From contig NW_026570281.1 of NCBI RefSeq assembly GCF_019649055.1, forward strand, positions 496,001 to 560,000: DNA of 64,000 nucleotides, given 5' to 3'. Both the position numbers and the translations under genes were made by a program. The notes beneath the pieces are model-generated. The model was given only the letters and a program-made list of their open reading frames with translations. It had not been told where the DNA came from and did not search any database. The first letter of the stretch is position 1, and every line of letters starts with the position of its first letter. This DNA comes from Paramacrobiotus metropolitanus (lineage: Eukaryota > Tardigrada > Eutardigrada > Parachela > Macrobiotidae). Shown in pieces: positions 1-64,000 of the stretch.

Positions 1-10
1 AAGAGCTCAC

Positions 11-305
11 CTAGCGGAATATCCGTGCTGACTTCCGCACTGGATGTGGCTTGAGTCAGTTCAGGCGTAAGAGGACAGATGCGCCGGCGCTCCTCTTCAT
101 GAAGGATGTCGTCATCTAACGGGCGGTCTAGCGGCTCCAGCAGCACATTCGGCCCGTTATCACCCGCTCCAACACCGACCGCTTTTACCTTCCCCCATTT
201 TTTTAGCTGGACGTTCAAGTGACCTTTGCGGTCAGTGGTGCGACCGGTGAACTTTCTTCCCAGTCTCAGTGACGACGTCGTTTGTGGATTCTTCGACAAG
301 GCCAT
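11..305 (-). CDS. Partial gene, one exon at the left edge, unrecognised product
   Basis: On the minus strand an open reading frame runs from an ATG at 305 to a good donor (AG|GTGAGC) just after position 11, giving about 98 codons that begin MALSKNPQTTSSLRLGRKF. A pyrimidine tract ending in CTGTAG sits directly before the ATG, so this may be an internal exon rather than the true start. The protein is basic at first, then acidic (LDDDILHEEERRR), with no hydrophobic segment. A short RKGHLNVQ stretch faintly recalls the N-terminal cytoplasmic part of inward-rectifier potassium channels, but no membrane helix follows, so I do not assign a function. The rest of the gene lies beyond the window edge. 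Confidence 0.45.
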
Positions 306-3300
306 CTACAGATAAGAGAGCTCTTAATTTTGGAGAGGTAGTAATCATGTATTTACAGAGTACGTTGGTAACTGCCCTTATTAATGAATGAAAGTACAGT
401 ACATATGTAACTGAATAGTTAGCTGGGCATGGCTGCTAGTCATAATAAGTGCGAAAACTACAAGGATTAGAGGACCAAATAGCAAATTAATGAACTTGCG
501 TTCATACAATAGGATAGTACATGCCTCGGCTCTGGAGGTGTCCTCGATGAGAGCGCCCTTCTTATACAAATCCGTTGTAATTCCCCGCCATACCCTCGGA
601 TCGGCCATAATGTTGATGTAATCCCGACGATCGTCTTTCCTACATAATCACTACGAGTATTGTAGACGTACTGCATTACCTATTGCACTACTAGCTACAC
701 AATACACGTCTCAAAAGTGTGCATGCATTATATTATGAAGCACGAGTATTAGGTAACATACAGGGGGAATGCGGTGTCGCATCATCCACCTTCGTGTATA
801 ATACCATTCCAGTTACCCGCCCAGAGTTTTACGTCATAGCAGCACCCAGCGTTTATGCAACCATGTGGTAATAACTAGTGGTGGTTTGAAACCACATCAT
901 TTCAACACAAAATTTAGTGGCAAATACTGTCTGTATTTGCCACTAAATTTTGTGTTGAAACTTGAAACGTAAAAATAAATGGGAGTACTTCCTACAGGAA
1001 GAACGTACGCATTATACAATACACCGGACTATATTTTGCGTAACCCTCTTTTCTATGGGATATGTGGAATCCACACATCGATTCCATTTCCAGTGGTACG
1101 TACCATTTTCAAGTGGTACTGGAAATGGATAACAGTTCTCAGTGGCTATTGCTCGCGCTCGGTGCAATGATGTGGTTTCAAACCACCACTAGTTATTACC
1201 ACATGGTTGTTAACGATAAGTAAAACAAGCACCGTGATACGATGACCCGCGCGGTTAAACGGTTTTTTATTACCAACACACTTATAATAGGTATTGTTGC
1301 AAGTTTGCAACAGGTTTTAAATCTTATCGTATTGTCCTCGAAATATTAGACAAAGAAGATCTTAAACATTTCTGTAAGCCTCAAAACGTAATAATTGTTA
1401 TATTATTTCAAATTAGCCACGATGCTATGTTATAATTATCAGTTTATCATTGTAGTATCCAGCTATAGGTGCAGCATTTCGCAAGTACATTGCAGCTCGT
1501 CCTGGCAGAAGCTCTGCATGAGTAGTCATATAGTTGGAACCTTACCATACTTTCTCTGCGGATCGGAATTTCTCTCCACCGTGCCCGGCATCGGAATGCC
1601 TCGGGTCGGTGGTTGGCGCTGAAGTTGTCGTTGGGAAGAAGCCATGCTTCCACAGACGGCCGGCGTTCTCCTCTTAACTTAACAATAACACTGGGAGCAA
1701 CTTAATTATCATCAGCTTCAGCACACAAGTACGGTTTATTATTATAATATTCCCCGCACAGGTTTGTAATCATACAGCATAATAGCATTTACATATCATT
1801 CACCTAGCGTGACTGCAACTGCAACCAGCATTGCACGTACATAAGTTTTTCGTACAACTTGTTTTCTTAAGAAAAGCAGCACCACCATTCTTTAAAATAG
1901 AGTGGCATCTAACAAGGAAATTTATGTTATGTTTGATCCGTTGTTTCGTCTCCAAGTCTTAATATGTTACTAATGCATCCCAGCTTTTACATCGCGTTAA
2001 CTTTTTTCGTTCCGGTCAGTGGAAAACTGAGAATCCTAGCAACTATTTCGATGAAGGTAGAAACGAGCGGGAAACCAACAATACAACATTGTCTGCTTAC
2101 GAAATCTTTGTAATTCAGTTCTGGCACTTTGTCGTTATCCATGCACGTGCTTAGAGATAAATGCATTACAGTACTTGTAAGCTGTTGGAATTAAGTATTA
2201 TGCAATATACGGGAATTCGCCAGAATGTCAAGTGCGATTCGTACGTCAGCGTCTGCTCAATCTGCTCTGACTAGGTTGCCGTGTCTAACCTCGATCGAAC
2301 GTTAAGGGGAACACGGCACGCAATGCATTGCTATTCCATGGCAGATGGGAGAGTGGCTGGAGTGCAGCTGCAGTGCTGCGATTTCCGGTCGCAGGGATGG
2401 AAATAGATGGATCCTCTCCAGCTAACGGTCTAACTAATAATCATCCCCAAAAGAGATAGGCTGGTGTTTCACTAAACACGAACCGGCAAAGAAGCGAAGC
2501 CTTTGGTTTGCACGACAGCGGGAATAACGTGCCCCAGTGTCACGTGCGCTGCCTGCCTGCCTGCGCTGCCAAGCGACCTTTAGAAACTCCGCTAAGTAGC
2601 TATTTGCGCTCATTACCGCTTCATCACGCTAATGGCCAGATCACCATTGCGCAGCGCTTCCTGGGCCACGTCCAATGCCAGGAAAGGTTACACCCGGTGT
2701 CGTGCTATGCAAACACGCCAGATACTTATTTTCTCATTTACACGCAATAACGAACGGCAGATCAAGACCGTGTGACCTTTTGATTTTGGTGATTGCCAAG
2801 CAAGCAACACGGCTGCGTCTTGTATAAACTATAAAGTGCCGATTGACGCGATGATCTTTGACTGCAATATACAATTCACTATACTGCATACATCGGCCCA
2901 GCTGCGATACTCATCGCGCAATCAACATCGCATCGCAGCTAACGGATGGGAGCACTTGTGGGCATCTGCAAACTTTGTTCCCTTAACGCGTCTTCCACGC
3001 GGCCGATCTATTGCGGACGCAAAACAATCGCAGCGTCAACTTGGTGCCTCTCGTCTCTCTCTCTCTCGCTTATTAATCGTTTGGCCCAAGAAAAAGCCAT
3101 CAATCGATGCCCATCTGCATATCCTCGGCAGTGTAATCGGCAGAAGCATCTTCATCCTCTATATGCGTTCGGCAAGTGCATCGATCGGGACCTCGAAGGA
3201 ATCATTACCATTCTCAATTCGAAGCCAACTCTGCGTTGCTCAGCACCGAAGATAAATAACCGCCGCGGCTCAGTCTCGCCCGGCCTAAAAACAACAAATC

Positions 3301-3684
3301 CTCGCACGTAATACGCCTTAACAGCCCCATCGGACCGGCATCGTCCATCAATATTAGAGCTGCACATTTTAATCAAACATTCCCATCACGGAATCAAATT
3401 AAACCAAAACCGACACACAACGCACTACTGTAATCAGCCGAGGTAGTGGGAAGAATAATACACATTTTTCCAACTAAAAGCCAAATAATACCGTTCACTT
3501 TGGAATAACAACCATGATGGATGCTCAATGAAACGAATGTGTTAATGTCAAATATCTATATATATCCATAGATTCAATTAGATTGTATTCGTACTACCTG
3601 TATACAAATGCATATTGACAACATGAAATAATTATGGCAAGCGTGATTTATTGCATCGAATGATTATTTTCTCTGTATAACTAG
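306..3684. other. Non-coding stretch with one foldback element
   Basis: No open frame here has convincing codon bias or splice partners. It contains the nested palindrome at 858-1209 and CT-rich and TGCC microsatellite-like runs near 2,550 and 3,055. A 75-codon minus-strand frame at 381-608 has one hydrophobic stretch but no matching splice phase to the exon at 11-305. The remainder looks intergenic or intronic. Confidence 0.5.
858..1209. mobile_element. Foldback/MITE-like element with nested palindromes
   Basis: Perfect 43-bp terminal inverted repeats lie at 858-900 and 1167-1209 (outer end CAACCATGTGGTAATAACTA). Inside the left end is a second near-perfect palindrome, 900-927 against 933-960, with a 5-base loop. 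A third, 12 bp per arm, lies at 1083-1094 and 1118-1129. The 352-bp element could fold into a cruciform with several hairpins. No transposase is encoded and no clear target-site duplication is visible. It is best read as a non-autonomous foldback DNA element. Confidence 0.75.
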
Positions 3685-5670
3685 CTAACAAAACGTCTCC
3701 CGCAGTTTCTCATTATACAGTGCACTCAGGGCGCGGCCATCGCGGTTGCGCACCGGCGTGCAGACGGCGTGTACGGGGGCCTCTGCGCGCCACCGGTCCT
3801 GGTGTTTGTGCAGTGTATGCAGTGCGGCGTAGCTCGTCTGCAGGCGTTGATTCTGCTCGTCCAGTTGCCGCTTCAGCAGCTGCAGCGTATCCACCAACAT
3901 GGCCTTTCGCTCCACGATGAGGTCTCGCTCCGGCTCCTCCCCTCGCGGACACCGCTGCATCTGGCGCTCCAGGGCGGTCTGCTCGTGGCGCAGCTGGTGG
4001 ACTTGGCGCTGCAGCCGACTGCGAATCAGTTCAATGTTACTGTCCAGGTCCAGCGCATCCGCCTCCTCCTCTTCCCCGTACGCGTCCTCCCGCTCATCGG
4101 CTACGCGCTTATTCCGCGCCAGTGCGTAGCCGCCGGCTGGCGCTTTCAGTCGGCCGTTCGCACTGACAAAGGGTGCAGGAGCGGCCAGGCTATTTTTGTA
4201 CCTGTTCATTTCACAGCGCGCTTAATAAATGCACGCTCAGTGGACTTAAGATCAACGAGCACTTCCTAAGGATCACATCTGCAGCAGATGCCTTGTTGAA
4301 CGCTAATCAAAATAACACGCTACATACACCCGCTTTTTCCCATAATTACTGTTTGTCTCACGCATCGATCGTCATCTAGGCAAATTAAGGCGCATTGGGT
4401 TGCGTAATCTTATATATTATTTTCTGTACATTAGCTGACCTATGGAATAATATCTGTACGGTAGTCTACGTATCTTCGTTACAAAAAAACCTGTGGAAAG
4501 ATTAGCAAACAGTCACAACAATGCCAACACATTATTGTATGCGTACCTGTAGAGATCAGTATTAGTATGTATCTGCAACTGCACGTAATCCTCGGCACTT
4601 CCAGGACTAGCCAGACTGGACGCCGTCTGGCCGTGCCCTGAGTCGACTTCGTCGTCATCATCGAAATACTTCCAGGACGTGTGAGAATCCGCCGGCGAGT
4701 AGTGGCTGCCACCTCGGCCTCCTTCTCGCTCACGCCGGCCTCCGCCTATCCGCAGGGACTCCACAGCGCTGTCCCGTCCCGTGTATACCGAGGAGTTTTC
4801 GTCTTCCTCTTCGTCCCGTTCATAGTCATTAAGGATAGTCGGCGTGCTGGTGATGCTGCCGGTGTCGGTATCCTCCGACGGCTGGATAGTCTCCGAGCTG
4901 AAGCTCATCCCGCTGGACTCGGCCAGGCCGCGGCATTCGGGGCAATCACAGTAGCTGCTGGTGGTGGAGCTGCAGCAGCTGCTCATGTCATCCAGCAGAT
5001 ACTCATCTCCGTCCGTCCCGACGCTCTTGTCCTCCATGTCCGACATGGACGGCATTAGACGCTGGTACAATGGGCTGGGCGGCCGCTTGCGGGCTGGTTT
5101 AGGTGGCGCCTGCGGCTTCCGTCCGACTGGGGCGGCAGCGGTGGCCAGCCACGGATTCGTTCGTATGTGCACGCGCCGGCTAGACCCCGACGTCGAGCTA
5201 ACGGAACCGCTGTCTGGCTCATAATTCACGTAATCGTGCCCCATCGGCGGGGGTGGCGGCGGCGGTTGGTGATGTCGGTAACAGGCGCATTCGTCGGGAT
5301 TGTTGCTGCCGCGGCGGAAAGGGACATCGTAGATCGCCTCCCGGGGGACTTCCGGTGGCGGGCGGAAGTTGCCATGGTGGAGGTTGTGGATGTTGGCCAG
5401 GGGATTGCGCTGCTCCAGGTAGGCCGACACGGCCGGATAGTTGTCGCGGACGTGTTTGCGCTCGCTGCCGCGCTGTGCATGCATGGGAATGGGGAAGTTG
5501 GCGTGGATCATGTCGCGCACTGACAAGCGGCTGCTGCGCTGCTGTGCCGGTTGTGGTTGCGTTCGTTGCATTGGCGGTGGTTGCATCTGCGCTCCGCATG
5601 TGTCGCGGGCATCCGGCTTGGGCTTTTTGCGGGCCCGACTCAAGCTCTCCATCCAGTGTTTCAGCTTCAT
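3685..5670 (-). CDS. Two-exon gene: low-complexity acidic protein with C-terminal coiled coil, unrecognised
   Basis: Exons 5670-4547 and 4201-3685 (minus) join in phase: exon 1 ends TAC AG|GTACGC and exon 2 starts G TAC AAA, giving about 546 residues. The N-terminus is basic (MKLKHWMESLSRARKKPKP), followed by proline-rich runs (including seven consecutive P), a serine/cysteine-rich stretch, and an acidic tract before position 375. Exon 2 holds an acidic patch and about 90 residues of heptad-like coiled coil (LIRSRLQRQVHQLRHEQTA onward). There is no signal peptide or membrane segment, so a cytoplasmic scaffold or adaptor is possible. The acceptor of exon 2 has a weak pyrimidine tract, and an ATG at 4209 could instead start a separate 174-residue protein. 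The coiled coil weakly recalls SCHIP-1-like proteins, which is not enough to name it. Confidence 0.6.
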
Positions 5671-6761
5671 CTTCTATACACTCTCACAACGCTCCAATCA
5701 AATAATGCCGTACGTACACAGCTCGACGAACGTACGCGCTGTTTTGCGTCCACGTCGATAAAAAGCAATCTTCTGCAAAAGAGAAGGAATGAACGGCAAG
5801 TTAATGAGGATTTACAGATGCATACATCGATTGCACCAGCTAAACGATTTATCTCTCTATGGCTGGTGCTCTCTTCCCTCCCGTCGTGACACTTAATGCC
5901 CCCTTCCAGGGACGCACAGACCTACTTCCGTTCGGGCTTCTTGCCGATGACTCATCCCGCTAAACGCCGCCCTGTCAGCGGCGTATTCTGTGCTGCGCAT
6001 TCGTCTTCATCAGCCGCGCTACATCAATTAGCGGTGATTTCTATTCAAATGGGAAGCCGCGATTGATCGCCGTTATTGTGCAACCGCGGCAAACAGCGCT
6101 CTCTGGCACAACACATGACGTCCTTACCGCTCCGGAAGGTCAATTGCTAGTCGCATTGTGTCCGCCGGCGCGGTCAACATGCACATATAATACCGGCTTA
6201 TTGTACAAAAAATCAAAATAAATCTGCGGAAGAAAAGGGAATGAAGCGCTTCACTAACGCATCGATCGAGCGCCGGCGTAATCAGCATAATTAAACTGCA
6301 CCCGGCATCGTGACCCTTGCGCCCGGCTCTGATCGATACGGTGGCCCAGTGTGACCCACGACTGACCACGCATGAAATATGCAGTGACGCTTGCAGTGCG
6401 CATATTTTCTCACGATGTGGGACATTTGAGGAAAGCGGATCCGTCTCAACGCCCGTGAACGAAGCCTCCAACAAGGAAAACTGCAGACAAATAAACGAAG
6501 GAGTATTTCTCCTAATCCTAATAAACATCGGTTTCGCCGGCAGATATATGGCCAAGTGAGTGGATGGATTTCATCAACACAAGTGGGCAGCATTGCAATT
6601 TGTCTGATTAGGAAACGAGAGCAAGTGCAACCGGCAGCGACTGCCGAGCAATGTGGGTTGCTGTCCAGCTGCAATCCATTAAGCCTTGCGCAATGCAACG
6701 TTAACCGTTGGGGCCGGCGAAACATCTGATTAATTCCCAGGGAGGGCGACGGAGGAAGATG

Positions 6762-6790
6762 ATCCCGCGGCCGAAAGATGGCCGCGGGAT
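6762..6790. repeat. Short GC-rich hairpin
   Basis: A perfect 11-bp inverted repeat, ATCCCGCGGCC at 6762-6772 and its complement at 6780-6790, surrounds a 7-base loop (GAAAGAT). It lies in otherwise non-coding DNA. There is no downstream T-run or gene context that gives it a role. Confidence 0.6.
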
Positions 6791-9735
6791 TATGTCAACC
6801 GATATTGGCCATATTAAATATTCACGAGCACCGATGACCGGCACTCCGCCGGGACACCGCGGGTCACCGCTGGACGGCAGCGTGTGCCATTTTCCGGTTG
6901 TGTAGCCATGGAAGCCGGTAGAGGAGATGGATGGAGAATTAAAAGCAAATCAGACCAGTGTAAAGTACTGTGCAAACATGCCGCCCGACTGCGTATTGTG
7001 GACTAGCGACAAGCACTTGAGTTATTATTGTCCAGCTGATCGGCATAATTCATACATACAATGTCATGTCATCTGCATATGCAAGCAGACAGGATGACAG
7101 AGCCAATAACCTTCTCCGCATTCCGCGGAATATAATCGCAAAATTGCAGTGTTATCTTTTATTTCTCAACTCATGTATTGTTGCGAGTGTCGTAGCGAAA
7201 AGAGAAAAGGTGAACGTTTTTCACCATTCGAATCAATTTACGGAATTCACAAAGGCAAGTCTTGTAACTGGATAACCACATTCAATGTTTCGCCAAAAAT
7301 TAATCGTTTTTTGCAAGAAAAGTTTAAAAGTGCCATCGATATCTTCGGAAAACCGTAAATAAAATTTGTATTAAATTTTCGTGTCAGGAAACATAATGCT
7401 AATTGCAGACGACATAAATACGATTCTTAGAGCGCTTTGCCGTTCTACAGGCTGTATAACAAACACATCTGCACGCAACTCGCATGACAGATGAAGATAC
7501 GAAAATTACTTTCCTTATTGCATTTTATACTGAAAGCGACACAACGGCATCATAGCCATTAATCTTCTTTAGTGTTCGAAAAATTGCCAGTGACAAGTGT
7601 ATACAAAATACATATAAGGACTGAGGTAATTTCCTGTTTTTTACCCGGCGTCTTCTCCAGTCACCCGGCACCGGAGCAGCGCGGATGCAATATAATACAA
7701 TTTAATAAAATATATATATCGTGACCAGCACAGTCAACATCCATCCACACGCCACGGATCGAGGTCCCTCTCTCCCCCTTCTTCCTCTGCTGCCTTATTG
7801 CGTTTTTGTTATTGGGTCAGGAAGGATATAATATTCCTTGCCACTACACACTATTCGCGAGTGAAGTGCACTGGCCAATGCCGATCGATGCGACTGCACA
7901 TCCAGAGACACAATCTCCCTTCCATCTGGATATTACGAGTATATCCCGGCTAACTCCATCTGCATTTATATATTATATCGATCTGGTTTCGTAAGATTAT
8001 TGCTGGTGTTGCCACTCTGACGTTAACAAACAATCCCATACCTCGACAATTCCCCACAAGTTGCCACAGTATAGTGTACACATGTATATGTATTGCGTAA
8101 AAGAAACGGCCGGAAATGAAGGGGTCCGTTCATCGGTCGATCGCCAGTGATGAGGTAATTTATGCCGCTTTAATCTATATGGAAATTACTTCTAATGTTG
8201 GTGTTCTTGGCCCTGAACAGATGACCGGCGCGTATACACACACTGTCAGCAACAGCAGAGTATGTTGGCAGAATTTCTGCCGTTTGTCAGCAGCTTTTAC
8301 AGCCACGACACCGCATTCCGCTGTCATACAATCCGTCATTTATTTAAGTACTACATAACACATTAACAATAACAAAAAATCCCCTTTCATGCTGATCAAA
8401 CAAAAATTCTGCAGTTACGTGCAGCAGTTTATATAATAATTAATAATAATGCTGGAAATATTCATTGCAGCTCTAATCTTAAGAAACTTTAATTATTGAT
8501 TGTTTACTAAACTGTCCAAAGGGCAAATTAAACTGCGGTTTATACACAGATAAATAAGGTCTACGACAATAAACATTTGCCGAAGAAGTAAGCCGAGCCG
8601 ACCCATTACGTAAAGCCATGGAATATTTTGCTAGTCAGCTTGATTAAATAAACGGTCGGTTGTGTGGGTATGTGTGTTGTTGCGGACTCTCTAAGCGGAT
8701 GATGGATTAGCGATGTAACTGTGTATAAGCAGGAATACACTGCACACTGCACAGTGTCATTGAAGCGTACAATTACGCGGCGATTCGATTGTCGGTCGAT
8801 GCTCGGCGTCCCCCGGGGCGGGCGACCGGGCGACGGCATTAATTAGCTGGAATTAGCGATAGATCGCTGCAATCCCCGGGGACGCCGCTGCGGCCGTTGC
8901 AGCACAGTCAACGGACTGGCCAAGATTGTCAACAAATACTTTTTTCCACCACGGTCCAATCGCGACGCCGATAAAGACGAACCCAATCGCGGAAGAAACT
9001 GGATGCCGTGTTCAATTTCGCGGGAAGTGTGGTTTTTGTCGTCTACAAGTACTTCAACGAACTGCAGTACTTCAACATTCCAAACAAACATGTCATGTCG
9101 CGCAAATGTTGTTAGCTTATAGAAAAAATTTCGTGTAAATTGAAGTCGCTATTTCCCCTTGGGGAAAAACGATGGAGGCGGTAGGATAAATATATAAGAA
9201 TATGTTACTTAAATAAATAAAAGTAAAAGCTGTGTTGGAAGATGGTTGACGGCTATGTTAGTGCGCCTGCCGAGAGTCGTTTCAGTTTGGTTCGTATTTG
9301 TGAGCGAGTGGGGAGCGCGGGAGGCGCTTATGGACTTCCTTCCGGATGCTAATAACACTTGTTTCAACGGGCGCCGCTAATCAGCCCAACGACTGTTGCC
9401 GCGCATGCCACTGTCCCTAAGTACGCATATATACGTCGCTACACATGTCGTTACATACACTGTATGCGGGCGCTCTTCAACGAAGGTCGGCCATTGCTCC
9501 ACTTTATACTGCACTTCATGGGCTCTTCTGTCTACACAGATGCTTCCTGTGTCTTAGGCTTACACAGGCGACCAACTCCCGGAATTCTTCACCAAAGTTA
9601 CCACAATTAATAAAGAAAAATACTGCTAGTAAACGAAAGCGCGGGGAAAAACCGTTTGTCATACTAGCTTAGTACCGTGAGTGCCGAATATACCTATATA
9701 ACGTAGTGCCTTAGCCGATTCTTAAATGAAAGGAA

Positions 9736-9834
9736 CGTCTTAATGGAATGCGTAATTCGCTTGCACCGGGCACTGCATTAGTCGCTTTCTATATAACTCT
9801 CGTCTTAATGGAAAACGTAATTCTCTTGCACCGG
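9736..9834. repeat. Imperfect 34-bp direct repeat, two copies
   Basis: Copies at 9736-9769 and 9801-9834 match at 31 of 34 positions (both begin CGTCTTAATGGAA and end CTTGCACCGG). The 31-base spacer is unrelated. A small tandem duplication that has begun to diverge, or paired binding sites, would both fit. Confidence 0.6.
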
Positions 9835-12786
9835 AAATGAAGCATGTCACAAGAGGGGAAGAGACCAGCGCATCACTTTCTATCTAGGTTGTTAGACATA
9901 CCTCGACTTGCACTTCTTCAGAACGGACTGCACCGCGACACGCCGGGAATGTAAGGAGATCCGCGGCCCAAGCGGAAATGTCGGGGATTCGCTTGAACGT
10001 CAACGGCGGATGTACATGTAAACCGTATATAATATACACAAACTAGAGCGCAGGACGCCGATGAAAGGCGATAAAAAGCAGTGAAGAATGGAAAGGGATG
10101 GGAGCGTGGTTGCAAGGTGCCAACAAGGCGAGCTGGCCAAACTACGATAGGATCCCGTCGATGATGGGAGCCAGCGTCACTTGTGAGGAATATCGAGTGA
10201 GCCCGTTGCCGGCGTGCAGGATGAGAGGGGACGGGAATGTAAGAATCTGCTTAAAGTGCAGCGTATATACATCTGTACGCCCTGCGCAATGTGGAGGAAT
10301 GAAGAAATGTGCCGGCGCACGTATAACTATGCACACTTCCCGTATACAGCCGGTCCACTCCAGTCAATTCCCCGGCGTACACTGCACGCGTCCCCGTATG
10401 ATCCCCGCTGGCGCCGGATTTTCCCGGCTGACTGCATTGTATCCCAGACCAGCGCCTGCACTCGTTGCAATAGAAAGTGTTATGACCTGGATGGATCGTA
10501 CGCTGGCACATACAGTGTAATTATGCGGTCGTAGTGCAGCGTGCCGGTAAGTCATATCCTCTGCGGAGTGTGTATACGATACTGTACAGATACGTTACAT
10601 CCCGTCGGCGCGGCATTATATTGTAACGCTGCCCTCGTACAGCGATGTGAATGTGCAGCGCAGTGGTCATCCGGCATAGTGCGTATACAGTGAGTACATA
10701 GTTCCACCCACATCCGCAATATAACTACATACACTGTACATGCATTATAACCGCCGATATATACGCCGTCGGACGAACGTGACGTCTTATTCTATAGATT
10801 GTCCCGGCGATTGTGCCGAATTTAATATGTCCACATTTGTACTTCGTACAATCCTCAAGACCGGTACCGTTACTGCGCGCTCAACGAAATCATATTACGG
10901 AAGTCAAAAAAGTAATAAAAACCGAAGTGTATGGAAACGGAACTCCACGACGTGTCTTTAGAAGAGGTTAAGGAAGCATGTTCAAGTTCAGAAAGAATAT
11001 CATGCAGTGCAGTACATACCGCCACCAGCACTGAAGTCCAGGTGTTAACAGTCCCGATGAATATTGTTGCTCATTCACTTGTATGCGTCATAATTACACA
11101 CCGGTGAATGGCTTATGTGCGGCAAAATGTCATTATGAGTATTATTACGAGATGATGATCATACGGATATTTGCCCGTGGATAGCGTGTTATGCGGTGGT
11201 TCACACCGTAAATCACACGGCAGGCACACAAGCGGAACGCCCGCCTTTAGCATGCTGCTGGTTGCGGCCCGCTCACGACCATGCCACGATCAGCCGGTGT
11301 CAGCTCCGGCCTTTTTCCCACGTTCCTGCTCTTCTACAAGCCGAAAAAAAACACTGCAGCCAGAGACACTCCGCTGACACACAGAACGTTCACATGTCTC
11401 AAATTTTTCTGTATAGTATGTACACTTATTTTTCACGTTAATTTCGATGGTTGTACCACTCGTTACTGCACAACCGGGCTGACAAGGGTATCGCTAACTT
11501 CTTAATCAGTATGACTGCAAAATATGTCCCACAAGTTATAAGTACATTCTTTCCAGAACTTTCTTAAACATGCAATATTTTCGAACACGAAATTGTATAC
11601 TACACAGAATATTAGGGTTATCTTATTTACTGATTCATTCTAATGAAAAGGCATACTGGTTATACTTATCTCACTAGTTTAGGAGCAGTATATTACAGAT
11701 ATATGAATTTTGTTGATGAGTTATAAAGTTGTACAAGAACTTTTATAGTAAAAATACTTAAGATACCAATATCCAAGTCACAAAAATACAATTAACAGTT
11801 TATGACGGTAAGAAATAAGGCATGTTAATCGTGTGGTTATGTGGTGTTAATCAGCGCCCACCCGCCACGCGGGATGATCGGCCCAGTGGATCCCACTGAG
11901 CTTCCGAGCCATCCCCACAACGAGTGCGCAAGTGTTTCGGCAGCACTACTAACAGACAAGTGTGGACCAAGCAGGAAACGGCACAGCAGCCAATGTGTAA
12001 TTAATACCATTCGCAGTGGCCGCAGACGCCGCACAAGTGCATCACAGTATATACGCAATTATTACATCCACATTCCTTAATCTCCAGCTCACAAGTGACC
12101 CTCAACATTTTTCTCCCATTCTTATTAAACGTTTCACAACTACATTACACCATACTGGTTCAAAATAAATACACTCATATACAGTATATTATACTTACGA
12201 TTAATATATACTATGATCATTATTTCCACATGCACAATAAATAGGTATATGCTATAACTGGTACGCACATTGCTCTCAGATGCTGCATTGACCTTCTAAG
12301 TCTAACACCAGCACAGATAGCTGCATTAATGCTGCCCTGGGAATTGTCGGAAATTATAAATTAATTAATTATACAATTTGTGTGACATGTATAACTGTAC
12401 ACTTATATATAAGCATAAAGGTCATTTGCATAACAATCCAGCCTTGTTAGCCGGTCTGGCGAATCTGGGTTTAATTACTGCCTATCTGCATATTACTCGT
12501 ACAATGTTTAAATTACAGTGTGCAGCATTGTGTGGTAAAGCGAATCCATTGTAGTTGTACCGAGGTGTCTTCAATCGTTCTGTGTGTTTATTGCATCGAT
12601 GATCCCTTTACGCGCTGGACCTCGTGAAGGAGGGTAAAAATACGGTCACATGTGGCCGGGAGTCGAATAAACTGGGCTCATCGATACTCCAATTTCCGCT
12701 TATGAACAGCCAGCTTACCAACCAACCCGGCATATTGTGATGCTACGGCTAATCACACTATTCACCACTCTGCTCGCAACTACCCC

Positions 12787-13179
12787 TTGTGTACTGCGAA
12801 GTCGCCGAACAAACATAACCCCAACCGGCAATACGCAACCTCCGCTGGTCAAACTATTCATGCCCCCGTCTCATTACAAGTTGTAGATACCCTGTCATAC
12901 AACAACATTATTCAATTTCATTCGTTCTCGTCTTGCTATAAATTTGTCCCATCTCGAACTAGAAAACATTTCGGACCAGAAACCATCCGGCTGCTAGGAA
13001 AGATGATCCAGCACCAATCAGGCGAACCGCGAGCACTGCAGTTTTTGCGTCAACGGATCAGCATAGAAATTCAGCGGGGAAACGCAGCATCTACAATGGA
13101 AACAGCACAACCAGCGGCGAATTTGGACGAAATCTTTTCTGTTATTCGCCCGCCTGTGTTTGTAGATGTTGCTATGTAG
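12787..13179 (+). CDS. Small open frame with coding-like C-terminal half, possible transposon remnant
   Basis: A 130-residue open frame ends at 13179, and an AATAAA lies 68 bases downstream (13247-13252). The second half (about residues 58-115) has amphipathic, coding-like composition including FLRQRISIEIQRGNAAS, while the first half looks random. A possible acceptor (CTCGAACTAG) just before 12961 suggests that only the second half is an exon. I cannot name it. The composition would fit a degraded element-encoded protein as well as a small host gene. Confidence 0.3.
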   Translation: MCTAKSPNKHNPNRQYATSAGQTIHAPVSLQVVDTLSYNNIIQFHSFSSCYKFVPSRTRKHFGPETIRLLGKMIQHQSGEPRALQFLRQRISIEIQRGNAASTMETAQPAANLDEIFSVIRPPVFVDVAM

Positions 13180-13987
13180 CTCGCTTGTGTTTTCAATTTC
13201 CCACGTTTTATGTAGAATGTGTGTAAAATTTGTTTCTCACAACGCGAATAAAAGTAGTTTTATAAAGTATATATATAGTATGAAGACAACATAATATATA
13301 TGCGTACGATCTGCGCTTTCCCTCGTTTGTACAAGTAGTCGCTCGACTCATTCTCATGTCACGATTTCAACCGGCTTAAATCACGGTACGGCGTCGCTGT
13401 TGTTAGTGTTACAGTATTGTGTGTTCTTAATAATAACGACCGATTCATTCCGCTGAATGCTCTAACCAAACAATCTACCCGGAAGCGGCTCATCATGGCT
13501 GACCTTGGCAACGGAAATTGTGCTGCGCCACTGTCACGCTCAACCGCACCGGGCCACCACTGACCACTGGCCAGAAAATGCGCATCAAACCAACGAAGCG
13601 ATAAAAAACGGACGGCGCATCGGTGCATCAGCGCAATTACCGGCTTTAATACAAATTATCGCAACAAGCAAATCACCTCTGGATGCAAAAGAACAGGCAA
13701 CACATGTTTTGGCCCCACAAAAACGCAATCCGAGCCGCAATTAAACAAAACACAGGCGCCTCCTCCGGTCGGAGACTCATCCAGCCGCTCCCGCAAAATA
13801 TACACTCTGTACAAACATCCCCACCCTCTTCACCCCAAACCAGAATTCCCAACATTAAAAAAACACAAAGAGCCCCCAGAAGGGGCAATTAGAAATAACC
13901 ATAAAAAACGGAAATCGGTTTAGAACAATTCAAAAAGTTGTGCCAAAAAAAGTAAGAAAACATCCGTAGAACTCTTCATGCTGTCAG
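13180..13987. other. Non-coding gap after the small open frame
   Basis: This stretch carries the poly(A)-like signal at 13247-13252 and A-rich sequence near 13,850-13,960 that lies just downstream of the stop codon of the minus-strand zinc-finger gene and is probably its 3' untranslated region. I see nothing else. Confidence 0.45.
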
Positions 13988-16900
13988 TCACTCCTTGTCC
14001 AATAACGGCGCCCCGGCAGCGGCCTCCAGCGGCAGGAGGGACTTGCAGAGGCTGTGTAGCGAGGCCAGGGCTTTGGCGCAGTCAGCCGTGTCGATCATCT
14101 GGTGCAAGGATGCTACCAGATTCTGTCGCTCCAGTTCGGCGTAGAAGCCGCACTGCAAACGTCCGGCGCACTCCAACTGGGTAATGTGCGTCTTGGAGCG
14201 CAGATGCTTTTGCAAATGTCCTATCGACAAAAAATAAAAACTGAATGCACCCTTCGAATTGTTCGAAATATTTAAGAGATCTGCTGCACTTGACGAAGAA
14301 CTTATCGTAAACTGTCTAACAAAAATTTCTGTTTAACCTTCACCGCTATAAGAAGTGTACTATGTATGACAGAGTTTTAACAAAAAATTAAACAGTGGCA
14401 GTGTTTCTTGTGGATATCCAGCCAATAATTAATTACAATAACGCAATGATCACAATAGACTTGGATGTCAAAAAAACTACTCAACAAAATAAAACATTAA
14501 AAAGCTCGCTGATAAATTCTGAACAGGTGGCCGCAACTAACCATGAATTCGGAATCCGACGTTGCATTCCGAGCAAAAGAAGGGTCGAGGGTTGCTGCTA
14601 TGGCCGTCCTTCCCCTGGGGCGAGACACTCCTTTCTCGTTTCCCGCGCGACTTCTTGTCTACTTTTCCGGCATCGTGGACGCGCCCGTGCAGCACCAGCT
14701 GTCCTTCCGTGGCGAACACCTTTCCGCACGTAGCACACGGCAGCTTGCTGCTGCCCAAGGGAGGTCCTTCCACCATGCGCCAGTCCGCCGGCGTCGTTTC
14801 TAGGGGCGGAGACTTGCGCAGCCGCACTGACAGATCCATGGCGTTCAGATCGCCCGGCGACGGCAGCGGCTGAGGAGGCGAACGGCCGGCATCACCGGGC
14901 AGGTTCATCAGCAGAAGCGGCGACCCGATTGCCACTGCCGCGGGGGGCTGCTGGTGCGACATGAGCATCTGTTGGATACGCTGCTGCACCAGCTGCTTCT
15001 CCGCTTGTTTAACACTGTCCACTTCCGTCACGCCGGGAGCCTCCAGTGGACGCGGCATCTGTACCACACTGCCGCGCTTTTTTCCAGCATTTTCAACTGC
15101 AGAAAGAAAACAATTATAAACAAATCCAGTGCATTACTTATTAAAAAATCATAAACAAGTCACTTATAATTACCTCGAGATTTCTCGATGCACTGCGGAC
15201 AGACCATGTCTTTCTTAGACGTTTTCTTCTTTGACTGGACAGTAAACTTTCTCCGGCACTTGCTGCATGTCTCCCCATTATCCTCCTCATCGCTCACATC
15301 CTCCACGCTAATCTGCGTGGGGACGGTGCGCGGCTCGTAACGGACGGCCGATGTGGAGGGCTGTTCATCCGGCACCGGTGCCTGCATTGGAGGTCTCTGC
15401 AAGAAAAAACATGTTCATTATAGTATAGGGAAAATTCAACAGCATAATTTGCACGGACAACTAACCTCGAGGTACGTCAGTCGCAGGGACTCCGCCGGCA
15501 GGAAAGAGTTGAGACCGCGGCGGATGAGCTGGTTCTTGTGGTTGTACACCTCCACGCTGGTCGGACCGACGTGCAACGACTTCTTGAGCGCCGATGAGTA
15601 GTACACACTGTCCATCTTCTTCTTTCCGTACACCGATGAATCTACGTGGATGATGGGGTTTACATGAGGCGGACTGGTGCTCCATGCGTCTTGGTACATG
15701 GAAACCCTGTATAATATTCAACACACTTCAGACGTATGTTCAACACACTTTAAAGTTTAAACTAACTATTTCTGTAAGTTTTTTATCTGTTTATTTTATC
15801 ACCTCTCGCCGATGGGCAAATGGATAGGCCTGGCCGCCCGGATAGTGGTGGTGGGTACACAAGAGTAGCGAAAGCTAGCCAGTGAGTGTCCTTGCTGCAG
15901 CAGCATCCGGTTGAAGGCTAGGTTGGAAGAGTACTGACGGGAGAGGTCAGCGTAAAAGTTGAGATGGCTGGCGTGGTTCTCATTGACGTACGTGGCGTAG
16001 CCAGCGTAATTGACTGTCTGGCCCAGACTGGAGCTGGACGGGACACCGCCTGTGTCCAGGCGGGCTGGCGGCGGGGCGGCTGACACTGTCGTTGTCGTGG
16101 TAGTGGCGGAATGGTTGGCCTGCGGGGTAAACACAACGCGACATGTCACAGCAACCTCTGATCAGCAACAATCAGCGACGCAGTGCACTTTGATCGCACT
16201 GCTGATGCGCTAGCTACGTGGAGAGGAATTTGATCAATTCCGTGTACACATGCAGACGCGCACAGAGACGGCATTTCATTCAGCACAAGCCCTACCTATC
16301 TCCATCGGCAAACTAGCAGATAGGAATTCGGCCGACGGCACTTTCACTAACAACTAAGAAGTACTTAATAACCGCTTTACTACAAACAACGGTCAACCAT
16401 AACGCACAACAACACTTTTCAGAACCGAAAATCATTCCAAACTAACTTTTAGTTTACTGAATAGTTAAAAAAAATTGACACAATATAATGACTACCGTGG
16501 ACATTTTCACAGTTTGCTAAACGCCAAAAGAACATTAATGGAAAGTCAGAGTTTGCTAGCATAAGCCCAATTAATTTGTCGGAAAACAACTCAACAACTG
16601 CACTTCAAGCCGAAATTAACTGACATTTCACCGGAAACTAAGGTCACAAAGCATATTATTCTCACCTGTGAACGTTGCACGGTGGGCTTCTTGACCACCG
16701 GTTCCTCCGTTTTGATTACTGTCTCCACAGGCGGCGCAACCGCCACTTCCTCCTCCTTGGGCACATGGAAGGATTTCCTTTTCTTAAGCGGCAACACTGA
16801 GGCTGCCTCTGCGGGCGGCACAGTGGTCGTCGGAGGCAGCGCGTGCGCCATGGCCTTGTTGAGGTGGCCACGCAGGGCGTTCAGTGTCTTTTCGTGCCCG

Positions 16901-19900
16901 TCATCGGGACGGCCAGCAGGCAAGACAGGCAGTGACGGAACCACACTGCCGCGGCGCTCCTTGTCGGGGTGGAAAGTGCCCAGTGTCTTCACCGTGCTGG
17001 CAAGGGGGCCGCTGTTGCGCACCGGCGGCGGCATCTCCTTTCTATCTTCGGGCGCGTGTGCCGGACATGGCTGGAATGTTCCGTTCGTCTGTACGGTGCG
17101 TCGGAGATTGCCTGCCAATGTGTCAACATTTAATTTTCGGCTCACTAAAAATTAATTTTCATACTACATTTAATGGTAGACTCGTAATTCGCAGTGTTGC
17201 TGGTATACGAGGAGGGGGTAAATGAGCTCGATGCACCCGAGCAAGGGGTAACAGAGCTCGTTATCTGTGACCGTGCCTGTGCAACACGGCCAGCCACCAA
17301 GAGACGGCAGCCCGTGCTATCACGCAGAACACCTGAAGCAGTCACTGAGCCCGATAGATTTTTGTTTCCATAGACTTGTATGCTAAACTGAATCACTTCT
17401 GTTTTGCATATTTGGGAACGAAACCAAGCAAATAACATTCCAAAAGAATTAGAAAAAATTCACGAGATTCTTAATACTAAACAAGTTCTGATTCATGGTG
17501 CAGGACACAAGTTATGGCCATTTATGTTTCTCGTAGACACAGCATAGAGTTTGTGCGTGGAACCCAACCGTTGATTCGAATGCTATGCTATGTCTACGAG
17601 AAACGCAAATGGCTATAACTTGTGTCCTGCACCAGGAATCATAACTTGTTTAGTATCAAAAATCTCGTGAATTTTTTCTGATTCTTTGGAATGTTATTTG
17701 CTTGGTTTCGTTCCCGAATGTGCAAAACAGAAGTGATTCAGTTTAGCATACAAGTCTATGGAAACAAAAATCTATCGGGCTCAGTGACTGCTTCAGGTGT
17801 TCTGCGTGATAGCACGGGCTGCCGTCTCTTGGTGGCTGGCCGTGTTGCACAGGCACGGTCACAGATAACGAGCTCTGTTACCCCTTGCTCGGGTGCATCG
17901 AGCTCATTTACCCCCTCCTCGTAGTTATCGACTTACTCTGTATTTTTTGAAAACTGGCAACCAAATATAGAAAAGATCGGCAATAAATGACTACCACTTC
18001 GTCCATCACTCAGATTGGCTTATCACTCGTCCGCGCTTGACTTTTTTAATTACTTATTTAAATCAGACTGAAATTTAAATATTTTCATCTAAAAAAGAAT
18101 TATTAATTACAAAAATTTTTAATAAAAAAGAATTTGGCTTTCTAGAATATTCTGAATTTCCCTTGCGTGACCTTTGAACTGCTGTGCTGTGCTTTCAACG
18201 CTATACTGAGTGATCATTTCCCAGCAGTGATTTCCATCGCATTCGGAGTACTCTGATCTCACTCAATTGCCGTTTAATTCCGCATATTCATGCAGTCTTC
18301 ATCGTCATCGAGTGCGCTGCACAGGTGCTGTGCATAACCTACTTTCCACCGCCTCAGCACTAAATATTAGTGTAAAATTCTCAATAGATACTTTTGTTGG
18401 CCCCAAACGAATCTCTCCATATATCTGTCTCTCCATCCGTCGGCGTGCAGCGTAACGACGATCCTCGCCGCGCTGCATGTTAGTGTTACGAACTAAGCAG
18501 TTAACCTTCTCTTGTCGCCAGTGCACTGCTCATATGCTGACTGCCAATTTGCAAGTCAACGCACAAACGGCCCATGTAATCGCCAGCGTTCGAAAAAACA
18601 CCACTAACCAACCACTACTTGTATGAATCCTATCCGTGATGAGGTCCAAACTGCAACTCGCCAATATGCCGCTATCGCTTTTTTCTGCCCTACTGACGAG
18701 TCTGATGTGCAGACCCGCAGCAGCAAAGTGCAACCAAATGTATTCATCTCCCTCGGTCATATGATCGCTTATTCAACTCTAAACAGCTAAAAAAGACAGA
18801 AAAACCCGCGTCGCATTCATCTATACCCGCTTGTAATCCAAAACCATCAAAGCAGTTGTAAACAATACCAGAAAAATTCATAACCATCTCCTTCAAGCCA
18901 AGTGACACCCTAATGTTGACCACTCAGCTAGTGTTATACATACACCGTATATTCTCCTTTTCCTAGGGTAGCTTTTCAATAGCGCTGTAGAAAAAATTAG
19001 CAAAATGTATCGAAAAGTTTTATTATAATTACACTCAGAGCGCATTCTGATAATGTGTTTATTACATATTACATAATTCCTAAAACCTCTCAGTCTCTCC
19101 GTTTACAGAAGTATGCTAAAATATGCCAAAAAACAAATGCCAAAAAAGTCTAAACCACTACAGAAACAACAAAAATTCGCTATTAAATATACAAATAAAA
19201 AATGCAATGGCACGCTTTAAATGTTAACAATATTAGATACGCTGTTCGAAGAATTACACGTACATTATCGCGGTAAACAAGTGTGAGAAGACGGCGTTGA
19301 TTAGGAAGTGCGCCAAAGGCCGATAAGTCGTGATCAGTCTTATGTAGCGATGATCGTTTACATATTCCCTTATCAAGGTTATCTCAACAAGCACAACCTA
19401 GGCCAACGCTGCCGTGCAACACCGAACACCCCAGAGCGCAGTGCGTCTTGCGTAAGCGTCTTAGCCACTGCAGTCGCACGCCAAAGTCCAACACAACCCC
19501 GCGTTACGGAGATGGAACACCGCGGCAAAAAACTTTATGCCTCAATACGGGGAAACATGCGAAAACAACTATTACTGTACAGTCAAATTAACCAACCTGT
19601 GGAGTAGGATCCATTATGGCTGATCGAGGACGGCAGTGACTCGGAGGACACTACCGATTCCACACTGGGCGACCGCGGCACCGTCGTCGCTAATCCGTGC
19701 GCCACTGTCTCCGGGACCAGGGTCACTTCCGGACGCACCCGTTTCCGACCGCGTTCATCTACAAACACCCACTCGTTGCCCTGCAGCACCGCCCAGCTGC
19801 CTTCGGCACTGCCGGCCACCACCAGCGTCCCGCTACGCGGATCAGAAGCCACTTGGTAGAGGAATCCCATCCCGCCCTTCCGCACGCTGACAGCGGTCAG

Positions 19901-20785
19901 TCGGCCCGCTTCCACTGGGCCCTGACTGCTGCTACCCACCAGCATCCCTTTCTCCTCGTACGTCTTAATGAGCAAATCCTTAATGGCACTGTTCTCCGGG
20001 TTCAGATAGCTGAAACCGGGCGTCATGGCCGTCGGCCGCTGCTCGGCGATCTCTTTGGCCAGTGTCTTGCGGTTCAGTTTGGACGACAGCAGATTCTTTA
20101 CCATAGAACTGTCGGCCGACATGCCGGGCCGAATGCCCTCTGTCTCCCGCGACTTGCCCCGCTTACTGACTGTCGGCGAAGACTTAGCCACAATGTGGTC
20201 ATTCTGGACGATCAACCGGGAAATGTGCTCTTCCAAAACATCCGACAGTGTCTTCCCGGGATCAGTGACTGATGTTTCCGGGGTGGGGTTGAACTTCAAT
20301 TCCGACGTACTGCCGGCCGCAGCAGGCGTCGCCTCCTGGCCGAACGCAGTCCACTGGGGCTTGTTTTTGTAGGACTCCGGTTGAGAAAAAGGATCATTAA
20401 TAATTTTGTTATCATCATCCGCCTCCGCCAGGTAATGCAGGTATTTTTTCTTCTTAGGCGGCAGGATCAGCTCGGTCTTCACCGGACGGGACGGGGGCGT
20501 CGACGTCCCGTACCAAGAGGGAAGTGTGACGTCCGAGGGGCTAGACAAGAGATTCCGGTTCTCCTCGGCGGATTTGGAAGACGAATCACTGCGGTTGTCA
20601 GCTGCGGTGGCCGTGTTAAGCCGTTTCAGTTCCGCACTGCTGACCTGCATCAACGCTTCAAAGGCCGACGTCGGTTCGCTTCCCGAACTGGTTTTACTCC
20701 GACGAGACTTCCTGCGTCCGGCCGGGAAGCCGTTGGCCGTCCGGGCCCGCGTGGTACGTCGTGGTCGACCGCGTTTTGGAGCCAT
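13988..20785 (-). CDS. AT-hook and C2H2 zinc-finger nuclear protein, seven exons
   Basis: Exons on the minus strand: 20785-19597, 17144-16666, 16119-15803, 15706-15466, 15396-15174, 15096-14542 and 14220-13988. Every junction closes in phase, giving 1,078 residues. An AT-hook-like RGRPRR lies at residues 5-10. The middle has a well-ordered block of about 90 residues around exon 4 (VNPIIHVDSSVYGKKKMDSV). A paired CxxC motif (C786/C789 and C808/C811) probably binds zinc. Two C2H2 fingers follow: C937-C940-H953-H957, and C991-C994-H1007-x5-H1013, split by the last intron. The tail after the second finger (DTADCAKALASLHSL) is helical and the protein ends at DKE. A nuclear, DNA-binding transcription regulator is the likely role. 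The wide H-x5-H spacing (HLRSKTH) recalls schnurri/HIVEP-type fingers, but I am not sure of the family. Intron 1 (2.45 kb) carries a foldback element. Confidence 0.85.
17206..17923. mobile_element. Long-inverted-repeat foldback element, copy A
   Basis: Two nearly identical arms of about 341 bp (17206-17547 and 17583-17923) face each other around a 35-base loop, and the whole sits in intron 1 of the AT-hook/C2H2 gene. The outer ends read CGAGGAGGGGGTAAATGAGC and its complement, flanked by TA on both sides, as a TA-targeting DNA element would be. Both arms carry the same 77-codon open frame, which is a mirror image and not a gene. The inner ends contain TTTCTCGTAGACACAGCATAG, which recurs in the element at 29234-29824. 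Confidence 0.8.
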
Positions 20786-22751
20786 CACCTCGATTCAGCG
20801 CTCAGTCGTTAAATCCTTCATACAACAGCCATAAAATAATTCCGCATAAATATCCACAAAATCAGGATGAAATTCCAGTCGTTTACAGCATTAAGACAAC
20901 ATCATCTGCAAAGAGAGAAAAGCCCTCTGTCAGACGAACAGCAAACATTGCTTAGTCATACAAGAATGCAACAAGTGGATGGGAGCAATCGATAATCAAG
21001 TAGGCCGGAAATGCAACTAACTAGCTGCTACGGCCAGACTGCTGCGCAATTCAAATTCAACACATAACACTCAGTCGTTCGCATGTGATTTTAATTATTA
21101 TAGCCTGATGAATAAGTTTGGCGTTCGCGGGCACAGTACTGCACAACACAAAACAGCCTAACACGCCGCCAACAATCCTATCGATCTGCCGTATTTGTAG
21201 CTGGCCAGGCCAACCTTTGGACCGGCACGACAACGCTAACTAGGCCGATCCGATTCTATTAACTATCTGTGTACACACACAGTACACCCGGCGTTTATGC
21301 GTCCTCAACTCAACACGCACACACAACAACACAGACACCAGCCTGCCAGACAGCCACCACAAACCGGTTTCCTATTGACTCTGTCGGCCAACCATCCGGG
21401 GACCTTTCCAGCCGGAAACTGGCCCAAATTACCCATCTTTACGCCCGCTACAACAGGCGATATATGCAGCGCAAACGTAACAATGACCAGCAGATAGCGC
21501 TGCATGAAAACATACAGATTACATATACCAGCCGTCTATCTTTCCAGCAAAAACAATCGAACGATCGCATCTGCAACGTCCGTTAGAGGCCTGTGGGATA
21601 TTGCACAATCACAGGTAAGTTACACTCACCGATAAAACATTCACACACACCTTATCACAGCAATCACACAACATCAACATATTCCCGCTTGTGCAAGCAC
21701 CTCTTCATCACGTGACGGGCAAGTGTAATCCGCCAAGAGTGTTGTTCTTGGAAGCTTCCGCCCAACAACACATGGAAGAGTTAAAATAGCGCGCGTGCTA
21801 CACAAGCCGCGGCAGCTGATGTACACGTACAACGAAATCTGCCGTCATAACGACACACACGCACTTTATTTTGCAGTGAATTTCTCAGCGGCACCGCTAC
21901 TGTAGCTAGGCGAACACTCTCTGCATCAGCAGTACAGCGAGAGGAAAAAACTCTCTGCCATCGCTTCCGGCTAGCAACTGACACGTACGTGTCAACAAAA
22001 GATCGACTCGACTAAACCTGCCTTCTTCACCAGACACGGCTCGAGCGAAAAACCTGCTCAGGCAGCCATACAGTGTATGGCATACACACTCTCTCTCACT
22101 CACATCGCAATGCCCTCCCAGCGGTGCACACCGTCGACGTAATGAAACGAGAGGAAAAAACAAGTCTGTCATACATTCCCCAAATCAACCGATCACACAC
22201 ACTACACACGCTCATGTACCGACGACGTGGCGCCCTGGCCAGAATGATCACACAGTGGCCATTTTTCACTTTTTGGCGTCTTTGCGGTTGATCAGCAGCA
22301 GCTTCAGTATGGCCTGGGCGAATCTGTGCCACCGCGATGCTATTCACGGATCAGGCCTTTACGTAACTCCGCTGGCTACGCGCAGCTCCCATTTGCCATG
22401 GTAATTTACGCCAGAGCAAAAACTCACAGAAGTAAGGAAGTACAGGATATACGTATTTTTAATTTTAATAATACGACTATTAAATGTTCTCACCAAACCC
22501 CAGCTAACATTTTACACATTTGACCAATCGTATATTACTACCGGAACGGATAAACATAACAAAAGACATATAAAAATTATCAGCATTATCCTTTTAGCTT
22601 ATTATACCGGTTTGCCAACGGCTGCCTCTAAGCGACAACAAAACACATGACGTCGGTGAAAAATATGCACATTAAAATGTGCCGAGCTCAGAGTTCAGTC
22701 GCTTCCTTACGCAGCAGAATAGGCAGTGCTGGACTGCAGTGGTTTGGGTAA

Positions 22752-22982
22752 GGGGGGATCCATAAATTACGTACGCAGCGAACCAGGGAAGGACGGGTTC
22801 AAAAAATGTGACAAGCTGTGACGGCCCCGGCGAACCCAGGGGGGAGGGGGTCGTCAGCTCCATGTATTACGATTGAGCGAACCAGGGGGTAGGGGTCAAG
22901 CAAACGTGACAGACCGCTACGAAGGGGGAGGGAGGGGTGAAAAACTCGTGGTTTTCTGCGTACGTAATTTATGGATGCTCCC
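22752..22982. mobile_element. MITE, PIF/Harbinger-like by its TAA target duplication
   Basis: A 231-bp element with terminal inverted repeats of about 27 bp. The left end reads GGGGGGATCCATAAATTACG and the right end is its complement with two mismatches. It is flanked by TAA on each side (22749-22751 and 22983-22985). A three-base TWA duplication is the hallmark of the PIF/Harbinger superfamily. The interior is G-rich and non-coding, so it must be mobilised by a transposase elsewhere. Confidence 0.75.
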
Positions 22983-23032
22983 TAAATAAAAGTGCTGTAC
23001 AATGACATTTCTGCTCCGGTTGCTCTTCAGCT

Positions 23033-23165
23033 AACGCCGGTCTGGGCCTGGCACTGGCAGTGCCTGATCATGTGAAGGAGAAGCAGCGCGCTTTCCATGC
23101 ACAGCTGGTGCAGTGGGCCAAGCTAGAGAAGCCAGCTAAATTTAGCCAACACACTAGCAACATCA
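23033..23165 (+). pseudogene. Coding-like exon fragment, unrecognised
   Basis: After a good acceptor (TTGCTCTTCAG at the 5' side) there are about 40 codons with strong GC-ending codon bias, reading ANAGLGLALAVPDHVKEKQR and onward to WAKLEKPAKF, then coding character fades. It begins 50 bases from the MITE. No partner exon with matching phase is visible nearby. It may be an orphan exon, a captured gene fragment, or an alternative 5' exon of something not resolved here. I do not recognise the protein. Confidence 0.3.
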
Positions 23166-26100
23166 CTGAAAACAGCCATGGCGTTTGCCTTTACTGTCAT
23201 TGCGAAACCAGCCGACCACGCGCGGTTATAATTTTAGCGCATAACACCACGCCACACAACAATTAATATGGCCCGCGCCAAAAATACATACGGGATATTT
23301 TTAACCCCCTCGCCAATCCTTATCTTTATTTTTGCAACAGAAATCCCTGACTTGTCTATTTCTTTTTTTGTGTCAAACGCTTTCTCCTCGGCCATTCCAC
23401 GTATCGGCAATTTCTTCACCTATGTACACGAGTAGCTGTTGTTTCATTGCAGCGTCGAGGCAACCGGCCCGTTACACGACGCCCGTAACCGCCGCCTGCA
23501 TGTTCTCTCTGGAGTCTGGCGGGAACGGCGTCTTTATCTTTATAGCGCTACACACAAAAGCTAGTGGAGTGGCCTTGCCAAAGGAAGACATTCCTACGTG
23601 GAGATTCGATCAATAATGCTTGTGCGTAAGGTAAACCGGATAGGCATATGCATACAAGCACACACACACATTTACACATACAGTACACAACCGGCAAGCC
23701 AACACAGCACACTTTCGCCCGAACAAAGATCAAAGATCACATTTTCCGTGACATCTTTAACTGGCCAATCTACGTCGAATTTGGGCCTATTAGCTCGTGA
23801 CATCCTTCGTCTAACAAGCGCCAACTTGTGCGCCCTAGCTTAGCATCGATACGACCACAAAAACAAAATATTCCCGCAAGAGTCCCGCACTAATATCGAT
23901 CCATCCGGCCTATTCTAACACGACCACACACCATCCATATTTCCCAGAGACTGCACCTGCAGATCCACTCAACGCAGTACTGTGTATTGTACTACGATTG
24001 CAGTCTGTAGATGTAATACTGTACGCAGTGCATTGTATGTAAGTGTTGTAAATCGTACAGTGTACACGCTGCCAGTGCCAATAAAAGAAAATACCAGCAA
24101 TTTATTATGATGGCTTATTGATCAGCAGGAGAACAGATGAGTTACAGCTTACATCGAGGCAGCATTTACGTGGCTGTTTAGCGCCAGCAAGGAAAATCAT
24201 TCAGAGAAATATATTATAAGTACTTAAACCGTACCAGCGATATTAACTTTACTGCATGCCAACACCGATGTTGTGAAACTTATTTGATGTTATTATTATC
24301 AGCGTACAAAAGTGGACAAATAATTCAACAGCCATGTAGTACTGATTTTATGAATATCATTTGTGCAGCCTTCATAAATAGTATGTACTATGTAGCGCTA
24401 ATCTCTCCGCCCATATTTCACAACAAACAGTGTTAGATGTTTATATTTGCTGGTAGCATGATGTAATTATTTGTGTACAATTAACAATAATTATAAGTAT
24501 TCACTCTAATTTCAAAGTGTTCAGTTACTGTAATCAATAAACCAGGAAGTAGCTGTACCATAAAATATGATCTCCGTATGCGATTTACATAAGGACCGTA
24601 CCTGTAGAAAAGGTCGCAAAACGCCGGTTATCTAAAACGTTTTCCAACGATGTAAACAATAGAGAATGTAGTTGTAATGCACTAATGAAAGAAAATATTG
24701 AACGGCAGCAACTGCAATGTGGAAGCCAAATAACTGGTTGCTTAACCTGATGTACCGTAAGTACACAAGTAGCGAAATAATGACTAAATCACAAATCTAA
24801 CTGCAGGCAGTAGCAACTAACATCTAACCAAGCGCGGATACACTTTGGCCGCTGCACAATGATTTCCCACGCATGTATGTACATTCAAACAGATTCACGC
24901 CCATAACAAACGCTAACGATATTCAGCGCACATACACACACACCACGCAAATTATGCGAGCAGCCAGTCTGAGCCGTGCTGGTTGGCGTGACGTCACTTT
25001 CCCACACCGGCAAAACCAGTTCGCATTGGCAAGCGGCTCTTATCGCTGGCTGCTAATCGTTTAAAACATTTCAAAGCCAGCTGCTGCTGCTTAGTAGACC
25101 ACAAACTACTGTGCAGAGGGACAGAGTGTGGCAGAAGGAGGCGGAGGCTGACTCACATACATACACATGTAACTAAAAATATCCCACTGCGACTGGTCAT
25201 ATTTCTGCAGTCTGACTCTGCAGCGATACACATCTCATCTACTGCAACACAAAGGCTAAAGCACAGCACAGGGAGCGGCCTATGCACACGAAATGGAGCC
25301 CTGTAATTGCCAGGCCGACTAGTATGAGTGCAAGTCAGGAAAGGCAGACACGCAAATTATGACTAAATAGACAAAATTTTCCAGACTTCTCGACGCCGCA
25401 TATTTGATTGCTTTTCCACAAAAGCTGGGGCTTCCCTCGCCTCGATAAGTTGGTAACTGATGATGACCACTGACTCTTGCCGATTAATCCGCGCATGCCC
25501 AACAAAAGAATTCTTTCCCAGCACTGCCACTCGTCACGTCTAAACAGCATCTGCTGCGCACGGATTAACTTGCCCCGCAGTACTGTACCCGTGTACCGTA
25601 GTGCACAGCCAATGCGCTGTTTCAGTTCAGATTATCGTTTATGCATTCGAGCGATTACAGTTAAATGTTTTTACGGTTTCTCTACGCACCACCATTACAG
25701 TACAACGATACGCCACGCTCAATAATAAAAGGCGACGATTACGAGTTTTACCCCACAGATGTAACACCCGTTGATACACAGAAAGCAAATTTTTGCAATT
25801 TAAGCATACGAGAACACATTCAGTGTCGAAATTAAAATTATAAAATACGAAAACTTCCGGTCAAAGGATATCTCCAGACCCAGTCTCTACTCTCTACAGA
25901 TACAGTACATTAGTATGCATGTCGCGAACCTTGACAACAAATAATAATATCAAGAAAAACCATGCCATCGGATGCTCAAATTGTGATGACACAGCACTTC
26001 GACAAAAAAATTTGTTGAAAACTTTACGACGCAATACGTTAGTCAATTTTAATTCATTTATCGCTTTAATATAATCAGTACGAATATAAAAGCACGGTGT

Positions 26101-27184
26101 ATACTTATAAGGTGATATAAGAATTACAGTACTGAAGTAACTGACCACGAACTTTTTAAAAAGCGAATACAAAAATAATATTTTGCATTTCAACATCTTT
26201 CAACACCATTTCGCAATATAGATATAACACTTCCGACTCGTGTGTGATAAATTTACAAAAGATATTGCAAACAAATATTACGCTTTCTCTGCGTAGATAG
26301 GGCAATATTTCTCCGAAAGAGCTACATACAATACTACATAGCGCATGTACAATAGTGTATCGTGAAAAAATTACTCGAGTCTTGAGATGATAGCAATTAT
26401 TAGTGTACTGAATACCAGGTACGTGTACGATAGTAGCTACGAGGCACTTGAAGTGTCAACAAAAAGTGCCTACACAAAAATCGTGCCTGACTCAGCTGGG
26501 GCGGTGAACGTTGAAAGCGCCTTTTCGTGAGCAATGACACCGCACAATCAGCATTCCCAACAGAAAAAAACATACATGATACCACCAATGCAACACCAAA
26601 AAATCCAATGCAACTGGTGCATCAACAAGCGAATTTGTGCCAAGTACCTAGCCTAGCCGGATCGCTGCGTTGCCATATTCAGCGCAGTGGTGACGTCGTT
26701 GCCGCTGTTTACATAGGCTAGCAAGTAGCGAAATATATAAGTAATCTTGCTAATTATGCGGTAGCGTGATTGCAAATTGAAGCGCGAACGATACTGTACA
26801 ATACACAGGTTCTCTGATGTCAAAATTAACAATACACTATTGTTAAAAATGTAAACTGCAAAGCTATCCCCGTGCATAGTATTGTGTATTGTCTATACTG
26901 CCGCCTGCATCGTTCCAGTCACCACCCCACTCACTGCGGTCACTACTGTAACAAAAAATCAAATCGACTTACGACTGATTGCTTAATTTACAGTGTTACA
27001 CAGGTAAGTACGATAGTATGTCGAACAACGCGGAAACTTGATTTTAAGTACTTGCACAGTACACTAAAATTGTCACTATAATTTAGTACAGTACTTACTT
27101 CAATACAATAATCACGAACTTTCCGTTTATTAAAATATCTATATAAATAAAGTAATACTAAAGCCTAATACTAAACTAATGAAG

Positions 27185-27204
27185 TACAGTACTTAAGTAC
27201 TGTA
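27185..27204. repeat. 20-bp perfect palindrome
   Basis: TACAGTACTTAAGTACTGTA is its own reverse complement. The half site TACAGTACTTA recurs at about 27,087 and 33,994, and fragments of it are frequent in the AT-rich gaps. The function is unknown. Confidence 0.7.
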
Positions 27205-29233
27205 ATTGAAAATCCAGATACTGTTGCTCTAGCAACGAAATCAAAAGAAAAACAAAAAACAACGGCGCATCGCCGCATACTCACAGCACAAACAAATCGT
27301 TAACATAACATGCAAAGCAAGCAAGCAACATATTAACATGCCGAAACACGAGAATTCGCCCTGTTCTAACAGTTTATAATACCTTTAACCTTATAGTACT
27401 ACGGTACTTCCTACGAGTACTTAAGTAGTTCTTCTTTCTAGTACTTACCTACCAGTAGTAGGCTAACATTTCGTGCTAATCATCTAATGTACGTACCTGT
27501 TCTCCTTTTTGAGCCAGATGCTTGGATAGACACCTGCAGAGCGAATCGTCCCAGTGCGTACTGCCTAATTATAACCCGGAATCCACAGAATGAAATAGGA
27601 GTAATCCCGAATAAACTGCAGTTACTGCACGTGAGCGAGATTAAAATGAAGACGGCATTCACAGCACGGTCGGATACGTATGTTCTGTCTGACAATCAGC
27701 GCCACTGATTCCACTGCGCAGTACTGACTCGGCCTGCTTCGCGAGGTCAAATGACGCAGCTGGCCGTCTACAAGACAGCTCTGTCTCCGGCCTTTATCGG
27801 CGCTGAATAATGGCATTGGCGGGCACGTATCCACCCACGTGAAGAATTTCTACAGGACCGATAGTAATCACACGGATCCCGATGCACCGAGTTTTCCAAG
27901 AAAATGCGAACAAAGGACGACGGTCAGCGCACTGGGCCGGAAGCCAGTCGCGAGACCGAGCGGGACTGAAACGACAAATCAAAATGTAAAAATGATGTTA
28001 TGCATGGTCAGAAATTGATAGTATTCGTTATAATGACGTTATTAACAATCTGTCTCAGAACAGTCAACATAAAAATGTTATGGCATAAAAATCGAAATAG
28101 AAAAGTAGGAAAAGTAGTGAATTCGTATTTACATAACAAATGTCCCCGACGGAGTGTAAATCTTATGGCCTAAAAAAGGAATTCTATTATATATAAAATA
28201 ATCATAACAAAAATTAATGTCTTCGACTCATTGTAAGAGTTATGAAAAGTTGGCAATATCTGAGTACGGAGCGGTACGAAGCGAACTTTTTTTCGGCGGA
28301 CTTGCCGAAAATTCGGTACGCCCGTATTCGAGTTCGCAATGCTGCTCCTTTTGTTGCGAGTTGTACTGCCCTCCGCTCTCAGAAACCCGCTTATAATTAG
28401 ATATTAGATTCGTTTTCGGGTCAGAAACGTGTACGGCACGATATCTCTAAGATAACTAAACTTATTGTTAGAGTTTATACCACGGACCAGACTTACTACA
28501 CTGAACTTAAAATTCTTAAAATTTAGAGCATTCCCACTTTTTCGAAAAGGATTCAGTTTTTTGGCAAAAATAGCTGTGCAGTGTGCATCCGAAACATAGC
28601 GAAAAGAATAAACTATTTGTAATTTGTGCGATTGAATGCGTAGAGTCGCCGTAGACATCAGACAAAAATCTTTTGATGCTCGTATCTTTTGGAATCCTGT
28701 TTTTCCTTATTTTGTGTGATTGGTTGGTGTGCTCATAATTGACAATCCTGATTGGACGTGTTGATCCAACTGGCTGTTCAAGGCGTTCGGTGGATCTGAA
28801 TGTAACGGTTGATTTATAACTTTACAGTTTTCACTTTTCGCTGATACGGTAATCAGGACAAAACTCTATCATCCCGGATCCTTCCTCGATGTTGTAAATT
28901 ATCCGGAAATTGCGTAGCTTTCACTTCTTCGCACTCAGTGGTTCCCTTTTTGAGATACCTTATGTGTTTGCACTGGTCTGGTAACTGTGCTGCCATTGAC
29001 TGAGTTTGTCTTTGAAACAGCGATCTATGCTTGAAGGTGAGCAGTACTGCACGCATTTCATAATGCAGCTCGAGGAGCGTCTTTGGTCCTCGACTCCTCG
29101 TTTACCATATTTCCGACTACTTCTGAGAGTATTTAAGAGTAGCTTGTTAAATCCTTTTCTTAGATTAAGCTATTAGCTATCCATGTTTCGGCCTTATCCA
29201 TTGGCCGTGAAACTATCGTGAATGGATGTGGAT

Positions 29234-29824
29234 ACGAGCGTTGCAGGTATTACAGTGGACTGCGAAAAGGTGTTACAACGCGCGCAACCAGGCACTTTTC
29301 TGTACTAAGACAGGCAAATTCGTGACTGGCCATCGGCCTGCTGGTATTAACACATGCACCTTGCGCATTTCCCAACGAAAACAATCAACCGATATCTCAA
29401 ACGAAAGAGAAAAAAATTTTAAAAATTTTGATACCAAGCAAGTTGTTCTTTATGGGATCTAAGAGAAAATCGACGCACCTAAAGTTTCTCGTAGACATAG
29501 CATACGATTTGAATCCACGGTTTGGATTCAGTTTTAACACAGAAATCGTATGCTTTGTCTACGACAAACTAAAATGGCTCGATTTTCTCTTAGATCTCGT
29601 AAAGGATCACCTGTTTGGTACCAGAATTCTTGAAATTTTGTTCTCTTTCGTTTGAGATATCGGCTGATGGTTTTCATTGGGAAATGCGCAACGTGCAAGT
29701 GTTCAAATTCTTGCGCGTTTCCTGTGTATTGGTCATTTGGTCTTGGCCATTTATTGGGATTGGACATTCGGTCGCGGACCGAATGTAACAGGTTTTCGCA
29801 GTCCACTGTAACTGCAACGCTCGT
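29234..29824. mobile_element. Long-inverted-repeat foldback element, copy B
   Basis: Two imperfect arms of roughly 270-280 bp converge on a loop at 29511-29542. The inner arms are perfect or nearly so (29483-29510 against 29543-29570). The outer ends read ACGAGCGTTGCAG and its complement, followed by TTACAGTGGACTGCGAAAA. The inner TTTCTCGTAGACATAGCATA matches the inner end of copy A at 17525-17547, and the AAGCAAGTT segment before it also has a counterpart there, so the two are diverged members of one family. It lies about 440 bp upstream of the first supported TACC exon. Confidence 0.7.
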
Positions 29825-30261
29825 CTCCAAACCCATTAATAAGCTGATAAGCCAGGTACGATTTCGGAACTCTCGGTCGTTCCTTCGCTGGGTTGTGTTC
29901 GAAAAGACCGCAACGTAGGATAAACTGTGAACTAGCCATCGTTCTTAGCCAACTTCACATAATATTTGTGGAGTTGCAGTCGATGGCAGGTTGAGCATGT
30001 GTTGGGTTTTTCAGCTTTGTAACACGGATGATGTCATGTCAAGTGCTGTGAATGTCTGGTGTTGGAATTGCGTTGGTATTTCTGATTGGTGTCTTGTAGC
30101 GTTTGTACTCACCTTCTTCATTTTCCTGATTTATTTTCTCTTCGGTCTGTTGCATCCTAAAGGTACTCACGTGGCCCCTTCTCGCGTTCGCGCTTTTGCG
30201 AAAGTTCCCTCAGTTTTAAAATGTGTTGAATTTAATTTTTCTGTTTTGATTCGGCTTCAAG

Positions 30262-33200
30262 GCGCCGTTCAGGAGGATCCTTCCACGGCCTTGGCGGACA
30301 GCCTGGTAATGGATCCTGTGCAGTCCGAGGCTCTTGCCTTTCCCCACCTGGCCCACGTCAACGGCCAGCGCGGTTCGACCCCCGAGGGCGATAGCTCCAC
30401 GCTGCTCGCCACAACGCCTGTGGCCGCCCCAGTCCGCAGTAAGGAATCCAGTGCCGAACCCTTTAGCGATCGCGTCCTCAAGCAACAGGCGGTGGCGGAG
30501 GCCCTGGCCTCCGCCAACATGGTGGACTCGCTGGACGTGCAGTTCGCCATTAAGAGCCTGGAAAACGGGTCGGGCGATGCGTCCACTCCCACGCTCGTCT
30601 CCGCCGACACGTACTCGCAGGATGTGGCCCGGGCCGTGTCCAGCGAAGTCTTTGGGTAAAGCGCTTGAAATGATTTCCCAGCATTTGGTTTAGCGTTGGT
30701 TGTCCAGGGAGAACGGTCTGGATTTCCTGGAAAATGCTGGTTCGACGAACGCCATAGAGTCAGAGTTGGCGCGTCAGTCGCTGTATCAGAAATTCGACCC
30801 ATATGTCGCGGAAACTGCCCCGAGCCGACCGCTGCCGGAGCCCGCATTCAAGCGTCCCTTCCCGCCGCAGAGCAGCACAGCCAATCTCGACATGATCGCG
30901 GCCATGCAGCACAAACGCGATGCCATTCTCCGACAACAACAGCAGTCGCAGTCCACGGCTGAAACGCAGCCGGCCCAGTTGTGCGGGATTGAATTGGCGC
31001 AAGTAAGCTTTGTTATCCGTTTACAATGTACATACTACATAGTGTACAGTGCGGAGCGGGAAAGTTGCGAATCCCATTTGGAAGCAATGCTCTTTATGGT
31101 ATTTATGCATTGCATCCGGCCGAGGCAGCAAACTCAGTCTGACCAACAGCTGATATCGAGAGTAGAAAATCTTTTGTGCACCTGTGCTGCGCGGTGAGTC
31201 ATGAGACGGTAGAGTTTTCCATTTTTCCCTGCACCGTAATGCAATGTTTATCGATTTTCGCCTGCCCTTCCCTAACTGACGGATGTTAATGCTTTTTCAT
31301 ACATTCATGTCTCTTACCGCATGAGCCATTGGCAGCGCATTCAGACGAACGATTGATCTGCTGATGGAAGAGTTTTGATAGTTGCGCGTGTATGTTTGCG
31401 ACTCATTGCTGAGGTCCTTGCCTCTTAATTGTGATTATGATCAGTCGTCGTAATCATCGCGGGTTGTGAACGAGTAATAATGTTTTTATAGCCGAATTCA
31501 CGGCCTGATGTTGTTGCTGATCGCGATGCAGCCGCTAATGTGAAAAGTACGCCTAAAGCTACTCCGCCGATCACCCAGCCGCGGCATCAGGTACAGAGTC
31601 TACAGACCGTACAGTCAGTGTGTGTTGCAACTTGCTCTCAAGTACTGTCGTCTGCCGTGTGAGAGAATTGGTTGATTTAAATGACGACCGGCACGTTTTT
31701 TTAAGTACTGGATATCTTAATTTTTTGGCCGCTGTATAATTTCTGTTCGACATGCCAAGAACGCTTCGACATCTGGTATGTTGCTTCGCTTCATGAAGTC
31801 CGTTTTTTTTCGCGTTTCATACATTTGTAGAAAGAACTTTTGCCCGACACATAATTATGATAAGTGCAAATTAGGTTTTCTGTTTCTGCAATTCTTAAAT
31901 TTAACGTTTCATGTTAACAGTAGAAGTAGGAAAATTACACAGTACCTCGTACCGGTTGACAGTAGTCATTGAGTCACTTCTGAGTAGGCACTAGGCAGTA
32001 GTATTCATGGTCAGTAGTTCTTTATAAAGCAAATATTCGCCAGACCTTCTTTTTATACCATACATAATTAAATTTTCGTTCGACTCAGTAACGACTGCAC
32101 GAGCATTCCTGTAGCAGTTGTAGTTTATTGAAATAGGTGTAGAGCTGCTCATGAGGATTTAATTGAAAGTAGTCGAACAGACAAACATTTGGCATGATAA
32201 TAATTTGTTATTGTACGACTACGTATTAAACTGGTTGGTGTGTGAATAACTGGAATACTCAAAAGAGTCAATACTCGTGTTGCATAGACGCAGACGCTGG
32301 ACAACTCTATTGCGCCGCCGATGAATGGTGGGGGTGGGCAACACGCTGTGGTAAATGGCAACGGAATGGGCGGCGAAGATGATGAAAATGAGAACGCTGA
32401 TGAGCAGCCCATACCGACATATCCACCGGGCAGTCTGGTTAGTCTGTCAACGCCACCGCAGCGCCCCGTGACACTGCGCACCAAGAATGCCAAAATGACC
32501 AGCAACAGCGTTCACCGTACCCTCAACCGCCGCTCCGTTCCCGCCGGTGTCTTCGCAGAGGGCGAGCACTTCAAACTGGCCATGGAGGACTCTCAGCCCA
32601 GCAACTATTCGGGTCTCCCGGATTTGCCACCGGTAAGTGTTTAGTAAATACTCGTTCTAACACTCTTTTTTGTCTAACTTTCGGATTATCCGTGACTGTT
32701 TTCTCTTGCATTTGTCCGCTTTGTCAGGTGTGGGAGAATGTAGTGGCCATGTACGAGGGCGTGGTGCAGACGCTGCTGGCCAAACTGAAGACCTTCCAGG
32801 AGGAGACAGCCGCGGCCAAACAGCGGGAGGCGCGCGCTATCGCCGACCAGGAGGAGATGCACCGGGTTTTTGTTTCCCTGCACGAGCGCTTCGAGACAAG
32901 CAAGTCTGTGATTAGCACCTACAAATCGGTATGGTATGCACTGCTCACATGCGTCGTCAGTGTGTTTGTTACACCCGGAAGTAGCCGTTAAGTGAACATT
33001 TAGCCGCCTGCCTGACTGCCATGTTGCTGCTTGCTTACAGAATCAAGAGATTCTGCAGAGGGCCTACGATGAGCTCAACGCCGAGTTCGCTCCGCAGCAG
33101 CAGGAAATGAAACGGTAAGTTGGGGAGAATTATGCGCAGCGGCTATAACCAGTTTTCCTTGAAGGCAGTGCTTCCATTGTGTGGAGTGTTGACATTATTA

Positions 33201-33565
33201 ACTTGAGAATTGTGGTGAGGTTTCTTTTGATATCATGATAATTCATTATTGGTACCCATTTTCTATCCATGAATATATGCTTTTCCATATATACAAGTAT
33301 TTGAGTCTTATTCTGTTCGTAAATTTTGTCAACCCAAAAACAGCATGCGAAATCCCGTATGAATTAAAGGACCAGCGATGGGGCGTGTATGACGTTGGGC
33401 GGTTGTTTGGAATTTTTTATGTGTCATTATAGTGTGCAAGCAGTGAACCGTATGGTCGAGATGAAGAACCGGCAGCTGGAAGATCAGCTGGAGAAAAAGA
33501 AGGAGGAAATCGCGGAAATGGCCAAGATTGTGGACGATCTGATCAGCGGCAGCAAGGAGGGTTGA
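30262..33565 (+). CDS. TACC: TACC family (transforming acidic coiled-coil) protein
   Basis: Supported exons: 30262-30655, 30708-31002, 31492-31590, 32294-32632, 32728-32928, 33041-33114 and 33433-33565. All phases close, giving about 511 residues; the true first exon lies upstream and is not identified. TACC proteins bind microtubules with XMAP215/ch-TOG and are recruited to centrosomes and spindles by Aurora A. The evidence is the family signature ESELARQSLYQKFDPYV, where the vertebrate proteins have an RQSLYLKFDPL-type motif. The last about 140 residues form a continuous coiled coil in the TACC-domain position, ending EIAEMAKIVDDLI, close to the vertebrate EELTKICDELI ending. Exon 1 and the middle exons encode acidic, disordered sequence. 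Intron 1 is only 52 nt. Confidence 0.9.
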
Positions 33566-33921
33566 AGCGCCCATCCCTTTTCGCTGTTGCTGCCGGTGGT
33601 CGGCGGTTGATTACGTATTGTGTTCCTGACTGAGAGTCTACTCACTGCTGCCTGCAGACTTTTGAATCTAGGTTTTTTAATGTGTCTGCGCTTCTTCGTC
33701 ATTTACAGATCTGCGCATTGACTCAGTCATGTTGTTGGCAAAAGCCGTTTTTTTGTTTACACTTAGATGCAGTGTGCTTCCAAATCCCCTGTTTTTTGCT
33801 TCTCGTGAGCGGATGATTACCCATTTTTGGAAATGTACATTTTGATTGGCGTTTTTCCTGTGCTCTTGATAATTCTGGATTTTCAATTTTGCAAGCTGTA
33901 CATTTTCGGTGGTTATGCCAG

Positions 33922-33927
33922 AATAAA
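33922..33927 (+). terminator. Poly(A) signal of TACC
   Basis: AATAAA, 357 bases after the TACC stop codon on the same strand, at a normal distance for the 3' end of this gene. Confidence 0.6.
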
Positions 33928-34170
33928 ATTTTCTGAAAAACAACCGTAGGCTGCTTAATAAAAAACTTGAATCATTATTTTTCTTCTGCATGAGTACAGT
34001 ACTTACTAATACCCAATAATTATTGCTAAATTTGAAAAGAATTTTTTCGGACGAGGAAGCGTGGTGCTAAAAACCGCTTTTAATGTTTTCGAATTTCGTA
34101 CACTGTTTGTGATAAACCGCATAGTTATGAGGTCATGATAATACTGCAAACTTTGATTGATTTATGTACT

Positions 34171-34285
34171 TAATTATTTAGTCCGCATTATTACTGTAAA
34201 TTATTACCGTATTTTTACTGTTACTCTAATTGTAAATGATTAATTATTTAGTCCGCATTATTACTGTCCATTCCGCATTATTACT
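34171..34285. repeat. Direct repeats, 70-bp period
   Basis: A 27-base block beginning TAATTATTTAGTCCGCATTA occurs at 34171-34197 and again at 34241-34267. A shortened third copy of its second half (TTCCGCATTATTACT) begins at 34271. It lies in intergenic AT-rich DNA. Confidence 0.7.
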
Positions 34286-34518
34286 ATAAATTACTGTACA
34301 TACAAAGTGTAGATTAGTTTACGCAACAACAGTAAATGTATATTCCCCACACATGCCCATACAGTCTGCGTGAAGACTATGGCAACATCCACGATGAGAT
34401 GAGGTGTGTATGACATGCAGTACTACTGATTCGCTTTTTCGTGCGATGGCGTAATTACTGAACTCCTGTACACGCGCCCACGGAAAACATCCCACCATCG
34501 CGGCGGTCGATTAATAAA

Positions 34519-35733
34519 ATGCAATCCAGCGAGCAGCATGACGATATCACCCCACCCACCGCCAAACTGGCCCGCCTGGAGCTGGATGGAATAGCTCCCG
34601 TCGCGCCTTTCTCTGTTCCCCACAACTTCCTCTCTGACGGAAATCCGTCCGATCTGGTCTCACTGGACACCCCTGCCGGCCGCATTATCTGCGCCCAGAC
34701 GGATGTGCACCGTGAGTTCATGCACATCGTCCTCAAGTCCAACAGCACCGACTACGGGCAGGGTGGAGGCGGAGGAGGGGGCGGGGCTTCCGGCAGCGCC
34801 AAGCAGAAGAAGCCGATGATCACCTGCGATAGCCACGAGGGACCCTTCCAGACCAAATGGTCGCTGCACTTCTATCCCGAGGGTCACCCTTCCAACTACT
34901 CCTTCCATCCCGACGTGGAGTGGTTCCCAGCGCAGTACGTGCCCGATGATCAGAAGTTCGCTTCGTTATACGTTCGTCTCAAGGACGGTCCCTACGAGAT
35001 GATCGAAGCGCGAATGATGACGTCAGTGTTAAGCGGTGAGAGCGACATGGAGGCGGCCCTAGCCACCAACATGGAGCGCTTCATGCTGTGCCCGCGCATG
35101 AAGGTCGACGAGTTCCACCGGGAGGCTGCCGGCCACGGTTGGCCCAAGCTGTGCCTGACTAACAGCCTCAAGAACTTCGCCGGGGGATTCATCTGTGTCG
35201 TGTCGCTGCAGGTGCTCCAACCGGCCAGCGCCGGCAGCCCCGTAACCGGTGTCCGCCGAGCCCCCATCCCCATTCGCCGCTACGGTGACCTCGGGCAGGA
35301 ACAGGAAGTACCCTGTATCGTCCGCCTGCGGGAGAGCACTACCCAAGGGGACGCCGTTCTTCAGGCGGCGGACTGGCAGTATGTTCACGCCCACCGCTTC
35401 GTATTGGCCGCCCGCAGCACCTACTTCCGGGGACTGTTGGCCGCCGACCAGGGCGTGCCCTTTGTGTATAAGAGTGAGCACACGCTAGAGGAGCTCAATT
35501 ACCTGTTGGACATGCTGTATTTAAACAAGCTACCGCCCCGGGATACGGCGCTCAGTGTGCGGTTGCATGATTTAGCGGTTATGTACGAGTTGACCTTTAT
35601 AGCCACGGTGTTGGCTGAAGAAATTGGGGGGCCTTATGGCAGTGATAGCATCGAGTCTGGCATGCTCAGTGCCACGACGTCCAGTGAATCGATGACGAGA
35701 CCGGTTAATCCGTACGAAGAATTCAGAATCTGA
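34519..35733 (+). CDS. Intronless MATH-BTB domain protein (SPOP-like)
   Basis: A single 404-residue frame from ATG 34519 to a stop at 35733. A serine/proline-containing N-terminus and a glycine run (about residues 76-86) lead into a MATH-like beta-sandwich (about 110-238, from FQTKWSLHFYPEGHP to FICVVSLQVL). A BTB/POZ fold follows (about 280-375, DWQYVHAHRFVLAARSTYFR). In the family, MATH binds substrates and BTB binds cullin-3, making it a substrate adaptor of a CUL3 ubiquitin ligase. The MATH part is divergent and the C-terminal 3-box region of SPOP is not clear, so I do not claim orthology. Unlike its neighbours it has no intron, which fits retroposition or membership of an expanded MATH-BTB family. 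AATAAA lies at 35978. Confidence 0.85.
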   Translation: MQSSEQHDDITPPTAKLARLELDGIAPVAPFSVPHNFLSDGNPSDLVSLDTPAGRIICAQTDVHREFMHIVLKSNSTDYGQGGGGGGGGASGSAKQKKPMITCDSHEGPFQTKWSLHFYPEGHPSNYSFHPDVEWFPAQYVPDDQKFASLYVRLKDGPYEMIEARMMTSVLSGESDMEAALATNMERFMLCPRMKVDEFHREAAGHGWPKLCLTNSLKNFAGGFICVVSLQVLQPASAGSPVTGVRRAPIPIRRYGDLGQEQEVPCIVRLRESTTQGDAVLQAADWQYVHAHRFVLAARSTYFRGLLAADQGVPFVYKSEHTLEELNYLLDMLYLNKLPPRDTALSVRLHDLAVMYELTFIATVLAEEIGGPYGSDSIESGMLSATTSSESMTRPVNPYEEFRI

Positions 35734-36530
35734 AAAGCAGATAAAGCTGTAATCCACCTGTACCTCGCTAAAATCTTACTAAACGTAAATTTTCGCGAAT
35801 GCATTTATTGTAGCTTGTAAATTACAGTAAAGCTGGACAAAGTACAAGTACATATAAAGTTATTTATCATAAAAATTCACACGAATACGAGTATAGTAAG
35901 TATGTGATTAATGCTTCCAGAATGCTTCAAGTCAGTTCAAGAAGCCTTAAACCTATCTAAGAATTCCATAGAACCCAAATAAAAACGGACAAAAGTTATA
36001 AAAATTTTATCAAAATAGCCGCCAGCAGCCACAAAATAGCGGCGTATCTATGTATATGACGTATAAACTATAAAGTACCATCAGCGGTACGCGGTGTCGC
36101 AATGGCAAACACCGCAGCATCAGCGTGGCCGTGTCTCACGGCACTTCCGGTGCAAACTTTCGGTGAGTTCATTGCAAGTTCGCAACTTACGAAGGAGTCC
36201 AGAGAGTAAAAATTCGAAATCACCAAAATGACGAAATCTGCTGTTGCAGAAATGCGGGAATCGTAAAAGTGTTATAGATTTAATATTTATTATAATTCTT
36301 TATAGCTTTTGCATACTTAGTTTCAGCGGAAGTGTATCTTCACTGGTAACGGGATTTCTTATCACTACTTACACTTACAGGAAGTTTGTTGATTTCTGAC
36401 AGAATAGTCGACGGTGAATGAATGTAGGCGTGCATAACTGGAAATTTGGAGTAATCTTCTGTCTGCGTCATAATCTGTTCACAGGTCTGTGAGCAGCCTG
36501 TTGTGGTGCTCTGTCGCCAGTTTCGTGATC
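35734..36530. other. Intergenic gap before LTN1
   Basis: It carries the 3' end of the MATH-BTB gene (AATAAA at 35978-35983) and, nearer 36,530, the presumed promoter and leader of LTN1. No coding frame is supported. Confidence 0.55.
35978..35983 (+). terminator. Poly(A) signal of the MATH-BTB gene
   Basis: AATAAA 245 bases after the stop codon, on the same strand. Confidence 0.55.
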
Positions 36531-39500
36531 ATGTCGAAGGACGTGGACCTGATGGGCAGCGAGCGGACTGGCGGGGGTAAGGGGAAGAAGAAGCCGTCGG
36601 GCAAACAGCAGCGCGTCAATCCGATGGGCAGCTGGGGCGCCCAGAGACTTCTGGAGGAGGATCGACTCAAGAATCCCGCTGCTGTGCAGTCTACGACGCA
36701 GACCCTCATCGAAGAAGGGTACAATGCAATCATCCGCATCGCGCTCTCTGTTTCTGCCACGGTGGAGCAGGAACAGACACTCATGATAACGCCGTGTGCT
36801 TCGTAGGTTTATGCCGTCCCGACAGCTGCTGGAAGTGGGATTCTTGGACGATAATCTGTACGAATGTCTGTCGCGGATGGAGAAAAAAGATCCGGCGACA
36901 AAAGCCAAAGCGCTGCTGGATTTCCTTCAGTTGCTTCCCACGAAGAGCGTCGACAAGCTGCTCAATACGCGAACATTCTGGGCAAGACAGTTTGTCAGGT
37001 GAGCGTGGCGACATTGCAGTGCGGTGCAGTATAAAAATTACCTGCTTGATTCGGAGATCGTCGAAATAATTGTAAGAAGTAGAATTTATGGTTTCTGTTT
37101 CTGCCGATTTTTTATTGAATGTCGCATAGTTGTGTTCTGCTGCATTTATGTAGATGCACTGAATTATCAGTTAAAGTTTGTTGATATATGCAATATGTCT
37201 CTGGAAATTTTAAAAATTTACGGAATTTATGAATGGAGTGAAGAGAAAATAATCTTGTTAGGAGTGTTGTGAAAGAGAGCTTGTATTCAGTTTAAAGCAT
37301 TTAGAAATGCGTAGTGCCGATTACGTTACCTTTTCTAAATTGATCTACAAAATTTTGGGAATTTTCATTGTATGAGATTGTGGTGTTCGTGCAGCTGCAT
37401 GGAGGACGACGATCCGCGCATCCGCGAATCGGCGTGCCGATGCCAGGAGCGCTACATCTCTCTGCTGAAGAAGGACACCCTGCCCATCCTGCCGACCATC
37501 ATCGGACCGTGGTGGCTGGCGCAGTACCAGATGCACGCCGGCGCTGCGGCCGCCGCCCGTTCCGCCTTCCACAGCGCTTTCAGCGAGGTCAAACGCCCGG
37601 AAGTCCTGCGCTCGGCCGCAACGCCCATCTTCTCCCTCCTTCAACGCCGCATCCTCCCCTTATCCCCCCACGAAAAAGCCACAAAAAAGGGGGAAAAGGG
37701 AGAAGTCAGTGAGGAACAGCAACAGCGGATGGCTGAGGCGTTGGAAGCCATGGCGGGCTTTGTGCGGACGCTCAACGAAAAGGGTCTCAGCGAAGTGGAA
37801 CCGCGCTTCACGGAGCTGATGGAACGGCCGGAGTTCTGGAAGGTGGTGAAATTGAGTAGTCCCAAAGTTCGGCAGGCTTTCTTCGAGTTGCAACGGGCAC
37901 TGTGGGAAAAGATGGAAAATGTAGCGAAGGTTTTTGTCAAGGAGAACATCACCGCCGTTGTCGGTGCGTATTTTTTTCAAAAAATAAATTTTTAGTAATG
38001 TTAAATTTTTGTTCACAGTTTCTAAAATATAATATTACATATCTGTAAAAAATTTGTCTGGAAGTTTTGCAAGTACGAGTTTTCTTTAATTTTAGGTAAC
38101 CTGCATGAGCGTGATAATCGTGCCGCAATGGCGACGTGGAGCCTTTTCCTCTTGATCATGAGCAAAACCGATGAATGGAGTAGCGTGCTGGATTTGCAGA
38201 AAACCATCATTCCGAAAGTGCTGTCCTTGTTAAAGAACGCCGGTTTTGGCACGGCCGCCAGTACATTTCCTTTCCTCGTGGTGTTTCTGGAGAAGGTCCC
38301 CAACAAAACGCCGGACTTTTTGTCGTCATTCCTTGGAGCGCTCATTCAGGGTCTGTCGGCGGAAAATGTGCGGAGTAGCATATTGCTGGCAGTTTGCACG
38401 GCAGCGACGGAGTGCTTCGGTTACATCGCTAAGAAAGTCGATGCCGAAATTGCCAAGCAAGTTTCCTAGTAAAATATTCAGTCATCAATGTCCCATAGAT
38501 TTTATTTGCCGTTTCGGCGAAATTTTGTTAGTGATTGATTTTCCTTAGTGATTGTTTTTTGTATTTTTCAACCACATTTTTTTGTATTTTACTTTTAGAG
38601 CTTTAGTCGAAAAATATCTGAAACCATTGGTCCAGGACTCGTTAGTGGGAACCTCCAACGTCATCAAAGGCGCCGACATTCTACTGAAAATGGTACTAAC
38701 GTGGCTAAAGGACAAGCAGGGCGAAAGCCGGCGCGAGCTGGCGGAAGATGTCCTTGTGGGAGTGGCTGACAAACTTCGCTATACATCCCCGGAAACAGTG
38801 CTGTCGCCACGTACACAGAAATGGTTGGACTGTTTCTTTCATGCCGGAAAGCTGGCGTTCCCGTACCCCAGCAGTCCACAGGCGCAATTGACCGAAGCCG
38901 TGGAAACATATGAAAGCTTGCAGGTGAAATCGCTAAGAGTGTTTTTCAAGGGGTTGATTCTGAAACTCATGTTTCTAGGAAATTCTTTACCAGTTATTGC
39001 GCTTATCCTTCCTGGCGCTGAAAAACGGGAACACGGAACAGGGGAAATCTTTTTTGATTATTTTACGTAATATTTCTTCCCCGGTGCTATACACCCGTTT
39101 GAAAAGTTTTATTGAAGACCAGCCGACATCATCTTCCCCACAGTTAACCATTTTCACCGCATTATCCCAAAACATCGAAACAGAACTCTTATGTCTGCTT
39201 TTGCAAGACTGCCGAGACGATACCGATTCGCAGACCATTTTCCGCTGCGTCTGGGATGCAGCGACGGATAAGATCGGTCTTCTGCAGGCGCTGGAGAAGC
39301 ATGGTGGTTTCTTTATCATCGAACGCTATGGCACCGCGGCACACATGGAAGACCTGCTTGTTCTGGCTGAGAACCTCATCCGCACCCAGGAAATTAGCAA
39401 TTTGGGCAAGTTGCTGGCGTTGGTGGTGCGGCTGCAGGGCGCCATCGACACGGGGCGGTTGCTGCGGAGAGTGCAGGCGCTGGAACACCGGATGCAGTTG

Positions 39501-42428
39501 ACGGTGTTGGAGATGCTGCTGGCGGCACTGAAAGGAGCGGAATGTCAATCTGTTGTTGAACAGATTGTGCTGACGAGTCTGCAGTTAGAGTGGGATGACG
39601 AAGTAACACGGGTACTGCAACGGATGGGGCAGTTTTTGGTCCAGCAACCGGTCCGTCTAACTAGAGAAGAATTTGTTCGTCAACTGAAAGCATCGCTGAC
39701 CGGCGCGCCATCCTTGGAATTCCCCGAAACATTGTCGGTATTGTTGGAGCCGTTGTCGCGTGATGAAAGCGCGGCGCAAGAGATCGTAAAGCTGTGCTCC
39801 CAGTTGGTCGATCCGTCTGTTGTTTCCGCTGTGATTTTGAACAGAACAGATGTGTTTCTGGTGCGCATCACACGCATGGACATTTCGGATGGTGTGGAAT
39901 TGGTGCATTCGTTCTGGAAGGATGAGTTGGAAAGCGTGGCACGGTTAGTTTGGTTTTCGGTGACGCTGTTGATGGACTTGCACTTGGCGACCGGACGCGG
40001 TGGTTTGACGCCGTTGATACGTTGCGTCGCGGAGCTGCATCGTTATATCGAGTTGGCGTTCGGGAGTGGCGCGCCGGTGGTGTTTGACCATGAGCTGCTG
40101 AATGATTTGGACATGTATCGCTCCAAGCTGGTAAAATTCCTGGAGATTTGTGGATTTTCAGATGATGCGGTTAGTTTCGCTCCGGTTGAAAGCCTGTCCG
40201 AGCGGGAACTGGGGTTCACCTACGCGGAATTATGGAAGAAGGACGCGTTGCCTGCCGAGCATATATTCTACCGGAATTCCGTTCGCGATCGGCTGGAGAC
40301 ACTGTTGGCTTTTGCAGAGTTTCCGCGGACATGCGATGCTATTCGCAGCTGCGCGTGGGAGCAGATTCAAATGCTGCGCATCGTCCCGTCCTTGTTGAGT
40401 GAACGCTGTATTGATTTGGAGTACGCCGGACCCGTGTTGGACGTCTTCGGCACCGTGGTAATCGACTGGATCAGCTGTTTGATGGAGGGGACGTTCGGTG
40501 AGACGGCGGACGACGCCAAGGTGCTGGTACTGGCGGAAGAGGCCATGGAGGCAGTGGAAAACATTTTAAAGGCCCGCGAAATGCTGAAGGATGCCGGAAT
40601 GTTGTGGCTGGAGTTGACGGAGTTCTCCTTTCCCCGGATACTGGCGGCGTTGCTGGAGGGGCTATTGCGCGCCGCTGAGGAAGAGGCTTATTTGAAGATG
40701 CGGCCGCCCTTAGTGGGACGAGTGATGGCTACGATGTGTGGGCTTATACATGAATTTGCTGTCGAATCACAGGTAAACTATTGGCATACTTCTAGTTATG
40801 ATCCAATTAAAATACGTGTGTGGGCTTTGAACTCTTATCCTGATTATTAAAGCTAGCATTATGGAATGGCTTTTTTTATAAACTTAGCTGGAATGGCTTT
40901 TTTTATAAACTTAGCTCTTGAATAACAAATTTTCGTAAATTTTCATTATATACTTCGGTTTATATTGATTAGGGCACTTAATGCAGTAAGGTAAACTCTT
41001 CTGGTTTGCTGTTGTTCAGGGATTATTGAGGCCGGTGTGGGACACGTTGTTCCGCTTGGAAGTGGGCCTTTCCGACCGTCTCTCCGTCCTGCGCAGTCCG
41101 CCGAGCCAGATGACGGACATGTTCATCCGGCTGTTTAGTCCGCTGCTGCTGCATAAAGTGGCCCACGTGCAGTTGGCTGCCTGCAGTCTACTGACGCACA
41201 TGCTGCCCTCCTTCCCGCCTTCCATCACCACCGATGCCCCGCCGACCGACGATCCCTCACAACCCGCACCGGAAATCCCTCCGCCCATCGAGTTGCTCTC
41301 AGTGTTGGAGGAAGCTGCGGATATTGTGGAGACAATGCTTCAGGACGTTCCGCTGGGCGGGTCTTTCGGGGGCGTCGTCCCGGACACAGACGCGAGCACT
41401 TACATGCTGGGCTACTTGCTGGCATGGCGAGTAACGTTGGCGTGGATGCGCAAAGAGTCCAGTGATACGCGTCAGGCGCTGGGACGATACCTCGACGCCA
41501 ACGGGATGTTCAGCGCATTGTTGGATAATGTGGCCAAGCTGTTGCCGTTAGACGAAGGAGAGCGGGCGGCGGAAACAGAACCCCTCGAGGAAGAAGATGG
41601 GGTGATGAAATTCGTTGCGGCGGTTACGGACGTGGAGCGGATAAGCGCGGCGGTATACCGCGAGGCATTGCAAGGACTGCCGATGCTAGCGCGTGCCTGG
41701 TACGGGCGAAAACAGGGCAACGCGCTGCGTAGCATCGGACGTTATACGGCCAAGGTGGTCAGTCCGGAGCTGGTGCGTCGAGAGTTAGCGGTGGCAGCGC
41801 AACAGGCGCGGGAAATTGTGCTGGATAACTTCAAGGTCAATGTACGACCGACGGTGTGCGAAATCACCGCAGAATATCGCGTGGAATCATGGCTGGCCGA
41901 GATCGTCGTGCGGGTGCCTAAAGACTATCCCCTAACCGCCGTGCAGGTCTCCTGGGGGACCACCAAAGGTCAGGTTTTTCACTTCTTTACTCATCCACCG
42001 TTTTTTGTTTATTTTGTTTCTTTTTTGGTACCATTCAGTTTATTTGATTGTATTCTAGTCTTTTCTTGGCATTTTTTTTCTTTATTTTACCGTTATTTCG
42101 GTTTACATTAGGCACACACTGATTCTTTGCAGGTAGCAACATGGAGGCATGGGACGCGTGGGTCATTCGACTGTCGGGCTTCCTGCGCCGGCAGAACGGT
42201 TCCCTGCTGGAGGGCATCTTGGACTGGAAGCGCAGCGTGGACCGTAAGTTCGCCGGAGTGGAAAACTGTGCCATCTGTCTGTCGGTAGTGGAGGCTAAGA
42301 GCGGCCAGCTACCCCAGATGCAGTGCCGTACCTGCCGCAACAAATTCCACAACGAATGTCTCTACCGCTGGTTCCAGCAACAGGTCGATCCCACTTGTCC
42401 GCTCTGCCGCGAGAAATTTTTCACATGA
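36531..42428 (+). CDS. LTN1: Listerin, RING E3 ubiquitin ligase of ribosome-associated quality control
   Basis: Exons: 36531-36718, 36807-36998, 37395-37963, 38096-38456, 38599-38923, 38979-40772, 41020-41968 and 42133-42428; about 1,557 residues, slightly shorter than human (about 1,770). Listerin ubiquitylates nascent chains stuck on 60S subunits, working with NEMF/Rqc2. The N-terminal block (DDPRIRESACRCQERY, then GPWWLAQYQMHAG) follows the conserved listerin N-terminus (VREATQQAF and GYWLMAQ in human). A long HEAT-like helical middle leads to a C-terminal RING (CAIC ... CRTC ... H-x2-C ... CPLC), ending 5 residues after its last cysteine, as in other listerins. Exon 4 to 5 closes in frame only with a GC donor (AA|GCAAGT at 38457). 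The convergent neighbour is LACTB2, 470 bp away. Confidence 0.93.
40862..40915. repeat. 27-bp perfect tandem duplication in a LTN1 intron
   Basis: TGGAATGGC followed by a T run and ATAAACTTAGC is present twice back to back (40862-40888, 40889-40915) with no mismatches. It lies in the intron between LTN1 exons 6 and 7, 90 bases after the donor. The identity implies a recent event. Confidence 0.8.
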
Positions 42429-42900
42429 TCAAGCAGCGGATTTTGTCGGGAGGGTTTTAATTTGGACGCACCGGTGTTTTTTTGTTAAACTCACTGTACG
42501 CTTATTGATTTGTGATGGATTTCAAATTTTCCGCTCTTGCAGTTTTACTACGAGTAGTGATTTTTATTTTGAAATCGGTAGTCCACGTTGAGAAATTATT
42601 TAGCACTTAGAAATAAGTTTAGAAAGACTGTAATTAAATATTCCACGATTATAATTATTAGTGTGCATCAAACAACGAGACGACACAGGGAAAAATTTGA
42701 GAAAATCACAGCAGCAGTGCGTTTTCTGTGCTTCAGTTAAGACGGCTTAAATTCAACAACTGCGTCACGTCACAGTGCAGCTTTGACTGCGTATGGAGAA
42801 TTCTTTGAGGAACTATCGTCGCAACTTGCCAGCAGGCGGAAACCGTTGCCTTTTTGCTCTGCAAAGTGCAAACAAACTCTGGCCATTCACTTTTATCATA
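42429..42900. other. Shared 3' gap between LTN1 and LACTB2
   Basis: This 472-bp gap separates two convergent genes. A minus-strand AATAAA (read as TTTATT at 42563-42568) could end LACTB2. No gene is seen. Confidence 0.5.
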
Positions 42901-44800
42901 TCATACCCAATCAACCTTACCAACTTTGCCGTCGGTTATCAATTTTTCAAGCTGGTGTTTGACGTTATTGGCGGCACCTCGCCGCAGAACCATATTCAAC
43001 GTCTGGAAAAAAAATACAAAAATAGAAAAGTAATTTCTTGAATAATTTAACAGCTTTCGAATAACAAATCATGCTTTAATTACGTTCATAAAGCTTTCTA
43101 CTTAAATCAAAATAAATGCTCCGTTAACGATACTGCAAAAACGCACAACTTGAACTGACCGGATATATGCTGGTGACGAGGGCGTCGATCGTGAGGGGCT
43201 CCGGGAAGGCGTTCTGTAGTTGCTGCAAAATCTGTTGCTCACGCTGCATCCGGTGCTGGATGTACTGCTCTATTACCGGAAGGGGATTCTCGATCACAGA
43301 GCCGTGCGCTGGATAGATGACCGCCGGCTGCAGCGCCTGCAGCTGCGCCAAGGACGCCAAATACGTCGACAAATTCTCAAACACCTGTAAAGCACGCACC
43401 GTCTACTAAAAATTATCTCAATAGTTTGCAGAGTACTTACAGCGGTGCCTTCGCCCAGGATGCAATCGCCGCTGAAAAGGGCGCGATCCTCCTCTAGCAG
43501 CAGACTGATGTGGTCGTCCGTGTGGCCCGGAGTGTAGATTATTCTACGTAATCCCAAAAAAGGCTAATGTTATCATTCATATCTACATTCTGTTTTAGTG
43601 AGTTTAATGTTCATACAAATGCGTACAGTATTTTCCAAAGCCTAATTCGTTTGAAACCGTACTATGCTGATTTCTAAAAAAAACTATCAAAACGTCGACT
43701 TTGTTCATAGTGTTCCGCATAAAGAAAGCAAGCGATTCACAGGCGAACTTACTCACAAAAATTCATAAAAGGCAAACGGCTACAAAGAGAAAAACTATTA
43801 GGAAGAGTGCATGTGTGCCGCATGTTCGGCACGTACCGCAGACTCTAGATACAGTACGTACAATTCATTTTACAAATTATTCTCATCCTGCAAATAAAGC
43901 ACATTATTCGGGCTGACAGTAAGACTGTATAGATTTGCTACGTGCATAGTGTTACTGAAAACTCAAATTTAATTCTTCCAAAGTTTCCCCAAGAATTGTG
44001 CGTGCAAAATATTCATAGATTCGCAAGTTAGACAAGACGTACAGACCAACTTGTCTGTCACACCAGCCGAACCATTCAAGGAATTATAGTCATAAATTCA
44101 TAATATTCAATTCATTTTATCTGTTCGTCACAAGTTCATAATAAACAAAGCGGGAATTCGAAGTTACAATCACAAAAATATTATTAATCAAATGAAGTAA
44201 AGTTACTGATCCTAAATTGTAATTTATTGAATAAAGTAAAAAGCTGACGAAACTGACCTTAAATTCTGCCCATCCACGGAGACAACATCCCCGTCGCTGA
44301 CAAACTCGTACTGGACGCCCTTGGGCACTTCCTCCTTGCCGCTGCGTTTCAGCTTCATAACACGCGGCCGCTCCACAACACAGTCGGAGCGCAGCAGTCC
44401 CGGCAAACCCCGGTGTGGTCGTGGTGCCAGTGTGTCAGGACGATCTGGGCGATGCGCGCCTTCTCCTCGGCCAGCACCGAGCGCAGCTGCTGTAAATACG
44501 CCGCGTTGTTGTTCTCTCCGGTGTCAATCAGCAGGCGCCTGCAACGAGAACTCGAATGAAAAGAACAGAAAGGTGTCTGCCGCGAATGCAAAGTGTATAA
44601 AGAAGCGACACCCACTGTGGCCCGCTGCCCAGGAGATACGTGTTGGTGCCCTGCAGCGTCATCGGACCGGGATTGCAGCCAAGGATGCGCAGAATGCTAC
44701 CGTTGAGGCGGCTGACAGGGGGCAGCGGCTTCAGTCCGGGAGGGGCACCCATCGTGCGCCAGGCCACCAGACGCAGCAGGCGGGACTCGGCGACGCCCAT
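42901..44800 (-). CDS. LACTB2: LACTB2-like metallo-beta-lactamase-fold endoribonuclease, with a frameshift
   Basis: Exons (minus): 44800-44616, 44538-44258, 43543-43441, 43384-43160 and 43002-42901; 298 residues if one base is restored (human 288). The human protein is a mitochondrial single-strand RNA endonuclease. Matching blocks in order: [24 protein letters not shown], the zinc-binding [35 protein letters not shown] and IYPAHGSVI. The C-terminal winged-helix-like tail includes [10 protein letters not shown]. Immediately after HWHHDHTG the frame breaks: the run of four G at 44408-44411 (C on the plus strand) needs one more base to enter the next conserved block, and exon 2 is one base short of its phase. 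The start could also be the ATG at 44752. Whether this is a broken gene or a sequence error is open. Confidence 0.9.
44408..44411 (-). other. LACTB2: Frameshift site in LACTB2
   Basis: A four-base G run (minus strand) directly after the catalytic HxHxDH motif. The upstream frame reads into VCRDCCAP and stops; the frame one base away reads LPGLLRSDC and continues to the exon end. No GT-AG intron can bridge it. The site is a homopolymer, where sequencing deletions are common. Confidence 0.8.
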
Positions 44801-45463
44801 CGGACCACCAACAGCCACACACGCGGATGCTGAGAATAGGGCAGTGAATCTGGAGATAAAAATCACTTCAATCAACACACTTATCGTAAGTTCACTTTTA
44901 TTTCGTTTAAACTGTCGGTATTTTACAATGCATGATGTTCACTTGTGTGAGCTGTGTCTAAAAACAACTTTTAGCCATGCCATCTCAGCGATCCGACTGC
45001 GGTAGCGTCATAATATTAACAGACAAGTAAACTGTTAGGACTACAAAGCAAAACAAAGCAGCGAACTAAACACCCGAATGGTCAAACAGCAGCGTAGGTC
45101 ATCTGCTTCATGCAAAACGCTATTTATTATTCCGCATGTTAAGTTATTATAAGGATCAATGAAGGTACATTCTTTGATTAAACGCCTCAGAAATACATTA
45201 AAAACGGGAAAAGTTGATGCAACGAAAGGAGAGATTCAATATCGAGCCGGCATCTTCAGAACACCCAAGACATACTGCTTCAGAAAAGATACAACTTCAG
45301 AAAAACACAAAAGACGAAAAACTGAAAAACCAACAACAGCTAAATTATAAGTTTAAAGTCTGCACTATAAAATCCCAAAGGGAATCTGTAATACTAATCA
45401 GTAATCACAGCGACTTATACACCCATTCCACAATGCTTAATCACTCGGGGAGTAGGACAAGAA
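44801..45463. other. Gap between LACTB2 and the small minus-strand gene
   Basis: A-rich, low-complexity sequence with plus-strand frames rich in K, T and N that look random. It probably includes the LACTB2 promoter and the 3' end of the gene at 45464. No supported gene. Confidence 0.45.
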
Positions 45464-45854
45464 TCACTCGGACAGTGGCTCAGCTTGCTGCAGATGCTCC
45501 GAAACCATCTGGCACAGATGGTCGTAGCGCTCCTCCGCGGCCTGCTTTTCTCGTTTCAGGATGTCGACCTGGCAAATCAATCTGATCATGGCACGCCGGA
45601 ACTGCAGCCGTGGGGACACTTCGCTGTTGCTGTCTGCCTGGCTTGATTTCTTCTGCCATTCGCGGACGTGGTGCACCACCTGAGCCTTTATGACACGGCC
45701 ACGCTCGTTTAATTCACGGAGCTTGTCTAGCGTGCTCGTACATTTCCAGCACCATCTCCACCACGTCCGAACTGGTCTGCGCCAGGAGGCCAGCATCGGG
45801 GCGAGCGGTGGGGGCGGCGTCGCGAAGCGATGCGGGCTGATCACCTTCAGGCAT
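45464..45854 (-). CDS. Small helical protein, unrecognised, with one frameshift
   Basis: Reading on the minus strand from ATG 45854, one frame gives MPEGDQPASLRDAAPTARPD and then an acidic helix ending DVVEMVLEMYEH. The next frame gives LDKLRELNERGRVIKAQVVH, a polar linker, and a coiled-coil-like end (ILKREKQAAEERYDHLCQMV) to the stop at 45464. The two halves abut at 45731, and the span of 391 bases is one over a multiple of three, so a single extra base (or two missing) breaks the frame. Together they make about 129 mostly helical residues, the size of a small complex subunit. I considered Mediator subunits but found no firm match. Confidence 0.55.
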
Positions 45855-47185
45855 CGCGACAGAAGAAAGAAAGACTTCCAGTGGGCTCCAGCGGGACACA
45901 ACTCCCGATATGGCAATCTGCAGTCCAGGGTGCAAAAAGAAGCAGGAGACTGAGAGGCAGCAAGCTACTTACGCAATCGCCTTTTTACTAGTCCAAATAA
46001 GAAGAGTAAACTTTTACGAATTTTGAAAATTAATTTATTCAATTTTTATCAGTAAGAAACTTCCACTGAAATGCAAAATTGAAGCGCAGCTCACGAGCCT
46101 CCGGTCATCGATCTCCTACCCTGAAACTGCAACCAAAGATGGCGCAGCTTGACCGCATCGACATTCGACACATCCAGCGATTCAACAGATTCTGATGCTG
46201 TTTCAATTGTTGCGATCCGCAAAGAGATACGAGTACATAACGTTTCCGGCATGAGCAGGTGAAAGGAAGTAATATCTGATTCTAATTTCAAACGTACTAC
46301 CTAGGTACTGAACATAAATGTGCTGCATATTTATGTTCAGTACCCAGGACCTAGGTAGTACGTTTGAAATTATGTGTGCATATATAAGCACACCATCCTC
46401 AATCTCGTAACTTGTACAGCAAGAATTGCAAGCAAGAATAATAAGACTCTCTTCCAGCAAGAATAATAACAGTAACTGAGTTACTTACTACTTTTTATCT
46501 GGTCTTTTTGTCAGTCCGACTCCGTCGTCGTCTTTCCTTGTAGAAAACAATGTACACCCAGTTATCAACAGAAAGCCATTAACGCTATCACTAGAACAAC
46601 AATAATGATAAACGTAGAAGAGCGCCCAACATATACAGCAGCAACTGTCAAACCCATAATTAACACGGTAAACCGTAAAAAAAAGGGGATAAGAATCATT
46701 AGATTATAAGAAAGGGGAAAAGTGGAAAACACGAGAAACATTTCGAAAATTTCTGTGAGCAGTGGGCACGGTGTGTTGGAGTTTCAAGAACGTACCTGCA
46801 AAGCCTGTGCGGTTAGCTGTGCGACAAAACCTAGCTTGGAAACTCAGGACTTGATTTTGTTCATTTTAGAATTTAGAATTTAACGATATGTACTGTACCT
46901 GCCGTAACCGTAACTATTCTACACCCTTTTCAAAACAGATTAACTGGACCTTTTTGATAAAGCCAGTATACAGTAGTATTCTCAAATACGTAAATCTGTG
47001 AAATGTCAAAACTTTCTTATTGAAGGAAGAGTCGAAAACATTGCGCTCATTAAACACAGCAAGTTATTGACGGTGAAGAATAGAAGTGATCGTTGGACGT
47101 GTCTGACTGGAAGCAGACACGAAGCCTGTGAAGTGCTGATCGCTATAAAAGTAGTTTCCTCATCCTTCTACCGCTTCCCCGCAAT
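45855..47185. other. Intergenic stretch before SF3A2, with an inverted repeat
   Basis: It holds a strong hairpin (46284-46371) and the presumed SF3A2 promoter near 47,000-47,180. A 66-codon minus-strand frame at 46091-46291 runs into the hairpin arm and is not supported as a gene. Confidence 0.45.
46284..46371. repeat. Inverted repeat with 36-bp arms
   Basis: The arm at 46284-46319 (AATTTCAAACGTACTACCTA onward) is matched perfectly in reverse complement at 46329-46371, except for a 7-base insertion (CCAGGAC) in the right arm. The loop is 9 bases. It could be a small foldback element or a structured transcript. Confidence 0.75.
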
Positions 47186-48460
47186 ATGGACTTTCAACAC
47201 CGCGCGGGTGGAAAGACCGGCGGAGGCGGTGTAGCCTCGGCCTCCGAGAGCAACCGCGATCGTCGCGAGCGCCTGCGTCAGCTGGCGCTGGAGACCATCG
47301 ACCTGGCCAAGGATCCCTACTTCATGAAGAACCACTTGGGCACCTACGAGTGCAAGCTATGTCTGACGCTGCACAACAACGAGGGTAGCTATCTGGCCCA
47401 CACACAGGGCAAGAAGCACCAGGCCAATTTGGCGCGCCGCGCCGCCATGCAGGCCAAAGATGCGCCGATCCAGCCCGCTCTCGACAAGCCTCGCGTCGAC
47501 ATCAAGAAGTTCGTCAAGATCGGAAGACCCGGTTACCGTGTCACCAAGCAGAAGGATCCAGACACGCACCAGCAGAGCCTCCTCTTTCAGGTCAGTTTTC
47601 TGCGATAATATTTTCATGGCTGAATCGTTATGAGTTGGCGACGTCGACTTGAGCCACTTTGACGTTCTTCCATCGTCTTCGGGCTTACTTTCAGTGTTAT
47701 AATGACACAATACAGTGCAAAATATTGAGAATAACACTGTTATTCTCTGTTATTCTTATGAATAACATTATAACACTGTTATTCTCAATATTTTGCATTG
47801 TATTTTGCCCATTTGGGTGTTATAACCTACTTATTTATCTGCAAAATATGTTTTGTTAACTTTACTTACAGTACTTATGGTTTAACCACTTTTCGAATTA
47901 AAATTTTGTTTTTATAAACCGATTATTCTTAATCTTGCTTGTGGAATATAGATATTACTTACGCGGTTGCTCAGTTAAAAATGTAAAATACACCAAGCTT
48001 ATGTTTCTTGATACTCATAGTAACATAAGTTCATTAACTTATACTTCGTGCGAGCACTTTGATTCTTTAAGCGCGTGGAACTAGCTCCAGGATGTGGCGA
48101 AATCGAGAAAGCATACATACAACATAAATAACATTATGACATAAGTGCATCGATTATTTACTTACTGTACGTTTATGTAAGTATTTTTAAAGCACGGTAG
48201 CCATTATGTGGATGTTACTGTAGGTGGACTACCCGGAAATCGGCGACGCCGTCATTCCCAAGCACCGTTTCATGTCTGCCTTCGAGCAGCGTCACGAAGC
48301 CCCCGACAAGAACTGGCAGTTCCTTATTCTGGCCGCCGAGCCTTACGAGACCATCGCCTTCAAGGTGCCCTCGCGCGAAGTGGACAAGAGCGAAGAACAC
48401 TTTTGGACTCACTGGAACCGCGACACTAAGCAGTTTTTCCTGCAGGTGGCCTTCAAATAG
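47186..48460 (+). CDS. SF3A2: Splicing factor 3A subunit 2 (SF3a66)
   Basis: Two exons, 47186-47590 and 48224-48460, join in phase 0 at LLFQ|VDYPEI to give 213 residues. SF3A2 is part of the SF3a complex of the U2 snRNP and helps it engage the branch site. Identity to the vertebrate protein is very high from the start (MDFQHRAGGKTGGGGVAS). The matrin-type zinc finger uses C56, C59, H72 and H78 (YECKLCLTLHNNEGSYLAH), and the C-terminal core ends FFLQVAFK. The long proline-rich repeat tail of vertebrate SF3A2 is absent and the protein stops just after the core. The 633-nt intron carries an inverted repeat. Confidence 0.97.
47709..47804. repeat. Inverted repeat in the SF3A2 intron
   Basis: Arms of 35 bp at 47709-47743 and 47770-47804 (AATACAGTGCAAAATATTGA onward) match with two mismatches around a 26-base spacer that itself repeats GTTATTCT. 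The element is AT-rich and may be a degenerate MITE. A hairpin in the pre-mRNA of a core splicing factor is at least a curiosity. Confidence 0.7.
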
Positions 48461-48672
48461 CCACGCAGTTTATGTATTTACAATTTATCCTCCATTTAAT
48501 ATTTTTTGCTATTTTGACGCTATTTTGGCGCTAAATTCTGTGCACACTCCAACTGTCTCGTCTCAAGACTGACGCATGTAATGGAATTGTATATTTTTGA
48601 AAGTAAGTGCTTTTCTTGCTACGCTCTGTATTTACGGAAAAAATGAAACCATAAATAATTCATCTATCCGCG

Positions 48673-48678
48673 TTTATT
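48673..48678 (-). terminator. Poly(A) signal of LAS1L
   Basis: AATAAA on the minus strand, 90 bases after the LAS1L stop at 48768. Confidence 0.55.
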
Positions 48679-48767
48679 TGTAATAGTTAAAAATTAGTAA
48701 ATTGTCGGGCGGATGCATCACATTCTCATTGTACAAAAAACACAAATCGGTACGACGGCACCGTGGA

Positions 48768-51530
48768 TTATTCTGACATCACCTCCGTACCATAGTCATT
48801 AATCAGCAATTCTTGATAGAGATTCACTCCAAACCCATTCTGCCAGGGCAGCATACCGATGGGGACGCCGGTCCAATCCACATCTGTAATATCACCTTCC
48901 AGTCAGGTTAATTTTAATAAAGGAGAGTAATACGCAGTCACCTGGTTCTAACTTCTCACTATGTGCACTGGGTGTTGATATCAATTCCACGGTTTTTTAA
49001 AATTTATTTGTATGGCCATCTATTACACGTATACCTTACCCGTTGCTTTCTCCCAACAGCGGATTACCGCCGAGCTTGATCCGGGAACAGAACCGTGAGT
49101 TCTATCCATATCCATACTATGCTTTTCTTTCATTTCTGCAATTAAAAACAACACGTCTCTGTAAAGGCATGCAGCAGATGCATTCACAACTGATGAGCTG
49201 ATGCAGTACCCACCCTTTTTGAGCATTTCTAGTGTTCTGGGCGTTCGTTTTCGCTTTACTGTGGCCACCGATGGGATATCTCTGGCAATAGCCGTCGTCA
49301 GCTGTCGGCATTCCGTCAAAAACTTGGCTTCCTTTTTCTTGGACACCCACGGACTCAGCCTGGGCATAATTTAAATAATCATAATTAAAACATTTGAGAT
49401 AACTGCTTTAGTTTAAACGCATTAAACCAAAATACTGCAGTTAAAAAATTGGTAAAGATCAACATTCTAACATTTTTAGAATCTCTTCGGCATAGGGCGA
49501 CGGTCTGGCCACAAAGGATCGGACAATCCTGTTCCAGTCAAAGGGATCCCACAGCCGCAAATAACCCTTCCTGTCTATGTATAACACACGTGAATCAGCA
49601 CTTAATACAAACAGCCAACATCATCAGTATTTCCAAAACATCCCCCAACCTACTTCGCGGTGTCTGCTTCAGCACGTACTTGGTCCAAGCGGCGACCAGA
49701 CGGGCACGCTGATCCGACGGATCGTGGATGACGTCTGCCAGACTCAGCAGCAGAGCCTGGGTTCCACCAGGATGTTTCAAAACCTGATGGACCAGCAGGG
49801 AGCCCTTCACTTCCTCTCGTGATGGTAGCTCTGTTTCGGCATTCACTAAGCAGTGATCAATAGCTATCACCTATTAATTTCTTTTAGCATAACTGCAGAG
49901 GTCAGTGCTCAAAGCTGTTCGACTAACTTAACGTCCACGGTGACTGCTCGGGGCACAGGACAGCCGACACCAGCACTCGCGCAACAACCGGCAGATACCG
50001 CTGCAGCAGGAAGTCCATGTCTTGCATCAGAGATATAGTTAGGGGGTTTATTCTAGTAAGGAAACGGTACAGTCCGGTCTTGGCCGCTTGTACTATACCG
50101 CGCTGCAGCGCGCGGTGTATTCTCTGTGGGAAACGAAGTAAAAACCATCGACTGGACACACAGACTGACAGAAGCTCCTTTACGCGGTTATGGTCCACAG
50201 CGAAATTGATGTGACGTTGGAGATCAAGCACTTCGAGCTCCACGACGTGCTGCACTTCTTCCGCGGTGGGCTCGTCGATCTCATCCTCCGCGCGGCGTTG
50301 CATGTAGCCAGCCGAGTCAATACGCTGCTTCTCCACATCCCAGTAGTGCTCCTACATATTATATGCACTTTTCAAAAAATATCAACGACGATTTTAATTA
50401 TTACCTATTCTTGTTTGTACATCATTCTAAAGTATTAATTTATTAGCGTCAAATGTCATGATATCGGGGTACAGCGTTGATTATGCCTGTATGATCGTAG
50501 TCGCAGAAATAGATGCAGAAATACTCGTACATCGGAATCTCTTCTCGAATTAACGAACTAACTTTGAGCCATTTGGCGGCGAAGACGAGGGCATCGCGCA
50601 GTTCGTCGTGCTCCTTCAGATCACCGTGCGAGGCCTCGTGACGCACGCGCACCAGCCACTCAGGCACGCCCAGCTCCTGGCAGATGGCCGTGATGGAGGA
50701 AGAGCGCCGGACGGCCGTCCGGATGTCCTCCGTTATGGACTTGACGAAACTGAAACGACGTATCGGTCACTCGGCGCGATGCACTGACAATACACATAGC
50801 GCACGTGTCGGCTGCTCACCGGATGACGGCCATGGAAACAGTCAGTCGCGCGTCGTCTTCCATTTCCCTCTGCTCCAGCGCGTCGTCGGCGTACAAAGCG
50901 CGCAGGCCCTTCAACACCACCACTGTGCACTCCATGCAGTCGTCCATCTCCGGCCTAGAAATTTAAAAAAAATTACATGACAATCGTTCATTACTTTTTC
51001 ATCACTCACTTAACGTCTAAGAACTTCATTTAAAGTTATTTGTACAAAAGATACTAAGACAGCAAACGGCAACATACAACACCTAAAAAGGCAGCGGAAA
51101 GAGAGAGAGAGAAATTACCAAGAAGGCTTCCAGCAGGATTTGATGATGGCACTGAATCCCTTCAGATCGAATTTGGCCAGCTCAGCCGGATCATCGGCCT
51201 GGCTGAGCACGGGCGCTACTTGCTCGTAAACTACAAGCCACTCTTCCCTGCAAGCAGAGCCTCGTTTACGCGCTAATAAAAACTAAACAGCATCAAAGCC
51301 AAACTGTACCGACAGGTCCACGGCACTACCGGGCCCGAACGGAATAGCAGTCCGCGCAGCTGCTGCACCGTTGCAGGCGCTACAGATTGAACGGTGGGAA
51401 CCGTTCCTTCTTGGAGACGCTGCAGTTTGGCTTTCCTTAGCTGCTGCCTGAGCTTCCTGCCTGGCTGGGGGAACGGTTTCATGGTCTGCATGGAATATTC
51501 GGCCGTAGCGAAAGTATTTTGGTGCTTCAA
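48768..51530 (-). CDS. LAS1L: LAS1-like HEPN endoribonuclease for ITS2 pre-rRNA processing
   Basis: Ten exons (minus): 51530-51310, 51247-51119, 50954-50820, 50749-50563, 50351-50166, 50123-49928, 49863-49654, 49574-49472, 49359-49040 and 48883-48768. All phases close, giving about 600 residues. LAS1 cleaves ITS2 in 60S maturation together with the kinase GRC3/NOL9. The LAS1 domain is clear: EEWLVVYEQV, DLKGFSAIIKSCW, ARLTVSMAVIRFV, then VPEWLVRVRHEASHGDL with the HEPN catalytic RHxxxH (R198, H199, H203), followed by AAKWLKEHYWD. The last exon ends with a conserved-looking GMLPWQN. The putative intron at 50165-50124 is only 42 nt, in frame and free of stops, so it may be coding. The start at 51530 is the first ATG of the frame; a later one, at the MQTMK stretch in the same exon, is possible. 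Confidence 0.92.
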
Positions 51531-53227
51531 TTGCCAGCAGGAGACCAGGACGACATTATTGCCACCCGACGACTGCGACCAAAATTAGCTTCCAGATGCA
51601 CTAACTTTGAACAGACGACCCCATACACATTCACAGACGACCCCATACACATTCACAAGTTTCAACAGGAATCCAGGATCTAAACTGCTCAAAGAAAACG
51701 GTCAATTCCCTTGCTACAAGATAAAAATGCGTAATACTGCGGACTTGAATACTTTATGGTTTAGCCTTTATCGATAAAGTTTTTTTGCCTTCGATAAATC
51801 CCAAATACTAAATTTCAAATATTTCATCCGTACGAAGAGCTCTGGAGGCGCATAGTTAAATCAGCGACTTTTTATTAATAGACTGAAACTTACGCTTCCA
51901 GCATGCTGATTTTGTTAAGCATTGAGGGGGCGAGCCGCTTTTCAGTGGGTAAGCCGAGCCAACCACGAAGGCGATAATAAAATTAAAAGTAGACTGATTC
52001 GGCGCTGATATAACGCTAAACTGTAATTTGATCCGGACCTGGAGTCTAATGATCAGATAAAAGCCGGATCCTATAGAAATTAAGCAGCGCTTCCCATTGT
52101 GACTATTTGTGCGCAGCCGGCGATGCAGCTTCCGGATCTGCAGCGATTTTGGACATTCTGAGTCTTCTTGAAGGCAGAGTAAAGTTTAAACAACAAAATC
52201 ATTCGGATAATCGGATTGTTTTTTTCTTCAGCACTTGTGCATTTGATCATTTCCTCATAATATGTCCATAATATTACTATGACTACTTCTGACTAGCATA
52301 TCAATTTTTCGTTTTTCCAAAACAATCGGCCAGTTCCTGGCCGATTTTGCTTTGCTGCAGCTTTCGATGTCCAGTTAGTTTTGGCCAGTGAGTTGGACCG
52401 ATCACTTATCCAAACAAAAAACGTTCGATTGCAATTTGAATCGTCGAACAATAACTTACAAATTGGTAGTACAGATTACCCAACCAAGATACAAGCACAT
52501 TCGGGAAGACAATTTATTAAATGTACAAGGAGTAAACTGGAAGAATTTCTGTTGATTTGATGGCGTTACCGCGTGCCAGAGGAACCACTGGCTTTCAGTG
52601 AATCATGCCTTGCAAGCAGTATAGATGAACAGGGAGCGAAATACGGCGGAGATGCAGCGGTTGCTGGTAGCTCCAGTGAATCATGGGGCCGCTCAACGGA
52701 TGAAATCATAAAAGCGTGCAATTTTACATGTAAAAATTTAGTACTAGCAGTCTGTGGCCCTTGTTAAATTTTGAAAGTGAATAAAATAATGCAGACTATG
52801 CAGTCAGCTGTTAAAGGTAGCCGGTCGTGTCCATGCTAATGGCTTCCTGGGGCGGTTACACGAATATACGATGATCAGCATCACTTCCGGACCGTTCCGG
52901 TTGCGTAGATGGATGACCGATAACAACAACTGCAGGATTTTTTTTTTGCGAAGCAGCGAACATTTTTCGAATTTTCACTGTCCGATTTTTCCTAATTTTC
53001 TTCGTTTGGATTCCTCATTCTTCGCTTTTCAGATGTCATTTCAGATTAGTTAATTTGTCAGTTTTATGAAAGCCTTTCCGACTCAGTGTGTCGCTAGATT
53101 TGGGTCATCATTTGGAATTTATAATTTTGGTCCTGTTATTCCTGTAGGCAGTAGAGTGTACAGACTACAGATAGCCCTGTGTAGTGTAAATTTTATCTGA
53201 GGACTCTATCGTGACTTAACGTTGGAT
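51531..53227. other. Intergenic region between divergent LAS1L and POP7
   Basis: About 1.7 kb between two divergently transcribed genes, presumably carrying both promoters. It contains a 22-bp perfect tandem duplication (51611-51654). A 64-codon plus-strand frame at 52573-52767 is not supported by splice or codon evidence. Confidence 0.5.
51611..51654. repeat. 22-bp perfect tandem duplication
   Basis: ACAGACGACCCCATACACAT plus TC is repeated twice without mismatch, 80 bases upstream of the LAS1L start. Confidence 0.8.
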
Positions 53228-53846
53228 ATGGCGGATGGCGATGGTGCCCCCGCCACGAGTGGACCAAAGAAGATGAGCAGCAGCGGCAAGAACCCAGCCA
53301 CACCAGCCCACCCGTATCCTCGAACAAGCAAACCCTCGCACTCCCAGCACGATCAGCCGTCGACTTCTAAACTGCCTCCTCTTGATTATGACCCTGCGGA
53401 GGTATGTAAATAAATCGCCGTGTCTGATATCGTAACATCGGTTTCGATCGGTGCTAACGTTGTTCTTGCAGTACCAACTGGTGCGGCATTTACCGCGCCA
53501 GCACCCCCGCGGCCCCCACGACGTGTATATCACACTGAAGACGGCCTTCAAAGCGCAGATGCAGCGTTGCCGTCGGATGCTGGAGGCCCCCGGCTGCCCG
53601 GGGATCACACTGCATGGCCTTGGGGCCGCGGCCAACCGTGCCGTCAATCTTGCGCTGCAGCTGTGCAGTGAGTACACGGGCCTGCTGCAACTGCACGCCA
53701 CCACTGGAAGTATGCCCATGACGCAGGAGCTGGAACCCCTGCGCGACGATCTCGATCCCGTCAGTCAGACGCGCTTCATCTCTGCCATCCACATCCGGGT
53801 CTACTTTGTTAAGACGCTCGAGGATTTGAAGAAGAAAAAACCATGA
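53228..53846 (+). CDS. POP7: RNase P/MRP subunit POP7 (Rpp20)
   Basis: Exons 53228-53401 and 53472-53846 join in phase 0 across a 70-nt intron to give 182 residues (human 140). POP7 pairs with POP6/Rpp25 as an Alba-type heterodimer that binds the P3 arm of RNase P and RNase MRP RNA, which process tRNA and rRNA precursors. The core is clear: DVYITLKTAFKAQMQRC, ITLHGLGAAANRAVNLALQL and SAIHIRVYFVK, in the order and spacing of human POP7 (YVNMKTDFKAQ, IYIHGLG, SAIHIRV). The extra length is a polar N-terminus of about 50 residues and a lysine-rich end. The start is the ATG after GTTGGAT; no earlier in-frame ATG is credible. Confidence 0.95.
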
Positions 53847-53899
53847 CGTTGCACTTGCGGATTCATCATTCGTTCGGACAATTTTTCAAATACTTTTGT

Positions 53900-53905
53900 A
53901 ATAAA
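53900..53905 (+). terminator. Poly(A) signal of POP7
   Basis: AATAAA 54 bases after the POP7 stop codon. Confidence 0.65.
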
Positions 53906-53947
53906 ACTCATGAAATAACTCGATTTTTCGCATCTTCGTGATTACGG

Positions 53948-53953
53948 TTTATT
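53948..53953 (-). terminator. Poly(A) signal of EIF3K
   Basis: AATAAA on the minus strand, 175 bases after the EIF3K stop and only 43 bases from the POP7 signal, so the two 3' ends may overlap. Confidence 0.5.
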
Positions 53954-54127
53954 ACGGAATCATTTGTGCCGATTTTTTAATGGAAGCAAAAAATGAAACT
54001 TGCACGAAGGCGAGAGCATGGAATTAGCGAGTAAATCAACCGCTGACCCGTACACAGGCGAAGAGGACGACAACAATGTTTGCAAATAAGTAACTAAGAC
54101 AAAAATTCATAAAGATGCCGGTCGATT

Positions 54128-55485
54128 CTACTGTGCGGCAGCTGACAGAATGGTGGCAACATCTGCAAAACATCGAAAACAAACATCAAGCACCCTTTGA
54201 AGAACTCTGAAGCTGACCCGTAGCCGATCGTTACGAAGTGATGACTTACCAGCGAAATCTATAGCTTCGGTAATTTTACGGGGCTTGATGGTCATCGTCT
54301 GATCCTTGATGAAAATACTCCGGTCGGTTTTATCGCCCTGAATGCGCCAGCCTTTTTCCTCCACGAGACGCTTGAATTTCTCATCTACATAATCACATCA
54401 ACATATTTAAATGATTTTCTTTTCTTCCGTTGACTGGATGTCTCCAAAGTCTGAGCTGAAATCGAGGTACCAAAATTATCCGAAAACCACACAATAATTT
54501 ATTTATCATCCAAACAAAATAAGCATCAAAAATATAAAAAAACCGTTTACTAACTTGTACACTACCTGCAGGTTTCTTTTTCAGCTAGAGTTCACTATTA
54601 AGTATTAGGAAACAAAAAACTAATGCAAACCAGCACGGCGCGCTTACAGGGCAAACCCGGGCCTAAATATCCGATCAACTGGCGTTCCTTAATGGTCTGA
54701 TTGGTCATGCCGATCACTGAACAAATATCTGTCAAAACAACGAAGTTTTGTTACTAACTTATTAAACGGAAAAAAAATAGAAACAAAATGTTCGTACAAT
54801 TTCGAATGGCCGTATCAAAGCCCTCTACGCCAGCCACGGTGTCTCTGCACCGATCTAAATCGTTCTACAAGCAAAAAGTTACCATATAAAGAACAAAATA
54901 GGAGAACACGCAGCGTACCCAGAAAAAGTCGAACTGGCAGGTCTCCAGACTGGTCTCCAGCCGCATCACATCCTGGATGCGCAGCACCCGCGTCTACAAC
55001 GGAAATCATGATAAACTGCCACGTCCACGCGAGAAGTAACACCCACCAGCTCCGGCTCGGTGAGGGCCTTGCAGATCTGGAAATCGTTGCGCGGCAGCTG
55101 CATCAAGCCCATCAGCAGCACTTTGGCCACGTAGGAGGCGCGCGCCGCGCTGTAACTTCCGCCAGGATTCAGCTGATACCTGCCAAATACTGCGCATGAT
55201 ACCATGCTACAGCGAGCGGAAAAATAAAACAAAACGGCGTACAATTTGAGGAGGAGTAGATTAGCTTCCAGGTCGTAATGGCCTTCGCGCGCCTGTGCCT
55301 CCACGTAGTCCTCCATGATGTGGATGTTGGAGGGATTATATCTGCAGAGAAAATCATCTGCTTCAGCCAACAGGCCTACATTGAGAGAAAAACGATAGGT
55401 ACTTGTCGATGTTGGACTGCAGGATTTTGCTAATCTCCGGCTGCAAACTCGTGATGGACGCCGCGTTCTGTCCGTACGCCGCCAT
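54128..55485 (-). CDS. EIF3K: Translation initiation factor 3 subunit K
   Basis: Eight short exons (minus): 55485-55403, 55341-55243, 55179-55047, 54993-54919, 54864-54798, 54728-54648, 54384-54250 and 54162-54128. All phases close, giving 235 residues (human 218). eIF3k is a peripheral, non-essential subunit of the eIF3 complex that binds 40S subunits. Conserved landmarks run in order: NIDKYNPSNIHIMEDYVEAQ, YDLEANLLLLKLYQLNP, LPRNDFQICKAL, LETCQFDFFW, VEGFDTAI, a WRI-type winged-helix strand, and the end IDFADVATILSAAAQ, matching the human ...IDFDSVSSIMASSQ. The start ATG gives MAAYGQNAASIT. The insertion relative to human lies mainly in the N-terminal and SGGSYSAAR-like region. Confidence 0.96.
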
Positions 55486-56555
55486 TCGTGTGATCAGTGA
55501 TTGTGACAAGAGTATTGCCGACGACCCGATCAGCGACAGCTGGTTATACAACGGACTTCAAACTGGGTTCGCTAGCAAGGAAAGTCAGCAGCAGACCGGA
55601 GATATTATTTGAAAGATATAAAACGTACAACTGTGACGAAATTAACGTACGGAGTTGGAACTTCGGAAAGATAAAATATTATAAATATTCAGACTGTCGA
55701 AATTTTGCTGATTTTGTAGTGAAATGTCGTTAAAACAAATTTAAATAGACTGTAATCGGTTGCTGACGCCGCACGCACCGTTATACGTACACGTGCTGGC
55801 GGAACGCTGGGAAGCGTAACTGCGTAAGTACTATATAAAACGCATGAGTCACGGTACGCGTCATCCAAAAAAGTGACTAAAAACAGCCCGGATTTTGCCA
55901 TAAATAAAATTTTGCTACTTCATAATTATTCGATAATAGTTTAATTGAAATTATTGGATATTCTTTTAAATTTTGGTTACATCTGTCGACAGTCACCGGA
56001 TTGTATCGTATAAGTACTTAACAATGCTGTTATAGCTTCTGAAAAACCGTATCCAGCTGGTGCGATGTTGTTGTACGACTGAGGCAGTCAGAGACTGAAA
56101 CTTCGTAATCGACGAAGTAGAAACCTGTAATTCCGCGAGGCGCGGAGGTTTAATTCCGGATTACCCTTTACGCTTTTGTTACTCGGAGGGACACTGCGCT
56201 GTTATTTTTGCGTGGTACAGTCTGGTCCTCGGATGCCGTCGGTTTGCAAGCCATTGCAGCAGGGTTGACCGATCGCCGATTACACTTGCCCGTCGCACAG
56301 TTTCGTGGTGGAAGATCGATCCTTCAGCTTCATCCCCACTGGCAGTCATTAACTTTTGTCAATGAATACGCGAATTTCTTGCACCTGACGTGGTAAAAAT
56401 TTACAATGGACTCAGACGGACTTGGAGGCACATTGGTGACAACTTACAAGTGATTCTTTGAGAACATCGCGCTGTGAATGCTTACGAGTCCATTGCGTAT
56501 TATGAATTTATGATTATTGATTTTTATTCTGCCCGTTGAAATCAAAGACGAAATA
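55486..56555. other. Divergent promoter region between EIF3K and ZDHHC17
   Basis: About 1.07 kb between divergent genes; both promoters should lie here. I see no coding frame with support. The acceptor-like TTGAAATCAAAG at about 56,545 leaves open an upstream non-coding exon for ZDHHC17. Confidence 0.45.
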
Positions 56556-58441
56556 ATGTACGAACCACCGGCAACAACCTTCGGAGACGGGAGTGAGCCG
56601 TATCCTCGGCAGAACATCACGCCTGCCTGGACTTCGCACCCCACTTCACCGCCCCTGCCGACGCCCCCCGATGACTCCTTCACCCCCGCCGAACTGTCTG
56701 CCGCCCTTGTCGACGCTGTTCAGCGCGGCAACATGGAAAAGTTGCAGCGTCTGGTCGATTTGTACAGGTATGTACATGTACCTTCCTTTCCCAAAGAATC
56801 CTATAACCACATTGAATCTACAGGTATGATGTGAACACTCCCGATAAGGAGGATTGTTCTCTCCTGCAGTGGGCGGCGCTTAATAACCACGTGCCGGTGA
56901 TGCGCTACCTGATCGAGAAGGGTGCCAACGTGGATTACATTGGCGGGGAACTGCGGGCCACGCCCCTGCACTGGGCCACTTTCATGGGTAACCTCCCGGC
57001 GGTGGTGTGTCTGGTGCAGCAGGGGGCGGACGCCGGCGTGGTTAACCGCGACGGCTGCACCACACTGCACTTCGCGGCGCAGCGCGGTTTCAGCCACATC
57101 GTAGCGTATCTTCTAGGCCGCGGGATGGATGTCAATCTGCGCGATCAGTTCGGCATGACGCCGCTGATGTGGGCCACCAAAGTGGCCGCCATGGATCCCG
57201 CCCGCCTCCTCGTCCATATGGGTGCCGACGTAAACGCCAAGGACCGCATGCATGGCAACACGGCGCTGCACTGGGCCGTCCTTAACACCAATGTAAGCGT
57301 CTGCCAGCTGCTGTTGTCCAGCGGCGCGGATGTTGACGCGGTGAACGTCGATAACAAGACGCCGCTGCAATTGTCGTTGACGGAGAAACGGAATCGCTTT
57401 GTGGAGGAGATCATCCGCACTCACCGCCAGGAAAGGGGGCTGGAGGGCTCCTGGATCACGCGCAACATCCTCCGCAACGATCGGCTGGTGCGTGGTCTAT
57501 TCAACAGCGTCCCGGTGCTGACTTTTATCTTTGTGGGCAGCGTTTTCACCCTCAACTGCAGCTACTTCCTCAAATTCCTTGCCATTATAATCTACGCCCT
57601 TATCGTCTTCTACGCCGGGAAGTGGCTGCACTTTTCGCGTTTCTCCGAAAAATTCGCCCTGGCGGTGTACCTCGGCTGCAAATCTTGCATCCTCCTCACC
57701 GCCTTTTTCCTATGGCTACCGACGGTGTACTCTTGGACCAACATCTTGGCCTGGATAATTCTGATGGGCGGATTATGGTACAACTTCCTGCGCACATGGC
57801 TAGGCGATCCCGGCTTCATTAATCCACCCAAGGAAGACAAATTGCGCGCCGTGGTGGAGTTGGCGGAGAAGAATGAGTTCAGCGTGGCCAAACTCTGCAC
57901 GACGTGTCTTGTCGTGCGACCGCTGCGCTCGAAACACTGCTCGGTGTGCGGAAAATGCGTGGCGGTGATGGACCACCACTGTCCCTTCACCGGCAACTGT
58001 GGGCCGCGCCAATCATCGTTTCTTCGTGGGCTACCTGGTGTGGCTTAGTATGTCGGGCATCGGCGCTGTTCACACCGGATTGACGTATCTGGGCGCGGTG
58101 TGGGCTTGAATCGGCACGGTTCCTCTTGACCATCGGCCCGGCGCTGGAGTGCGGGCGTGGAGCGCCTTCGTCATCGCCTTTGCGCTGCTGTTCACGGTGT
58201 GGATTGGATTCCTTGCGCTGATGCAGTTGTACCAGATCTCCGTGGTGGCCATGACGACCAATGAGCGCATCAATCAGCACCGCTACGGACACTTCCGTGG
58301 GGAGGATGGGACGCGACTGAGCCCTTTTCATAAGGGCTTCGTGGAAATTGTCTCGAATTCTGGGAGATGGAATGCTTTGGTTTGCGGCGCAGATGGCTGG
58401 ATGGGAAACCTTATCAAAAGCTGAATGATGAAAATGTCTAA
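56556..58441 (+). pseudogene. ZDHHC17: ZDHHC17/HIP14 ankyrin-DHHC palmitoyltransferase, frame broken after the DHHC motif (unit 1)
   Basis: Exon 1 (56556-56767) and a large exon from 56824 join in phase (LYR|YDVN). HIP14 is a Golgi/vesicle S-acyltransferase whose ankyrin domain recruits substrates. A proline-rich N-terminus is followed by ankyrin repeats (about residues 71-250, for example TPLHWATFMGNLPAVVCLV and TALHWAVLNTNVSV), membrane helices (VPVLTFIFVGSVF, FLAIIIYALIVFYAG), then the cysteine-rich domain with the catalytic DHHC (MDHHCPFTGNC). The frame then shifts because a GT is missing at about 57998 compared with the downstream copy, and it stops at 58048. Further losses at about 58105 (2 bases), 58153 and 58342 (1 each) follow up to the original stop at 58441. 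Without repair the enzyme ends one turn after its active site. It may be a sequence error, since the ankyrin half is intact. Confidence 0.88.
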
Positions 58442-59675
58442 ATCACTCTTTTTCCCTACGTTTAACGACCATTTAATGCAGATTTTCGCTCTTCATAATA
58501 CAGATTTTTCTTGTTTAATAGGTTTACAGATTTGACAACTCGACCATTTTGATGTACGTCTTTTTTTTGGATTTTGGAATTCTGAATTAATAAAGTATTA
58601 CAAGACTCGCTGGATCGATGGGAAATTTGAAATCCAAAAATCGATGTACGCAGAAAAATTAATAGTATCAAAATAGATGCCATATGTCGTGCTATTTGTA
58701 GTGCGTACTTGCAAAAACTAAAAGAATTTATCTACTGACCAGTGAGTACTTAATACTGTTAATAGGGATGATAAAACGGCTCTGTTGGAGTTGGATATTA
58801 ACCGATAAGATGCAATAATGAGCTGATAGTAAGAAATACTTACGGTAACTGGTTTCGGTCCTTTCGAATAACAAAGAAAATTATTAGGATACTTAGAAGT
58901 TGGATTATGAATAAAATTATAAATTTTTAAATAAAGGATAATGTTAATGACACGTGTTGTCTCGGGGCCCGGGCTATGAGTGGCACTAATCGAGCCCGGA
59001 ACAAAATGACGTCGAAATCGAATATCGGTACGTTTCGGACAGGCACACCGGCGGACATTCGGATTGGCCACTTCGGTGAATGCGTATCCGCCCTCCCATC
59101 GGCTGGCTTTCAACTTCTGATTCATACTGTACACCGCGAAATTTTATGGAATTCCAAATCCGACAGCCTCATCCGATTTGGAAATCTGGAATTGGAAAAC
59201 ATCGATTGTCGATTTTGAAAACATCGATTACGATTTTGCCAACCCGGATGCTGGACTTAGAATTTTTCTCAAATTTTGATTTTCCAATTCCACATTCTAT
59301 TACACTTAGTGTAATGGATTTTTCCATATAAATGACTGGAATTGGCCCTAATCTGGTGTTTACGCCATAGTGAAGTCTGGATGTTGCCGTTGGCGTTGCA
59401 ATTTACAGTACAACTACGATAAAAGGTTGTTTTTTTCTTATTTTTTTAGTCTGTTTGAGTGGATTTATTCAGATTTTCGGATATTTGTATTTCAGAGAAA
59501 TCTGAGTTCTGATTATGGTAGATTTCGATCCCTTTGAAGTGTCGTCTTGCTATCTCGTGTCTCCTGGCTATGTCGTCCCGTTTTGTCGAATCCATCGAGT
59601 TCTCAATCTCCACTATGTTGTTTCCATGGATCTCCAGGACGTTTCTGGAGATTCAGGGTCTATGAAAACCCCGTC
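57614..59675 (+). repeat. Tandem unit 1 (2,062 bp)
   Basis: It begins at GCCGGGAAGTGG inside the ZDHHC17 coding exon and runs through the DHHC half, the 3' flank and the 5' end of the next gene up to ACCCCGTC. It is the most diverged of the three units in its non-coding part (for example 58,500-58,740 differs from units 2 and 3 by several small indels). Confidence 0.9.
58442..59514 (+). other. 3' flank of ZDHHC17 and presumed 5' region of the next gene
   Basis: AT-rich flank, then a GC-richer island (58,960-59,140) open on both strands: 80 plus-strand codons starting MSGTNRARNKMTSKSNIG, and a minus-strand frame starting MYSMNQKLKASRWEGG. The plus frame could be a first exon of the downstream gene (a possible donor near 59,127), but I cannot prove splicing. 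A short palindrome ATTACACTTAGTGTAAT lies near 59,290. The same features recur in units 2 and 3. Confidence 0.4.
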
Positions 59676-60509
59676 GCCGGGAAGTGGCTGCACTTTTCGC
59701 GTTTCTCCGAAAAATTCGCCCTGGCGGTGTACCTCGGCTGCAAATCTTGCATCCTCCTCACCGCCTTTTTCCTATGGCTACCGACGGTGTACTCTTGGAC
59801 CAACATCTTGGCCTGGATAATTCTGATGGGCGGATTATGGTACAACTTCCTGCGCACATGGCTAGGCGATCCCGGCTTCATTAATCCACCCAAGGAAGAC
59901 AAATTGCGCGCCGTGGTGGAGTTGGCGGAGAAGAATGAGTTCAGCGTGGCCAAACTCTGCACGACGTGTCTTGTCGTGCGACCGCTGCGCTCGAAACACT
60001 GCTCGGTGTGCGGAAAATGCGTGGCGGTGATGGACCACCACTGTCCCTTCACCGGCAACTGTGTGGGCCGCGCCAATCATCGTTTCTTCGTGGGCTACCT
60101 GGTGTGGCTTAGTATGTCGGGCATCGGCGCTGTTCACACCGGATTGACGTATCTGGGCGCGGTGTGTGGGCTTGAATCGGCACGGTTCCTCTTGACCATC
60201 GGCCCGGCGCTGGAGTGCGGGGCGTGGAGCGCCTTCGTCATCGCCTTTGCGCTGCTGTTCACGGTGTGGATTGGATTCCTTGCGCTGATGCAGTTGTACC
60301 AGATCTCCGTGGTGGCCATGACGACCAATGAGCGCATCAATCAGCACCGCTACGGACACTTCCGTGGGGAGGATGGGACGCGACTGAGCCCTTTTCATAA
60401 GGGCTTCGTGGGAAATTGTCTCGAATTCTGGGAGATGGAATGCTTTGGTTTGCGGCGCAGATGGCTGGATGGGAAACCTTATCAAAAGCTGAATGATGAA
60501 AATGTCTAA
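59547..60509 (+). CDS. Ankyrin-less DHHC palmitoyltransferase frame (unit 2 of the tandem)
   Basis: A 320-residue open frame. The first about 43 residues come from the 5' end of the downstream gene read in an alternative frame (MLSRVSWLCRPVLSNPSSSQ). From AGKWLHFSRF onward it is the C-terminal half of ZDHHC17, intact: two membrane helices, the cysteine-rich domain (KLCTTCLVVRPLRSKHCSVC), the catalytic MDHHCPFTGNC, GRANHRFFVGYL, two more helices, the family TTxE motif as MTTNERIN, and the end KLNDENV. The ankyrin domain is missing. The ATG that the downstream gene appears to use (59515, MVDFDPFEVSS) enters the DHHC part out of frame, so translation would need the internal ATG at 59547. It shows what the unbroken end of ZDHHC17 should be. 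Whether it is expressed, or exists in the animal at all, is unknown. Confidence 0.65.
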   Translation: MLSRVSWLCRPVLSNPSSSQSPLCCFHGSPGRFWRFRVYENPVAGKWLHFSRFSEKFALAVYLGCKSCILLTAFFLWLPTVYSWTNILAWIILMGGLWYNFLRTWLGDPGFINPPKEDKLRAVVELAEKNEFSVAKLCTTCLVVRPLRSKHCSVCGKCVAVMDHHCPFTGNCVGRANHRFFVGYLVWLSMSGIGAVHTGLTYLGAVCGLESARFLLTIGPALECGAWSAFVIAFALLFTVWIGFLALMQLYQISVVAMTTNERINQHRYGHFRGEDGTRLSPFHKGFVGNCLEFWEMECFGLRRRWLDGKPYQKLNDENV

Positions 60510-61720
60510 ATCACTCTTTTTCCCTACGTTTAACGACCATTTAATACAGATTTTCGCTCTTCATAATACAGGTTTACAGATTTGACAACTCGACAATTTT
60601 GATGTACAATGTACGTCTTTTTTGGATTTTGGAATTCTGAATTAATAAAGTATTACAAGACTCGCTGGATCGATGGGAAATTTGCTAAATCCAAAAAAAA
60701 TCGATGTACGCAGAAAAATTTTTAGTATCAAAATAGATACAGTATAGTGCGTACTTGCAAAAAATAAAAGAATTTAACTACTGACCAGAGAGTACTTAAT
60801 ACTGTTAATAGGGATGATAAAACGGCTCTGTTGGAGTTGGATATTAACCGATAAGATGCAATAATGAGCTGATAGTAAGAAATACTTACGGTAACTGGTT
60901 TCGGTCCTTTCGAATAACAAAGAAAATTATTAGGATACTTAGAAGTTGGATTATGAATAAAATTATAAATTTTAAATAAAGGATAATGTTAATGACACGT
61001 GTTGTCTCGGGGCCCGGGCTATGAGTGGCACTAATCGAGCCCGGAACAAAATGACGTCGAAATCGAATATCGGTACGTTTCGGACAGGCACACCGGCGGA
61101 CATTCGGATTGGCCACTTCGGTGAATGCGTATCCGCCCTCCCATCGGCTGGCTTTCAACTTCTGATTCATACTGTACACCGCGAAATTTTATGGAATTCC
61201 AAATCCGACAGCCTCATCCGATTTGGAAATCTGGAATTGGAAAACATCGATTGTCGATTTTGAAAACATCGATTACGATTTTGCCAACCCGGATGCTGGA
61301 CTTAGAATTTTTCTCAAATTTTGATTTTCCAATTCCACATTCTATTACACTTAGTGTAATGGATTTTTCCATATAAATGACTGGAATTGGCCCTAATCTG
61401 GTGTTTACGCCATAGTGAAGTCTGGATGTTGCCGTTGGCGTTGCAATTTACAGTACAACTACGATAAAAGGTTGTTTTTTTCTTATTTTTTTAGTCTGTT
61501 TGAGTGGATTTATTCAGATTTTCGGATATTTGTATTTCAGAGAAATCTGAGTTCTGATTATGGTAGATTTCGATCCCTTTGAAGTGTCGTCTTGCTATCT
61601 CGTGTCTCCTGGCTATGTCGTCCCGTTTTGTCGAATCCATCGAGTTCTCAATCTCCACTATGTTGTTTCCATGGATCTCCAGGACGTTTCTGGAGATTCA
61701 GGGTCTATGAAAACCCCGTC
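59676..61720 (+). repeat. Tandem unit 2 (2,045 bp)
   Basis: Joined to unit 1 at CCCCGTC|GCCGGGAAG. It has an intact DHHC frame. Its non-coding half is nearly identical to unit 3 (both read GACAATTTTGATGTACAATG and lack a block present in unit 1 near 58,500). Confidence 0.9.
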
Positions 61721-62547
61721 GCCGGAAGTGGCTGCACTTTTCGCGTTTCTCCGAAAATTCGCCCTGGCGGTGTACCTCGGCTGCAAATCTTGCATCCTCC
61801 TCACCGCCTTTTTCCTATGGCTACCGACGGTGTACTCTTGGACCAACATCTTGGCCTGGATAATTTGATGGGCGGATTATGGTACAACTTCCTGCGCACA
61901 TGGCTAGGCGATCCCGGCTTCATTAATCCACCCAAGGAAGACAAATTGCGCGCCGTGGTGGAGTTGGCGGAGAAGAATGAGTTCAGCGTGGCCAAACTCT
62001 GCACGACGTGTCTTGTCGTGCGACCGCTGCGCTCGAAACACTGCTCGGTGTGCGGAAAATGCGTGGCGGTGATGGACCACCACTGTCCCTTCACCGGCAA
62101 CTGTGTGGGCCGCGCCAATCATCGTTTCTTCGTGGGCTACCTGGTGTGGCTTAGTATGTCGGGCATCGGCGCTGTTCACACCGGATTGACGTATCTGGGC
62201 GCGGTGTGGGCTTGAATCGGCACGGTTCCTCTTGACCATCGGCCCGGCGCTGGAGTGCGGGGCGTGGAGCGCCTTCGTCATCGCCTTTGCGCTGCTGTTC
62301 ACGGTGTGGATTGATTCCTTGCGCTGATGCAGTTGTACCAGATCTCCGTGGTGGCCATGACGACCAATGAGCGCATCAATCAGCACCGCTACGGACACTT
62401 CCGTGGGGAGGATGGGACGCGACTGAGCCCTTTTCATAAGGGCTTCGTGGAAATTGTCTCGAATTCTGGGAGATGGAATGCTTTGGTTTGCGGCGCAGAT
62501 GGCTGGATGGGAAACCTTATCAAAAGCTGAATGATGAAAATGTCTAA
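61592..62547 (+). pseudogene. Third, frameshifted copy of the DHHC half (unit 3)
   Basis: It aligns along its whole length with the unit 2 frame but differs by missing bases: one in GCCGGGAAG (61725), one in CCGAAAAATTC (about 61756), one in ATAATTCTG (about 61867), a GT at about 62207, one G at about 62314 and one G at about 62449. The cysteine-rich domain and DHHC motif can still be read between two of the breaks. Two of the losses (62207 and 62449) also occur at the same positions of unit 1. Confidence 0.8.
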
Positions 62548-63757
62548 ATCACTTTTTCCCTACGTTTAACGACCATTTAATACAGATTTTCGCTCTTCAT
62601 AATACAGGTTTACAGATTTGACAACTCGACAATTTTGATGTACAATGTACGTCTTTTTTGGATTTTGGAATTCTGAATTAATAAAGTATTACAAGACTCG
62701 CTGGATCGATGGGAAATTTGCTAAATCCAAAAAAAATCGATGTACGCAGAAAAATTTTTAGTATCAAAATAGATACAGTATAGTGCGTACTTGCAAAAAA
62801 TAAAAGAATTTAACTACTGACCAGAGAGTACTTAATACTGTTAATAGGGATGATAAAACGGCTCTGTTGGAGTTGGATATTAACCGATAAGATGCAATAA
62901 TGAGCTGATAGTAAGAAATACTTACGGTAACTGGTTTCGGTCCTTTCGAATAACAAAGAAAATTATTAGGATACTTAGAAGTTGGATTATGAATAAAATT
63001 ATAAATTTTTAAATAAAGGATAATGTTAATGACACGTGTTGTCTCGGGGCCCGGGCTATGAGTGGCACTAATCGAGCCCGGAACAAAATGACGTCGAAAT
63101 CGAATATCGGTACGTTTCGGACAGGCACACCGGCGGACATTCGGATTGGCCACTTCGGTGAATGCGTATCCGCCCTCCCATCGGCTGGCTTTCAACTTCT
63201 GATTCATACTGTACACCGCGAAATTTTATGGAATTCCAAATCCGACAGCCTCATCCGATTTGGAAATCTGGAATTGGAAAACATCGATTGTCGATTTTGA
63301 AAACATCGATTACGATTTTGCCAACCCGGATGCTGGACTTAGAATTTTTCTCAAATTTTGATTTTCCAATTCCACATTCTATTACACTTAGTGTAATGGA
63401 TTTTTCCATATAAATGACTGGAATTGGCCCTAATCTGGTGTTTACGCCATAGTGAAGTCTGGATGTTGCCGTTGGCGTTGCAATTTACAGTACAACTACG
63501 ATAAAAGGTTGTTTTTTTCTTATTTTTTTAGTCTGTTTGAGTGGATTTATTCAGATTTTCGGATATTTGTATTTCAGAGAAATCTGAGTTCTGATTATGG
63601 TAGATTTCGATCCCTTTGAAGTGTCGTCTTGCTATCTCGTGTCTCCTGGCTATGTCGTCCCGTTTTGTCGAATCCATCGAGTTCTCAATCTCCACTATGT
63701 TGTTTCCATGGATCTCCAGGACGTTTCTGGAGATTCAGGGTCTATGAAAACCCCGTC
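61721..63757 (+). repeat. Tandem unit 3 (2,037 bp)
   Basis: The last of the head-to-tail copies. It ends at CCCCGTC, after which the sequence continues as GCCATCAGTC into unique DNA (the body of the downstream gene) instead of GCCGGGAAG. Confidence 0.9.
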
Positions 63758-64000
63758 GCCATCAGTCATTCTTCTGTTTATTCCACCCGATAAAGACGAG
63801 CCCATGGAGGAGATCCCCATTATACAGCTGTTCGGCGTCGAGGACTGCGAGTTCTACTGGTAGAAAACGGCGATTACCTGGCCGTCAAAGTGGAGCGTTA
63901 TAACCATATCAAGAGAAAGGCGAAACAAAGTTTGACTACGGTGGAATATTTTATCAACCTGGAGGTTTTCGCCCAAATTAAACGAACGGAAGTCCCCGTA
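63597..64000 (+). CDS. 5' part of the next gene, unrecognised, running off the right edge, one frameshift
   Basis: From ATG 63597 the frame reads MVDFDPFEVSSCYLVSPGYV, crosses the end of the tandem array and continues in unique sequence (SVILLFIPPDKDEPMEEIPI to VEDCEFYW), stopping at 63863. The neighbouring frame then carries strongly coding sequence to the window end (VENGDYLAVKVERYNHIKRK, then VEYFINLEVFAQIKRTEVPV). A single missing C in TACTGGTAG (about 63857) would join them as CEFYLVENGDYL. The product is soluble and mixed acidic/basic; I do not recognise it. The first about 55 residues occur three times because of the tandem units. Confidence 0.55.

Follow-up and report, generated by a model that had tools for sequence, protein, structure and literature searches.

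A three-unit tandem array joins a ZDHHC17-like gene to a transposon end in the Paramacrobiotus metropolitanus assembly

Results

We analysed a 64-kb window of the tardigrade Paramacrobiotus metropolitanus genome (GCF_019649055.1, contig NW_026570281.1, positions 496,001 to 560,000); coordinates below are those of the window unless a contig is named. The right-hand part of the window carries a ZDHHC17-like gene on the forward strand. Its 5' part (56556–57613) lies outside the array described below and comprises exon 1, an intron, ankyrin repeats, TM1 and TM2; the start codon, the 56-nt intron (about 56768–56823) and TM1/TM2 were placed by eye from the sequence. The open reading frame (ORF) at 56816–58048 matches both Ank (E 1.6e-37) and DHHC (E 3.3e-14). 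It also matches the HIP14/ZDHHC17 ankyrin chains 3eu9 and 5w7i at E about 1e-60, with several generic ankyrin chains scoring higher. Ankyrin repeats and a DHHC domain thus occur in one protein, and these matches support the name ZDHHC17 given in an earlier note on this DNA. Like the ZDHHC17/HIP14 palmitoyltransferase, the encoded protein has N-terminal ankyrin repeats plus a DHHC domain. Unlike it, the sole ankyrin-bearing copy in this assembly is broken in its DHHC domain, as the unit 1 frame stops at 58048 as assembled instead of running unbroken over the full length, probably because of read errors. A genome search returned one match to the ankyrin half, outside the array, and none on another contig, a missing match not being proof of absence.

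The 3' half of the gene belongs to an array of three head-to-tail units on the forward strand that all have one breakpoint pair. Unit 1 (57614–59675, 2062 bp) contains the ZDHHC17 3' half joined to the ankyrin half, intergenic DNA with a sequence tract that we call tract A, and the left end of a transposon. Unit 2 (59676–61720, 2045 bp) contains a DHHC half with an unbroken frame (ORF 59538–60509, DHHC E 6.8e-34) and the alternative tract B. Unit 3 (61721–63757, 2037 bp) also has tract B, its DHHC half carries six coding deletions relative to unit 2, and it runs on into the remainder of the transposon. The unit starts, lengths and common borders had been described in the same way before. The left border of the units is TACGCCGGG and the right border is GTCGCCATC. 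The junction between units 1 and 2 reads GTCGCCGGG, and that between units 2 and 3 is the same minus one G in the GGG run. The right breakpoint falls at CGCC (63757–63760), and the left breakpoint in ZDHHC17 shares these 4 bp as microhomology. Shared CGCC and identical breakpoints, as the earlier note had proposed for a tandem duplication, are therefore present. Microhomology of at least 4 bp was found in 1.5% of 200,000 random breakpoint pairs from the same stretches, and 4 bp is weak evidence for a mechanism.

The intergenic part of the unit has three matches in the genome, which are the three units themselves. At megablast sensitivity, there is no other kb-scale direct repeat in the window. 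None of 13 other 10-kb samples of the genome (130 kb in total, a small background sample) contained a kb-scale tandem duplication of ≥ 97% identity. Shorter repeats of 85–91% identity formed an array in one sample (L038), and a 0.2-kb inverted repeat was present in another (L031). Among the literature titles and abstract openings searched, we found no description of this locus.

The right border had been assigned to the "next gene"; it lies instead in the left end of a terminal inverted repeat (TIR) transposon, 3–7 nt ahead of a captured eIF3b fragment. This DNA transposon of ~13.9 kb sits ~0.7 kb past the stop codon of ZDHHC17 and has 254-bp TIRs, TA..TA ends (TATGGAATTCC...GGAATTCCATA) and a 6-bp target duplication. 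The left target duplication, AAATTT, occurs at 59139–59144, 61184–61189 and 63221–63226, and is repeated after the right end of the element at C61:573138. The left TIR (forward strand) spans 59145–59398 in unit 1, 61190–61443 in unit 2 and 63227–63480 in unit 3, where it leads into the remaining element; the ends in units 2 and 3 were placed by register. Because the target duplication and the left TIR are present in every unit, the insertion is older than the duplication. The last quarter of the unit (unit positions 1532–2062) is a transposon end with dispersed copies at five further loci. Of the six copies, the four with both ends found all have a 6-bp target duplication (AAATTT on C61, TACACG on C4, AGTGGC on C6 and ATGAGC on C3). 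The second end of the C421 copy was unmatched by the end patterns used, and transposon-end searches gave no partner end for the C2 copy.

The element contains integrase-core pieces that match PF24764; the C61 copy has stops within the reading frame, and the assembled transposase is fragmented. The element shares three features with the published definition of IS3EU/GingerRoot elements (PMC10045372), namely TA..TA termini, 6-bp target duplications and an integrase-type core. Judged by these sequence features, the ~14-kb element appears to be IS3EU/GingerRoot-like. It stands apart from that definition in its length, its 254-bp TIRs, a sub-threshold HECT-like piece and the captured eIF3b fragment. 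A Maverick/Polinton identity, suggested by the large TIRs and the 6-bp target duplication, was set aside as less likely, as the TA..TA ends fit IS3EU/GingerRoot. Maverick/Polinton polymerase, capsid and protease families were absent from 10 scanned ORFs, which are short and broken; the scan covered 10 of the 18 ORFs of ≥ 100 aa and none of 3 further ORFs.

The captured eIF3b fragment begins at 63764 and extends on the forward strand to 64000 and past the window end. DNA homology to loci on C4, C28 and C23 starts at 63764–63765, and the C4 locus matches eIF3b chains (E 1.3e-22). The name eIF3b is taken from these homologous loci and not from the right-hand ORF of the window itself, which has no PDB match to E 0.1 and no Pfam match to E 0.01. 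The transposon leader runs into the eIF3b fragment in all six copies recovered, with at least five leader copies outside this locus.

We compared the units with each other. Every substitution between them, together with the larger indels, falls in a bounded tract of 266 bp (58478–58743 in unit 1, unit positions 865–1130) in which units 2 and 3 are alike and unit 1 differs. The non-coding differences from unit 1 that units 2 and 3 had been noted to share are thus confirmed, and all lie here. In the tract, the MAFFT alignment places 14 substitutions between units 2/3 and unit 1 and the BLAST alignment 9, with indels in addition; 4 of the 14 fall in a single block that is more plausibly aligned as a 7-bp insertion together with a T-run difference. 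A genome search found no donor for the tract elsewhere, and such a search may overlook an existing copy. The tract is probably a conversion or haplotype patch from a diverged allele. Such a bounded tract is not expected from a simple recent triplication.

Outside the tract (about 1.8 kb) there is no substitution, and the units differ at 10 indel sites (12 copy-events), all of 1–2 nt. The coding sequence likewise has no substitutions, and its differences are 1–2-nt deletions alone. At two indel sites units 1 and 3 are shorter than unit 2, contrary to the grouping of units 2 and 3 in the tract; the open frame of unit 2 points to base loss in units 1 and 3 and not gain in unit 2. Nanopore errors left in the assembly most likely account for the short frame-breaking deletions of units 1 and 3. 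As the coding differences are of this type, the working gene is probably the ankyrin half plus unit 1.

Discussion

We consider it likely that the array arose by a recent local tandem duplication and was amplified to three copies. Microhomology-mediated tandem duplication followed by unequal crossing over is a general copy-number mechanism. The locus resembles its products in the identical breakpoints of each unit, the short microhomology, the near-identical units and the whole copies at the ends. It differs in having the bounded divergent tract, a sign that conversion or haplotype merging may have been superimposed.

The history would have begun with the insertion of the IS3EU/GingerRoot-like transposon downstream of ZDHHC17, of which the ends and the duplicated AAATTT are visible. 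A break or template switch may then have joined the point in the transposon just before eIF3b to the point in ZDHHC17, presumably via the CGCC microhomology, generating the 2-kb tandem duplication whose junction we observe. The third copy could have been added when the repeats exchanged unequally or slipped, given that the second junction is at the same place and units 2 and 3 agree in the tract; unequal exchange is plausible for this step. The 266-bp patch would have come from a diverged allele via conversion or haplotype merging. When the breaks of a tandem duplication fall in two adjacent genes, a complete copy of each gene survives at the ends of the array, so that ZDHHC17 (the ankyrin half plus unit 1) and the transposon (from unit 3 on) would both have been kept.

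Assembly inflation, in which the animals would have a single unit on one haplotype and a pair on the other (or some different number), is an unlikely alternative. The description of the assembly reports R9.4 nanopore reads from about 3000 pooled animals, processed with Canu, nanopolish, Pilon and HaploMerger2, with heterozygous variants kept and haplotypes then merged (PMC8277472). The order of the three units may therefore be an allele mosaic: Canu with heterozygosity kept and HaploMerger2 could have spliced allele A (unit 1) to allele B (units 2 and 3), and tracts A and B do act like two alleles. False duplications, mainly of diverged haplotypes, are reported to have formed 4–16% of three earlier vertebrate assemblies (PMC9516828). 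The units resemble the heterotype false duplications of that report in differing as alleles and in coming from a heterozygosity-preserving assembly, but here two junctions fall at the same place and no gap separates the units. A haplotype misjoin is not expected to yield such a pair of junctions (bar one G in a run), so at least one of them should be in the reads. Moreover, the supposed alleles lack substitutions outside the tract, and the array of 6.1 kb would be spanned by reads with a reported N50 of about 17 kb (PMC11191345). If the array varied between haplotypes and these were merged during assembly, the result would resemble unequal exchange. We conclude that at least one junction is likely to be real and that three copies are plausible.

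We think it very improbable that the array reflects transposon-driven capture, in which the leader end is a recurrent acceptor for host gene pieces, perhaps as a hairpin-prone break site, with eIF3b joined anciently and ZDHHC17 at this locus. The right breakpoint is close to the eIF3b boundary, a closeness that was spotted after the fact. An 8-bp perfect hairpin with a 7-nt loop (63712–63734, also at 59630–59652 and, by register, in unit 2) ends 23 nt before the breakpoint; a hairpin of this kind is found no more than 25 nt away from 2.8% of window positions, and the 101-nt fold there has a z of only −1.7, 12 of 200 shuffles folding at least as well. The leader copies found outside the locus all enter the same eIF3b fragment and none enters a third gene, and the joined ZDHHC17 piece is the mere flank of the same insertion, as tandem duplication predicts. 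The narrower claim, that the leader end was joined within 7 nt to eIF3b in the family ancestor and independently to ZDHHC17 here, is slightly more doubtful still. If true, it would mean that a transposon repeatedly makes chimeras of its leader and the 3' part of a host gene.

Least credible are functional chimeras in which the leader would drive expression of extra DHHC palmitoyltransferase halves: the DHHC frame of unit 2 is unbroken and leader ATGs do lie upstream of the junction between units 1 and 2, but these ATGs are in another frame than the DHHC half, the junction ORF has its first in-frame ATG at residue 97, and in so young an array an open frame is no sign of selection. The fusion of a gene start to a catalytic half that had been suggested for each junction is thus not supported, and with the leader ATGs out of frame the junctions are probably inert. 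The inner DHHC halves, having no in-frame start codon, would probably be inert as well.

Under the tandem-duplication reading, the event is of an ordinary kind and has little significance beyond the locus, which offers a clean case of a young tandem array with a breakpoint that cuts a recently inserted transposon. For nanopore assemblies, it illustrates that near-identical copies can retain uncorrected short deletions and so resemble pseudogenes. In DHHC gene counts for this genome, the three units should be taken as one gene until the reads are checked.

A tandem array of three units with shared borders

In the assembly, three head-to-tail units of about 2 kb occupy positions 57614–59675 (U1, 2062 bp), 59676–61720 (U2) and 61721–63757 (U3), with the coordinates and borders that an earlier note had described. 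The units are bordered by TACGCCGGG and GTCGCCATC. U1 and U2 meet at GTCGCCGGG, and U2 and U3 at an otherwise identical sequence that is shorter by a single G in the G run. The breakpoints have CGCC in common, as previously claimed; when pairs are picked at random from the two stretches concerned, 1.5% have 4 bp or more in common. Because the two junctions agree in place, at least one of them is likely genuine. According to the assembly description, the genome was built from R9.4 reads of about 3000 animals using Canu, which retained heterozygous variants, together with nanopolish, Pilon and HaploMerger2 (PMC8277472). Of five DM-domain matches in the genome, two (C5:2135071 and C5:2163474) agree with the DMRT pair placed near 1.96–2.37 Mb of scaffold 5 in Paramacrobiotus metropolitanus (PMC11191345). 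The nanopore read N50 is given as about 17 kb (PMC11191345), and reads should therefore span the 6.1-kb array.

At megablast sensitivity, the array is the sole kb-scale direct repeat within the window, and no kb-scale tandem duplication at ≥97% identity was found in 13 10-kb samples from elsewhere in the genome. One of these samples contains an array of shorter repeats at 85–91% identity (C50:507700–510000, offsets in multiples of ~120 bp) and another an inverted repeat of 0.2 kb. The window also carries a 0.7-kb imperfect palindrome (17206–17923, 93.5% self-complementary) and a second, weaker one (29349–29703, 79%).

The right border lies in a transposon carrying a captured gene fragment

On its left, the unit contains the DHHC half of a gene of the ZDHHC17 type. 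Ankyrin repeats and DHHC both fall in the ORF at 56816–58048, which matches HIP14/ZDHHC17 ankyrin chains (E about 1e-60); still better scores come from several generic ankyrin chains. The ankyrin half has one match in the genome. The middle of the unit is about 0.7 kb of intergenic DNA whose only genome matches are the three units.

The right border had been assigned to a "next gene"; we found instead the left end of a transposon and a captured eIF3b fragment. Unit positions 1532–2062 recur at five other loci and are the left end of this element. The same contig (C61) carries, at a distance of about 13.9 kb, an inverted partner that is 87% similar to the terminal 254 bp. The element runs from window position 63227 (C61:559227) to C61:573138, with ends TATGGAATTCC...GGAATTCCATA. 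Duplicated 6-bp target sites flank four of six copies, that is, every copy with both ends found (AAATTT at this locus; TACACG, AGTGGC and ATGAGC). The element contains integrase-core pieces (PF24764, E 1e-17) with in-frame stops and a HECT piece just under the Pfam cut-off (23.2 versus 23.9 bits). PF24764 also matches between the ends of the long copies on C3 and C421. Judged by its ends, the C61 transposon resembles IS3EU/GingerRoot elements, for which TA..TA termini and 6-bp target duplications are described (PMC10045372). Across 2275 aligned bases the C3 copy shows 99.5% identity, and the family is therefore young. C4 and C6 carry short versions, about 3.0 and 3.4 kb long. PF24764 (rva_4) cores are frequent genome-wide (55 matches), many being exon pieces and some having long open frames.

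From window position 63764, the captured eIF3b fragment of the element is homologous to three loci with related genes or fragments (C4:3600112, C28:1044573 and C23:1082694); it continues through 64000 into C61:560001–560391. Two of the three loci were compared with known proteins: the one on C4 matches eIF3b PDB chains (E 1.3e-22), and those on C4 and C28 match Pfam eIF2A just above the cut-off. Element pieces share 57–67% protein identity with these two loci; a PDB search with the window ORF alone returned no matches. The transposon left-end sequence running up to the fragment (the leader) enters eIF3b at the same point in all six copies in hand, which places the right breakpoint of the duplication (63757–63760) 3–7 nt before an old gene-capture boundary. 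None of five leader copies outside this locus, where there are at least five, is joined to another gene; all enter eIF3b. The closeness of breakpoint and capture boundary, noticed after the fact, is probably a coincidence. An 8-bp hairpin in the leader (63712–63734) ends 23 nt before the breakpoint, and by eye both arms are retained in all six copies.

Predicted junction products

Each junction had been proposed to fuse the start of one gene to the catalytic half of another. The frame test, which covered U1|U2, went against this. Since the leader ATGs (59515 and 59662) are out of frame with the DHHC half of U2, and the first in-frame ATG of the junction ORF is residue 97, translation from the leader would not be expected to yield a fusion protein there. 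The U3 frame is broken as assembled. Any tandem duplication whose two breaks fall in two neighbours, as here, leaves a whole copy of both at the array ends.

Differences between units

U2 and U3 do share non-coding differences from U1, as the earlier note stated, and these lie in a divergent tract at unit positions 865–1130 (14 substitutions by MAFFT, 9 by BLAST, plus several indels). Assuming an even fall, the chance that all 9 substitutions land in one 266-bp stretch of 2062 is, by arithmetic, about (0.129)^8, near 1e-7. The tract is most likely a patch left by conversion or a switch between haplotypes; no donor for the tract was found elsewhere in the assembly.

The roughly 1.8 kb outside the tract contains no substitutions; the units differ there only at 10 indel sites, which account for 12 copy-events (U1 4, U2 1, U3 7), each of 1–2 nt. 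Eight of these sites are coding (10 copy-events: U1 4, U3 6), and seven of the eight fall within single-base runs of 2–5 or dinucleotide repeats. Pseudogene decay yields mostly substitutions, whereas the pattern between these units is that of nanopore consensus errors. The indels outside the tract are probably nanopore-type errors. Two of the sites are shorter in U1 and U3 alike than in U2, in conflict with the tract, where U2 and U3 are sisters; judging from U2's open frame, the shorter form is probably wrong.

The event that formed the array is of a known kind; what is most curious about it is that the divergent tract is bounded and that a breakpoint lies next to the capture boundary.
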